Of a stretch of 47,101 nucleotides of DNA, positions 1-47,101 are shown one piece after another. The stretch is from Muribaculaceae bacterium (GTDB lineage Bacteria; Bacteroidota; Bacteroidia; Bacteroidales; Muribaculaceae), in NCBI GenBank assembly GCA_022509105.1, contig JAFLTV010000016.1:1-47101 (forward strand). The letters run 5' to 3'. The notes below the pieces were generated by a model. The model ran no database searches and had not been told where the DNA came from. It saw only the letters and a program-made list of their open reading frames with translations. Positions within the stretch are counted from its first letter, which is position 1. Each line of letters begins with the position of its first letter. The position numbers and the translations under genes are program-made.

Positions 1-49
<49 letters not shown>

Positions 50-61
50 ATGTTTCGTCTG

Positions 62-92
62 CAAAATTAATATAAAATTTTATAACTTCAAA
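62..92 (-). promoter_or_regulatory. Promoter of the fMet tRNA
   Basis: On the minus strand, TTTG (complement of 89-92) is followed after 19 bp by TAATTTTG (complement of 62-69). This matches the Bacteroidota primary sigma pattern TTTG-N19-21-TAnnTTTG. The start point would fall a few bases before the mature tRNA 5' end at position 49. Confidence 0.7.
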
Positions 93-152
93 ATTTATTC
101 GCCGATAATAATAATTTTTATCTTATAAAGGGGGAAACTGAAAAATTATCTG

Positions 153-160
153 TAAATTTG
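153..160 (+). promoter_or_regulatory. Possible -7 box for the TetR gene
   Basis: TAAATTTG matches the Bacteroidota -7 consensus and lies 36 bp before the ATG at 196. I see no convincing TTTG about 20 bp upstream, so this is a half-supported promoter. Confidence 0.35.
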
Positions 161-195
161 CTCATTATTATAATAAATGTGCATAATCCTTAGTC

Positions 196-780
196 ATGGT
201 TTCCAAAACTCGGGAAAGGTTTATTGAAGTGGCTCGACAGCTTTTCGCCAGAAAAGGTGTAGAAAACACTACCATGAACGATATCGCTTCGGCATCGGAA
301 AAAGGACGACGCACCATTTATACCTATTTCAAAAGTAAAAGGGAGATCTTTAATGCTGTTATAGCCAGCGAAGCAGATCAATTGCTCGCTCGTCTGCGCG
401 AAATTGTCGCCATGGAGGATTCTCCCCGTGATAAACTTGTGAAATATATCGATTGCCGCTTTGACACCATGAATGAAATCGTTTCCAGAAACGGTTCCCT
501 GAAAGCCGGCTTTTTCAGAGACGTGAGAAAAGTAGACCGGGCAAGGAAACTTATCACAGACAAGGAAACGGCTCTTCTTCGAGAGATTCTCGAGGAAGGG
601 GTGAGACAAGGGGTGTTTAATATTGAAAATATGAACCATTCCGCCCTTGTGATCACTCACACAATTCATGGTCTTGATGTGCCCTACATAAGAGACAACC
701 TCTCAAAAGAGGGCATAACTCAGGAACAGTTGAAAAGATATGTGACTAAACTCATACTAAACGGTATAGAAAAAAGATAA
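196..780 (+). CDS. TetR/AcrR-family transcriptional regulator
   Basis: The 194-residue length is typical of TetR repressors. Residues about 5-52 form the TetR helix-turn-helix: RERFIEVARQLFARKG, then TTMNDIASASEKGRRTIYTYF, ending in the characteristic YTYFKSKREIF. The rest is a helical ligand-binding and dimerisation domain with no recognisable specificity. The ATG at 196 starts only eight codons before the HTH and is preferred. The gene lies 42 bp upstream of a FabH-like and a FabG gene on the same strand, so control of fatty-acid or related acyl-chain synthesis is a reasonable inference. Ligand and target sites cannot be read from the sequence. Confidence 0.9.
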   Translation: MVSKTRERFIEVARQLFARKGVENTTMNDIASASEKGRRTIYTYFKSKREIFNAVIASEADQLLARLREIVAMEDSPRDKLVKYIDCRFDTMNEIVSRNGSLKAGFFRDVRKVDRARKLITDKETALLREILEEGVRQGVFNIENMNHSALVITHTIHGLDVPYIRDNLSKEGITQEQLKRYVTKLILNGIEKR

Positions 781-822
781 AGTTTGGGCTTATAAAACAG
801 ACATTAATAATAAAGCAGCCAT

Positions 823-1767
823 ATGTATATAAACGCCATGGGCCATTATATCCCTTCCGGGAGAGTGCCGAATGAATATTTTGAGAAAGTTAATGGTTTG
901 ACCCCCGATTGGATCGTGCAACGCACCGGAATCAACACTCGGTCGAAAGCCGCCGCAGACGAAAACTGCGATTCAATGGCTCTTGAGGCTGTGGAGGATG
1001 CTCTCAAAAATTCGCCCTATGATATAAAGGAAGTTGATCTGATTATCGGTGCTTATTATGCTGTTTATGACAGCGTTGCGACTGCAGGCCATGTGGTTCA
1101 GCAGAAATATGACATCAAAGGTGCCAAAGTGGTGTATGCTTCAGCTGCTTGTTCTTCTTTCATAAACGGACTCGAAATTGCTGAAGGTTATTTCGCTATG
1201 GGGAAAGCCAAAAGAGCCCTGATAATCTGCAGCGAACACAACACATACTATAGTAATGAAAAAGATCCAAAGTCCGGCCATCTCTGGGGCGATGCTGCCG
1301 TAGCTTTTTTTGTCAGCAAGGAGCGTGAATCTGAAAATGATATAGAGATTCTCGATATTTTCACTGAAGGTCTTGGAAACGTCGGGAAAGGTCCAGGTGG
1401 CGTGAAACTGCGTCCGGGAGAAGACGGCATTACAATGCCGGAAGGCCGCGACGTCTTTGTCAATGCCTGCCGATATATGATATATGCGCTCAACAATGCA
1501 TTGGCTCATTCCAATCTTAAGATTGAAGACGTTGATAAATTCATTTGTCATCAGGCAAACAAGAGGATCGTGGCTCAGGTGGCCAATCAGCTTGACAAAC
1601 CTATGGAGGAGTTTGTTAACAATATCGAGACTCTCGGCAACACAGGTTCGGCATCGGCTCCTCTGGTGCTTTCACAGCATAAGGGAGAATTAAAGAAGGG
1701 CGATATCGTAGCCCTCATGGTTTTCGGCGGCGGTTATTCTTGCGGATGTTTCATAATCCGCGTCTGA
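823..1767 (+). CDS. Beta-ketoacyl-ACP synthase III (FabH-like)
   Basis: This 314-residue thiolase-fold enzyme would condense acetyl-CoA or another acyl-CoA with malonyl-ACP to start fatty-acid synthesis in the cytoplasm. The Cys-His-Asn triad is intact: Cys110 in YASAACSSF, His243 in FICHQANKRI and Asn273 in TLGNTGSAS. The C-terminal GGGYSCG region is also present. The length is close to E. coli FabH (317 aa). It sits between the TetR gene and a FabG gene 43 bp downstream, consistent with a small acyl-synthesis operon. Bacteroidota often carry more than one KAS III, so this copy could serve a specialised lipid rather than be the housekeeping FabH; the gene symbol is therefore left blank. Confidence 0.88.
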   Translation: MYINAMGHYIPSGRVPNEYFEKVNGLTPDWIVQRTGINTRSKAAADENCDSMALEAVEDALKNSPYDIKEVDLIIGAYYAVYDSVATAGHVVQQKYDIKGAKVVYASAACSSFINGLEIAEGYFAMGKAKRALIICSEHNTYYSNEKDPKSGHLWGDAAVAFFVSKERESENDIEILDIFTEGLGNVGKGPGGVKLRPGEDGITMPEGRDVFVNACRYMIYALNNALAHSNLKIEDVDKFICHQANKRIVAQVANQLDKPMEEFVNNIETLGNTGSASAPLVLSQHKGELKKGDIVALMVFGGGYSCGCFIIRV

Positions 1768-1810
1768 AGCCTTCTGTCTAACTGAATAAAAAACAAAAAC
1801 ATATATAATT

Positions 1811-2557
1811 ATGGGATTACTCCAAGGAAAGACCGCCCTTATCACAGGAGCGGCACGTGGAATCGGTAAAGCACTCGCGCTTCGCTTTGCAGCGGAAGGA
1901 GCCGATATCGCATTCACAGATCTTGTTATTGACGAAAACGGCAAACAAACCGAAGACGAAATCAAAGCTCTCGGAGTGAAATGCATTGGATATGCCTCTA
2001 ATGCAGCAGATTTTGCACAGACTGAAGAAGTTGTGAAGAAAGTGCATGAGGATTTCGGCAAAATCGATATCCTTGTTAATAATGCCGGAATCACAAAAGA
2101 CGGTCTCATGATGAGAATGAGCGAAGGCCAGTGGGATGCAGTCATAAATGTAAACTTGAAATCAGCTTTCAATTTCATCCATGCAGTTCTTCCGATCATG
2201 ATGCGTCAGAAAAGCGGTTCGATTATAAATATGGCTTCAGTAGTTGGAGTTCATGGAAATGCCGGACAATCAAATTATGCAGCTTCAAAAGCCGGTCTTA
2301 TCGCTTTGGCTAAGAGTATCGCGCAGGAGGTTGGTTCACGCGGTATCCGTGCCAACGCCATTGCCCCCGGCTTCATTGAAACAGCCATGACAGCCGCCCT
2401 TCCCGAAAGTGTTCGTGAAGAATGGTGCAAGAAAATTCCGTTACGTCGCGGAGGAAAACCGGAAGATATCGCTGAAGTTGCTGTTTTCCTCGCATCTGAT
2501 ATGTCATCTTACGTCACAGGCCAGGTTATCCAGGTTGACGGCGGTATGAATATGTAA
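1811..2557 (+). CDS. fabG: 3-oxoacyl-ACP reductase (FabG-type SDR)
   Basis: A 248-residue classical short-chain dehydrogenase. The Rossmann glycine motif TGAARGIG lies at 12-19, NNAG at 90-93, catalytic Asn115, Ser143, Tyr156 and Lys160 (YAASK) are all present, and the C-terminus VTGQVIQVDGGMNM is very FabG-like. It would reduce 3-oxoacyl-ACP with NADPH in the elongation cycle. The gene follows the KAS III gene by 43 bp and precedes ispD by 21 bp, so the genes are probably co-transcribed. Because SDRs are numerous, a role in a specialised acyl pathway together with the neighbouring KAS III remains possible. Confidence 0.9.
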   Translation: MGLLQGKTALITGAARGIGKALALRFAAEGADIAFTDLVIDENGKQTEDEIKALGVKCIGYASNAADFAQTEEVVKKVHEDFGKIDILVNNAGITKDGLMMRMSEGQWDAVINVNLKSAFNFIHAVLPIMMRQKSGSIINMASVVGVHGNAGQSNYAASKAGLIALAKSIAQEVGSRGIRANAIAPGFIETAMTAALPESVREEWCKKIPLRRGGKPEDIAEVAVFLASDMSSYVTGQVIQVDGGMNM

Positions 2558-2578
2558 TTTTTTGTTTCAGCTCTCCTC

Positions 2579-3250
2579 ATGAAGCAATATGCAGTTATAG
2601 TTGCAGGGGGTTCCGGTTCCCGAATGGGAGGTGGAATCCCCAAACAGTTTCGTTCGCTAAAAGGGCGGCCGATGCTATGGTGGTCGTTAAAAGCATTTCA
2701 TGATGAAAATCCTTCAACGGAATTGATTCTTGTGCTTCCTGAGGATTTTATCTCTTTATGGAACGACTATTTTTTGACTTTATCCGATGGGGAACGTTAT
2801 CCACATAAAATAGCTGTCGGAGGAGAATCTCGTTCTGGATCTGTAAGGAATGGTTTGGCTTTAATAGATGATAAGGATTCATTGGTGGCCGTGCATGATG
2901 GCGCCCGGCCAATGGTCAGGTCCGCGACAATTTCTGAAGGATGGAAAGCTGCAGAAATTCATGATGCCGCTATTCCTGTTGTGAAGGTAGTGGATTCTTT
3001 GAGAATGATTACCGATAGTGGAAGCAAAAGTGTAGACCGCAGTCAGTTTCTTGCGGTGCAAACGCCTCAGGTGTTCAAGACTGATGTGTTGATTAAGGCC
3101 TATGATTTTGCCGACGGAAAAACTTTCTCGGATGATGCCGCAGTAGTTGAAAACTACGGTTGTCCGGTAGCATTGTTTCCCGGAAGCGAAGACAACATTA
3201 AAGTGACAAATCCTAAAGATCTGGCAGTTGCGTCAGTTTTATTAGATTAA
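2579..3250 (+). CDS. ispD: 2-C-methyl-D-erythritol 4-phosphate cytidylyltransferase
   Basis: IspD transfers CMP from CTP to MEP, the third step of the non-mevalonate isoprenoid pathway. The N-terminal nucleotide-binding signature AGGSGSRMGGGIPKQF (residues 9-24) and the VAVHDGARPMV motif are both clear. The 223-residue length is normal for the family. Bacteroidota use the MEP pathway, so this copy is expected to be essential. It lies 21 bp after fabG and one base before the recG start, a tight arrangement that implies co-transcription with both. Confidence 0.95.
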   Translation: MKQYAVIVAGGSGSRMGGGIPKQFRSLKGRPMLWWSLKAFHDENPSTELILVLPEDFISLWNDYFLTLSDGERYPHKIAVGGESRSGSVRNGLALIDDKDSLVAVHDGARPMVRSATISEGWKAAEIHDAAIPVVKVVDSLRMITDSGSKSVDRSQFLAVQTPQVFKTDVLIKAYDFADGKTFSDDAAVVENYGCPVALFPGSEDNIKVTNPKDLAVASVLLD

Positions 3251-3251
3251 C

Positions 3252-5408
3252 ATGCCGGATTTCTTTTCTACGGATATAAAATTTTTAAAGGGAGTCGGGG
3301 CTGAACGGGCCAAGACCCTCACTAAGGAAATAGGGGTCGCGAACTTTCGCGACCTCCTTTACTATTTCCCTTTCCGACATGTGGACCGTAGTCGGTTTTA
3401 TTCAATATCCGAATTGCAAGGAGAGGATCTTCCGGCCCTCCAGATAAAGGGACGGTTTATCAATTTCTCTGAAGAAGGCGAGGGGGCTCGAAAACGTCTT
3501 AAAGGCATATTCTCCGATGGCCATAAATTTATAGAGACCGTCTGGTTCTCCAAAATCAACTATTTTTCCAAACAATATAAACCCGGAGTGGATTATGTGA
3601 TATTCGGCAAACCTAATCTCTATAGGAATGTCTATTCCATTTCCCATCCGGAAATCGAACTGTATAATCCCGAAAAGCCGCCCACAGGTTTCCGAGGAGT
3701 ATATAATCTCACCGAGCAAATGCGAAAAAAGGGGCTGACAGTTCTCCTGCTTCGGAAATTAATGGAAGAGGCCCTTCATCATCCGGGATTTCAAACAATC
3801 ATGGAGACTCTGCCGGGCGAGATACTGTCCCGTTATCATCTGATGCCTATTCAAGAGGCCTTGATGCAGATGCATTTTCCGGAATCTGCAGAAAAGCTTC
3901 AGAAAGCTATCGAGAGATTTAAGTTTGAAGAGCTTTTCTATGTGGAACTCAACATACTGCGATTCTCATTGGAGAGAAGCGCCAAGACTCGTGGTTATCC
4001 TTTCCCGGTGATAGGAGAGAAGTTTAATAAATTTTATTATGAAGGACTCCCGTTTCAACTCACAAATGCTCAAAAGCGTGTCTTAAAAGAGATACGCCGG
4101 GATATGAAAACCGGGCGGCAGATGAACCGACTGCTTCAGGGCGATGTGGGTTCCGGAAAGACCATGGTGGCTTTCATGACAGCCCTGATGGCTGTAGACA
4201 ACGGTTTTCAGGCTGCCCTGATGGCGCCTACGGAAATCCTGGCTTCCCAGCATTTCGAAACCATAAGCAAATGGGCCGAAACCTGCGGCATCAGTGTAAG
4301 GCTTCTCACAGGAAGTTCCCGAACTGCAGAGCGACGGATAATTCATCAGGAGTTAAAGGATGGGAGACTCGACATCCTGATCGGCACTCATGCTTTGCTT
4401 GAGGATGTGGTGCAATTCAAAAAGCTGGGTGTGGCTATTATTGACGAGCAGCATAGATTCGGAGTTGCTCAGAGGGCTCGTTTATGGAAGGGGGGAGAGG
4501 TGGCACCCCATGTACTGGTGATGACTGCCACTCCCATTCCTCGTACATTGGCGATGACGGTATATGGCGATCTTGATGTGTCGGTCATTGACGAGCTCCC
4601 TCCCGGAAGAACTCCCGTCACCACTCTTGTTAGATATGATTCTTCAAGACTTGAGGTAGACCGCCTTATCTTCAATCAGTTAAAAGAGGGGCGTCAGGTC
4701 TATATCGTCTATCCTTTGATAGAAGAAAATGAGAAGCTCGACCTTAAAAGTCTTGAGGAAGGCTATAAACGCACTTGCGAAACATTTCCCTCTTTCAGGG
4801 TTTGTTTCGTGCATGGAAAGATGAAGCCGGAAGAAAAAGATTATCAAATGAGTCTTTTTGCATCGGGAGAAGCTAACATTTTAGTAGCCACAACTGTTAT
4901 AGAAGTAGGAGTAAATGTGCCCAATGCTACTGTCATGGTGATTGAGAATGCCGAACGGTTTGGCCTTTCACAGCTTCACCAGTTGCGTGGCAGAGTTGGA
5001 CGCGGTGCCGATAAAAGCTATTGTGTGCTTATGGGTAAGGCCACATCGGGAGCCGAAACAAAGAAACGCCTCGCCATAATGGCGGAGACCACCGATGGAT
5101 TTCTGATTTCAGAAGCTGATATGAAAATGCGGGGTCCCGGCGATATGGAAGGCACGATGCAAAGCGGTCTTCCTTTCAACCTCCGGTTGGCAAATCTGGC
5201 AAAAGATGGTCAGATTATTTCTATAGCACGCCGTGCGGCCTTGAATGTTCTTGCCGGTTCGCCTCAATTGCTTTCTTCAGGAGCTTCCGCATCTCCCAAC
5301 GAGAATTTTGATAATCCTGTTGCGCTTAAAGCCGAGGAACTGTTTATGGTGAGAAATGAATTGAAACTGCGCTTCTCTCATGTGGTTGACTGGTCGTTGA
5401 TTTCCTGA
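3252..5408 (+). CDS. recG: ATP-dependent DNA helicase RecG
   Basis: RecG remodels stalled replication forks and Holliday junctions by branch migration. The 718-residue protein has an N-terminal wedge/OB region (about residues 1-260) and two helicase lobes. Motif I is GDVGSGKT (297-304), motif II is DEQH (398-401), typical of RecG/Mfd, and motif III is TATPIPRT (425-432). The C-terminal lobe carries ATTVIEVGVNVPNATVMVIE and QLRGRVGRG. The length is near the family norm (about 700). Its ATG lies one base after the ispD stop. Confidence 0.97.
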   Translation: MPDFFSTDIKFLKGVGAERAKTLTKEIGVANFRDLLYYFPFRHVDRSRFYSISELQGEDLPALQIKGRFINFSEEGEGARKRLKGIFSDGHKFIETVWFSKINYFSKQYKPGVDYVIFGKPNLYRNVYSISHPEIELYNPEKPPTGFRGVYNLTEQMRKKGLTVLLLRKLMEEALHHPGFQTIMETLPGEILSRYHLMPIQEALMQMHFPESAEKLQKAIERFKFEELFYVELNILRFSLERSAKTRGYPFPVIGEKFNKFYYEGLPFQLTNAQKRVLKEIRRDMKTGRQMNRLLQGDVGSGKTMVAFMTALMAVDNGFQAALMAPTEILASQHFETISKWAETCGISVRLLTGSSRTAERRIIHQELKDGRLDILIGTHALLEDVVQFKKLGVAIIDEQHRFGVAQRARLWKGGEVAPHVLVMTATPIPRTLAMTVYGDLDVSVIDELPPGRTPVTTLVRYDSSRLEVDRLIFNQLKEGRQVYIVYPLIEENEKLDLKSLEEGYKRTCETFPSFRVCFVHGKMKPEEKDYQMSLFASGEANILVATTVIEVGVNVPNATVMVIENAERFGLSQLHQLRGRVGRGADKSYCVLMGKATSGAETKKRLAIMAETTDGFLISEADMKMRGPGDMEGTMQSGLPFNLRLANLAKDGQIISIARRAALNVLAGSPQLLSSGASASPNENFDNPVALKAEELFMVRNELKLRFSHVVDWSLIS

Positions 5409-5513
5409 ATTTTCCGGCAATTTTCCTCTCTCTCAAAGTTACTGATGCAACATTCTGACAATGGGTGAAGAACGCAAAAGGACCCTGGTGTAAATATGAA
5501 AAATTAATGGTCT

Positions 5514-6854
5514 ATGAAAGAAAAAGATATTCTTGAAGGTATAAAGCATAAATTGGGAATCGAGCAACTCAACGATATGCAAAAGAAGATGCTCTCCGTG
5601 TCTTCTGAAAATCGTGATATAATCCTTTTGTCGCCCACAGGAAGCGGAAAAACTCTGGCTTTTACTTTGCCGGTATTGAAAATGCTTAAACCCTCCACAG
5701 GGCGGATTCAATGTGTGGTGGTTGCGCCTTCCCGCGAACTCGTGATCCAGATAGCAGATGTCATGAGGGGTGCCGGACAGGGCTACCGCGTTATAGCCCT
5801 TTATGGAGGCCACAGTGTTCAGGATGAAGTAAATAGCCTGAAGGTTGTGCCTGATATTATTGTGGCAACTCCGGGGCGTCTTCTTGACCATTCAGTGCGC
5901 CATAATCTGGAATTGCTCCCGGTCAGGATTCTTGTGCTCGATGAATTCGATAAAAGCCTCGAACTCGGTTTCGAGGAAGAGATGGAAAAAATCATGAAGC
6001 GGCTGAAGAATGTCAGCAGGATTATTCTGACTTCTGCCACAAAAGCCGACCTTCTTCCGGAATTCCTGTCGCTTAAGAATCCTATGACTATCAACATTTC
6101 CGGATCTGTGGACAATCCCCGTTCCAGAATGAGAATCCGGAAGGTGGAAACCGACAGCAATGACAAGCTCGAATCTTTGCTGATTCTGTTGAATAATATC
6201 AATTCTTCTTCCGAAGTGCCAGAAAAATCAATAGTTTTTGTGAATCATCGGGAGAGTGCCGAAAGAATTTATGAATTTCTTAGGAAAAAGAGGGTGGCAT
6301 GCGGTCTTTATCATGGCGCCCTCGAGCAGAAAGACAGGGAAATGGCCGTGGCCATGTTCAATAATAGCTCGCGACCTGTGCTTGTCGCCACAGATTTAGC
6401 GGCCCGCGGGTTGGATATAGAGAATGTGGCCTCCGTTATTCATTATCATCAGCCTCTCACAAAAGAGGCTTATCTGCATCGCAACGGACGAACTGCGAGG
6501 GTGGATGCCGAGGGAGATATCTATATCCTTGTCGGGCCCGAAGAAAACCTTAAGGAATTTGTGGAAGTTGACGGCGATTTTGAGGCAGACAGCAATCTTA
6601 AGGCGGATCTTGCCAACAAACTGATGACCATTTATATCTCCGGAGGGAAACGCGAGAAGATTTCCAGAGGAGATATATTAGGATTCCTCGTCAAGGAATG
6701 TGATGTCCCGGCTTCAGATATCGGTAAGATAGATGTCTTTGACCATTATTCTCTTGTGGCAGTCAGAGAGAAAATGGTGCCCGATCTTCTGAACAAGGCT
6801 GATTCTAAAAAATTGAAAGGGGAAAAACGTAAGTTCAGATGTTTGAATAAATGA
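5514..6854 (+). CDS. DEAD-box-type RNA helicase with DbpA-like C-terminal RNA-binding domain
   Basis: A 446-residue superfamily 2 RNA helicase. Motif I is PTGSGKT (41-47), Ia APSRELVIQ, Ib TPGRLLD and III SAT (174-176). The second lobe has HGALEQKDRE, TDLAARGLDI and HRNGRTAR. Motif II reads DEFD (143-146) rather than DEAD, a substitution at the third and fourth positions that keeps the catalytic Asp-Glu. The last 75 residues (ISGGKREKISRGDILGFL onward) resemble the DbpA/CsdA RNA-binding domain, which directs DbpA to 23S rRNA helix 92, so a 50S assembly role is likely. It starts 105 bp after recG and may have its own promoter, though none is obvious. Confidence 0.85.
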   Translation: MKEKDILEGIKHKLGIEQLNDMQKKMLSVSSENRDIILLSPTGSGKTLAFTLPVLKMLKPSTGRIQCVVVAPSRELVIQIADVMRGAGQGYRVIALYGGHSVQDEVNSLKVVPDIIVATPGRLLDHSVRHNLELLPVRILVLDEFDKSLELGFEEEMEKIMKRLKNVSRIILTSATKADLLPEFLSLKNPMTINISGSVDNPRSRMRIRKVETDSNDKLESLLILLNNINSSSEVPEKSIVFVNHRESAERIYEFLRKKRVACGLYHGALEQKDREMAVAMFNNSSRPVLVATDLAARGLDIENVASVIHYHQPLTKEAYLHRNGRTARVDAEGDIYILVGPEENLKEFVEVDGDFEADSNLKADLANKLMTIYISGGKREKISRGDILGFLVKECDVPASDIGKIDVFDHYSLVAVREKMVPDLLNKADSKKLKGEKRKFRCLNK

Positions 6855-6873
6855 TTGATTTTATTTAAATTTG
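6842..6873 (+). promoter_or_regulatory. Promoter of the PFOR gene
   Basis: TTTG (6842-6845), 20 bp, TAAATTTG (6866-6873) is a full match to the Bacteroidota promoter pattern. The -33 element overlaps the last codons of the preceding helicase gene. A start near 6880 would give a leader of roughly 90 nt before the ATG at 6974. The leader is A/T rich with no strong hairpin that I can see. Confidence 0.7.
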
Positions 6874-6973
6874 CATGATTTTTGTTGAAAAATTCGTTTG
6901 AATTTTTTCAATTTGCAATCCGGGTAAGAAATCTGAAATAAAAAATAACTTTAATTCAAATAAAAACCAAACT

Positions 6974-9900
6974 ATGAGTAAAGCAAAGCAATTCCTGACG
7001 TGCGACGGCAACCAGGCAGCGGCTCACATCAGTTATATGTTTACGGAAGTGGCGGCTATTTATCCGATCACGCCCTCTTCCACAATGGCTGAATATGTCG
7101 ACGACTGGTCGGCAGCCGGCAGGAAAAATATCTTTGGCGAAACAGTCACTGTCCAGGAGATGCAAAGTGAGGGTGGCGCTGCAGGTGCAGTCCACGGTTC
7201 TTTGCAGGCAGGAGCTATGACAACAACATTCACAGCTTCGCAGGGCCTTCTCCTGATGATACCCAATATGTATAAAATAGCAGGCGAACTGCTGCCTTGC
7301 GTGTTCCATGTGTCTGCCCGCACTTTGGCTTCTCATGCCTTGAGCATCTTCGGCGACCATCAGGATATTTATTCAACCCGCCAGACAGGTTTTGCCATGC
7401 TTTGTGAAGGCAGCGTTCAAGAAGTTATGGACCTGGCTGCCGTGGCTCATCTTTCAACCTACAAGAGCCGTGTGCCGTTCCTCAATTTCTTCGATGGATT
7501 CCGCACAAGCCATGAAATTCAGAAAATTGAGGCTATAGACCAGGAAGATCTCGCTAATCTTCTCGATGCTGAAGCCGTGGCCGATTTCCGTCGCCGCGCC
7601 TTGAACCCGGAATCTCCCGTGGCAAGAGGTATGGCTGAAAACGGCGATGTATTCTTCCAGCATCGCGAGGCCTGCAATCCTTATTACGCAGCAGTGCCGG
7701 AGATCGTTGAAAATTATATGAACGAGATCTCTAAGCTCACAGGACGTAAATACGGTCTTTTCGATTATTATGGCGACCCGGAAGCAGAGCGAGTGATCAT
7801 AGCTATGGGCTCCGTGACAGAATGTATCCGCGAGACAATCGATTATCTTCGTGCAAAAGGAGAAAAGGTTGGTCTCGTTAGCGTTCATCTTTATCGTCCT
7901 TTCTCAGCGAAACATTTCCTCGCAGCAGTGCCTTCAACTGCAAAGAGAATCGCCGTGCTCGACAGAACAAAAGAACCCGGAGCTAACGGTGAGCCCCTTT
8001 GTCTTGACGTGAAGGATTGCTATTTCGGAAAAGAAAATGCACCTCTGATTGTAGGCGGTCGTTATGGTCTCGCTTCTAAAGACACGACTCCGGCTCAGAT
8101 TGTTTCCGTATTTGAAAATCTTGCACTGCCGCAGCCGAAGGATGGTTTCACAATCGGCATTGAAGACGATGTGACATTCCTTTCACTTCCGTTGCTTCCG
8201 GAAATAAACATTGGCGGAAAGGGAATGTTCCAGGCCAAATTCTATGGCCTTGGAGCCGACGGAACTGTAGGCGCTAACAAAAACTCTGTAAAGATCATCG
8301 GTGACAATACCGACAAATATTGCCAGGCTTACTTCGCCTACGATTCCAAGAAATCCGGAGGTTTCACTTGCAGCCATCTCCGTTTCGGTGATGAACCGAT
8401 CAGAAGCACTTACTTGGTGAATACTCCCAATTTCGTGGCATGCCACGTGCAGGCTTATCTCTATCTGTATGATGTCTGCAGAGGCCTTCAACCCAATGGA
8501 ACGTTCCTGCTAAACACAATATGGGAAGGTGAAGAGCTCGCCAAGAATCTTCCCAATAAGGTGAAGAAGCTCTTTGCTAAAAACAATATCACCGTCTATT
8601 ATATGGATGCTTCCAAGATTGCTCAGGAAATCGGCCTTGGAAACCGCACCAACACTATCCTTCAGAGTGCGTTCTTCCGCATCACTGAAGTTATTCCCGT
8701 TGACCTTGCCGTAGAGCAAATGAAGAAGTTTATCGTCAAGTCATACGGTAAGAAGGGTGAGAGCATCGTGAATATGAACTATGCTGCAGTAGACCGTGGC
8801 GGTGAATATAAGAAACTTGATGTTGACCCGGCATGGGCTAACATTGCAGACGATGAGCCCGAAAAGAAGAATGTGCCTGAATTCATCAGCAATGTCGTGT
8901 TCCCGATCAATGCCCAGGATGGAGACCTTCTTCCTGTGTCTGCCTTCAAGGATAACGCCGACGGCACATGGCGGCAGGGAACGGCCGCTTATGAAAAACG
9001 TGGCGTGGCAGCTTTCGTTCCGGAATGGATAGTTGAGAATTGTATTCAGTGTAACAAGTGTGCATACGTTTGTCCTCACGCAGCCATCCGTCCGTTTGTT
9101 TTAGATGCGGAGGAAATGGCAAAGGCTCCGTTTGGCGACGACCATGCATTGCCTGCTATCGGCAAGCAGTTTGCCGGAATGAAGTTTGTGCAGCAGGTGG
9201 ATGTGCTTGACTGTCTCGGTTGCGGCAACTGTGTGGATGTTTGTCCCGGTAAGAAAGGCGAAAAGGCTCTCGTGATGAAACATGAGGAAAGTCAGCTCGG
9301 CGAACAGAAAAACTGGGATTATTGTGTCAACGAGGTTAAATCAAAACAAAATCTTGTCGACGTTCGCGCTAACGTGAAAAACAGCCAGTTTGCAACTCCG
9401 TTGTTTGAATTCTCAGGAGCATGCTCAGGTTGTGGTGAAACTCCTTATGTGAAGCTTATCACCCAGCTTTATGGCGACCATGAAATAGTAGCTAATGCAA
9501 CAGGCTGTAGCTCAATTTATTCCGGATCTGTTCCCTCAACACCTTACGCTACAAATGAAAAGGGTCATGGTCCTGCATGGGCTAACTCTTTGTTTGAAGA
9601 TTTCTGCGAATTCGGTCTCGGAATGCATATTGCTTACGAAAAGATGCGTGCCCGTCTTGAAGACCTGTGCCACAAGATCGAGATGTGCAGCGAATGTGGT
9701 CAGGCAGTCAAGGATGCTGCCAAAGCATGGCTTGAAGTCAAGGAAGATGGCGACAAGAGCCGTGAAGCCGGAGAAAAATTCTTGTCAGAGGCCAAGGCTT
9801 GCGGTTGCGACCTGAGTAAGAAAGTGATCGAACTCGGCAACTATCTGACCAAACGCAGCCAGTGGATCATCGGTGGTGACGGCGCCAGCTATGACATCGG

Positions 9901-10555
9901 TTACGGCGGTCTCGACCATGTGATTGCTTCCGGTAAGAACGTGAATATTCTTGTGCTTGACACAGAGGTTTATTCCAACACCGGCGGCCAGTCATCAAAA
10001 TCAACTCCTATAGCAGCTATCGCTAAGTTTGCAGCTTCCGGAAAGAGAATCCGTAAAAAAGATCTCGGACTGATGGCAACCACCTATGGATATGTTTACG
10101 TAGCCCAGATTGCTATGGGTGCCGACAACGCCCAGACATTGAAAGCTCTCCGCGAGGCAGAGGCATACGACGGTCCCTCTTTAGTGATTGCTTATTCACC
10201 GTGTATCAGCCATGGCATCAAAGCCGGAATGGGCCGCGCTCAGGAAGAAGAACGCAAAGCTGTTGAATGTGGTTACTGGCAGCTCTGGCGCTACAACCCC
10301 GACAACGAAAAGAGCGGATTGAATCCCTTTACTCTCGACAGCAAAGAGCCCGACTGGAGCAAGTTTAAAGACTATCTGAAAGGAGAGGTGCGCTTCGCTT
10401 CATTGTTCAAAATGCAGCCCGAAGCAGCTGAAGAACTCTTTGACGCTGCCGAAGAAAACGCCCGCTGGCGCTACAACAACTATAAGCGTCTGTCAAAACA
10501 ACAATGGGGCGTAGACCCGGAAATCTCTTCAGAAGAGAAGGATCTTCGCAAATAA
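6974..10555 (+). CDS. nifJ: Pyruvate:ferredoxin (flavodoxin) oxidoreductase
   Basis: This single-chain 1193-residue PFOR oxidatively decarboxylates pyruvate to acetyl-CoA and CO2 and reduces ferredoxin, the main anaerobic pyruvate route in Bacteroidales. Domain order is as expected. The N-terminal pyrimidine-binding domain begins at ITPSSTMAEY; the transketolase-C-like and gamma domains follow (GLGADGTVGANKNSVK near 425). The two-cluster ferredoxin domain has CIQCNKCAYVCP near 690 and CLGCGNCVDVCP near 747. The TPP domain has CSGCGE near 820, GDGASYDIG near 968 and DTEVYSNTGGQ near 997. The length is typical of the homodimeric bacterial enzyme. The gene stands alone between its own promoter and a strong terminator. 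Codon use is regular, consistent with high expression. Confidence 0.97.
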   Translation: MSKAKQFLTCDGNQAAAHISYMFTEVAAIYPITPSSTMAEYVDDWSAAGRKNIFGETVTVQEMQSEGGAAGAVHGSLQAGAMTTTFTASQGLLLMIPNMYKIAGELLPCVFHVSARTLASHALSIFGDHQDIYSTRQTGFAMLCEGSVQEVMDLAAVAHLSTYKSRVPFLNFFDGFRTSHEIQKIEAIDQEDLANLLDAEAVADFRRRALNPESPVARGMAENGDVFFQHREACNPYYAAVPEIVENYMNEISKLTGRKYGLFDYYGDPEAERVIIAMGSVTECIRETIDYLRAKGEKVGLVSVHLYRPFSAKHFLAAVPSTAKRIAVLDRTKEPGANGEPLCLDVKDCYFGKENAPLIVGGRYGLASKDTTPAQIVSVFENLALPQPKDGFTIGIEDDVTFLSLPLLPEINIGGKGMFQAKFYGLGADGTVGANKNSVKIIGDNTDKYCQAYFAYDSKKSGGFTCSHLRFGDEPIRSTYLVNTPNFVACHVQAYLYLYDVCRGLQPNGTFLLNTIWEGEELAKNLPNKVKKLFAKNNITVYYMDASKIAQEIGLGNRTNTILQSAFFRITEVIPVDLAVEQMKKFIVKSYGKKGESIVNMNYAAVDRGGEYKKLDVDPAWANIADDEPEKKNVPEFISNVVFPINAQDGDLLPVSAFKDNADGTWRQGTAAYEKRGVAAFVPEWIVENCIQCNKCAYVCPHAAIRPFVLDAEEMAKAPFGDDHALPAIGKQFAGMKFVQQVDVLDCLGCGNCVDVCPGKKGEKALVMKHEESQLGEQKNWDYCVNEVKSKQNLVDVRANVKNSQFATPLFEFSGACSGCGETPYVKLITQLYGDHEIVANATGCSSIYSGSVPSTPYATNEKGHGPAWANSLFEDFCEFGLGMHIAYEKMRARLEDLCHKIEMCSECGQAVKDAAKAWLEVKEDGDKSREAGEKFLSEAKACGCDLSKKVIELGNYLTKRSQWIIGGDGASYDIGYGGLDHVIASGKNVNILVLDTEVYSNTGGQSSKSTPIAAIAKFAASGKRIRKKDLGLMATTYGYVYVAQIAMGADNAQTLKALREAEAYDGPSLVIAYSPCISHGIKAGMGRAQEEERKAVECGYWQLWRYNPDNEKSGLNPFTLDSKEPDWSKFKDYLKGEVRFASLFKMQPEAAEELFDAAEENARWRYNNYKRLSKQQWGVDPEISSEEKDLRK

Positions 10556-10635
10556 TAAGGAAGGCGGTTCACGGGATATCTTAACCCAAAGATATCTCTG
10601 AAAGGGAATTATCACTCCCGAGTCAAATATTAATT

Positions 10636-10676
10636 ATGTGTCGTTTCAAATTCTTTTTGAAGCGACACATTTTTTT
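10636..10676 (+). terminator. Rho-independent terminator after the PFOR gene
   Basis: A 15-bp stem (10636-10650 with 10656-10670, one T-G wobble) encloses a 5-base loop and is followed by six T residues (10671-10676). The ATG at 10636 that opens the longest reading frame here is the first base of this stem, so it is not a credible start codon. Confidence 0.9.
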
Positions 10677-10687
10677 CGTTAATTTCG
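10656..10687 (+). promoter_or_regulatory. Candidate promoter of the EamA transporter gene
   Basis: TTTG (10656-10659) lies 20 bp before TAATTTCG (10680-10687), a near-consensus -7 box. The -33 element lies inside the right arm of the upstream terminator, a compact terminator-promoter overlap. Transcription would start roughly 12 bases before the ATG at 10705. Confidence 0.5.
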
Positions 10688-10704
10688 CGGTGATTTTTGA
10701 ATTT

Positions 10705-11697
10705 ATGGATGCGTCGAATAAGAAAGGTTTTTTAATCGGCAATCTTTGTATCTTGATTGCCGTGATATTCTGGGGGGTAAATGTTTCCGTAACCAAAGCG
10801 CTGATTCCGGAGTGGATGACAGCTTATGGAATTATCATTGTGCGTCTGATAGGCGGATGCATTGTCATGTGGATCACTTCTCTTTTTATTAAATGCAGCA
10901 AAATCCAGAAACATGATTGGCTGAAACTGATTTTAGGTGGAGCAATCGGATTATTCCTCTTCATATTCCTCTTTATTCTGTCGCTTAAATACGGCGACCC
11001 GATAGATATTTCCATCATAATGACGTTGCCCCCGATATTTGTGATTCTGATTGGTGTTATCTTTCTCAAGCAACGTCCCTCATGGATTGAATATCTCGGA
11101 GTGGTTGTCTCCTTTATAGGGGCCGCTATAGTAATCCTTGACGGAGGAAAGGGGAGGGCCGGAAGCAACAACACGCTCGGAGATATCCTGGCCATAGTCT
11201 CTACCCTTTGCTATGCTTTTTATCTTGTGATATTGGAGGGCCCGACAAAAACTTACAAACCGATTACAATGCTCCGCTGGGTGTTTCTTTTCTCGGCGAT
11301 ACCGGCATGTGCCCTGATTCCATTTGCAACTCACGAACCTATTTTCCACACCCGTGAAGCAGTGCCTTGGATTGAAATAGCATTCATACTTTTCTGCGTT
11401 ACTTATATTGCATATTTCCTTGTTGAACCTGCCATAAAATATATCGGGTCGGAGTTAGTGTCAATATATCAGTATCTGCTCCCGGTGTTTGCAACCATAT
11501 CGGCCGTGCTGATGGGCCTTGATAAGCTTAAATGGATGCAGGTGATAGCCATGGCTATCATAATAGTAGGAATGATTCTGACTAACATCGGAAAGAAACG
11601 CCGTAAACCGACAGCTTCTGAGAACGTTCCCGAGAATAAGCAGGTGGTTGATAATACGGGTAAAGTCAGTCCGAATCCTCAAGCTCTTAGAAAATAA
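10705..11697 (+). CDS. EamA/DMT-family membrane transporter
   Basis: A 330-residue polytopic inner-membrane protein of the drug/metabolite transporter superfamily. It has two homologous EamA halves of about five TM helices each: residues about 10-150 (from NLCILIAVIFWGVNVSVTKAL) and 165-305 (from LGDILAIVSTLCYAFYLVIL). A short basic cytoplasmic tail follows (GKKRRKPTASE). I chose the ATG at 10705 because a longer frame beginning at 10636 would translate the upstream terminator hairpin. The substrate cannot be predicted; family members export amino acids, metabolites or drugs. The gene appears monocistronic. Confidence 0.88.
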   Translation: MDASNKKGFLIGNLCILIAVIFWGVNVSVTKALIPEWMTAYGIIIVRLIGGCIVMWITSLFIKCSKIQKHDWLKLILGGAIGLFLFIFLFILSLKYGDPIDISIIMTLPPIFVILIGVIFLKQRPSWIEYLGVVVSFIGAAIVILDGGKGRAGSNNTLGDILAIVSTLCYAFYLVILEGPTKTYKPITMLRWVFLFSAIPACALIPFATHEPIFHTREAVPWIEIAFILFCVTYIAYFLVEPAIKYIGSELVSIYQYLLPVFATISAVLMGLDKLKWMQVIAMAIIIVGMILTNIGKKRRKPTASENVPENKQVVDNTGKVSPNPQALRK

Positions 11698-11825
11698 AAG
11701 AGTAGCGCTGTTCTTAAAAATTTAACCGGTCTTGTTAACAATCTTTTTCAAGGTTCGTTGAACCTTAGCTGACGCCTTTTGTTGAAATTATAAAAACAAA
11801 TAATATAAAAACAAAGAGGCGGATT
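11698..11825 (+). other. Intergenic leader upstream of the MsrA-MsrB gene
   Basis: This 128-bp gap holds a perfect 7-bp palindrome, AAGGTTC-GTT-GAACCTT, around 11750-11766. It is followed by an A-rich leader. I could not find a TAnnTTTG box, so the promoter of the downstream gene is not resolved. Confidence 0.35.
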
Positions 11826-12995
11826 ATGAAAAAAGGATTTGGAAATTATGGCATAGGATTAGCATTGGCACTCTGCCTTTGCGCTTGCGGAGGAGCCAAG
11901 GGTGAATCCTCCAACCAATCCGATTATGATTCAATTCAACAGGGAAATTATTCACAAAAAGATAAAACTGATATGGATATAAAGACTATTTATTTAGCAG
12001 GCGGTTGTTTCTGGGGAACAGAACATTTCATGAGCATGGTTCATGGTGTGGAACATGCCGAAGTGGGATATGCCAACAGCAATGTCCCCAATCCGTCGTA
12101 TCAACAGGTGTGCACGGGCAGAACCGGAGCCGCTGAAACCGTAAAAGTGGAATATGATGCCAATGAGGTGTCTCTGCCGTTCCTTTTGTCGCTTTATTAT
12201 CAGACAATCGACCCCACTTCGCTTAACAAGCAGGGAAATGACCGTGGCACACAATACCGTACAGGTATTTATTATACCGATCCCGCAGAACTTCCCGTGA
12301 TTGAAAAAAGTCTGGAGGAACTGCAGAAACATTATTCAAAGCCGTTGGCTATAGAAGTCGGTCCGTTGAAGAACTTCTATCCGGCTGAAGATTATCATCA
12401 GGATTATTTAGACAAGAACCCGGGAGGTTATTGCCACATAAGTCCGGGCCTCTTCAAACTCGCAAGAGAGGTGAGAGACACTACCCTTATGAATCAAAAG
12501 GCAAGAAATTTAGACTCTGCTCAAAACACAGTGAGCATGGAAAGGAAATATACGAAACCGTCGGATGCTGAACTGAGGAAAAAATTGACTCCGCTGCAAT
12601 ATGAAGTGACTCAAAATGCAGCAACAGAGCGTCCTTACTCAAATGAATACAACAAGGAATTCCGTCCGGGAATATATGTTGACATAGTCACTGGAGAGCC
12701 CTTGTTTCTTTCAACCGACAAATTCGAATCCGGATGCGGGTGGCCGGCCTTCTCAAAACCGATTTCAGCAGATGTAATCAAAGGCTACAGGGATAATTCT
12801 CATGGAATGCAAAGAATAGAAGTCAGAAGTTCTTCAGGAGATTCCCATTTAGGCCACGTCTTCAATGACGGTCCGGCAGATAAAGGAGGATTGCGGTATT
12901 GCATCAACAGTGCTTCCCTGAGGTTCATACCTCTTGCCGACATGCAGAAAGAGGGTTACGGCGATCTTATCCCTCTCGTGAAAGAAAATCAATAA
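11826..12995 (+). CDS. msrAB: Bifunctional peptide methionine sulfoxide reductase MsrA-MsrB, lipoprotein
   Basis: This 389-residue fusion repairs oxidised methionine in proteins, with MsrA acting on the S and MsrB on the R sulfoxide. The N-terminus ([21 protein letters not shown]) is a lipoprotein signal with the lipidated cysteine at about Cys21, so the enzyme should be anchored facing the periplasm. MsrA occupies about 52-210 with GGCFWG and catalytic Cys61. MsrB occupies about 245-375 with [20 protein letters not shown] and RYCINSASL, catalytic Cys359. The two CxxC zinc motifs of many MsrB proteins are absent, as in zinc-free MsrB forms. No thioredoxin-like domain is attached, so an external periplasmic reductant is needed. 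Confidence 0.93.
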
Positions 12996-13014
12996 ACTCG
13001 TAATTTTATATCAT

Positions 13015-13049
13015 AAAACCCGTCAGGCTTAAACCCGACGGGTTTTTTT
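13015..13049 (+). terminator. Rho-independent terminator after msrAB
   Basis: The left arm AAAACCCGTC (13015-13024) pairs perfectly with GACGGGTTTT (13037-13046) around a 12-base loop. The T run continues to 13049. Confidence 0.9.
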
Positions 13050-13123
13050 CGGTCATTCAGTCATGGAGCAAAGTTTTTGACAGGCCTGTACCTTCAAATT
13101 TTTCATATATTGCTGGAAAAACT

Positions 13124-13131
13124 TAACTTTG
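13124..13131 (+). promoter_or_regulatory. Possible -7 box for the PD40-like protein gene
   Basis: TAACTTTG matches the -7 consensus and is 35 bp before the TTG start at 13166. No clean TTTG was found at the usual spacing. Confidence 0.4.
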
Positions 13132-13165
13132 TATTCAATAAGAGCTTATTCTAAATAAAAAAGAC

Positions 13166-14425
13166 TTGAAAAGGAATATTTTTATAGGGCTTGCAATTCT
13201 TTTATGCGCCACTGGAATTAATGCCCAGAAAGCTCCGGCTGCAGTCGATGCCGGTGTTGTGTTAGACCATGCTATGGAAGCTTTGATGAAATATGATTTC
13301 TCGGCTACTTCCAACTATCTTTCTCAATTCAAAAAGCTCCCTGAAGCCACTCGCCTGCCATATCAGCAGGAGTATGAGGAATTGCAGCGCGGATTGGAAA
13401 TCGCTGAAAATGCAATAGACAGGGTTGAAAAGATTGTAGTGATAGATTCTGTAACGGTTAACAGGGCAGACTTTTATAAAGCCTACCGTCTTCCTGCGTC
13501 TGCAGGTTATTTGGTTGCAGGTTCTCAGTTAAAAGAGATAGCCGACATGCCTGAGAATGCGGTGGCCCATGTAAATGAAGCTAAAGACTATGTCTTGTGG
13601 TCGTTTGAAGATGAGTCGGGAGATGTTTTTTTGAAAGAATCCATACTTTTGAATGACGGCAAATGGCTCACGGAAGAAATTGTGATTGATTCCCCGGAAA
13701 ATGTGGAAATATATGGTTACCCCTTTGTGGCTCAAGACGGACAGACCATTTATTTCTCAGGAAAAGGAGAGGGGTCGATGGGTGGTTACGACATATATGT
13801 TATACAACGAGACCCTGTGACCGGCGAATTTCTGAATCCTCTTAATCTGGGCATGCCGTTTAATTCACCTGCCGACGACATTCTTATGGCTTTGGATGAG
13901 GAAAACGGCATAGGATGGTGGGCCACGGCCCGAAATTCCATGGGTGATGAAGACACGGATGATATCACAGTCTACACCTATCTCCTTAACGATATCAGGC
14001 AAAATTATCCTGATGACACAGACGACCTGGAAGAACTGGCCCGGATTTCAGACTATAGGATGACGTGGCCGGAAGGTATGGAAAACAAAATCACGAATGT
14101 GTTGAAGCATCTTCCGGAGGCAGCCGGCTATTCTAAGAAATCTTCTCCGGAATTCACTCTCCGGATGCCGAAAGGGAAAGTGTATCATAAATATTCCGAT
14201 TTCAAAAATAAGAAAGCGGCCGAGGTCATGAAGGAATATCTGAAAAAGAAAAAAGAGCTAACTGCCAGGGAATCGGAATTGAAAAAATTAAGGGCTAACT
14301 ATTCTTCTCAAGGAAAGGCATCTGCGGAACAGATATTGAAATCGGAACAAACCGTGGCTGCGCTTCAAAAAGATGTAAATGATCTCCTTAGCCAGGTCTA
14401 TAAATTAGAAAAATCGGCAAGATAA
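13166..14425 (+). CDS. Exported PD40/beta-propeller-like protein of unknown function
   Basis: A 419-residue protein starting with TTG. The reading frame opens at 13142 and contains no ATG before the signal peptide, so TTG at 13166 is the best start. The signal peptide is KRNIFIGLAILLCATGINAQ, with cleavage after about residue 20. The centre (about residues 180-280) has QTIYFSGKGEGSMGGYDIYV and NLGMPFNSPADDI, which resemble the PD40/TolB-type repeats of Bacteroidota OmpA-like envelope proteins, but no OmpA domain is present. The C-terminal 90 residues form a lysine-rich coiled coil. The likely location is the periplasm; function is unknown. It lies 105 bp upstream of the rpsF start, behind which a separate promoter sits. 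Confidence 0.7.
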   Translation: MKRNIFIGLAILLCATGINAQKAPAAVDAGVVLDHAMEALMKYDFSATSNYLSQFKKLPEATRLPYQQEYEELQRGLEIAENAIDRVEKIVVIDSVTVNRADFYKAYRLPASAGYLVAGSQLKEIADMPENAVAHVNEAKDYVLWSFEDESGDVFLKESILLNDGKWLTEEIVIDSPENVEIYGYPFVAQDGQTIYFSGKGEGSMGGYDIYVIQRDPVTGEFLNPLNLGMPFNSPADDILMALDEENGIGWWATARNSMGDEDTDDITVYTYLLNDIRQNYPDDTDDLEELARISDYRMTWPEGMENKITNVLKHLPEAAGYSKKSSPEFTLRMPKGKVYHKYSDFKNKKAAEVMKEYLKKKKELTARESELKKLRANYSSQGKASAEQILKSEQTVAALQKDVNDLLSQVYKLEKSAR

Positions 14426-14431
14426 AATAGA

Positions 14432-14463
14432 TTTGCACGATTGCAGGAATTTATGTAATTTTG
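14432..14463 (+). promoter_or_regulatory. Promoter of the rpsF-rpsR-rplI operon
   Basis: TTTG (14432-14435), 20 bp, TAATTTTG (14456-14463) is a full consensus match. The inferred start near 14470 is at the 5' edge of the leader hairpin described next. Confidence 0.75.
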
Positions 14464-14470
14464 CATCCGG

Positions 14471-14499
14471 TTTCCGAGCCGGTCGAAAGGCTGCGGAAA
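14471..14499 (+). ncRNA. Candidate S6:S18-binding mRNA leader
   Basis: TTTCCG-AGCC pairs with GGCT-(G)-CGGAAA around the loop GGTCGAAA, giving a 10-bp stem interrupted by one bulged G. The apical part reads CCGG. A CCG-containing stem-loop that mimics the 18S-site of 16S rRNA is known to mediate autoregulation of rpsF-rpsR by the S6:S18 complex in many bacteria. Position (32 nt before the rpsF ATG, directly at the transcription start) and shape fit that element. The assignment is inferred from shape and context only. Confidence 0.55.
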
Positions 14500-14530
14500 T
14501 AAAATATAAAGATAAACAAATAAAAAACTT

Positions 14531-14911
14531 ATGAACTGTTACGAAACCGTTTTCATTTTGACTCCCGTTTTGTCTGACGAACAGATGAAGGAAGCGGTAG
14601 AGAAATTCAAAGGCGTGCTCACACAAAACGGAGCAGAGATCGTCAATGAAGAGGAATGGGGCTTGAAGAAACTTGCTTATCCCATCCAGAAGAAATCTAC
14701 CGGGTTCTATTGCCTGTTGGAATTCAAGGGAGAACCAACCATCGTTAAAAAACTCGACATCGCATATCGCCGCGACGAAAGAGTGATCAGGTTCCTTACA
14801 TTCCGTCTTGACAAGTATGCTCAGGAATATGCTGAAAAGCGCAGGAACCTCCGTGCAAATAAAAATAATGAGAAACCGGCAGAAGCCGAAACAGAAAACA
14901 AGGAGGCTTAA
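14531..14911 (+). CDS. rpsF: 30S ribosomal protein S6
   Basis: S6 (126 residues) binds S18 and the central domain of 16S rRNA. The [21 protein letters not shown] start and the [25 protein letters not shown] core are characteristic. The C-terminal tail is lysine/glutamate rich ([15 protein letters not shown]), a variable region in this family. It is the first gene of the conserved rpsF-rpsR-rplI operon, with rpsR two bases downstream. Expression is probably adjusted by the S6:S18 leader upstream. Confidence 0.97.
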
Positions 14912-14913
14912 TT

Positions 14914-15180
14914 ATGGCAGCAAATACTGAAATCAGATATCTCACACCGGTTACTGTTGAGACAAGAAAGAAAAAATATTGCCGGTTTAAAAGAAGCGGC
15001 ATCAAATATATTGATTATAAAGATCCTGAATTCTTGAAGAAATTCCTCAACGAACAGGGAAAAATTCTTCCGAGAAGAATCACCGGTACTTCTCTGAAAT
15101 TCCAGAGAAGAGTGGCCCAAGCAGTTAAAAGAGCACGCCATCTGGCTTTGTTGCCCTACGTAACAGACTTGATGAAATAA
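14914..15180 (+). CDS. rpsR: 30S ribosomal protein S18
   Basis: S18 (88 residues) forms a heterodimer with S6 on the 30S platform. The core [20 protein letters not shown] and the [25 protein letters not shown] segment identify it. The N-terminal Cys that in other lineages belongs to a zinc motif is reduced to a single Cys here, the common zinc-free form. The start lies 2 bases after the rpsF stop, which suggests coupled translation. Confidence 0.97.
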
Positions 15181-15210
15181 TCAATATCAACCGCCTAAAA
15201 AAGACCAGCA

Positions 15211-15654
15211 ATGAAATTAATTCTTAAAGAAAATATTCCGAGTCTCGGCTATAAGGATGACGTAGTCGAAGTAAAAGACGGATACGGCCGCAATTATCTC
15301 ATTCCGCAGGGAAAGGCCATTATCGCATCTGAAGCTGCTCTTAAGAGAAGGGCAGAAGACCAGAAACAGCGCGCACACAAGCTCGAGAAAATTAAAGCTG
15401 ATGCTGAAGCTGCCGCTGCAGCTCTCGAAGGCGTTAAGCTCCAGATTGGTGCTAAAACCAGCTCTAAGGGCACTATCTTCGGCTCTGTTAACGCTATCCA
15501 GATTGCCGAAGCCCTCGAAAAACTTGGTCATATTGTAGACAGAAAGATAATCGAAATCAAAGATCCGGTGAAGGAAGTGGGCGTTTACAAAGCTATCATC
15601 CGTTTCCATAAAGACGTTAACCAGGAGATCGAATTTGAAGTTATCGCTGAATAA
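15211..15654 (+). CDS. rplI: 50S ribosomal protein L9
   Basis: L9 (147 residues) bridges from the L1 stalk region of the large subunit and affects frame maintenance. The N-terminal domain MKLILKENIPSLGYKDDVVE with DGYGRNYLIPQGKA is diagnostic. The long connecting helix (about 41-75) and the C-terminal domain with GTIFGSVNAIQIAEAL follow. It ends the operon, with a rho-independent terminator 40 bp downstream. Confidence 0.97.
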   Translation: MKLILKENIPSLGYKDDVVEVKDGYGRNYLIPQGKAIIASEAALKRRAEDQKQRAHKLEKIKADAEAAAAALEGVKLQIGAKTSSKGTIFGSVNAIQIAEALEKLGHIVDRKIIEIKDPVKEVGVYKAIIRFHKDVNQEIEFEVIAE

Positions 15655-15693
15655 AACTGTCTCGGTTTAATCCTCAGGATAGAAAAAGATTGA

Positions 15694-15725
15694 GAATGTG
15701 TCAAAAAAATTGGCACATTCTTTTT
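15694..15725 (+). terminator. Rho-independent terminator after rplI
   Basis: GAATGTGTC (15694-15702) pairs with GGCACATTC (15712-15720), nine pairs including one wobble, with loop AAAAAAATT and five T residues following. Confidence 0.88.
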
Positions 15726-15800
15726 GTTTCAGCGGCACCTCCTGTTGTTCCGGTGATGAATATAGGCCGGATAAATGTCGGGAATTAAGGGATTTTTAAT

Positions 15801-15808
15801 TATCTTTG
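15801..15808 (+). promoter_or_regulatory. -7 box of the dnaN operon
   Basis: TATCTTTG matches TAnnTTTG and lies 18 bp before the dnaN ATG at 15827. The expected -33 TTTG is not recognisable at 19-21 bp spacing. A TTG inside this box is what makes the longest reading frame appear to begin at 15806. Confidence 0.5.
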
Positions 15809-15826
15809 TGGTCTAAACCAAATATC

Positions 15827-16948
15827 ATGAGATTCAATATTGACGGCAAATTGTTGCAACAACAGCTGAGTGCGGTAAACAAAGTGATTAACTCGAAGAA
15901 TGCTCTTTCCATTCTTGATAATTTTCTGTTTGAATTGACCGGCAACCGATTGACAATCACCGGCAGCGACCAGGAAAATATCGTGACAGCCCATATACAG
16001 GTGGCGGAATGTGAAGGCGAAGGAGCTATTGCCCTGCCGGCCAAGACGCTTTTGGAAATCACAAAGGAAGTTAACAATCAGCCTGTGAGCTTCTACCTGA
16101 ATGAACAGACCGGAGAAATAGACCTTGAATTCCTTAATGGTAAATTTAAGTTTATAGGTATTTCAGCCGACGAATTTCCTCGTGGCGAGGGAATCGAAGA
16201 CGGCTCTTTCAAAGTCGAGATTCCTGCGTCAGTGGTGCTGAAAGGTATTGAAAAAACAGTATATGCCGTAAGTCAGGAAACAATCCGTCCGATAATGACC
16301 GGTATTTACTGGGATATCCATGAAGAAGATATCGTGTTTGTGGCAAGCGACACCCACAAATTAGTGAGATATATCACAAGAGAGGTGAAGCCGGGATTTG
16401 AAAAAGGTTTCATCATGCCGTCGAAGCCGGCAAACATATTGAAAAATATTCTCGGGAAAGAGGATATGGTGACTCTTCACATCGGTGAGAAAGGAGCAAA
16501 CTTCAGCTTTGGCGACTTCACTCTGTCATGTCGTTTTATCAAAGGAAACTATCCTAACTATAACAGAGTGATCCCGACCGACAATCCCTTCACGCTGACT
16601 GTTGACCGCCAGTCGATGCTTAATGCAATGAGGCGTGTGGCTATTTTTGCCAGCAAGGCTTCAAGTCTTGTGAAGATGGAATTGAGTCAGGAAGGTGTGC
16701 GTCTTGCTGCTCAAGACCTCGATTACGGCACATCGGCTGAAGAACGCGTTATGTGTGAATACCAGGGAAACGATATGACCATAGGTTTCAATTCCAATTT
16801 CACAGTGGAGATTCTCAACAATATGGGAGGCGACACTGTTGTCATCAAACTTTCGGATCCGGCACGTCCCGGCATTTTCGAGCCGTTGGAGCAGGAACCG
16901 GAAACTATGCTGACAACCATCCAAATGCCAATGCAGGTTATTGAATAA
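15827..16948 (+). CDS. dnaN: DNA polymerase III sliding clamp, beta subunit
   Basis: The beta clamp (373 residues) encircles DNA and tethers DNA polymerase III and repair proteins. The start MRFNIDGKLLQQQLSAVNKVINSKNALSIL is typical of the first of three clamp domains. Further identifiers are RPIMTGIYWD, DTHKLVRY near 170-180 and the carboxy-terminal MPMQVIE segment of the protein-binding pocket. The ATG at 15827 is used because the seven codons before it lie in the promoter. It heads an operon with an exonuclease (8 bp downstream), coaBC, a DUF4835 gene, recN and rlmB, all on one strand. Confidence 0.97.
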   Translation: MRFNIDGKLLQQQLSAVNKVINSKNALSILDNFLFELTGNRLTITGSDQENIVTAHIQVAECEGEGAIALPAKTLLEITKEVNNQPVSFYLNEQTGEIDLEFLNGKFKFIGISADEFPRGEGIEDGSFKVEIPASVVLKGIEKTVYAVSQETIRPIMTGIYWDIHEEDIVFVASDTHKLVRYITREVKPGFEKGFIMPSKPANILKNILGKEDMVTLHIGEKGANFSFGDFTLSCRFIKGNYPNYNRVIPTDNPFTLTVDRQSMLNAMRRVAIFASKASSLVKMELSQEGVRLAAQDLDYGTSAEERVMCEYQGNDMTIGFNSNFTVEILNNMGGDTVVIKLSDPARPGIFEPLEQEPETMLTTIQMPMQVIE

Positions 16949-16956
16949 GACAGGCT

Positions 16957-17739
16957 ATGAACGAGGTATTCAGACTGAAACTTGAGCGTCCGTTGGTGTT
17001 TTTTGATCTCGAGACCACCGGCACGGATGTTGTGAAAGACAGAATAGTGGAAATTTCCCTGATTAAGGTTTATCCTGACGGTCGCGAAGATAGACAATGC
17101 TGGAGAATAAATCCGACTGTGGAGATTCCGGCTGCAAGCACAGCCGTGCATCATATCACTAATGAAGATGTGAAAGACGAACCCACATTCCGTGATTTGG
17201 CGGAAACGCTTTTAAATCTTTTTGAAGACAGCGATATCGCCGGGTTCAACAGCAATAAGTTTGATGTGCCTCTGTTGATGGAGGAATTCACAAGATGCGG
17301 AGTCAAATTTGACCTTTACGGCCGGAAGCTGATAGATGTTCAGAATATTTACCACAAAATGGAACCTCGAACCCTAATAGCGGCCTATCGTTACTATTGC
17401 GGAGAAGAATTGGAGGGCGCCCATAGTGCAATGGCTGACACCGAGGCCACTTATGCTGTCTTGAAAGAGCAGATACAGAAATATAAAGAATTGGACAACG
17501 ATATCGATTGTCTGGCTAAAGCCTCCGGTTCCGACAAGAATCTCGATCTTGCCGCAAGAATTGTCAGAAATGATAAAGGAGAGCCGATTTTTAATTTTGG
17601 CAAACACAAAGGTAAGACCGTGAGAGAAATAGTGAAGAAAGATCCTTCTTTTATCACGTGGATGATGCAGAGTGAATTTGCCAAAAACACAAAGGATGTG
17701 GTCGCACGCCTGAAATATGAATACACCCACGAGTCTTAA
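16957..17739 (+). CDS. DnaQ-like DEDDh 3'-5' exonuclease with C-terminal DUF3820-like domain
   Basis: A 260-residue exonuclease of the DNA polymerase III epsilon family, in the clamp operon. Metal ligands are Asp17 and Glu19 (FFDLETTGT), Asp103 (NSNKFDVPLL), His156 and Asp161 (HSAMADTEA). A second small domain at about 208-245 has NFGKHKGKTVREIV and PSFITWMMQSEF, resembling the DUF3820 type seen after some Bacteroidota exonucleases. It may proofread with the replicase or act in repair; the sequence does not decide. The last 23 bases overlap the start of coaBC, indicating translational coupling. Confidence 0.88.
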   Translation: MNEVFRLKLERPLVFFDLETTGTDVVKDRIVEISLIKVYPDGREDRQCWRINPTVEIPAASTAVHHITNEDVKDEPTFRDLAETLLNLFEDSDIAGFNSNKFDVPLLMEEFTRCGVKFDLYGRKLIDVQNIYHKMEPRTLIAAYRYYCGEELEGAHSAMADTEATYAVLKEQIQKYKELDNDIDCLAKASGSDKNLDLAARIVRNDKGEPIFNFGKHKGKTVREIVKKDPSFITWMMQSEFAKNTKDVVARLKYEYTHES

Positions 17740-18940
17740 AGACAAAAAAATAGTATTAGGAATATCGGGAGGCATAGCAGTTTATAAGACCGTTATGCTT
17801 CTTCGTCTGCTTCAGAAAGCCGGAGCAGAGGTGCAGGTGGTGATGACTCCGAACGCGAAGGAGTTTGTGACGCCGGTGACATTTTCCAGTTTGAGCGGCA
17901 AACCGGTGGTGAGCGAATTCTTTACGGCAAATTCGGGTGAATGGCATAGTCACGTTGATTTGGGATTATGGGCCGATTTGATGCTGATAGCTCCGGCCAC
18001 TGCGTCAACAATGGCCAAGATGGCAAACGGCGTGGCCGACAATATGCTTATAACCACTTATCTCTCAGCCAAGGAGCCGGTGATGATTGCCCCGGCTATG
18101 GACCTTGACATGTGGAAGCATCCCTCTACACAAAGAAACCTTGAGATATTGAAGAAAGACGGTGTCATGATCGTAGAACCCCAATCGGGCTATCTGGCAA
18201 GCGGTCTGACAGGCAAGGGAAGAATGGCCGAACCGGAAGATATTTTGAAGTCTGTGGAAGAATATTTTTCACGTTCGCAATCTTTAAAAGGAAAAAGAGT
18301 TTTGGTTACAGCCGGTCCTACCTATGAAAATATTGACCCCGTTAGGTTCATTGGAAACTACTCGAGCGGAAGAATGGGATTTGAGATAGCTTCAGAGCTT
18401 GGGAAAAGGGGAGCGGAAGTGGTGCTTGTTGCGGGGCCCGTCAATCTTGACTTTAACTTAGGCGACAATATAAAGAGAATCGATGTCTGCTCGGCTAAAG
18501 AAATGTATGAAGTGAGCAGGAAGGAATTCCCGGAAGTGGATTTTGCTATTTTTTCAGCCGCTGTGGCCGACTATGCCCCGGAAGAATATTCCGATTCAAA
18601 GATAAAAAGGGAGAATCTTTCGAATCTGACCATAAAGCTAAAAAGGAATCCGGACATTGCTGCAGAACTTGGAAAGATAAAGACCCGTCAGAAAACAATC
18701 GGATTTGCCCTCGAAACAGACAATGAGATTGAAAATGCCAAAAAGAAGCTAATAAAGAAAAATTTCGATTGGGTGGTATTGAATTCAATGAACGATCCGG
18801 AGGCCGGGTTTATGAAAGACACTAACAAAATAACAATGATTTCTTCAGAGGGAGAGGTATTACCCTTTGCTGCAAAGTCGAAAAAAGAGGTGGCCTGCGA
18901 CATAATAGAATTTTTAGAACGTTATAATACTAATGAATAA
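17717..18940 (+). CDS. coaBC: Bifunctional phosphopantothenoylcysteine decarboxylase / phosphopantothenate-cysteine ligase
   Basis: CoaBC (407 residues) joins phosphopantothenate with cysteine (C-terminal CoaB) and decarboxylates the product (N-terminal flavoprotein CoaC) for coenzyme A synthesis. CoaC covers about 8-185: GISGGIAVYK, His79 in HSHVDLG, APAMDLDMW. CoaB covers about 190-400: VTAGPTYENIDPVRFIGNYSSG and AAVADY. The clamp loop reads SGYLASGLTGKGRM; the position I align with E. coli Cys158 is Ser162, which would be unusual mechanistically unless it is a lineage feature. The start overlaps the upstream exonuclease by 23 bases; the end overlaps the next start by 8 bases. Confidence 0.95.
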   Translation: MNTPTSLKDKKIVLGISGGIAVYKTVMLLRLLQKAGAEVQVVMTPNAKEFVTPVTFSSLSGKPVVSEFFTANSGEWHSHVDLGLWADLMLIAPATASTMAKMANGVADNMLITTYLSAKEPVMIAPAMDLDMWKHPSTQRNLEILKKDGVMIVEPQSGYLASGLTGKGRMAEPEDILKSVEEYFSRSQSLKGKRVLVTAGPTYENIDPVRFIGNYSSGRMGFEIASELGKRGAEVVLVAGPVNLDFNLGDNIKRIDVCSAKEMYEVSRKEFPEVDFAIFSAAVADYAPEEYSDSKIKRENLSNLTIKLKRNPDIAAELGKIKTRQKTIGFALETDNEIENAKKKLIKKNFDWVVLNSMNDPEAGFMKDTNKITMISSEGEVLPFAAKSKKEVACDIIEFLERYNTNE

Positions 18941-19850
18941 GAGAGTATTATATTTTATATTTGTCTTTTTGGCGTTGATTTTAAGCCGGCAAACATCAAA
19001 TGCTCAAGAGCTTATGTGCACCGTTGAAGTGAACACAAGCGCGATTGAGGGCACGAATAAAAGCGTCTTTGAGACTTTGCAAGAGGCTATTTCGGATTAT
19101 ATCAACGAAACAAAATGGACCAACACAATCTTTTCCCCTAATGAAAAGATTGAATGCAGGTTGTTTCTTACGGTCAGAGAATACACCGACGACAAAATTA
19201 AAGGTGATTTGCAGCTGCAGCTTTCAAGGCCGGTATATAACAGTTCATACACATCGACGATGCTGAATTTCAAGGATACGAAAGTTGAGTTTGACTATCG
19301 CGAAGGTGAACCTCTCATCTTTGTTGACAATACCTGGACAAATAATCTTACAGGTATTTTGGATTTTTATGCCTATCTTTTTCTTGCGCTCGATTTCGAC
19401 AGTTTTTCTCCTAATGGAGGGCAGCCCTATTTCGATAAGGCGGCAACTGTGGTGCAGCAGGCTCAGTCGAGTGGCGAGATAGGTTGGCGAACTTTTGAAG
19501 ACACCAAAAACCGGAGTGCTGTCTTAAATTCTTTCACGGAATCAAACACAGCCATGATCCGAGACCTTCTTTATCAATACCACCGGAAGGGACTCGACGA
19601 AATGGTTACAAGTCCCGACAAGGGGAGGGCTGCAATCACGGAATCTTTAAAGGCTTTAAGCAAGATATATCAGAATTCACCGATGTCTGTAGCGCTGACT
19701 ATTTTCAGGGATTCTAAACTCGATGAATTGGTGAATATATATTCCAAAGCCCCGCAAACTGAAAGAGACGAGGTCTATGAGATCTTATCGCCGATATATC
19801 CCACAGACAGGCAGCGGCTCGACAAAATCAAAAACCCCGACAGCAATTGA
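18933..19850 (+). CDS. Exported DUF4835 family protein (PorD-like)
   Basis: A 305-residue protein with signal peptide KRVLYFIFVFLALILSRQTSNA, mature from about QELMCTVEVNTSAIEGTN. The core motifs FETLQEAISDYINETKWT, LIFVDNTWTNNLTGILDFYAYLFLALDFDSFSPNGG and the C-terminal YPTDRQRLDKIKNP match the Bacteroidota DUF4835 family, some members of which are named type IX secretion protein PorD. It always tends to sit between coaBC and recN, as here. The likely location is the periplasm or outer membrane. Whether this organism has a complete type IX secretion system cannot be judged from this window, so the PorD name is tentative. Confidence 0.8.
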   Translation: MNKRVLYFIFVFLALILSRQTSNAQELMCTVEVNTSAIEGTNKSVFETLQEAISDYINETKWTNTIFSPNEKIECRLFLTVREYTDDKIKGDLQLQLSRPVYNSSYTSTMLNFKDTKVEFDYREGEPLIFVDNTWTNNLTGILDFYAYLFLALDFDSFSPNGGQPYFDKAATVVQQAQSSGEIGWRTFEDTKNRSAVLNSFTESNTAMIRDLLYQYHRKGLDEMVTSPDKGRAAITESLKALSKIYQNSPMSVALTIFRDSKLDELVNIYSKAPQTERDEVYEILSPIYPTDRQRLDKIKNPDSN

Positions 19851-19855
19851 TCTGA

Positions 19856-21523
19856 ATGCTTTCACGACTCACCATAGAAAACTATGCATTGATAGACAGC
19901 ACCGTTGTTGAATTTGACAACGGTTTCACTGTTATTACCGGAGAAACCGGTGCCGGAAAGTCTATTATGCTTGATGCCTTGGGATTGCTGATGGGAGCCA
20001 GGGCCGATTTAAAGGCGATGGGCGATAAAACAAGAAAAACCTACGTGGAAGGGGTTTTTGAAAAGCCCGGCAACGCCGTCAGGCAGATCTGTGAAGAAAA
20101 TGATATTGATTGGGATGATGAAGAGATTATAATCAGGAGGGAAATCTCTCCGGCGGGGAAAAGTCGGGGTTTTGTCAATGACACTCCCGTGAACCTTACT
20201 ATATTGAATGAGCTGTCGGCGCAATTGATCGACATACATTCCCAACATAGCAATTCAAGTCTGAACGACAGTAAGGAGCAAACCGATATTATAGATATCT
20301 ATGGCGACAATCAGGAGTTGCTTTCTGAATATCAGAAAACTTTTAAAAGTTATGTCGCGTTGCGGGGAAAAATAAAGAAGATTAAGGAAGCGCAGGCTCA
20401 AAGTAAAGAAAACCGCGATTATATCCTTTTCCGGCTGGAGCAATTGGATAAATTGAAACCGAAAGCCGGAGAATTGGAGGCCCTGGAAAAAGAATTCGAG
20501 CTGTTGAGCAATGCCGATAGATTGAAAACAGGCCTTGGAGAGGCATATAACATTATAGATTCAGATTCCGACTCTGTGGTGCATTTGCTCAACCGGGCCG
20601 CATCAGCTTTGCAAGGAATAGATTTTTCCTTGTTTCAGGTATCTGAGGAAGAAGACATCACACGTCGCCTTGAATCATTGAAGATAGATTTGCGCGACAT
20701 AGCCGACACTATCAATGATTGCATGGAAAAAGTGGATTCTAATCCCGTGAGATATGAAGAGGTTAAAGACCGGATGGAGCGGATCTATGAAGCCATAAAG
20801 AGATTTAAGGTCAGGGATGAAGCAGAGTTGGTGGCTCTCTATGAGGATTTAAAGAAAGAGCTCAATCTGATGGAAGGAGACGGCACAGATCTGACAGAAT
20901 CGGAAAAAGAACTGAAATTATTGGCTCAAAAGCTGAAGCAACAGGCTGATTCGCTCACCCAAGGAAGAATAAAATCCATTGAGTCTTTCTCTAAGAATTT
21001 AGTGGAACGTTTGCAGCCTTTAGGGATGCCCAATATACGGTTTGAAGTGGATTTACAGAAAGGGAAGCTAACAGCCGATGGCCAGGACAGAATAACTTTC
21101 AAATGCAGTTTCAATAAAAATCATCCCATGCAGCCCATAGCGGAAATAGCTTCAGGAGGTGAGGTTGCAAGAGTGATGCTCGGAATAAAATCAATTATGG
21201 CGGAAAAGATTAATCTGCCCACAGTCATTTTCGATGAGATCGATACCGGAGTGTCCGGCGAGATTGCCCATAAGATGGGGCTGACAATGAAAAAAATGGC
21301 TGAAAATATGCAGGTTGTGGCTGTGACCCATCTGCCTCAAGTGGCGGCTTCGGGCACCACCCATTTTAAGGTCTATAAGATGGATGATGCCGAGAAAACG
21401 GTGTCGCATATCAAAAAGCTTAAAGGAGAGGAAAGGGTAGAAGAAATTGCCGGCATGTTGTCGGGAATGAAAATTAACGAGGCGGCGGTTTCAAATGCCA
21501 GAACCTTATTGGAAACGGAATAA
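19856..21523 (+). CDS. recN: DNA repair protein RecN
   Basis: RecN is an SMC-like ATPase recruited to double-strand breaks. The 555-residue protein has the N-terminal Walker A GETGAGKS (29-36) and a central coiled coil (about 155-370). The C-terminal ABC signature is ASGGEVARVMLGIKS, Walker B is VIFDEIDTGVSG and the His switch is VTHLPQVAA. The length agrees with the family (about 553). It follows the DUF4835 gene by 5 bases and precedes rlmB by one base. Confidence 0.97.
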   Translation: MLSRLTIENYALIDSTVVEFDNGFTVITGETGAGKSIMLDALGLLMGARADLKAMGDKTRKTYVEGVFEKPGNAVRQICEENDIDWDDEEIIIRREISPAGKSRGFVNDTPVNLTILNELSAQLIDIHSQHSNSSLNDSKEQTDIIDIYGDNQELLSEYQKTFKSYVALRGKIKKIKEAQAQSKENRDYILFRLEQLDKLKPKAGELEALEKEFELLSNADRLKTGLGEAYNIIDSDSDSVVHLLNRAASALQGIDFSLFQVSEEEDITRRLESLKIDLRDIADTINDCMEKVDSNPVRYEEVKDRMERIYEAIKRFKVRDEAELVALYEDLKKELNLMEGDGTDLTESEKELKLLAQKLKQQADSLTQGRIKSIESFSKNLVERLQPLGMPNIRFEVDLQKGKLTADGQDRITFKCSFNKNHPMQPIAEIASGGEVARVMLGIKSIMAEKINLPTVIFDEIDTGVSGEIAHKMGLTMKKMAENMQVVAVTHLPQVAASGTTHFKVYKMDDAEKTVSHIKKLKGEERVEEIAGMLSGMKINEAAVSNARTLLETE

Positions 21524-21524
21524 A

Positions 21525-22268
21525 ATGGACAAGACAGATTATATTTTCGGCATTAGGCCTATTCTTGAGGCCATAGATGCCGATAAAAACATAGATAAGA
21601 TCTTAGTCAGGAGAGAGCTTACGGGAGAAGGAGTGAGAGAGCTTCTGAAAAAGGCTAAGGAATATGAAATCCCGGTGCAGAAAGTGCCGATTGAGAAACT
21701 CAACAGGATCACTCTGAAGAATCATCAGGGAGTGATTGCCATAATGTCTCCTGTTGCCTATCATCGCCTTGACAACTTGCTTATCCAATTATATGAAGAA
21801 GGAAAGAATCCGTTGGCGGTGATTCTCGATGGCGTTACGGATGCCGGCAATTTCGGAGCTATAGCAAGGAGCGCGGAGTGTGCCGGAGCCGATTTTATAA
21901 TTATACCGGAAAGAGGAAGCGCCTCCGTGACTTCAGACGCTGTGAGAGCCTCGGCAGGAGCCCTTTTCCATATTCCGGTCTGCCGAGAGAAAGACCTGGT
22001 AGCTGCTATTAAGACATTGCATGAAAACGGCTACAAAGTTGTGGGCGCCTCCGAAAAAGGAAACACAGATTACACTTCCGTAGATTTTACTTCTCCTGTA
22101 GCTATAGTCATGGGAGCTGAAGACAGAGGAATAAGCAACGATGTCTTGAGGAAATGCGATGAGCTGGCAGCAATTCCAATTTTGGGAAGGGTAGGTTCCC
22201 TGAATGTTTCCGTAGCTGCCGGTGTAATGTTGTATGAGGTAGTGAGACAAAGAATGATTGAAGAATAA
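21525..22268 (+). CDS. rlmB: 23S rRNA (guanosine-2'-O-)-methyltransferase RlmB / SpoU family
   Basis: A 247-residue SPOUT methyltransferase that would 2'-O-methylate G2251 of 23S rRNA. The N-terminal substrate-binding domain begins MDKTDYIFGIRPILEAI. The knotted SAM domain shows LDGVTDAGNFGAIARSAECAGAD (motif 1), VMGAEDRGIS (motif 2) and ILGRVGSLNVSVAAGVMLYE (motif 3). The ATG at 21525 is chosen because ten earlier in-frame codons overlap recN and match nothing in the family. It is the last gene of the dnaN operon. Confidence 0.93.
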   Translation: MDKTDYIFGIRPILEAIDADKNIDKILVRRELTGEGVRELLKKAKEYEIPVQKVPIEKLNRITLKNHQGVIAIMSPVAYHRLDNLLIQLYEEGKNPLAVILDGVTDAGNFGAIARSAECAGADFIIIPERGSASVTSDAVRASAGALFHIPVCREKDLVAAIKTLHENGYKVVGASEKGNTDYTSVDFTSPVAIVMGAEDRGISNDVLRKCDELAAIPILGRVGSLNVSVAAGVMLYEVVRQRMIEE

Positions 22269-22272
22269 ATTG

Positions 22273-22303
22273 TTGCAACAAGTGTTGTTTTTGGTTAATT
22301 TTG
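22273..22303 (+). promoter_or_regulatory. Promoter of nusB, probably giving a nearly leaderless mRNA
   Basis: TTG (22273-22275), 20 bp, TAATTTTG (22296-22303). The ATG of nusB at 22311 is only 7 bases beyond the -7 box, so transcription should begin at or very near the start codon. Confidence 0.65.
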
Positions 22304-22310
22304 CACTAAT

Positions 22311-23702
22311 ATGATAAATCGTGTTTTAATCAGAATAAAGACAGTGCAGCTTCTTTATTCTTATCTTTTGGTGAAGAAGCCTTTTTCTTTAGAAGCTCAA
22401 CCGTCTCAACCAACAAAAGAAAAACGGTTTGCCTATTCGTTATATCTTGACACCATCTATCTTTTCTATCAGATTGCAAGAAGAGTGAAAGGGAAAAATA
22501 AAACCCTGCCTCTTCTCAAGACAAGGTTTATATTGAAGATTGAAGAAGACGACAGATTCAAATCTTTGAATATTAAATATTCAAGTGGAAATTATATTTT
22601 TGCATCCTTGGAAGAGGAATTGGCTGAAAATATAAAGGGAAGCCTTCTTTTTAAAGAGCTTGAGAGCGACAGCAAAGAGAAAAACGACCGGATATGGGAA
22701 GAGATCTTCAAAGCCATAATATTTCCTAACCCGCAATACAACCGGTTGGTAACAACCATGCAGAACTATTCATTGTCGGGAGTGGAAAGAATGAAAGGAA
22801 TGATGGATGAGACTTTCAGGAATTTCTATTCCACACGGGATAATATTCACGATGCGTTGAAGACTCTTGAAAAAAGCATGAACGAAGCCCGTGAATTATA
22901 TATGCGGCTTCTTGCTCTGCCGGTGGAACTGACCTCTATGTTGAACGACAGGTTGTTGCAAAACCGGAAAAAATTTCTGGCTACTGAGGCCGACCTGAAT
23001 CCGAATATGAGATTAGTGAATAATCCGCTGCCCACTATGATCGAGAATAACCCTGTATTTTCCGAATATAGAGAAAAACATAATCTGTCGTGGATTGCCG
23101 AAGACAGGGATTTGCTTGAATCTTTATTGAAAAATATTCAGGATTCCGAGCTTTATCAAAACTATATGTCTTCCCCCGAACATACGGAGGAGGCTGACAT
23201 AGAATTCTGGAGAGAAGCTTTCCGTCTTATTATTCTCGAGAGCCCCGACTTCCTCGAATACATGGAAAACAAATCTGTGTTCTGGAATGACGACTTGGAG
23301 ATCACTGCCACTTTTGTTTTGAAGACGCTACGGCAATTTGAAAATCCTGAGACAAGAGAGAATGCGGTTCTTCCCATGTATAAGGATGAGGAGGATTCAA
23401 AATTCGGTTTTGAACTTTTCCGTTTGGTGGTTGACAACAAGGATTTATATAAGAACTATATTGACAAGGCCTTGGTGACAGACCGTTGGGAATCCGATCG
23501 TCTGGCATTTATGGATGTAGTCATAACAATGGCTGCCTTGGCCGAAATCTTAAACTATCCGAAAATACCGTTGCAGGTGAGCATCAATGAATATATTGAG
23601 TTAGCCAAAAGCTACAGCACCTCTAAAAGCGGCTCATTTGTCCACGGGCTACTTGCCACGATAATTGCGCAATTGAGGGAAGAGGGTGAGCTTCACAAAT
23701 AA
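22311..23702 (+). CDS. nusB: Transcription antitermination protein NusB, long Bacteroidota form
   Basis: NusB with NusE binds boxA RNA and supports rRNA antitermination. The start MINRVLIRIKTVQLLYSYLL is typical of the Bacteroidota NusB N-terminus. The C-terminal 120 residues carry the helical NusB fold (ITMAALAEILNYPKIPLQVSINEYIELAKSYSTSKSGSFVHGLL). At 463 residues it is more than three times E. coli NusB (139). The extra material (about 40-340) is charged and helical and has no motif I recognise. The gene begins the nusB-yajC-ybbR-coaE-DUF5606 cluster, a standard Bacteroidota order. Confidence 0.85.
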   Translation: MINRVLIRIKTVQLLYSYLLVKKPFSLEAQPSQPTKEKRFAYSLYLDTIYLFYQIARRVKGKNKTLPLLKTRFILKIEEDDRFKSLNIKYSSGNYIFASLEEELAENIKGSLLFKELESDSKEKNDRIWEEIFKAIIFPNPQYNRLVTTMQNYSLSGVERMKGMMDETFRNFYSTRDNIHDALKTLEKSMNEARELYMRLLALPVELTSMLNDRLLQNRKKFLATEADLNPNMRLVNNPLPTMIENNPVFSEYREKHNLSWIAEDRDLLESLLKNIQDSELYQNYMSSPEHTEEADIEFWREAFRLIILESPDFLEYMENKSVFWNDDLEITATFVLKTLRQFENPETRENAVLPMYKDEEDSKFGFELFRLVVDNKDLYKNYIDKALVTDRWESDRLAFMDVVITMAALAEILNYPKIPLQVSINEYIELAKSYSTSKSGSFVHGLLATIIAQLREEGELHK

Positions 23703-23749
23703 AAAATTTCTACAAACAAGAAAAATAAAAAATTTAAAACTCCAATAAT

Positions 23750-24073
23750 ATGAACTCGATGTTATTGCTCCAATCAGAGAATCCGGGAGGAGGATTCAGC
23801 GGAATGATAATGATTATCGCTATGATCGTTATATTTTATTTCTTTATGATCCGTCCTCAGTCTAAAAAGCAAAAAGAGATAAAGAAAGCCCGTGAGGCCA
23901 TGCAGAAGGGAGACTCTGTTGTGACAGCTGGCGGAATTCATGGAAAAATAAAAGAGATATCAGACAACACCATTTTAATGGAAATATCTCCCGGCGTTTC
24001 AATCAAGGTTGACAAGGCTTCAGTGTTCCCGGCCGGCCAGCAGGAACCGATGCAAAAAGAGGGAAATAAGTAA
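23750..24073 (+). CDS. yajC: Preprotein translocase accessory subunit YajC
   Basis: A 107-residue inner-membrane protein that associates with SecDF and SecYEG. It has one TM helix (MIMIIAMIVIFYFFMI, about 20-36) followed by the diagnostic RPQSKKQKEIKKAREAMQKGDSVVTAGGIHGKI. The position after nusB (47 bp gap) and before ybbR is conserved in Bacteroidota. The intervening A-rich gap holds no clear promoter, so co-transcription with nusB is assumed. Confidence 0.95.
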   Translation: MNSMLLLQSENPGGGFSGMIMIIAMIVIFYFFMIRPQSKKQKEIKKAREAMQKGDSVVTAGGIHGKIKEISDNTILMEISPGVSIKVDKASVFPAGQQEPMQKEGNK

Positions 24074-24098
24074 CCGGAAATAAACTTCCCGGCGCAAT

Positions 24099-25076
24099 AT
24101 GGGAAGAAGATCAGAGAAAGTCACGGAAAGATGGAGAACCTTGAAAAATAGCTCAGGGTTCAGAAATTTCATGCTTTTTCTGGTTTTTGTTTTTGTAAGT
24201 GCCGTTTTCTGGTTTATCCTGGCATTAAACGACAGTGCTCAGGATCATTTCAATGTGAAGCTTCAGGTGGTCAATATGCCTGATTCCGTAACTTTCATCA
24301 GTGATGTTCCGGATAAATTCGGAGTGACCGTGAACGACAAAGGAACAAACATCTGGAGAAACGGTTATCTGAAGAATCCGTCGATTACGATAGATTTTAA
24401 AAAATATGCTTATGATGGGATTCTTCATTTCACCTATTCGGATCTTCAATCTTCCTTAAAGGAAACGTTTGGGCCCTCGGCGCAGGTAACATCTCTGTCT
24501 CTTGATTCCTTACATCTCATTTACACCACTAATCCCGGAAAAATAGTGCCGGTTGTGGTTGATTGTCAGGTTCATCCCGCTTCCGGCACAACGCTTGTGG
24601 GCGCAATAAAGGCAAGTCCGAGCAAGGTCTATGTTTATGGCAGCTCAGAGGTGCTTGATACGATACATTATGTAAATACGGTTGATCTCACGCTTCGCGA
24701 CCTTTCTGAAACCACAGTGATGGATGTCAAGATTGATAAGATCAAAGGTGGTAGAGCTATACCGTCTAAAGTCTCGCTCACAATACCTATTGAGCCCTTG
24801 GTGAGGAAGGAGGCTATGGTTACGATAGATCCGATAAATGTGCCCGCAGGCACTCAGTTGCTTATTTTCCCTTCTAAAGTACCGGTGGAATATTACGTGG
24901 CCATGAGTCAGCTTTCAAACGATGAAGACAGAAATATAGAATTGGTGGTGAATTATGACGATATCGCCAATTCAACAACAGGAAAGCTAAAGGTTACAAA
25001 TGTGAGCTCTCCCGAACGATTGAAGAATCTTACATTGAAATCCGACAGTGTTGAATACGCTGTGGTGAGAGATTAA
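24099..25076 (+). CDS. YbbR-like domain protein
   Basis: A 325-residue protein with a basic N-terminus, one TM helix (FMLFLVFVFVSAVFWFILAL, about 24-43) and an extracytoplasmic region of YbbR-type beta domains. YbbR repeats are recognisable at VKLQVVNMPDSVTFISDVPDKFGVTV and around PGKIVPVVVDCQVHPASGTTLVGAIKASPSKVYVYGSSEVLD. In Firmicutes YbbR proteins (CdaR) regulate the c-di-AMP cyclase CdaA. No cyclase lies here, so the role is unassigned. The gene starts 25 bp after yajC and ends 11 bp before coaE. Confidence 0.82.
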   Translation: MGRRSEKVTERWRTLKNSSGFRNFMLFLVFVFVSAVFWFILALNDSAQDHFNVKLQVVNMPDSVTFISDVPDKFGVTVNDKGTNIWRNGYLKNPSITIDFKKYAYDGILHFTYSDLQSSLKETFGPSAQVTSLSLDSLHLIYTTNPGKIVPVVVDCQVHPASGTTLVGAIKASPSKVYVYGSSEVLDTIHYVNTVDLTLRDLSETTVMDVKIDKIKGGRAIPSKVSLTIPIEPLVRKEAMVTIDPINVPAGTQLLIFPSKVPVEYYVAMSQLSNDEDRNIELVVNYDDIANSTTGKLKVTNVSSPERLKNLTLKSDSVEYAVVRD

Positions 25077-25087
25077 GAACCCTTCTT

Positions 25088-25711
25088 ATGAGCAGCGGGA
25101 ATTTTACAATCGGAATCACCGGAGGTATCGGATCGGGAAAAAGTGTGGTGTCTCGAATATTGAGATGTAACGGAGAAAAGGTCTATGATTGCGATTCCCG
25201 TGCTAAATGGCTGATGAATAATGACCCCCTGCTCAAGGAAGCATTGAAGGCTGATGTAGGCGATGAAGTATATGATGATGGCGGAAGATTAAACCGCAAA
25301 TATCTTGCCGACCGACTCTTTGCCGACCTGGAAATAAGGATTCTTGTAAACTCAATTGTGCATGAGGCAGTGAGGGAAGATATTGCAAGGAGAAGAAGAC
25401 AAATTGAGGGTTTGTTTTTCATTGAATCCGCGATTCTTGCCACAGCTCATTTAGACGTGTTTTGTAATCAGATATGGCTCATAAATGCCTCTTTTGAAGA
25501 GCGCCTGAAGAGAATCCGTCAACGTGACAATCTTTCAATTGAAGAGATAAATAAAAGAATCGAAAGCCAGGCATCCGAACTTTCTCTCCTCCCGCAGGAT
25601 AAGGTTGTGGTTATTGAAAATAATCCGGATAGCCTGTTGTTAGACTCAGTGTTGTTTAAAATAGATAAATATAAACCTGATTGTTCATTTATCTATATGA
25701 ATGAGCAATAA
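25088..25711 (+). CDS. coaE: Dephospho-CoA kinase
   Basis: CoaE (207 residues) phosphorylates the 3'-hydroxyl of dephospho-CoA, the last step of coenzyme A synthesis; coaBC for two earlier steps is in this window. The P-loop is IGITGGIGSGKSVVSRIL (about 8-25). The CoA-binding YDCDSRAKWLM segment follows, with the lid RIRQRDNLSIEEINKRI. The length fits the family. Confidence 0.95.
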   Translation: MSSGNFTIGITGGIGSGKSVVSRILRCNGEKVYDCDSRAKWLMNNDPLLKEALKADVGDEVYDDGGRLNRKYLADRLFADLEIRILVNSIVHEAVREDIARRRRQIEGLFFIESAILATAHLDVFCNQIWLINASFEERLKRIRQRDNLSIEEINKRIESQASELSLLPQDKVVVIENNPDSLLLDSVLFKIDKYKPDCSFIYMNEQ

Positions 25712-25728
25712 TTAAAAATCAGAATATT

Positions 25729-26193
25729 ATGTTAAAAGAAATTTTGTCGATAACCGGTAAGCCCGGTTTGTTCCGTATAAAAGCCCATAGCGGAAAATCA
25801 CTCATAGTTGAAGAACTTTCAACCGGTAGAAAATTTCCGGTTTCCATGAGGGATAAAGTGGTTTCTTTAGGAGATATAGCAATGTATACGGAAGAGGATG
25901 ACAAACCTTTGGGTGAAATTCTCGACGTCATCTACGCTGCTGAAAAAGGGGGCAAGCTTGATGTGAAACAACTTGTGGCAGATGGAAATCTGAAATCTCA
26001 GTTTGAGAAATATGTGCCTGACTTTGATAAAGACAGAGTTAGAGACAGCGATGTAAAGAAACTTTTCACATGGTATAATCTTTTAGTTGACGCAGGCTTC
26101 GATAAATTCACAGAGGAACAGAAAGAAGAAGGCGACGCAGAGAAACTGAAAGAAGAGGGTGGCAAAGAAGAGCCTAAAGAAGAATCCAAATAA
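25729..26193 (+). CDS. DUF5606 family protein
   Basis: A 154-residue cytoplasmic protein found after coaE in Bacteroidota. The conserved start MLKEILSITGKPGLFRIKAHSGKSLIVEELSTGRKFPV and DRVRDSDVKKLFTWYNLL match the family as I remember it. The last 26 residues are a low-complexity Lys/Glu tail. No catalytic motif is visible and no function is known to me. It ends the operon and converges on nrdG. Confidence 0.78.
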   Translation: MLKEILSITGKPGLFRIKAHSGKSLIVEELSTGRKFPVSMRDKVVSLGDIAMYTEEDDKPLGEILDVIYAAEKGGKLDVKQLVADGNLKSQFEKYVPDFDKDRVRDSDVKKLFTWYNLLVDAGFDKFTEEQKEEGDAEKLKEEGGKEEPKEESK

Positions 26194-26231
26194 GGAGAAA
26201 GAACGCAGCTTGAATTACGGCAACCTCTCCT

Positions 26232-26247
26232 CATCTCCATGGAGATG
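26232..26247. repeat. Perfect 16-bp palindrome between convergent genes
   Basis: CATCTCCATGGAGATG is self-complementary over all 16 bases and lies in the 65-bp gap between the DUF5606 gene and nrdG. There is no T run on either side, so it is not a standard terminator, but it could fold in transcripts from both directions. Confidence 0.5.
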
Positions 26248-26258
26248 CTGAACTAAAG

Positions 26259-26750
26259 TCAGTATAAAACGATTTCATTTGAAATCAATGATTTCTGAAT
26301 ATCTATAATTCGTTGGTTTGAAGAGCCTCGGAAAGGTAGATCAGGGTCTCTAAGTTCGCTGATATATAAGCCGTCTACCAAGACATCTGCTTCACGGATT
26401 GCCGACAGTAAGGCTGAATTGGAAATAATATCCTCCCAAACATAACCGGTGTAAATCCAAATGTTACGCCGGTCTTTTTTTATTGCTTCAACGAGGAGCT
26501 TTAGGTTTAAAGGATTAAACAGCGGGTCGCCTCCCGAGATGGTGACATTGAAATCCTCCTCCCTGACTATTGCCATAATCTCTTTCAGCGACATTTCATG
26601 GCCGGCACGTGGGTCATGAGATTGGGGGTTATGGCATCCAGGACATCCATGGCTGCACCCCGCGAGATATATGGAAGTGCGAAATCCGGGGCCGTCAACA
26701 GTTGTGCCCCGGAATATCTCCATCACATTAAAAACGGGATTTTCTTCCAT
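26259..26750 (-). CDS. nrdG: Anaerobic ribonucleoside-triphosphate reductase activating protein
   Basis: NrdG is the radical-SAM activase that installs the glycyl radical on NrdD. Within 163 residues the cluster motif CSHGCPGC supplies Cys32, Cys36 and Cys39 (CxxxCxxC). GTTVDGPGFRTSIYLAGC precedes it, and ISGGDPL is the SAM-binding GGE-like motif. The gene is 89 bp downstream of nrdD on the same strand, the usual nrdDG arrangement, and converges with the DUF5606 gene. Confidence 0.95.
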   Translation of the reverse strand: MEENPVFNVMEIFRGTTVDGPGFRTSIYLAGCSHGCPGCHNPQSHDPRAGHEMSLKEIMAIVREEDFNVTISGGDPLFNPLNLKLLVEAIKKDRRNIWIYTGYVWEDIISNSALLSAIREADVLVDGLYISELRDPDLPFRGSSNQRIIDIQKSLISNEIVLY

Positions 26751-26839
26751 ATTAACACCCCAATTATCCCATTTATGCCAAATTAAACTCTCTCGCCTCC
26801 TGCAACTGAAATGATATGAAATGAGGAAACGATTCCTGA

Positions 26840-29044
26840 TTAATTATGGACGATTCTGTCGTTTAATTCTGCCAGTTTGCCTGAATTCCAACGGTCGGTT
26901 GTACCTACAAGGTAACCTGTAATCCTTTGGATAGTTTCAAAACTTGACTGACATTTCGGACACACATGCTGATTCTTATCAGCATTTTCATATCCACATT
27001 TCGGACAATGATTGCGGTTATGATTGACTGAACCGTAGCCGATATTATATTGATCCATCAAATCTACTATCTGCATGATGGCTTCTTCATTATGAGTGGC
27101 ATCGCCGTCGATTTCAACATAGAAAATATGGCCGCCGCGAGTGAGGTCGTGATAAGGAGCTTCAATCTTGGCTTTATGACGCGGTGAGCAATGATAATAG
27201 ACGGGCACATGATTGGAATTAGTGTAATAATTTTTGTCTGTGATGCCCGGGATAACGCCAAAAGCTTTTTTGTCAATCTTAGTGAATTTGCCCGATAATC
27301 CTTCAGCCGGAGTGGCTAACACTGAGTAGTTATGCCCGTATCTGTTGCTGAATTCATTAGCTCTGTCTCGCATATAGGAAACTATCCTGATTCCTAATTC
27401 CTGCGCTTCTTCCGATTCTCCGTGATGTTTTCCGGTGAGAGCGATCAGGGTTTCCGCCAGACCGATAAACCCGATTCCGAGGGTGCCTTGATTGATCACA
27501 TTCTCTATGGTGTCGTTGGGTTTCAAGGAAGCGGAATGATTCCAGAGAGAGCTCATGACAAGAGGGAACTGTTTCGCAAAGGCTGTCTTTTGGAATTGGA
27601 AACGCTCGTCAAGCTGTTTAGCTGTCAATTCCAAAACCCGGTCAAGCTTTTGGAAAAATTTATCGATTCTCAATTGTGGCTCCTCGATATCCTTCACCTC
27701 TAAGGCAAGTCTGACAATGTTTATGGTTGTAAAGGAAAGATTTCCTCTTCCGATAGAAGTTTTTTCTCCAAAACGGTTTTCAAATACACGGGTTCTGCAA
27801 CCCATGGTAGCCACTTCATGCACATATCTTTTAGGATCATCAATCTTCCACTCTTCGCTCTGATTGAATGTTGCGTCAAGATTCAGGAAATTCGGGAAAA
27901 ATCTTCGAGCAGAAACCTTGCAGGCAAGTTTGTAAAGATCGTAATTAGGATCTTCAGGCAGATAGCTGACGCCTCTTTTCTTTTTCCAGATCTGTATGGG
28001 GAAAATGGCTGTGGCGCCGTTTCCTACTCCTTCATAAGTGGAATTAAGCAGCTCTCGGATCACACAGCGCCCCTCGGCTGAAGTGTCGGTGCCATAGTTC
28101 ACTGATGAGAACACCACCTGGTTGCCGCCTCTGGAATGGATAGTGTTCATATTATGGATGAATGCTTCCATAGCCTGATGAACCCTGCCGACAGTCTTGT
28201 TGACTGCATGTTGAACCATTCTCTCCTTGCCGTTTAATCCTTCGAGATCCTTTTTAATGAAATCTTTAATTTCCACATGATAAAGGTCTGAGAGGTCTTC
28301 TCCGGTAAGGTCTTCGAGATTTTTAATTTCTTCGATATAGCTTGAACGCACGTAGGGGGCAAGATAAAAATCAAGGGCCGGGATAGCTTGACCTCCATGC
28401 ATTTCATTCTGAGCGGTCTCAAGCGAAATACAAGCGATCACGCTTGCCGTCTCTATTCTTTTGGCCGGACGGGATTCTCCATGGCCGGCTATAAATCCGT
28501 TTTTAAGAATATTGTCAAGAGGATGCTGCACACATGTCAGGCTCTTCGTTGGATAATAGTCTTTGTCATGGATATGGATATAGTTGTTTTTTAACGCCTC
28601 CTTCACATCCTGCGACAAAAGGTAATCATCAACAAAAGGTTTGGTGGTCTCAGTGGAGAATTTCATCATCATCCCGGCCGGTGAATCCGTGTTCATGTTG
28701 GCATTCTCCCGGGTGATGTCGTTGTTTTTGGCATTTATAATTTCCAGAAACATCTCGCGCGTTTTAGCCCGGCGTGCTATGGAACGTTTGTCGCGATAGG
28801 CGATATAGCGTTTTGCAACATCCTTTCTTGATGATTTCATCAATTCGAATTCCACACGGTCTTGAATGGCTTCAACTGTCATTCTCTCTTCTCCATTCAT
28901 GCCGATTCTGTCGGAAATCTTCTGAATCAAAGATTCATCTTCGCCCAATTCAGTGGCAAGCATCGCTTTTCTAATTGCAGCTTTTATTTTTTCTTCATTA
29001 TATCCGACTATTCTACCGTCACGTTTTTCGACCGTATGTATCAT
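26840..29044 (-). CDS. nrdD: Anaerobic ribonucleoside-triphosphate reductase (class III)
   Basis: NrdD makes deoxyribonucleotides without oxygen through a glycyl radical. Its 734 residues begin with an ATP-cone (VEKRDGRIVGYNEEKIKAAI), the allosteric site. The catalytic barrel follows, containing IHSRGGNQVVFSSVNYGTD. The zinc site is Cys680, Cys683, Cys695 and Cys698, and the radical glycine is Gly710 in RITGYL. All elements expected for a functional enzyme are present. A promoter with an overlapping palindrome lies just upstream. Confidence 0.96.
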   Translation of the reverse strand: MIHTVEKRDGRIVGYNEEKIKAAIRKAMLATELGEDESLIQKISDRIGMNGEERMTVEAIQDRVEFELMKSSRKDVAKRYIAYRDKRSIARRAKTREMFLEIINAKNNDITRENANMNTDSPAGMMMKFSTETTKPFVDDYLLSQDVKEALKNNYIHIHDKDYYPTKSLTCVQHPLDNILKNGFIAGHGESRPAKRIETASVIACISLETAQNEMHGGQAIPALDFYLAPYVRSSYIEEIKNLEDLTGEDLSDLYHVEIKDFIKKDLEGLNGKERMVQHAVNKTVGRVHQAMEAFIHNMNTIHSRGGNQVVFSSVNYGTDTSAEGRCVIRELLNSTYEGVGNGATAIFPIQIWKKKRGVSYLPEDPNYDLYKLACKVSARRFFPNFLNLDATFNQSEEWKIDDPKRYVHEVATMGCRTRVFENRFGEKTSIGRGNLSFTTINIVRLALEVKDIEEPQLRIDKFFQKLDRVLELTAKQLDERFQFQKTAFAKQFPLVMSSLWNHSASLKPNDTIENVINQGTLGIGFIGLAETLIALTGKHHGESEEAQELGIRIVSYMRDRANEFSNRYGHNYSVLATPAEGLSGKFTKIDKKAFGVIPGITDKNYYTNSNHVPVYYHCSPRHKAKIEAPYHDLTRGGHIFYVEIDGDATHNEEAIMQIVDLMDQYNIGYGSVNHNRNHCPKCGYENADKNQHVCPKCQSSFETIQRITGYLVGTTDRWNSGKLAELNDRIVHN

Positions 29045-29082
29045 TTTGATAATTAGTTATTGAAGTTGATAAAATCCGAATG

Positions 29083-29113
29083 CGAAGTTAATATAATTCA
29101 AAAAAAGAACAAA
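29083..29113 (-). promoter_or_regulatory. Promoter of nrdD-nrdG
   Basis: On the minus strand, TTTG (complement of 29110-29113) is followed after 19 bp by TAACTTCG (complement of 29083-29090). The start point would be near 29076, about 30 nt before the nrdD ATG. Confidence 0.6.
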
Positions 29114-29122
29114 AAATTGTTC
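29107..29122. promoter_or_regulatory. Palindrome over the nrdD -33 element, candidate operator
   Basis: GAACAA-AAAA-TTGTTC is a perfect 6-4-6 inverted repeat that covers the TTTG of the nrdD promoter. A repressor binding here would occlude the promoter. The spacing is that of many dimeric regulators, but the sequence matches no operator I can name. Confidence 0.45.
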
Positions 29123-29146
29123 ATAAAATTTTTGTTAAAAATATTT

Positions 29147-29224
29147 TTGGAAAACTTTTAACATGTTTAAAAATTATATATTCCTAATTATCAATAAAAT
29201 AAAAAATTTATTGGAAAACTTTTA
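29147..29224 (+). repeat. 14-bp direct repeat upstream of nrdD
   Basis: TTGGAAAACTTTTA occurs at 29147-29160 and again, identically, at 29211-29224, 64 bp apart (about six helical turns). The half containing AAAACTTTT is itself nearly symmetric. It may be a paired regulator site or a chance match in AT-rich DNA. Confidence 0.4.
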
Positions 29225-29382
29225 TATTTTTAGTGATTGCTATTGTTTTTCTAAAACTATTTTATTATATGAGAATGAAAAAACAAATATTTGTATTTTC
29301 ATAATTATAAAAGAAGGCCTGTTCCATAATATCAGACAACACTGAGGTTACGGTTCGTGAATAATAAGTTCCATTTTTTTCT

Positions 29383-29390
29383 TAATTTTG
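29383..29390 (+). promoter_or_regulatory. -7 box of dtd
   Basis: TAATTTTG ends only four bases before the dtd ATG at 29395, so the mRNA would be essentially leaderless. No TTTG is seen at the usual distance upstream. Confidence 0.5.
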
Positions 29391-29394
29391 CGAT

Positions 29395-29847
29395 ATGAGA
29401 ATAGTTATACAAAGAGTGACGGAAGCTTCAGTTGTCATAAATGGTGAGCTCTTTAGTGAAATAAAACAAGGGCTGCTTATTCTGGCCGGAGTGGAACATG
29501 AAGATACCTTGGCGGATGTGGAATGGCTTGCGGGAAAAACAATAAATCTCCGCATTTTCCCCGACGAGCAAGGAGTTATGAACAGATCTGTAAAGGATAT
29601 TGACGGTGAAATACTTGTTGTGAGCCAGTTTACGTTGACGGCATCTACAAAAAAGGGAAACCGTCCAAGTTATATACCTGCTGCCGGGCATGAATTGGCT
29701 ACTTCCTTATATGAGTCTTATTGTTCCCGGCTTTCAGAATTATTAGGAAGAGAGGTGAAAAAAGGTGTCTTTGGTGCCGATATGAAAGTTGCTCTCGTTA
29801 ACGACGGACCGGTTACAATTATAATTGATTCTCGGCTGAGGGAATGA
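29395..29847 (+). CDS. dtd: D-aminoacyl-tRNA deacylase
   Basis: Dtd (150 residues) hydrolyses D-amino acids, and also glycine mischarged onto tRNA-Ala, from tRNA. The start MRIVIQRVTEASVVING, the SQFTLTA catalytic motif and the NDGPVTI cross-subunit motif (Gly-cisPro equivalent) are all present. The length is within 5 residues of E. coli Dtd (145). It stands alone, divergent from nrdD. Confidence 0.96.
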   Translation: MRIVIQRVTEASVVINGELFSEIKQGLLILAGVEHEDTLADVEWLAGKTINLRIFPDEQGVMNRSVKDIDGEILVVSQFTLTASTKKGNRPSYIPAAGHELATSLYESYCSRLSELLGREVKKGVFGADMKVALVNDGPVTIIIDSRLRE

Positions 29848-29961
29848 AAATTTATTTTTTCATAATCAATTTTTTTTAGTTGATATGCTTGAACTTATTA
29901 AAAGAAAGAGTGTTGAAATTTTATAAAGAAAATAAATTATCAACTTTAAAAACATTGAGTT

Positions 29962-30366
29962 ATGAAAAGAATTCTTTTAGCAGTGGCTGTTTTCAGCGCC
30001 TTAATTTTAAGTGGAGTTTCAGTAAACGCTACACCGGAAAATAATAGTAGTTGTGAAAAGTGTGACACCACGGCGACACCTTATATAGTGCAAGCTTATG
30101 ATACTGTTGCCAATGGCACGGTTAGCATTTATAATAAAGTTGCTGACGGAACTGTGAAAGCTTACGACACCACAAAAGGAGAGGTTGTTAATGCCTACGA
30201 CTCTGTGGCTTCAAGCACTGTTAATGCTTATAATAAGGTTTCAGATGGAACGGTAAAAGCCTATAATAATGCAAAAAGGGGCACTAAAAAAGCTTATAAA
30301 AAGACTAAGAAGGGTGTAGAAAAGGCAGCCAACAAGGTTAAAGACGAATTCAACAAGATTTTTTAA
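29962..30366 (+). CDS. Small secreted protein built from 11-residue repeats
   Basis: The 134 residues comprise a signal peptide (MKRILLAVAVFSALILSGVSVNA), a short CEKC segment (Cys31 and Cys34) and then eight consecutive 11-residue units from residue 41 to 128. Their pattern is roughly G-T-V-x-A-Y-[DN]-x-V-[AK]-[DSK]: GTVSIYNKVAD, GTVKAYDTTKG, STVNAYNKVSD, GTVKAYNNAKR, GTKKAYKKTKK and so on. An exact 11-mer period predicts a long amphipathic helix, as in apolipoproteins, LEA proteins and synuclein, so binding to membrane surfaces is a possible role (inference). Charge rises steeply toward the C-terminus, where the units become lysine rich. I know no named family. A strong terminator follows 24 bp downstream. 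Confidence 0.75.
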   Translation: MKRILLAVAVFSALILSGVSVNATPENNSSCEKCDTTATPYIVQAYDTVANGTVSIYNKVADGTVKAYDTTKGEVVNAYDSVASSTVNAYNKVSDGTVKAYNNAKRGTKKAYKKTKKGVEKAANKVKDEFNKIF

Positions 30367-30389
30367 CCAATCATATAAAAAATAAGAAG

Positions 30390-30426
30390 GCGGTGGATTT
30401 CCTATGAAATCTGCCGCTAATTTTTT
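30390..30426 (+). terminator. Rho-independent terminator after the 11-mer repeat gene
   Basis: GCGGTGGATTTC (30390-30401) pairs with GAAATCTGCCGC (30406-30417), twelve pairs with two G-T wobbles, loop CTAT, then TAA and six T residues. Confidence 0.85.
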
Positions 30427-30451
30427 CAAGATCAGCCTCCCTCCTCCCTTT

Positions 30452-30468
30452 TAGCGTCGGAGACGCTA
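30452..30468. repeat. Short palindrome with GGA loop
   Basis: TAGCGTC-GGA-GACGCTA is a perfect 7-bp stem with a three-base loop in the gap between two genes. It has the same design as palindromes at 34926, 46648 and 46810 and may belong to a dispersed intergenic family. Confidence 0.5.
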
Positions 30469-30562
30469 TACAATCTTCCCCCATCTTCTATATTTCATAC
30501 AAAATTAAATGCCTTTGATACAATAAAAGAATTCTGTTTACTTTTTTATGACTATTGATATA

Positions 30563-30570
30563 TAAATTTG
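30563..30570 (+). promoter_or_regulatory. -7 box of the TPR-protease gene
   Basis: TAAATTTG matches the consensus. It lies inside the longest possible reading frame (which begins with TTG at 30555), which shows that the true start is downstream; the ATG at 30609 fits. Confidence 0.5.
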
Positions 30571-30608
30571 TAATGCAAAATTATAACAGCAAAAAACCAT
30601 TAATCATA

Positions 30609-32702
30609 ATGAAACCACTCACTATCAAAACCATCCTCCGACGGGCGTTTTGTCTGTCTTTTGTCTTAATGTCAGCCTTCGGAATCTGCGAAGCTAAAGA
30701 AGATTATTCTCAAACTTACAATCTTATGCGTGCCAAAGAGGAAGTGGAAAAAGGGAATTATGCCGATGCAAAGGAATTTTTGGATAAAGAGATTTCTTCT
30801 CATCCGGATAATGGCTTGGCCTACACATTGCTCGCTGTGATTCACTATGGCAACAAAAACTATGATGAAGTCTTCCCAAATTTTGACAAAGCACTGAAAT
30901 ATCTTCCCAAAAAAGATAAGGAGAAAAGAGCCAAGGCCTATCTGCTCAGAGGCAACACTTTTCTTGCCATGGGAGACACGATCAGGGCTTTGGAAGATAT
31001 GAACCAATCTATAACATTAGACCCCGAAGAATCCATGGGTTATGAAGACAGAGGAAATCTTCTCTACTACATGAACAGATATGATGATTCAGACAAAGAT
31101 TATGAAACTCTTCGTTCAAGAAATCCGGGAGATGCTCAACCGCTGATGGGACTTGGCAGAAATGAGAATGCCCGTGGCAATTACGAAAATGCGATAAAAT
31201 ATTATGATCAGGTGGTGAATATGTATCCTGATTTTGGGGCAGCCTATGCTTTCAGGGGAGAAAGCAAGTTGAATAATAAGAAGTATTCGGAGGCTGCGGA
31301 TGATTTGGTAAAAGCTTTGGAACTTAGTGGAGACAACTTGGCCTTGTATGAAATACAACAATTTCCTAAAGAGCAAGTGAAACTCGTGGCTGCAAAATTG
31401 AAGGGAATGGCGGTCCGTAATCCTTATGAACCGCAATGGTATTATATCCTGGGACGAATTTATGATGGTAAAAAGTTGTATGAGGAAGCTATAGATGCCT
31501 ATCTTAAGGGATATGAAATTGATGCTCATCCCGTTTTCACGACTTCTATCTCAAAATGCTACTCGGAGTTAGGTGCCTTCAGATCAGCCTTAAACTATAT
31601 CAACCAATCGATTGGAATGAATCCCGATGATGAATCCAACTTACTTTATAAAGGTTACTATCAGATAGAGGATAATGATTTTGACGAGGGTATCGCAACA
31701 TATAGTGAATTCATTGATAGGGTTCCTGATGATTACACCGGATATTATTGCAGGGCTTTTGCAAAAAACATGAGCGGTAGGTTAGATGAAGCACTTGAGG
31801 ATTATGATATGGCTATTGCTTTGAATCCAGACTACACCTATGCTTATTTTGAAAAAGCCGATATTCTGAAACAAAAGGGTAACACCACTGAAGCCAAAGA
31901 ATTATATAATAAGGTTGTTGAATTAGACACAGTTCCGAACAACGAATCTTGCGCTATGTATGCTTTATTGGCATTAGACAGGAAGGAAGATGCTATTGCA
32001 TTTATGGATGATATGTTGGCGAAAGATCCCGATGACGCCGGAAATTATTATGACGCAGCCTGCTTTTATTCCAGAATGGGAGATTATGACAAGTCATTCC
32101 AATATTTGAAACAAGCATTTGAGAAAGGTTTCCGGAGGCTTAATCATGTAATGAGAGATGACGATCTTGAAGAAGTGAGGAAGACTGATGCCTTCAGAAA
32201 ACTTTTCGAAGAATATGTGTCGAAAGTTGACGATGCTATTGAAGTAGGCGTAGTGGAAGAAGTTGTTTATGAGCCGATTGATGGAATTACTCCTTCAGAT
32301 CTCATGTCGGCTAAGGTTGAAATTCCTTTTACTCCGGAATACGGCACAGTCTCTGTGAAATGCTCTATTAACGACCTGCCGCTTAACTTTGTTTTTGACA
32401 CTGGAGCCAGCGATGTTTCCATGTCGCAGGTAGAGGCCACTTTTATGCTTAAGAACGGCTATTTGAAAAAGGAAGATATAATCGGGAAGGAAAGATATAT
32501 GAATGCAAACGGAGAGATCTCCGTAGGTACGGTTGTAAATTTAAGGAATGTTGATTTCGGAGGATTACACCTGGAGAATGTGAGGGCTTCAATAGTCGAC
32601 AATCAAAAGGCCCCTTTATTGTTAGGTCAGTCTGTCTTGGGAAGGCTGGGCACAATCGAGATTGATAATGTCGGCAAAAAGCTTATAATAACAAAGCATT
32701 GA
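30609..32702 (+). CDS. Exported TPR-repeat protein with C-terminal retropepsin-like aspartyl protease domain
   Basis: From the ATG at 30609 the protein is 697 residues. It starts with a signal peptide (MKPLTIKTILRRAF...SAFGICEA, about 29 residues). A long array of TPR units follows (about 35-545), with typical LLRGNTFLAMGDTIRALEDMNQSI, YYDQVVNMYPDFGAAYAFRG and YDMAIALNPDYTYAYFEKADIL segments. The last 125 residues form a single-domain aspartyl protease of the retropepsin/clan AA type: FVFDTGASDVSMS with catalytic Asp597, and LLLGQSVLGRLG as the second conserved segment. Such domains act as homodimers, so the protein may dimerise in the periplasm. The substrate is unknown. I chose 30609 over earlier starts because only it gives a clean signal peptide. 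Confidence 0.85.
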   Translation: MKPLTIKTILRRAFCLSFVLMSAFGICEAKEDYSQTYNLMRAKEEVEKGNYADAKEFLDKEISSHPDNGLAYTLLAVIHYGNKNYDEVFPNFDKALKYLPKKDKEKRAKAYLLRGNTFLAMGDTIRALEDMNQSITLDPEESMGYEDRGNLLYYMNRYDDSDKDYETLRSRNPGDAQPLMGLGRNENARGNYENAIKYYDQVVNMYPDFGAAYAFRGESKLNNKKYSEAADDLVKALELSGDNLALYEIQQFPKEQVKLVAAKLKGMAVRNPYEPQWYYILGRIYDGKKLYEEAIDAYLKGYEIDAHPVFTTSISKCYSELGAFRSALNYINQSIGMNPDDESNLLYKGYYQIEDNDFDEGIATYSEFIDRVPDDYTGYYCRAFAKNMSGRLDEALEDYDMAIALNPDYTYAYFEKADILKQKGNTTEAKELYNKVVELDTVPNNESCAMYALLALDRKEDAIAFMDDMLAKDPDDAGNYYDAACFYSRMGDYDKSFQYLKQAFEKGFRRLNHVMRDDDLEEVRKTDAFRKLFEEYVSKVDDAIEVGVVEEVVYEPIDGITPSDLMSAKVEIPFTPEYGTVSVKCSINDLPLNFVFDTGASDVSMSQVEATFMLKNGYLKKEDIIGKERYMNANGEISVGTVVNLRNVDFGGLHLENVRASIVDNQKAPLLLGQSVLGRLGTIEIDNVGKKLIITKH

Positions 32703-32716
32703 TTCTGCTTAGGGCG

Positions 32717-32760
32717 AAAAAAGGAGGGCATGTCAAGTTTAAGACATGCCCTCCTTTTTT
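32717..32760. terminator. Bidirectional terminator between convergent genes
   Basis: An 18-bp perfect stem (32717-32734 with 32743-32760) carries six A residues at one end and six T at the other, so it ends both the plus-strand protease gene and the minus-strand rplU-rpmA transcript. The loop is AAGTTTAA. Confidence 0.93.
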
Positions 32761-32777
32761 ATCGTAATAAAGCGGGA

Positions 32778-33038
32778 TTAATTGGCGTGGGGCTGAACAT
32801 TGATAAATTTTCTGCCCTCTTTGCCGGTTGAGAAAATAACTACTCCGTCGATGAGTGCGAAGAGTGTGTGATCTTTACCCATACCAACATTAAGTCCGGG
32901 ATGGTGAACAGTGCCTCTTTGACGTTTGAGGATGTTGCCGGCTTTACAATTAGACCCACCGAAGATTTTCACACCAAGACGTTTACTTTCTGATTCACGG
33001 CCGTTCTTAGAACTACCTACACCTTTTTTATGTGCCAT
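32778..33038 (-). CDS. rpmA: 50S ribosomal protein L27
   Basis: L27 (86 residues) reaches the peptidyl transferase centre with its N-terminus. [28 protein letters not shown] and [29 protein letters not shown] are unmistakable. There is no cleavable N-terminal extension of the Firmicutes type. It is downstream of rplU with 13 bp between, the universal rplU-rpmA order. Confidence 0.97.
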
Positions 33039-33051
33039 ATCTGATGAGTTT

Positions 33052-33372
33052 TTACTTTTCGATAGATTTAACTAAAATTTTTGAGAATTGTTGGCGGTGA
33101 CCATTCTTACGGCGATAGCCTTTGCGACGTTTTTTCTTGAAGATGATCACTTTGTCGCCTTTAACCATAGGAACGAGCACTTCACAATTCACTTTTGCAC
33201 CTTCTACGGCAGGTGCACCAACTGATACGTCGCCGTCGGCATCCAGAAGGAGAACTTTGTCGAATGTGATTGCGTCGCCTTCTTTTACTTCATCGCCGAG
33301 ATGATGGACATAAAGGAATTTTCCTTCTTCAGCCTTAAACTGTTGTCCTTTGATTTCTACAATTGCGTACAT
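33052..33372 (-). CDS. rplU: 50S ribosomal protein L21
   Basis: L21 (106 residues) binds 23S rRNA domain [37 protein letters not shown] and [22 protein letters not shown] identify it. A frame extending nine codons further upstream exists, but the family begins at MYAIVEI, so the ATG at 33372 is used. A perfect 8-bp hairpin lies 10 nt before the start. Confidence 0.97.
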
Positions 33373-33382
33373 TGTTTTAATT

Positions 33383-33401
33383 AAATGATTTTCAATCATT
33401 T
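33383..33401 (-). promoter_or_regulatory. Leader hairpin just upstream of rplU
   Basis: AAATGATT-(3)-AATCATTT forms a perfect 8-bp stem in the rplU leader RNA, ending 10 nt before the start codon. It is all A/T apart from two pairs. A role in translation control of L21 is conceivable but unproven. Confidence 0.4.
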
Positions 33402-33459
33402 CCGTTGGGCGGCTCCCGTTTTGGTCGCTCTTTTTTAGCCTTGGCGGAATTTGCGGTTA

Positions 33460-33491
33460 CAAAATTACTTCTTTTTCATTATTTTTGCAAA
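33460..33491 (-). promoter_or_regulatory. Promoter of rplU-rpmA
   Basis: On the minus strand, TTTG (complement of 33488-33491), 20 bp, TAATTTTG (complement of 33460-33467) is a full consensus. The spacer contains the -7 box of the divergent hisS promoter. Confidence 0.75.
33480..33487 (+). promoter_or_regulatory. -7 box of hisS
   Basis: TATTTTTG matches the consensus and lies 19 bp before the hisS ATG at 33507. It directly abuts the -33 element of the opposing rplU promoter. No good TTTG is seen at 19-21 bp upstream. Confidence 0.55.
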
Positions 33492-33506
33492 TAAAATTAT
33501 AATATA

Positions 33507-34868
33507 ATGGCTGTAAAACCTACGATACCAAAAGGCACTCGCGACTTTTCTCCCTTGGAAATGGCTCGCAGAAATTATATATTTGACACTATTAAGGATG
33601 TGTTTAGTCTTTACGGATATTCTCAGATAGAAACCCCCGCGATGGAAAACCTTACAACCCTTATGGGGAAATATGGGGAGGAGGGGGATAAACTTCTCTT
33701 TAAAATCCTGAATTCGGGCGATTTTATGAAAGACATATCGGATGAGGAGGCTGTAGAGAGAAATCTTCCTAAGCTTACAAATAAACTGAGTGAAAAAGGA
33801 TTAAGATATGATCTTACAGTGCCTTTTGCCCGATTTGTAGTGCAATACCGCAACGACATTCAGTTTCCTTTCAAACGGTTTCAGATTCAACCCGTGTGGC
33901 GTGCTGATCGACCCCAGAAGGGACGTTACAGGGAGTTTTTTCAATGTGATGCCGATGTAGTCGGAAGTGATTCCCTCTGGAATGAGGTGGAGCTTCTTTC
34001 TATGATTGATGAGGTTTTCAGTCGGCTGAAAATAAATGTGGCTATTAAGCTCAATAATCGAAAAATTCTCTCGGGAATTGCTGAAACAGTTGGCGAGGCC
34101 GATAAAATAACCGATATCACTGTAGCTATCGATAAAATAGACAAGATAGGTATTGAGAAGGTAAATGAAGAGCTTCTTTCAAAAGGAGTTTCTGAAGAGG
34201 CCATCCGGAAATTACAACCCTTGTTGGAGCTTTCGGGAGAAAACGAAGAGAAGCTGACCGCCTTGAGCGAAATATTAAAGGATTCACAAACAGGCCTTAA
34301 AGGAATTGAAGAGTTGAAGTTTGTGGTTGATAATTTTGATAGTTTAGGTCATAACTGTCAGCTTGACATTGATGTTTCTCTTGCCCGAGGTTTGAACTAT
34401 TACACTGGATGTATCATTGAAGTGAAGGCTCTTGACGTGGAGATAGGAAGTATCACCGGCGGAGGCCGTTATGATAATCTGACAGGAGTTTTCGGATTGC
34501 AAGGAGTATCCGGGGTAGGTATATCTTTCGGAGCAGACCGCATCTATGATGTAATGAACCGACTCAGCCTTTATCCCGAGGATGTGACAGAGAATGTAAA
34601 GGTGCTGTTTTTGAATTTCGGCGAGAAAGAAGCCTTGGCATCTGCGAAACTTGTTGGTAAACTTAGAAAAGAGGGAATATCTTGTGAGCTTTATCCCGAT
34701 AACGCCAAGATCAAGAAACAGATGGGATATGCAGACTCCTTAAAAATACCTTTCGTTGCAATGATAGGGGAGACGGAGTTGCAAGAAAATGTGGTGAACC
34801 TTAAGAATATGCTTACAGGTGAACAGCAGCGCATCCCCGCAGCTTCCATCCCGTCAGCTATCCTGTAA
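33507..34868 (+). CDS. hisS: Histidine-tRNA ligase
   Basis: HisRS (453 residues) is a class II synthetase. Motif 1 lies in the [17 protein letters not shown] region and motif 2 is [16 protein letters not shown]. The HisA signature [12 protein letters not shown] and motif 3 in [16 protein letters not shown] are also present. The C-terminal anticodon-binding domain (from [26 protein letters not shown]) is complete. The gene is divergent from rplU and convergent with the accessory operon. Confidence 0.97.
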
Positions 34869-34925
34869 TTCGACACCCTCCCTCCCTCTTCCTTTCGATG
34901 AATATTTAAAAATCTGAAAAAGGAA

Positions 34926-34942
34926 GAAACTCGAAGAGTTTC
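34926..34942. repeat. Short palindrome with GAA loop
   Basis: GAAACTC-GAA-GAGTTTC is a perfect 7-bp stem with a three-base loop, of the same design as those at 30452, 46648 and 46810. Confidence 0.5.
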
Positions 34943-34952
34943 AATATTAACT

Positions 34953-34996
34953 AACCCTGCACAAGCAACTCCGGGGGAGTAGCGCAGTGTAGGGTT
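34953..34996. repeat. Imperfect long hairpin
   Basis: The outer arms AACCCTGCAC (34953-34962) and GTGTAGGGTT (34987-34996) pair over ten positions with one G-U. The inner arms GCAACTCC and GGAGTAGC pair with one mismatch around a GGG loop. The fold looks like a REP-type palindromic unit. Confidence 0.5.
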
Positions 34997-35018
34997 CAAG
35001 ATACCTCTCTATGATACC

Positions 35019-35055
35019 ACGAAGAGGCGGACTTCCTGTTAGTCCGCCTCTTCGT
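35019..35055. terminator. Strong hairpin at the end of hisS, probable terminator
   Basis: ACGAAGAGGCGGACT (35019-35033) pairs perfectly with AGTCCGCCTCTTCGT (35041-35055) around a 7-base loop. There is no immediate T run; TTAATTTT begins 8 bases later. It lies between convergent genes, so termination is likely though not of textbook form. Confidence 0.6.
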
Positions 35056-35176
35056 CACTAAGTTAATTTTCCTTATACCAATTTTCCAAGAAATCCGGAA
35101 AAGATAACCCTCACTGAATGGTAAAAAGTTCAAACATCTGGAAGTAAATTATTACAAAAATATAATAAAGTGATTT

Positions 35177-36184
35177 TTATTGTTTAAGGCTGGATTTAAG
35201 CTTCTTTTGTTCTCGTTCAAAATTTTCGAGGAAGTGAATTTCTACAGCTGAAAGCTGATATTTGGTTCTATTTTTAAATTTTTCATATTCTTCATCAGCT
35301 TTTATTTTAGCCATTTCTGCAGAAACAGTTCCGGCATGTTTAAGTAATTCAGAACCGGAGAGGGAAAGAAATTCGTCAAGCTTTTTAATCCAATCTTTCA
35401 TATACATTGGTATGTGACGTTCAGCCTGGAGTTCTGCGAAATCAAGATATAAGGTGACTATTCGATTTAATAAATTGAGTTCGGACTCCGATAAATAATT
35501 CTTAGCAATTTCAGCTTCCTGTTTTGTAGGCATCATACCACTCCATGTTGTAAGGCCCATGAAATCTTTTTCAGCATCCGCTCTATTATATATAACTTCG
35601 GCTGCTGTATGGCCATGAGCTGCAAAATGCATCTTGTTTTGTACTGTCTTAAAGAATTGTTGAGTTATTGAGGTTCGGGGATCGTAATCTATACTTAATG
35701 CGTATATTTCAAGGATTTTCCTATAAAATACTTTTTCAGAACTTCGAATATCTCTGATTCTGGCAAGAAGTTCATCGAAATAGTTTCCATGACCGGCATT
35801 TTTCAATAACTCATCATTAAGGGCAAAACCTTTAATCATGTATTCCTTCAAAACTTGAGTTGCCCAAATTCGGAATTGAACTCCCCGGTGAGAATTCACC
35901 CGATATCCGACACTTATAATCATGTCCAGATTGTAATAGGATACTTGATAGGTTTTACCATCCGAGGCAGTTGTTGCATTTTCTGCAACAACTGAATTTC
36001 GGTCTAATTCACCGGATTCTATGATTGCCTTAATATGGCGTGAAATTGTTGATTTATTTCTTTGAAACAAATCCGCCATCTGATCCAAAGTAAGCCATAC
36101 AGATTCATTAGCAAGTCTTACTTCAATCTTAGATTCACCATTCTGAGTTTGATATAATACTATTTCACCTCTATCCATATTCAT
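35177..36184 (-). CDS. RhuM family protein
   Basis: A 335-residue protein of the virulence RhuM family. The N-terminal winged-helix-like part reads SVWLTLDQMADLFQRNKSTISRHIKAI (about 29-55). The family core SYYNLDMIISVGYRVNSHRGVQFRIWATQVLKEYMIKGFALND follows. The C-terminal half is helical (HFAAHGHTAAEVIYNRADAEKDFMGLT). RhuM genes were named from a Salmonella island and are often found beside restriction-modification genes, as here. The biochemical role is not established. It starts 102 bp after the res stop on the same strand, a larger gap than anywhere else in the operon, so it may be separately expressed. The sequence is intact with no frameshift. Confidence 0.85.
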   Translation of the reverse strand: MNMDRGEIVLYQTQNGESKIEVRLANESVWLTLDQMADLFQRNKSTISRHIKAIIESGELDRNSVVAENATTASDGKTYQVSYYNLDMIISVGYRVNSHRGVQFRIWATQVLKEYMIKGFALNDELLKNAGHGNYFDELLARIRDIRSSEKVFYRKILEIYALSIDYDPRTSITQQFFKTVQNKMHFAAHGHTAAEVIYNRADAEKDFMGLTTWSGMMPTKQEAEIAKNYLSESELNLLNRIVTLYLDFAELQAERHIPMYMKDWIKKLDEFLSLSGSELLKHAGTVSAEMAKIKADEEYEKFKNRTKYQLSAVEIHFLENFEREQKKLKSSLKQ

Positions 36185-36286
36185 CCCTTCTTGAATTCAA
36201 ATCGATTGGATCCCACCTTTCTCTGCTTTAGCAGATCCTCAATATTTATCGGTAAAGCCATAAATACAATCTTGAGAACTAAAATT

Positions 36287-38989
36287 TTAAAATAATAGAG
36301 ACTGAGCAAGAAGGTAATAAAAAGAATAAGCTCTGTCAACAAGGCTATGGGGAATCATTACATATTTCCATGGCTTTCCACCATTAGCAAGGGTATATTC
36401 GGAAGCACGCCTGCAAAATTCTTTGGCTGACTCTGCCTTTGCCAATACATCAGCATCCCTAGTATCTTTTTCAGCTTTGGTTTCACACATATAAATGGTG
36501 TCTGCTGTTTCAACTATGAAATCAGGCTCATATCTTTTTGATCCGTTATCCCAATAAATATTGAATTGATTGGGAACAGGACGAAGCCATTTAAGAACCT
36601 CATTACTGTTTTCGAGTACGAAAGCGAAATCAAGTTCTGTGGAACTATCAAATTTGTATTTCGTATAATAGGATTTGTTGAATCCTACAAAAACATATTT
36701 TGGTATAACTGACTTGGGAGATGGTGCCGGTTCATGGAAATCTCTATGCCCCCAATTATTCTCTATTATTGGTTGATCAAGTATTTTTGAAAATGGCAAA
36801 ACCTTATTAATCTTGAATTCACCCGGAATAATTGCATAATGCTCTTTCATCTGCTTATAGATGTTTTCCGCGATACTTTTCCGGAACGGATGGATTCTTT
36901 CATTTAAATCATCATCAGTCTTAATATCATTTTGAATTTTAAGAGCCTCAATTGCCTGACCAATTAATTTGTATAGCAAGTCCGATATTTCATCATAATC
37001 AATATCATCATAGTCAATAAGCATCAGAAGAAGCTGCTCTTTTGCCGGACGTTTTGAACTTCCGTATTTCCCCTCTATGATTTCAAAATCTGTTGTGTCA
37101 TGCAATCCTTGCCGTATAATTTCCCGTCTCAGATCTGCCAATTGGTAACCTTTAGAAGTATCGAGATCAAAATCATTAAAAATGGCTGTTGCCGGTTGTT
37201 GTTCAACCACCAAACGAGGAATCTCAATTACATTATTCTTATAATCTTCCAGTACAGTATTAATTACTTCCTCAATATGCTTTATTTGTATTTCAGCTTC
37301 TTCTTCGGCAAAGAGATTGTCTTTAACACTCTCTCTTATTATTGTTTCAGCCTTTTCTTTAATCTTTTGTTTTCCTTCTTCCGTTTGAATCTCTCCGTAT
37401 GGAACAAAATCTTCAGATACCATAGAGAAAATAGAATCTTCTACAGCCTTGGCTGCTTGTGTTGTATAAAGCTTGGCTTTTTCGTCCAATTCTCCTTGGA
37501 TTTTCTCCATCCGTTGTATGACCTTTTCTTCCGTTGAAGTCGGAGTTATTTCAACTTTTCCACCCCGGTCTCTTTCATCAGGATCATCAAGTTCAATAAA
37601 TGAAACTCTATGCAAAACTGAATTCTTGTCCTGTGCAGCTTCAATCACGCGTTGATAATTGTCATGGGCGATTACAGTTAAAGAATCAACATCTTTATTC
37701 CCGGTACGTTTCCCACCGTATGGCAATCTTAAGCCACGACCGATAGTTTGTTCTATGAGAATAGCAGCATTTGATGCCCTTAATGGAATAATAGTATAGA
37801 GGTTATTCACGTCCCAACCCTCTTTAAGCATATTGACATGAACCACTATCTCGATTTCATTGTCAGGAGATTCCAAAGCTATAAATTGTCTCTCTATATC
37901 TTCATCTTTCTTGGAACTGCTGTCAATTCTTAATACTTTTCCTTTGTAGGCGCCGTGATAAATCCTGTCGCTTAGCAATAATGCTTCTATTTCCTGTGCA
38001 TGTTTGATATCTCGGCATGCTACAAGTATAAATGGTTTTACAACCGGAAGATTATTTTGCTTGGCATATAATTCAATTGCAAGTTTTGTCCTTTCATGAA
38101 CTGTGATGCCATCTTCCAGTTTTACAATTTCAATTTCCTCCGGCTTATAATTTTCTTTATTAAAATTACGTGATTTAGCTACATAAGGAGCTTTTACATA
38201 TTTGCCATCATCAAGGGCTTCTGCCAAATTATATTCAAAGACAATATTTTTGAATGTCTTCCCTTTTTCATCAAATGGAGTGGCGGTCATTTCAAAACCT
38301 AAAACAGGTCTCAATTCATTTATGGCTTTTTTAGAAGCATCCGCATGATAACGGTGGGCCTCATCCATTAAGATGACAAGGTCAGGCAAGCCTGCAAGAT
38401 AATCAAAATATGATTGTCCTAAATATTCTGAAAGTCTTCTCATTCTGGGCAGTCCCTTAGTGCCTTCCTTGCTGTCTTTATTGAATTTCGAGATATTGAA
38501 AATATTTATTTCCACTTCTGAAAAAAGCGACCCGGTTCTTTCATTATAGGTTTCTCCGGTAACTATTCTTGGAGGAGCCGAAACAAATTCACTTATCCCT
38601 TTGAAAACATACTTAGAATAGGAAGTGTCGCTGAAATCCCTTATCAATTTTTCATACAAAGTGAGATTCGGGGCAAGTATGAAGAAATGCTTGATTCCTT
38701 TTTTCAAATAAAGATAGGCAATTATGGCACCCATCAACCGTGTTTTCCCGATACCGGTAGCTATAGAAAAGGCTAATGATGGAAAATCCCGGTCAAAACT
38801 TTTTAAAGAGGGAACAATTTGCTTTACCTTAGCTAAATTAGCCTCAATAAACATTTCAAGCATGTCCGGATCTGTCGGTGGCTTTTGCAAAGAAAGTTTA
38901 TCTACAATCTTTGAAGTAAGTTCCAATGCTTCGGTAAGGGGTTTGCGAAGGGATAATCTCTGGCGTATATAATTGACAGTCGAGTTCAT
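36287..38989 (-). CDS. Type III restriction endonuclease subunit Res-like helicase-nuclease
   Basis: A 900-residue SF2 protein. Walker A is ATGIGKT (77-83), motif II DEAH (209-212) and motif III TATPF (235-239). The second lobe has NMLKEGWDVNNLYTIIPLRASNAAILIEQTIGRGLRLPYG, highly typical of type III Res. The nuclease domain at the end has Asp823, Glu836 and Lys838 (PDF...CETK), a complete PD-(D/E)XK site. It would translocate on or switch along DNA between Mod-recognised sites and cut. Its start overlaps the HNH gene stop by 4 bases (ATGA), so it is translationally coupled to the nuclease gene rather than directly to mod. Confidence 0.92.
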   Translation of the reverse strand: MNSTVNYIRQRLSLRKPLTEALELTSKIVDKLSLQKPPTDPDMLEMFIEANLAKVKQIVPSLKSFDRDFPSLAFSIATGIGKTRLMGAIIAYLYLKKGIKHFFILAPNLTLYEKLIRDFSDTSYSKYVFKGISEFVSAPPRIVTGETYNERTGSLFSEVEINIFNISKFNKDSKEGTKGLPRMRRLSEYLGQSYFDYLAGLPDLVILMDEAHRYHADASKKAINELRPVLGFEMTATPFDEKGKTFKNIVFEYNLAEALDDGKYVKAPYVAKSRNFNKENYKPEEIEIVKLEDGITVHERTKLAIELYAKQNNLPVVKPFILVACRDIKHAQEIEALLLSDRIYHGAYKGKVLRIDSSSKKDEDIERQFIALESPDNEIEIVVHVNMLKEGWDVNNLYTIIPLRASNAAILIEQTIGRGLRLPYGGKRTGNKDVDSLTVIAHDNYQRVIEAAQDKNSVLHRVSFIELDDPDERDRGGKVEITPTSTEEKVIQRMEKIQGELDEKAKLYTTQAAKAVEDSIFSMVSEDFVPYGEIQTEEGKQKIKEKAETIIRESVKDNLFAEEEAEIQIKHIEEVINTVLEDYKNNVIEIPRLVVEQQPATAIFNDFDLDTSKGYQLADLRREIIRQGLHDTTDFEIIEGKYGSSKRPAKEQLLLMLIDYDDIDYDEISDLLYKLIGQAIEALKIQNDIKTDDDLNERIHPFRKSIAENIYKQMKEHYAIIPGEFKINKVLPFSKILDQPIIENNWGHRDFHEPAPSPKSVIPKYVFVGFNKSYYTKYKFDSSTELDFAFVLENSNEVLKWLRPVPNQFNIYWDNGSKRYEPDFIVETADTIYMCETKAEKDTRDADVLAKAESAKEFCRRASEYTLANGGKPWKYVMIPHSLVDRAYSFYYLLAQSLLF

Positions 38990-39633
38990 GCTGTTTTATT
39001 CCAAATAATATATTCTCCAAATTCTTTTAACAAGTCTTCATTAGATTTAATCATCCAGTATTTAAAACCAAGCATTTCTTTATTAATTTGCAAAGCTTCT
39101 ATAATGAGGTTTTTAGTAGTTATAGATGGGCTTTTCTGAAAATCGCGAATGAGCTGTGAGAAATCGTTGACTATACTGACTATATAATCAAAAAATTTCT
39201 TCTCTTTTATCTTTCTGATTTTATCTTTACCATTAAATATTTTATTTAACAGATCTATCGTATTTGTATGTTGGGAAGAAGGATCCGATAACGCCTCAAA
39301 TTTGGCTTGTTTATTATCAAAATCTATTATTTGCCTTATTTCTTCCTCTATGTTGATTGTTACGGGATATAATGTATCATCATAATTTTTAGACTTTTTC
39401 CCATTACAATACCGACATACCAAGAATAAATTATTCCAATTTTGTATTAAATGAGGATAATTATCTTTGCTTTTATGATGTTCTATTTCAAAATCGGTCA
39501 CAAGATAACGTTCGCATAAATAACATTTATCATGCTGGTCGGAGAGCAATTGAATTTTGACGTCTTCCCCATCATAGGCTTTTGTAATCAACAAGGAAGA
39601 AGGAGTAACATTATGTTTATAAACTCTAATCAT
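38986..39633 (-). CDS. HNH endonuclease, PtuB-like
   Basis: A 215-residue protein with a zinc-stabilised HNH domain at about 35-80: Cys37-x2-Cys40, then Glu51-His52-His53, Asn68 and Cys73-x2-Cys76 (CYLCERYL, FEIEHHKSKD, NWNNLFLVCRYCN). This layout matches the PtuB nuclease of Septu and of retron Ec78-type systems. The C-terminal 130 residues are helical and lack known motifs. It lies 9 bp after the AAA ATPase gene, its expected PtuA-like partner, and overlaps res by 4 bases. The pairing with an ATPase is seen in the sequence; a Septu-like mode of action is inferred. Confidence 0.85.
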   Translation of the reverse strand: MIRVYKHNVTPSSLLITKAYDGEDVKIQLLSDQHDKCYLCERYLVTDFEIEHHKSKDNYPHLIQNWNNLFLVCRYCNGKKSKNYDDTLYPVTINIEEEIRQIIDFDNKQAKFEALSDPSSQHTNTIDLLNKIFNGKDKIRKIKEKKFFDYIVSIVNDFSQLIRDFQKSPSITTKNLIIEALQINKEMLGFKYWMIKSNEDLLKEFGEYIIWNKTA

Positions 39634-39642
39634 ACCTTCCCG

Positions 39643-40863
39643 TTATTTTGCATAATTTATCATCAATTGATTGAACTTGCCTTTTATCATAGGAAGAACT
39701 GGCTCCGGAATTGCTTCGAAGTCAGAAATAAGATTTTCCATATGCTTTATCTCCAATTCTGTCTTTTCTTCTTTACCTAAAAGATTTTCAAGTTCTTTGA
39801 GTCTCATTTCCACATAACTAGAATCAGACTTTACATTGAAGTATCCCTCAGCTAAAGATTCATAGGAATATTCTGTTAACTCATCCACTACTTTTTGGTG
39901 CTCCAAATCGTAAGCAACCGCATTTTCTTGAGAACTCAAAACAAATGGAGAATGAGTAGTGACAATAAACTGGATATTAGGGAAAAGGCTTGTCAACAAA
40001 GGTAAAATTGATTTTTGTAATTGAAGATGGAGATGGGTTTCTACTTCATCAATCAGAACTATCCCCGGTTTATTGAATTTCGAGGAAATGGAACCTTTAG
40101 GTTGCATCTTCAATATCAGATCAGCAACAATCTCTAAAACTGCCCTGAATCCATCAGATAATTCTGTGAATTTAAAAGACTTTCCTTCAGTAATTATTGA
40201 AAATGTATAATCTTGATAATGGAAATCCAGTTCTAAAGTTTCATCATCAAAAATTCTACGTAATACATTTTTGAAATTTTCAAACCATTGTTTGAAAACA
40301 TCAGCTTCTTTTATTTTTTCATCATTTCTTGCAAGAGCCTCTTGAATCTTAAGATCAGATAGAAATTTTAATAATTCTGAAATCAAGGAATCCTTTATCT
40401 TTCCTTTTTGACTTAAATTTGGTTTAGTAGGGTTCTTGGGTTCCGTTATTTCATTTTTTCTTGCGGCTTCGTAAAAAGCTAAAATAAAATCACCAGAATT
40501 ATATTTTTTGATCAATTCACTGATATTAAAGAATTCTAGGTCTATTTTGCCTTTTAATTCATTAAGTTTATTTTCACGTTTTATCAAACTTCCTTCCCAT
40601 TTTACTTTTTCTATATCATTTTTTGCCTCGGTAAACCATCTTTGTCTCTGGGCTACTTCTTTTTCAAGACTCATAAAACTAAAGTTAGTGTCAGTCTTGA
40701 TTTTATCAAGATAATTTGAAATAGCATTTAATAACACGGTCTTTCCGCTACCGTTTTTACCTGTTATTATGATATGGGGATTTTTTTCATCTGTAATGGA
40801 GATGTTCAATCCATGTAAATGAAACAAATCCTTGATGTGGATGTTTTTAATGTATGGTTTCAT
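39643..40863 (-). CDS. AAA/ABC-type ATPase, PtuA-like
   Basis: A 406-residue ATPase of the AAA_15/AAA_21 (OLD/RecF/SMC-like) group. Walker A is GKNGSGKT (35-42), the signature LSDGFRAVLE (235-244), Walker B GIVLIDEVE (267-275) and the His switch TTHSPF (302-307). A charged helical insertion (about 60-200) separates the two halves and is shorter than a full SMC coiled coil. In Septu, PtuA forms a complex with the nuclease PtuB and releases it upon infection. The HNH gene directly downstream suggests the same pairing. No TOPRIM nuclease is fused, so this is not a full OLD nuclease. It starts 12 bp after the mod stop. Confidence 0.85.
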   Translation of the reverse strand: MKPYIKNIHIKDLFHLHGLNISITDEKNPHIIITGKNGSGKTVLLNAISNYLDKIKTDTNFSFMSLEKEVAQRQRWFTEAKNDIEKVKWEGSLIKRENKLNELKGKIDLEFFNISELIKKYNSGDFILAFYEAARKNEITEPKNPTKPNLSQKGKIKDSLISELLKFLSDLKIQEALARNDEKIKEADVFKQWFENFKNVLRRIFDDETLELDFHYQDYTFSIITEGKSFKFTELSDGFRAVLEIVADLILKMQPKGSISSKFNKPGIVLIDEVETHLHLQLQKSILPLLTSLFPNIQFIVTTHSPFVLSSQENAVAYDLEHQKVVDELTEYSYESLAEGYFNVKSDSSYVEMRLKELENLLGKEEKTELEIKHMENLISDFEAIPEPVLPMIKGKFNQLMINYAK

Positions 40864-40875
40864 AATTAAATGTTT

Positions 40876-42654
40876 TTATTCATCAAATAAGGTTGGGTTG
40901 TTTTCTTCCGTAAATTCACCGTCAGGGTCGAAGTCTTCCCGTTCTTCGTCTTCGATGTCAGGAACTGACACGATATTAAGCGAGTAGTCGTCTCGGTCAA
41001 ATTCGCAGGTGTCGAGAAGCACTTTAGGGATTTTCTTTATTGTGATATTAGGATATTTATTGCGACATTCCGGCTGAAATTTTGAGCAACAAATAAGAAG
41101 TGAATCATCCTCATCCATCTGTTCATGAATTGTACCAAGCATTTCAGCTGTAACAAGTTGAGTAGTGGTGAAAATATAATCATGTTCTGAACTGTGTCCT
41201 TGTTCCCAATAAATATCCTTATCAGGAGAGTACGTAAACCCTTGATGTTTTGCCATTGCTGCGGCAAGCATATCGGCATTATATTCTTTATTGATGATAA
41301 GGTTGCCATATTTATCGTGATTAAGCAGGCTCGGAGCAAGTTCATAAAACTTAAAGCCACCACCGCCTTTCCAATTTTGGGATTTTGAAATACCAGATTG
41401 ATCATTCCCAGCCACGACTTTGCTAAGTCGATGTACACAATGTGAATATGCATGATTCCCCAACTCAATACCTATCCATCTACGACCCATTTTATGGGCA
41501 ACAGCTGCTGTAGTTCCTGAGCCAAGAAAACTATCAAGAACAATATCTTCAGAAGAAGATGTCGCAAGTTCGATACATCTTTTTAATAACTTTTCCGGCT
41601 TCTTACCTTTTTTGAAAGTAACGTCTCCTTCTTTAGCAATACCTTCCCAAGCTATATCAGTCCATATATCAGTCAGAAGTTTTGTTGCTTGGGGAGTACC
41701 ATCAATTATATGTATATTCTTTGAATAAAAAGCAATTTGTTGTCCATTTATAATAAAAATATCATCATATTCAGACCGTTCAAGCTTAAAAATTTTATCT
41801 TGGTTTATTAAAGAAAGTTTTTTTAATTCTATTACTTGTTGTCCTGCTCCGGAATCACTAATAGCTGTATAACGACATATTCTGTCTGCATTTTCAATTA
41901 TAAATTTGTTATATGACTTTAATATTGCTTCTGGGTTGTCAGAACGAACTTTACCAAATTTTGAAAAAGCTTCTAAGAGAGGTATGAATTCCCAATTTTC
42001 ATAACCCTTTTCATAGTTTAGAATAAACTTATTATATGCATAATCGGGGTTTCTAACCGTTCTAACTCGATTTTCGACCAATTTACTTCTATTTTTAGCA
42101 TAAAAAAGAATATGTTCAGAAGCAACAAACATACCAGGATTAACTGTACTAAATGCAGAAGGAGAACGTGCATCAATGGTGACACGATTCATAAAGTTAT
42201 TCCTTCCAAAAATTTCATCTAAAATAACTTTGCAATAATCCGATTCATTGTCATCCAAATGGACAAATAATGCACCGTCTTCTCTCAAAAGTCTATGTAA
42301 AATTTGGAAACGGCTATACATCATGTTAAGCCACGTTGAATGTTCTATACCATCATCATATCCAATTTCCTTACCATCTGCGTCTATACGTGAACCAGTA
42401 TTGAAGGGAGGATCAATATAAATACACTTGACTGATCCTGTGAAGTTTTCTTCGAGCGCACGGAGAGCCAAAAGGTTATCACCGTGAATAAGCATATTGC
42501 CAGGCCACTGCTTTCCATTGGGAAGAGTGCCGGTTTCCACTTCTCCAAAGCTATATTCCGGGGTGTCGATAAGTAAACGAGGCTCAAGAGCCGCAGGTTC
42601 TTCCTCCTTACCTATCCAAGTCAATTCTAATTTATTTATCTTGTTCTGTGCCAT
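40876..42654 (-). CDS. Type III DNA methyltransferase Mod (beta class, adenine-specific)
   Basis: A 592-residue site-specific methyltransferase. The catalytic motif IV is DPPF (81-84) and precedes the SAM motif DSFLGSGTT (374-382), the beta-class order of type III Mod proteins. The stretch between them (about 155-350) is the target recognition domain and is distinctly more A/T rich than the flanking parts. The C-terminal region ends in an acidic tail. DPPF in place of DPPY is tolerated in this class. It would methylate one strand of an unknown recognition site and guide Res. Its start lies inside the membrane protein gene (23-base overlap). Confidence 0.92.
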   Translation of the reverse strand: MAQNKINKLELTWIGKEEEPAALEPRLLIDTPEYSFGEVETGTLPNGKQWPGNMLIHGDNLLALRALEENFTGSVKCIYIDPPFNTGSRIDADGKEIGYDDGIEHSTWLNMMYSRFQILHRLLREDGALFVHLDDNESDYCKVILDEIFGRNNFMNRVTIDARSPSAFSTVNPGMFVASEHILFYAKNRSKLVENRVRTVRNPDYAYNKFILNYEKGYENWEFIPLLEAFSKFGKVRSDNPEAILKSYNKFIIENADRICRYTAISDSGAGQQVIELKKLSLINQDKIFKLERSEYDDIFIINGQQIAFYSKNIHIIDGTPQATKLLTDIWTDIAWEGIAKEGDVTFKKGKKPEKLLKRCIELATSSSEDIVLDSFLGSGTTAAVAHKMGRRWIGIELGNHAYSHCVHRLSKVVAGNDQSGISKSQNWKGGGGFKFYELAPSLLNHDKYGNLIINKEYNADMLAAAMAKHQGFTYSPDKDIYWEQGHSSEHDYIFTTTQLVTAEMLGTIHEQMDEDDSLLICCSKFQPECRNKYPNITIKKIPKVLLDTCEFDRDDYSLNIVSVPDIEDEEREDFDPDGEFTEENNPTLFDE

Positions 42655-43426
42655 ATTTTAAGCTCTCCAAATATATATTATCTAAGTCAAAGGTCTCACC
42701 AATGCATTCTATAAATTTGGTAATATTAGAAATTTCTTCATCTTTTATATATAGGCCAAGTAATTCGCCGATTAACAAAATAATGAAAAGATCCAAATTA
42801 TTAAAATGAATATCAATGTATTGAGATATATTAGGAATCTCCTTTGTGAATTTATGTTTTAATACAAATCCTTTAAAAATTTCTTTTTCTTTAAAGTATT
42901 TAAAACTATGTATAAATGCAAAGGCATCTTTAAGGAATTCCTTTTGAAATTTATAACATTTGAGTTCAAGTGTTAATAATTGTAAGGCATTTTTTGATTT
43001 TTTATCGAAATTTAAAATAAAATCTATATGAACCTTTTCAACTTCATTGTTTTGTTCTTTTATGCAATTTTCTAAATCTCTTATATCCAATGCATACAGT
43101 ATTCTCTCAGATATTAATTTTAAATTATAAAAATGAATACATCTTAAACAAATTTTACGAAAGTTTAAAAGAGCCTCTTTTTTTATTAATTCTTTGCGAG
43201 AAGTCCTATTTTCCCTTATGGAGTAATAACAAACACATGACGGTACAATTATTGCGATTATAATTCCTAGATAAGAAGCCCAAAATCTTAGCCAATCAGT
43301 AGAATTTCCAATAATTGGAAGATTACAAGGAATTAATAATATGAAATTTAGTAGAATTGGGATAATTATTATACCACTTATAATAATTGTAATAACCATC
43401 CAATATTTTTTAAGCCAGTCTATCAT
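42632..43426 (-). CDS. Two-TM membrane protein of unknown function, embedded in the defence operon
   Basis: A 264-residue protein with two hydrophobic segments near the N-terminus: about residues 8-31 (WMVITIIISGIIIIPILLNF) and 48-69 (ASYLGIIIAIIVPSCVCYY). A long, mostly helical, lysine-rich cytoplasmic region follows. I choose the ATG at 43426, which overlaps the helicase stop as ATGA; a longer TTG start at 43438 is possible. The gene overlaps mod by 23 bases at the other end, so it is translationally knitted into the operon. Base composition is extreme: in 42961-43020 only 12 of 60 bases are G or C. I recognise no family. A membrane-located effector or sensor is a guess. Confidence 0.75.
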   Translation of the reverse strand: MIDWLKKYWMVITIIISGIIIIPILLNFILLIPCNLPIIGNSTDWLRFWASYLGIIIAIIVPSCVCYYSIRENRTSRKELIKKEALLNFRKICLRCIHFYNLKLISERILYALDIRDLENCIKEQNNEVEKVHIDFILNFDKKSKNALQLLTLELKCYKFQKEFLKDAFAFIHSFKYFKEKEIFKGFVLKHKFTKEIPNISQYIDIHFNNLDLFIILLIGELLGLYIKDEEISNITKFIECIGETFDLDNIYLESLKYGTEQDK

Positions 43427-46335
43427 ACTATTCTCCAATGAAAGGTTACTAACTTTGACTGGGTTATTTTCTGTTCGAGCATGGCTTCGACTTTAGAAAG
43501 CAGGGTATCCTTCTTTGAGTCAACTTCATCCTGAGCGTGATAAAGATTGAGTCGTTTTTCACTTCTTTTCTTTTCAAGATCTTTTATCATGCGTTGAATT
43601 TTTACTTTTTCATCAAGCCGTGATGTCTTTTTACTCTCACTTTTACGGAGTTTAATTTCTGCATCTAAATCTCTCAACTCCTTTTCAAGACCCGCTTTTA
43701 CATCTTCAGCCCAATTCTCGAGTTTTTCCATCTCTTCTTCAAAGAAAGAATTGTTACGCTCGGCATTTGCGGCAGTGATTTCGGCTCGCTGGGCGGTAAT
43801 GGCATCGGTGAGAGCGAATGCCGTTTGCTCTGAAAGTTCGGTTTCCAAAGGGCTCTCCGAACCTTTCAACCGCATCATAAATTCGGCGATGTCGGCAGGA
43901 ATTGGTTTACCATTGTCAGTGACAGCAGCATGAAGCAAGATATCCTCTTTCTCGAAAGAGTCGATGGTCAGTTGTTCGACCGTTAACCACCCCGACTGCC
44001 CGACAAGATTCTTAATAAGAGCCACGTTGAGCGGTGAGTTAGTGTAATCAAGCGTTATTTCGGAAATCGGCACGACAGTTTCCTTCAAGCCCGTAAGCAT
44101 ATATTGTGCAAGAGGGTCGCCAATTCGGTATGGCTTAACACCTCCGTCAAGTGCTGTCCGACGGTTCTCCGTGCCGACCATCTTATACACTCCGGGAAAA
44201 TGACGATACCAACTCACAGTGCCGTTCTCTACAAAGGGGCACACCACAAACGAGTGGTCGCGGTCGTTAAAGTCGGCTTGGCCGTCGAAATAACTGCGGG
44301 TAAGTCGCCAAAGGTTTTCTTCAAAAAGATTAAGGTTGTCTTGTGTGGTTTTCAAATCATCACGAAGTTTCTGCTTAACTGACTCATCAAAGTTTTCCAA
44401 AAGAGTGCTCCGCGCCTTTATCATCTTATCGGAAATCTGTTCCTGCAATTCCTCTTGTAAAGCATCAAATGCTTCCTGGATCTCTTTAGGACTTCTGCAC
44501 TGTTGATAGATAAGGGCAATCCTTTTTTCAAAATCAACACCGTTTCCGATGGCTCCCAACACTTCGTCAGAAGCTCCAAACACACCGTTAAATAATTGAA
44601 ATTTCTGGTCTAAAAGTTCATAAACCCTTACATCAGCGGCATTTGATTTATTAAGAAAATTGATAACCACAACATCAAAGTTCTGTCCGTAACGGTGGCA
44701 ACGTCCTATCCGTTGTTCAATCCTTTGAGGATTCCAAGGCATATCATAATTAACAATTAGAGAACAGAATTGAAGGTTTATTCCTTCAGCGGCTGCTTCC
44801 GTTGCAATCATGATGGTGGCTTCATCTCGGAAATAATCTACAAGTGCAGCACGTTTATCGGCAGTCATAGAACCGGTAATCTTGGAAGTGCCTTTATTCT
44901 TTTCTTTCCAATTATTATAAATTTCTTTTGATTTCTTATCAGAATTGGAACCGTTGAAAAGTACAACTTTCCCTTTATAACCACGCTTTTCAAGCAGTTC
45001 AAGAAGGAAATCCTGAGTCCTACGTGATTCTGTAAAGATTAGTGCTTTTTGTGGTGCACCCAATTCTTCGAGTTGCGCGAAGCCCTGATCTAATCCTTCA
45101 AATAATTGTTCTGCTTTTGAATTCTTTTTTATTTTAAAAGCCAGATCCCGGAATTTTTCAAGGTCAACAATTTCTTTCTTTATTCTTTCTATATCTTCTG
45201 GCGACAATGATTCTAGTTCATCAGATTCTTCTTCCTCTTCTTCATTGTCAAACCATTCTTCCGTTTCACTTTCATAATCTTCATAATCGAATTTTATCTC
45301 TTCGATTTCCGGTGTCAACGCACCTTGTTTTTTCAGTTTGTCCTGCAATTTTTCAACTAGAGCGGAAAGGGTACCGTAAATAGCATGGGTTGATGATGCA
45401 AGTAGTTTGCGGAGTATCAATGTCATTAACTGCCTTTGACTATTAGGCAACGCATAAAGTTTTGGTCTTTGAAGATACTCCGAAACTAGATCATAGAGTT
45501 CTTGTTCCTGTTTGGTGGGGAAAAATTCTTGTAGAATTGCAATGCGTTTAGTGTATCTGACATATTCGAGTACCTGACGCCTTAACGTCCTTTTACAAAG
45601 GGGAGCGAGTCTGCGACGCAGATTTTCATAGTCGGAATTATCAAGATTTTTCCCATATTGCATCTTGAAACTCTTAAGGTCGCCAAAAGCATAATCATCA
45701 ATTATCGTGGTAAGGCCATAAAGTTCAAGAATTGAATTCTGTAAAGGAGTTGCAGTAAGAAGAATTTTCTTGCTGTCAACTAAAGCATTCTTTATAGTAT
45801 TTGAAATAACATTAGAGGATTTATAAACGTTGCGAAGTCTATGAGCTTCATCTATTACCACTAAATCCCATTTGGTTTGTTTCAAATATGGTGCCTTTCT
45901 CTTTGCAAACTGATAGGAACAAATAACAATTTCCTCACAATTAAAAGGATTTAGATTTCCTTCTTCTATAAAATGATTGAAAGTTTTTGCCTCCAGGATC
46001 CGAGAGGGCAAAAAGAATTTTTCCTGCAATTCTGAAGCCCATTGTTTTCTAAGATTTGCCGGAGCGATAATTAATAAATGCCGACGATGTTCCGCCCAAA
46101 ATTGAGATAAGATTATTCCAGCCTCAATTGTTTTACCTAATCCTACTTCATCAGCCAATATCGCACCCTTGGACAACGGAGATTTGAACGCGAAAAGTGC
46201 CGCATCAATTTGGTGAGGTGTCAAATCGACTTGCGCATCCTGCAAGGATGCAGTGAGTTTGCTGATACTGTTAGACGGCAAACTTCGGGTTAGCCAATGG
46301 GCGAAATATTTTTGTTGAGCTAATGTAAGGCTCAT
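43423..46335 (-). CDS. SNF2/RapA-type DNA helicase (translocase) of the defence operon
   Basis: A 970-residue SF2 ATPase. Walker A is DEVGLGKT (62-69) and motif II DEAH (162-165). The second lobe has FNGSNSDKKS, ATEAAAEGINLQFCSLIVNYDMPWNPQRIEQRIGR and HRYGQ (motifs V and VI), as in RapA/HepA and DISARM DrmD proteins. An acidic insertion (DYEDYESETEEWFDNEEEEEE) lies near residue 370 and a long charged coiled coil occupies the last 150 residues. No nuclease motif is visible. The ATG at 46335 is preferred over an upstream TTG (46407), because the extra residues lie in the promoter leader and include an inverted repeat. It is the first gene of the operon and overlaps the next by 4 bases. Confidence 0.88.
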   Translation of the reverse strand: MSLTLAQQKYFAHWLTRSLPSNSISKLTASLQDAQVDLTPHQIDAALFAFKSPLSKGAILADEVGLGKTIEAGIILSQFWAEHRRHLLIIAPANLRKQWASELQEKFFLPSRILEAKTFNHFIEEGNLNPFNCEEIVICSYQFAKRKAPYLKQTKWDLVVIDEAHRLRNVYKSSNVISNTIKNALVDSKKILLTATPLQNSILELYGLTTIIDDYAFGDLKSFKMQYGKNLDNSDYENLRRRLAPLCKRTLRRQVLEYVRYTKRIAILQEFFPTKQEQELYDLVSEYLQRPKLYALPNSQRQLMTLILRKLLASSTHAIYGTLSALVEKLQDKLKKQGALTPEIEEIKFDYEDYESETEEWFDNEEEEEESDELESLSPEDIERIKKEIVDLEKFRDLAFKIKKNSKAEQLFEGLDQGFAQLEELGAPQKALIFTESRRTQDFLLELLEKRGYKGKVVLFNGSNSDKKSKEIYNNWKEKNKGTSKITGSMTADKRAALVDYFRDEATIMIATEAAAEGINLQFCSLIVNYDMPWNPQRIEQRIGRCHRYGQNFDVVVINFLNKSNAADVRVYELLDQKFQLFNGVFGASDEVLGAIGNGVDFEKRIALIYQQCRSPKEIQEAFDALQEELQEQISDKMIKARSTLLENFDESVKQKLRDDLKTTQDNLNLFEENLWRLTRSYFDGQADFNDRDHSFVVCPFVENGTVSWYRHFPGVYKMVGTENRRTALDGGVKPYRIGDPLAQYMLTGLKETVVPISEITLDYTNSPLNVALIKNLVGQSGWLTVEQLTIDSFEKEDILLHAAVTDNGKPIPADIAEFMMRLKGSESPLETELSEQTAFALTDAITAQRAEITAANAERNNSFFEEEMEKLENWAEDVKAGLEKELRDLDAEIKLRKSESKKTSRLDEKVKIQRMIKDLEKKRSEKRLNLYHAQDEVDSKKDTLLSKVEAMLEQKITQSKLVTFHWRIV

Positions 46336-46348
46336 ACAATAAAACAAG

Positions 46349-46404
46349 AACTTCCGAGTAGCATCTGACGGCTGACCAAAGCCTTGAGCGACTATACGGA
46401 AGTT
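46349..46404. repeat. Inverted repeat in the leader of the defence operon
   Basis: AACTTCCGAGTAG (46349-46361) and CTATACGGAAGTT (46392-46404) are inverted copies matching at 11 of 13 positions, 30 bp apart. They lie 14-69 bp upstream of the helicase start. The arrangement could be a long hairpin in the leader RNA or a pair of operator half-sites. Confidence 0.5.
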
Positions 46405-46417
46405 CAAAAAATATTGT

Positions 46418-46429
46418 CGGCTTGCGCCG
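46418..46429 (-). other. Leader hairpin with GCAA loop before a T run
   Basis: On the minus strand CGGC-GCAA-GCCG is a 4-bp GC stem capped by a GNRA-type tetraloop, followed by ACAATATTTTTT. It resembles a weak intrinsic terminator inside the leader of the defence operon. The short stem makes attenuation uncertain. Confidence 0.3.
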
Positions 46430-46478
46430 TATTTCTTTTTATGTTTTGGTCATTATCAGATGGACTGCTATCAAAATA

Positions 46479-46486
46479 CAAAATTA
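46479..46486 (-). promoter_or_regulatory. Possible -7 box of the defence operon
   Basis: On the minus strand TAATTTTG matches the consensus, about 145 bp before the helicase ATG. No TTTG is seen at 19-21 bp spacing, so support is partial. Confidence 0.4.
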
Positions 46487-46647
46487 ACTATAATAAATGA
46501 TATATTATTAAGGTGTCTAAAACAATGTTTGTTTCACGAAGAACATTTTATAAGCTTAATCCGTAAGAACGTGATCGGGATATGCCGCCTTTTATTGCTG
46601 CTATGATTTGAAAGGCCATTTCTTATTCGATTTGGCTTCGTAGGTGT

Positions 46648-46658
46648 CACCGAAGGTG
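46648..46658. repeat. Short palindrome CACC-GAA-GGTG
   Basis: A perfect 4-bp GC-rich stem with a GAA loop. By itself it could be chance; it is listed because three others of like design occur in this window. Confidence 0.35.
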
Positions 46659-46809
46659 TAGAGTTCATATACCAGGTTTTCTCAGTACCTTCTAGTCTTT
46701 CTCACAATCAATTCCCGGTTTCTGTCTTGTAGTCAGGCTACAGAATAGAGTAGTTTTGAAGTTGTAAATTTCTAAAGGTAGCAAGTGAGGAGGCGATAGC
46801 ACGATAGGT

Positions 46810-46845
46810 TCGCCGAAGGCGAGAAAGAGGTCTACAGGCCTCTTT
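46810..46845. repeat. Two adjacent palindromes
   Basis: TCGCC-GAA-GGCGA (46810-46822) is followed at once by AAAGAGG-(8)-CCTCTTT (46824-46830 with 46839-46845). Two hairpins side by side suggest a palindromic intergenic element. Confidence 0.5.
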
Positions 46846-46941
46846 AATAGGTCTTTGCTTCCCCAAACCTTCCCCTTCTGTTGACACCGAAGTGAGCCTT
46901 CTTTCGACGTCCCAAGCTTAGTCTTTCGTCGCAGGTGCCCC

Positions 46942-46976
46942 AATTCCTAATTCCTAATTGCTAATTCCTAATTAAT
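46942..46976 (+). repeat. Heptamer tandem repeat AATTCCT
   Basis: Four consecutive 7-base units: AATTCCT, AATTCCT, AATTGCT, AATTCCT, then a decayed AATTAAT. The third copy differs by one base. Confidence 0.85.
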
Positions 46977-47018
46977 AGGATGGGATGAAAATGACAATTC
47001 CTCATCTTTTTCTCTTAT

Positions 47019-47026
47019 TAACTTTG
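47019..47026 (+). promoter_or_regulatory. -7 box near the window end
   Basis: TAACTTTG matches the consensus and points off the window. Downstream, an ATG at 47049 stays open for 17 codons to the edge, and GCCGG-(8)-CCGGC can fold around 47058-47075. What is transcribed cannot be told from here. Confidence 0.4.
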
Positions 47027-47101
47027 CACTACTGAATCAGTCCTCTCCATGGCCCGGTGCCGGTATAAAGTCCGGCTTAGGATGGAATCTACCATGGTGA
47101 T

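Follow-up and report, generated by a model that had tools for sequence, protein, structure and literature searches.

A SNF2-linked type III restriction-modification operon of a Muribaculaceae bacterium, probably a chassis with two exchangeable slots and an embedded Septu module

Results

Genes of the operon

The window, that is the whole stretch of DNA analysed here, is an entire contig of 47,101 bp from an assembly of 79 contigs that is 88.85% complete. It carries seven ORFs on the minus strand (Table 1), and the upstream side of this operon can be read to position 47101 at most, because the contig stops there. In the order from SNF2 to RhuM, the intergenic gaps are -4, -23, +12, +9, -4 and +102 bp. 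By this count in the window, the first six genes overlap or are spaced by 12 bp or less, just as the earlier note had it, and RhuM is attached more loosely. All seven are real genes: six have strong family matches in Pfam and PADLOC and are not chance ORFs, and sequence searches found relatives of the TM protein. For SNF2, a start at the methionine codon at 46335 agrees with most full-length relatives, the alignments of which begin around residue 25 when the ORF is extended to the TTG codon. A scan for promoters and terminators gave signal near the shuffle level. In the following, SNF2-Mod-Res is called the core, the SNF2-to-Mod interval slot A, and the Mod-to-Res interval slot B.

Table 1. 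The seven genes, listed from SNF2 to RhuM
Gene	Position in the window	Strand	Description
SNF2	43423..46335	-	RapA-like, DrmD-related helicase; core gene 1
TM protein	42632..43426	-	slot A cargo; 264 aa, two predicted TM segments, family without a name
Mod	40876..42654	-	type III DNA methyltransferase; core gene 2
PtuA	39643..40863	-	slot B cargo; ABC/OLD-like ATPase of Septu
PtuB	38986..39633	-	slot B cargo; HNH nuclease of Septu
Res	36287..38989	-	type III restriction subunit, SF2 helicase and PD-ExK; last core gene
RhuM	35177..36184	-	trailing gene, 102 bp past Res

Core proteins

Catalytic motifs were searched in SNF2, Mod, PtuA, PtuB and Res, with patterns that we take to mark the catalytic sites, and were intact in all five; the claim that all key motifs are intact thus stands for these five proteins. 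SNF2 contains GLGKT, DEAH, LTATP and QRIGRCHRYGQ, and matches Pfam SNF2-rel_dom (3.2e-34) and, as its best PADLOC family, DrmD (1.5e-200). Among 393 genomes searched, 14 others carry SNF2 relatives with 43-76% identity, at 15 further places, in one of which the gene is split in two, and a search of phages gave no match covering more than 80% of the query.

Mod has DPPF followed by DSFLGSGT, the beta-class order in which DPPF precedes the FxGxG-type motif. It matches PADLOC MTase_III (1.3e-156), Pfam N6_N4_Mtase (9.7e-39) and the solved structures 6k0w, 4zcf and 7dsu. In a conservation profile of 29 Mods, the middle of the protein (residues ~181-350) is variable. Res combines the SF2 motor motifs GIGKT, DEAH, TATP and QTIGRGLR with a PD-ExK site (PDF...ETK), and matches Pfam ResIII (1e-21) and PADLOC REase_III (4.2e-155). 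Its score against Pfam RE_endonuc, 23.2 bits, is slightly below the cut-off of 23.4, and its NCBIfam matches are far below theirs. By motifs and PADLOC families, Mod and Res are type III subunits, as had been proposed. They share families and motif order with EcoP15I and Mbo45V, but here an SNF2 gene leads the operon and other genes separate mod and res.

Cargo proteins

The reading of the genes between Mod and Res as Septu-like was borne out. PtuA contains GKNGSGKT, LIDEVETHLH and TTHSP, and matches PADLOC PtuA (1.4e-114) and, in a profile search, solved PtuA chains including 8ee4 and 9kjx; at 406 aa it is shorter than the matched chains (456-552 aa). PtuB has CxxC, EH and N-x-LFL-x-C-x-YCN motifs, and its predicted identity is settled by a structure model and a fold search. 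The two genes are adjacent with their motifs present, which defines Septu at the gene level. Against the NCBIfam PtuA and PtuB models, which were built for retron Ec78, they score 117.2 bits (cut-off 500) and 33.7 bits (cut-off 150). A PDB sequence search gave no match for PtuB, Res or RhuM.

RhuM was named correctly in the earlier note (Pfam Virulence_RhuM 5.6e-113; PADLOC PDC-S05 1.7e-157). It is probably cargo, and another RhuM occupies slot A of a different locus (L133). The TM protein, with two TM segments predicted from its sequence, has no match in Pfam, PADLOC or NCBIfam. An earlier search gave just 3 proteins, the window's own among them; an alignment query extended the family to 42 including it. 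A 67% relative lies on a metagenome contig of 31 kb. Its N-terminal part resembles slot A proteins of L100 (37%, 86 aa) and L033 (44%, 68 aa), and the slot A proteins of L033 and L039 are likewise alike in their N-terminal parts. The structure model is helical (pLDDT 78.6), and the fold was left unassigned because Foldseek gave no match at E <= 0.001.

The core and its slots in other genomes

An SNF2-anchored survey yielded 42 stretches around matches, many of the surveyed loci being MAG contigs. Mod was labelled in 31 stretches, and 25 contain a complete core; in the remaining ones the stretch stops early, or Mod or Res was not seen. The window's own locus (L001) is excluded from these counts. 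The scan covered at most 7 kb for slot A and 5 kb for slot B, and any same-strand ORF of >= 850 aa after Mod was called Res; Res is truncated or short in L104, L106 and L043, and gap counts omit the plasmid loci L119, L121, L122 and L153. Slot A is filled in 14 of the 25 cores, slot B in 15, and at least one slot in 22. All 18 cores with a short Mod have cargo, and the three with both slots empty all have a long Mod. PtuAB is in none of the 25.

The core is also found on plasmids, in eight records chosen from 20 listed, with Rhizobium, Cupriavidus, Deinococcus, Hymenobacter, Blastomonas, Salmonella, E. coli and a planctomycete as hosts. Our script detected cargo in 5/8 of these, and the count rises to 7/8 with the record annotation, since the simple ORF caller overlooked annotated cargo in GC-rich plasmids. 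The annotation places a DUF262 protein in slot B of L119, and AIPR, VapC and others in slot A of L121; the slots of L120 are empty by both approaches.

Three cassettes use either slot, depending on the locus: a HEC-01-like AAA protein with DUF4276, DUF3800 with a partner, and a Bro-N-like protein. Others keep to one slot (HTH/IrrE in A, 5/5; DUF1016 in B, 6/6). For several occupants Pfam gave no match; several cargo proteins, like RhuM, score with PADLOC HEC and PDC families, names that reportedly originate from a 2024 preprint by Payne et al. Four Mod-Res loci have no SNF2 within their stretch, and two of them (L115, L118) carry cargo between Mod and Res; such intervening cargo is thus not special to SNF2 cores.

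PtuAB inside and outside the core

A scan of genome contigs with the single PtuA sequence gave no match, and a query alignment of 39 PtuAs succeeded. Among 80 named PtuA loci, the best 80 of 185, 8 have PtuAB between Mod and Res, as do a further 2 that are decayed. For 66 of the 80, the fetched flanks, some of them short, gave no tblastn match to SNF2, Mod or Res, and all seven scanned among these 66 have ordinary genes as neighbours. An order-wide search found 18 places in 13 other genomes (E <= 1e-40), with no Mod or Res in flanks of ~1.5 kb or less, which are too short to be informative. In the plasmid search, all PtuA matches were below 60% identity, and a metagenome contig of 9 kb holds a PtuA with 86% identity. 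The named loci without the core suggest that PtuAB may defend against phage as a pair alone. Inside the chassis, PtuAB is always in slot B (9/9 including the window) and never in slot A, and its placement is therefore not free.

The earlier note had held that absence of the ATPase, HNH and membrane genes from most related mod-res loci would make the arrangement a one-off insertion. For PtuAB, that absence was found in the other complete cores. The placement between Mod and Res nevertheless recurs, and on a tree of 77 PtuAs the embedded state requires at least 8 changes, which contradicts a single insertion; the tree was built with a quick method and a single support measure, and does not distinguish gain from loss. 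The minimum of 8 persists when 44 unclipped free loci are set against 11 embedded ones. Two loci scored as free on the 77-PtuA tree are uncounted in this smaller set, namely L026, with a divergent Mod and then PtuAB at a contig end, and L052, with PtuAB ahead of SNF2. Shuffling the labels gives a mean of 10.5 changes and comes down to 8 in 5/500 shuffles, which shows partial clustering of the embedded state. The exact seven-gene set, the recurrence of which had been put up for checking, was seen in no other locus among L001-L153.

Pairwise distances of SNF2, Mod and Res mutually agree across 28 loci (r 0.61-0.92). Across 8 loci, PtuA distances agree weakly with those of Mod (r 0.20, p 0.16) and Res (r 0.39, p 0.06), and PtuB agrees with Res at p 0.04. 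This 8-locus test is weak, because it shows poor agreement even for Mod-Res (r 0.37) and for PtuA-PtuB (r 0.17, p 0.27).

Two same-site comparisons show that pieces of the operon exchange. L024 has PtuAB alone where L030 has SNF2-x-x-Mod-PtuAB-Res, between common flanks of 89% and 86% DNA identity. L021 and L059 are alike in SNF2 (98.6%), Res (96.9%) and AAA/DUF4276 (97-99%), but much less so in Mod (59%), PtuA (53%) and PtuB (54%), and their slot A contents differ. Between the window and L052, DNA matches are interrupted at slot A, at slot B and in mid-Mod.

Discussion

The core order is recurrent, the slots are variable, PtuAB occurs without the core and has joined or left it repeatedly, and contents have been exchanged at single sites. 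Since relatives keep the backbone and swap the contents, the locus appears to be a modular platform and not an obligate seven-gene system. Very likely, the SNF2-linked type III operon is a chassis with two exchangeable slots, and Septu is embedded in slot B. Gene order, tree and same-site comparison all identify PtuAB as a separable module inside another system's operon. Of the two options in the earlier note, a modular fusion of systems therefore agrees with the data, and a single integrated system is not supported by them.

It would be quite improbable that PtuAB, SNF2, the membrane protein and Mod-Res form one integrated machine with two nucleases. The tight spacing in the window and the invariable position of chassis PtuAB in slot B fit such a machine, and AAA-HNH pairs are described, in the part of the source consulted, as repeatedly partnered with R-M-like systems (PMC12839542). 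The absence of PtuAB from the other complete cores, the many PtuA loci with flanks free of core matches, the ordinary neighbours of those scanned and the PtuAB-only state of L024 argue against it. Still less credible is a chance neighbourhood or assembly join, which might be feared in a draft of many contigs. The first six genes are too closely packed for that, and other assemblies have the core order too, in some cases with PtuAB inside it; such an artefact is extremely improbable.

We also consider it very improbable that the operon is a variant of class 1 DISARM or of Hma. In favour of a relation, DrmD is the best PADLOC family of SNF2, and Septu inside Hma has been published (PMC12255303, as far as consulted). 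The RapA-like character of the leading translocase is confirmed, with DrmD as the nearest PADLOC family, but its assignment to DISARM fails: SNF2 reaches 673.2 bits against NCBIfam DrmD_b (cut-off 950) and 268.7 bits against a second DrmD model (cut-off 610). DrmB carries an MZB/DUF1998 domain, and the 88.85%-complete genome has no match to it, whereas 8/14 control genomes do. The DUF499 ATPase domain of HmaC is likewise without a match in this genome (1/14 controls match). Hma has an m5C methyltransferase according to the consulted part of PMC8565338, whereas the operon's sole methyltransferase is of the DPPF-containing N6/N4 type. Retron I-A was rejected as well, as the seven genes include no RT family; the genome has no RVT_1 match at its stated completeness (3/14 controls match).

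One variant of the modular reading, which overlaps with it in probability, holds that PtuAB is restrained by Mod-Res-SNF2 or senses its state, and fires if a phage blocks restriction, so that it would do for type III what PrrC does in EcoprrI. Published observations speak for this idea. In the consulted parts of the sources, retron Eco7 PtuAB leads to loss of tRNA-Tyr (PMC11555353), Septu EcB88 cleaves tRNA-Tyr upon infection (PMC13096335), and PrrC and PARIS are described as guardians of R-M systems (PMC12707154). The constant location of chassis PtuAB between Mod and Res fits as well. However, PtuAB persists at loci without the core, so that the partner is not needed for its maintenance, its PtuA distances agree only weakly with those of Mod and Res, and HTH/IrrE and DUF1016 cassettes are just as faithful to their slots. 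We regard a guardian role as rather unlikely. The same doubt attaches to the fuller proposal of a distinct, widespread SNF2-Mod-Res chassis with cassette-exchange slots, in which the PtuAB of slot B would be coupled to Mod-Res in the manner of PrrC, quiet as long as restriction works and disabling the cell once a phage blocks it.

Embedding of defence modules is a published theme. PrrC in EcoprrI, DarTG2 and TgvAB are also second defence modules in R-M operons; in the consulted parts of the sources, their hosts are type I systems, their effectors differ from PtuAB, and PrrC is the one to which a guardian role is attributed. The 2024 preprint is also said to report defence genes embedded within other defence systems. 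The present locus is like embedded systems in having complete modules inside another system's operon, but its host is an SNF2-linked type III R-M operon with two slots, and it differs from Septu type I in the placement of PtuAB between Mod and Res. The two-slot backbone was not found in our literature search: in mostly titles and abstract openings, with bioRxiv and most subscription papers outside the coverage, no description was recognised of a type III core that is linked to SNF2 and has slots for cargo.

If the chassis reading is correct, Mod would methylate host sites, Mod-Res would cut incoming DNA that lacks the modification, and SNF2 would serve the core as a translocase. PtuAB is probably expressed off the operon's shared transcript, and would form an independent, probably abortive, second line behind restriction, responding to infection by disabling the infected cell via the PtuB nuclease. 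The target may be tRNA or nicked DNA; in this respect, the PtuABs described in the literature are not uniform. Residence in the operon could offer shared expression and the retention conferred by the R-M system.

The locus provides a countable case of the building of defence islands, in which a stable frame of motor, methylase and nuclease has two places for module exchange, and the exchange is directly visible in genome pairs at one chromosomal site. For finding unknown defence genes, the slots are a practical hunting ground, and the Mod-PtuAB-Res arrangement makes the idea of a guardian of restriction testable beyond type I systems.

Core and slots

A window-type SNF2 protein is encoded in 15 of 393 genomes of the order (E <= 1e-100) and in 26 of 395 genomes of the phylum (E <= 1e-120), the genome of the window being included in both counts. 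Among 42 stretches around SNF2 matches, 31 carry a labelled Mod and 25 a complete SNF2-Mod-Res core. Slot A, between SNF2 and Mod, is occupied in 14 of these cores, slot B, between Mod and Res, in 15, and at least one slot in 22; the three cores with both slots empty all have a long Mod (about 1,000 amino acids). The gaps between genes in complete loci have a median of 4 bp, and 136 of the 166 counted, which omit four plasmid loci, are at most 30 bp, so that the cargo lies inside operons. The Res family was found in 9 of 393 genomes of the order. The Res search also supplied four loci (L115-L118) with Mod and Res and no SNF2 in the stretch taken; in two of them (L115, L118) Mod and Res are separated by other genes, hence such cargo is independent of SNF2. 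A long-Mod subclass of the SNF2 core (about 1,000-1,120 amino acids; L109, L111, L140, L141, L144-L146) stands out by a longer Res-like protein and by fewer genes in the slots; 4 of 7 loci have cargo.

The same core is present on plasmids of Rhizobium, Cupriavidus, Deinococcus, Hymenobacter, Blastomonas, Salmonella, E. coli (with SNF2 in pieces) and a planctomycete, in eight records, chosen among 20 listed out of 844 matching ones. Seven of the eight contain cargo, according to record annotation and our own ORF calls. Five of the plasmids (from Rhizobium, Cupriavidus, Salmonella, E. coli and the planctomycete; L119, L120, L124, L152, L153) have a small HTH gene, possibly a regulator, in front of SNF2, and those of Rhizobium and Salmonella (L119, L124) also have a recombinase-family gene within about 1.1 kb on the upstream side of SNF2. 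No such HTH gene was recognised in the about 770 bp that the window offers upstream of SNF2.

Cargo was identified by Pfam or PADLOC matches of representatives and grouped into cassettes by blastp clusters. Three cassettes were found in either slot, depending on the locus, and others are confined to one. RhuM occupies slot A in L133, but trails the operon in the window. Several cargo genes have no Pfam match at 1e-4, for example both slot A genes of L030 and L033.

Cargo of slots A and B (HEC and PDC are PADLOC family names)
Cargo	Family name	Slot A	Slot B
AAA_21 ATPase + DUF4276	HEC-01A/B	L039, L101	L021, L059, L134
DUF3800 + partner	PDC-M04A	L125, L134	L101, L115
Bro-N	PDC-S13	L102, L127, L128 (Bro-N-like)	L108 (Bro-N-like)
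DUF1016/YhcG nuclease	PDC-S02		confined, 6/6 loci
PtuA-PtuB			confined, 9/9 loci including the window
HTH/IrrE protein + small partner	PD-Lambda-2_B	confined, 5/5 loci	
LmuB-like ATPase with AIPR protein			
Abi_2 (AbiD)			
Fic			
Schlafen-type AlbA_2			
SIR2 + HerA-like ATPase		planctomycete plasmid	
GmrSD_N			planctomycete plasmid

A query alignment of six membrane proteins (that from slot A of the window, two relatives, and the slot A proteins of L100, L033 and L039) led to a family of 42 proteins of 148-273 amino acids, the window's own included. The likeness of the window protein to those of L100 and L033 lies mostly in the N-terminal two-TM part, and the three therefore fall apart in clustering at 50% coverage. 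A T/A-E/K-Q ending is present in 28 of the 42. In the window, this tail is encoded by the overlapping start of mod in another frame, and in L039 and L047 the slot A gene likewise overlaps mod and has a like ending, which suggests that many other genes of the family probably precede mod. The predicted model is all-helical, and a fold search gave no clear match. The family looks mosaic, with a near-identical C-terminal part on differing two-TM N-terminal parts (e.g. P0126 and P0127, among proteins P0124-P0162).

The Septu pair inside and outside the operon

The best 80 of 185 confirmed PtuA loci in the named genome collection were labelled by tblastn with the seven window proteins and gene by gene. 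PtuA-PtuB (PtuAB) stands between Mod and Res in eight (L021, L030, L033, L038, L039, L043, L047, L059), with SNF2 upstream in six and none shown in L038 and L047. A 372-amino-acid gene separates Mod from PtuA in L038, the AAA/DUF4276 pair separates PtuB from Res in L021 and L059, and Res is in pieces close to the contig end in L043. In L052 PtuAB comes before SNF2, which Mod and Res follow; L026, L034 and L099 have weaker Mod or SNF2 matches (25-28% identity). Decay has affected two further loci with PtuAB and core genes: L028 and L031 both seem to have an interrupted Res, and in L031 PtuB is also split. In L026, where a 948-amino-acid ORF that is not the window-type SNF2 precedes Mod-PtuAB, the pair is perhaps within another type III operon.

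Coordinates of features in the window and in compared loci
Locus	Position	Strand	Feature
Window	35177..46335	minus	SNF2, TM protein, Mod, PtuA, PtuB, Res, RhuM
Window	46940-46980		short repeated AATTAG-type stretch near contig end, upstream of operon
L028	8637-9968		SNF2 start joined directly to Mod end, middle lost; PtuAB still open
L031	9069-9928		SNF2 start then Mod end, middle lost; PtuA open
L026	3328-7288		divergent 673-aa Mod, PtuAB directly after, at contig end

The locus of the window is real and intact, and the gene calls of the earlier note were right. One of the note's two options, a single integrated system, is not supported, since PtuAB occurs in none of the 25 complete SNF2-anchored cores and since, for 66 of the 80 PtuA loci, tblastn of the fetched flanks, which are short in some cases, showed no match to SNF2, Mod or Res. 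All ten neighbouring proteins scanned, from seven of those 66 loci, belong to ordinary families, including a carboxyltransferase, GH97, a lyase, a citrate transporter, a peptidase and a DbpA-type helicase.

Exchange of parts

The clearest evidence of exchange comes from two single-site comparisons. L024 and L030 share an upstream carboxyltransferase region (89% DNA identity) and a downstream GH97 region (86%). Between these flanks L024 has PtuAB alone, and L030 has a 490-amino-acid ORF, SNF2, two slot A genes, Mod, PtuAB and Res; the PtuAB stretch is 79% identical, and a short leader before PtuA is common to both. L021 and L059 are alike in SNF2 (98.6%), Res (96.9%), AAA/DUF4276 (97-99%) and two downstream genes (94%), but divergent in PtuA (53%), PtuB (54%) and Mod (59%); one of the two has a 283-amino-acid gene in slot A, which is empty in the other. 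L052 is the nearest core seen to the window by SNF2 (85%): SNF2, both Mod ends and Res align, but the slots and the Mod middle do not. This middle (residues ~181-350), the least conserved inner part across 29 Mods, would probably form the recognition domain.

On a tree of 77 PtuAs, built by a quick method, the embedded state requires eight changes, six of them forced by well-supported branches. Shuffled labels gave 10.5 changes on average, and just 5 of 500 shuffles were as low as eight, so that the embedded state is partly clustered. The number remained eight after loci clipped by contig ends had been dropped (44 free, 11 embedded, 22 uncounted). Pairwise distances agree within the core of 28 loci (SNF2-Mod r 0.61, SNF2-Res r 0.72, Mod-Res r 0.92; p 0.0005 each). 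For the eight PtuAB loci, a small set and weak evidence either way, the values are r 0.20 (p 0.16) for PtuA-Mod, 0.39 (p 0.06) for PtuA-Res, 0.26 (p 0.09) for PtuB-Mod, 0.38 (p 0.04) for PtuB-Res, 0.37 (p 0.03) for Mod-Res and 0.17 (p 0.27) for PtuA-PtuB.

Discussion

In type III restriction-modification, Mod methylates DNA, and Mod with Res cleaves unmodified DNA. Going by its family, SNF2 may be a translocase. PtuAB of retron Eco7 causes tRNA-Tyr depletion and growth arrest, whether directly being left open in that work, and tRNA is likely not a target of the retron Eco4 pair (PMC11555353). The Septu system EcB88 responds to infection by cleaving tRNA-Tyr in its variable loop, for which Walker and HNH residues are needed (PMC13096335). 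Restriction would thus be expected to act as the first line, with PtuAB behind it as a second line that is independent and probably abortive.

The embedding of one defence system in another is already published. Septu has been described inside Hma, and DarTG2 inside type I R-M (PMC12255303); type I R-M also houses TgvAB (PMC11411939) and, in Pseudomonas islands, second defence systems (PMC12629846). PrrC and PARIS have been presented as guardians (PMC12707154) and OLD-ABC/HNH pairs as a backup in BREX and systems related to it (PMC12839542), and Hma itself has been described (PMC8565338). In 2008, HNH or EcoRII-like nucleases were reported to accompany SWI2/SNF2 helicases next to MORC genes (PMC2292703), a setting that differs from that of the present operon. 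An SNF2-type III core with two slots was not found in the literature searched, which is no proof of its absence. The interest of the locus lies in the exchange pattern across the whole class, more than in the one combination present in the window.
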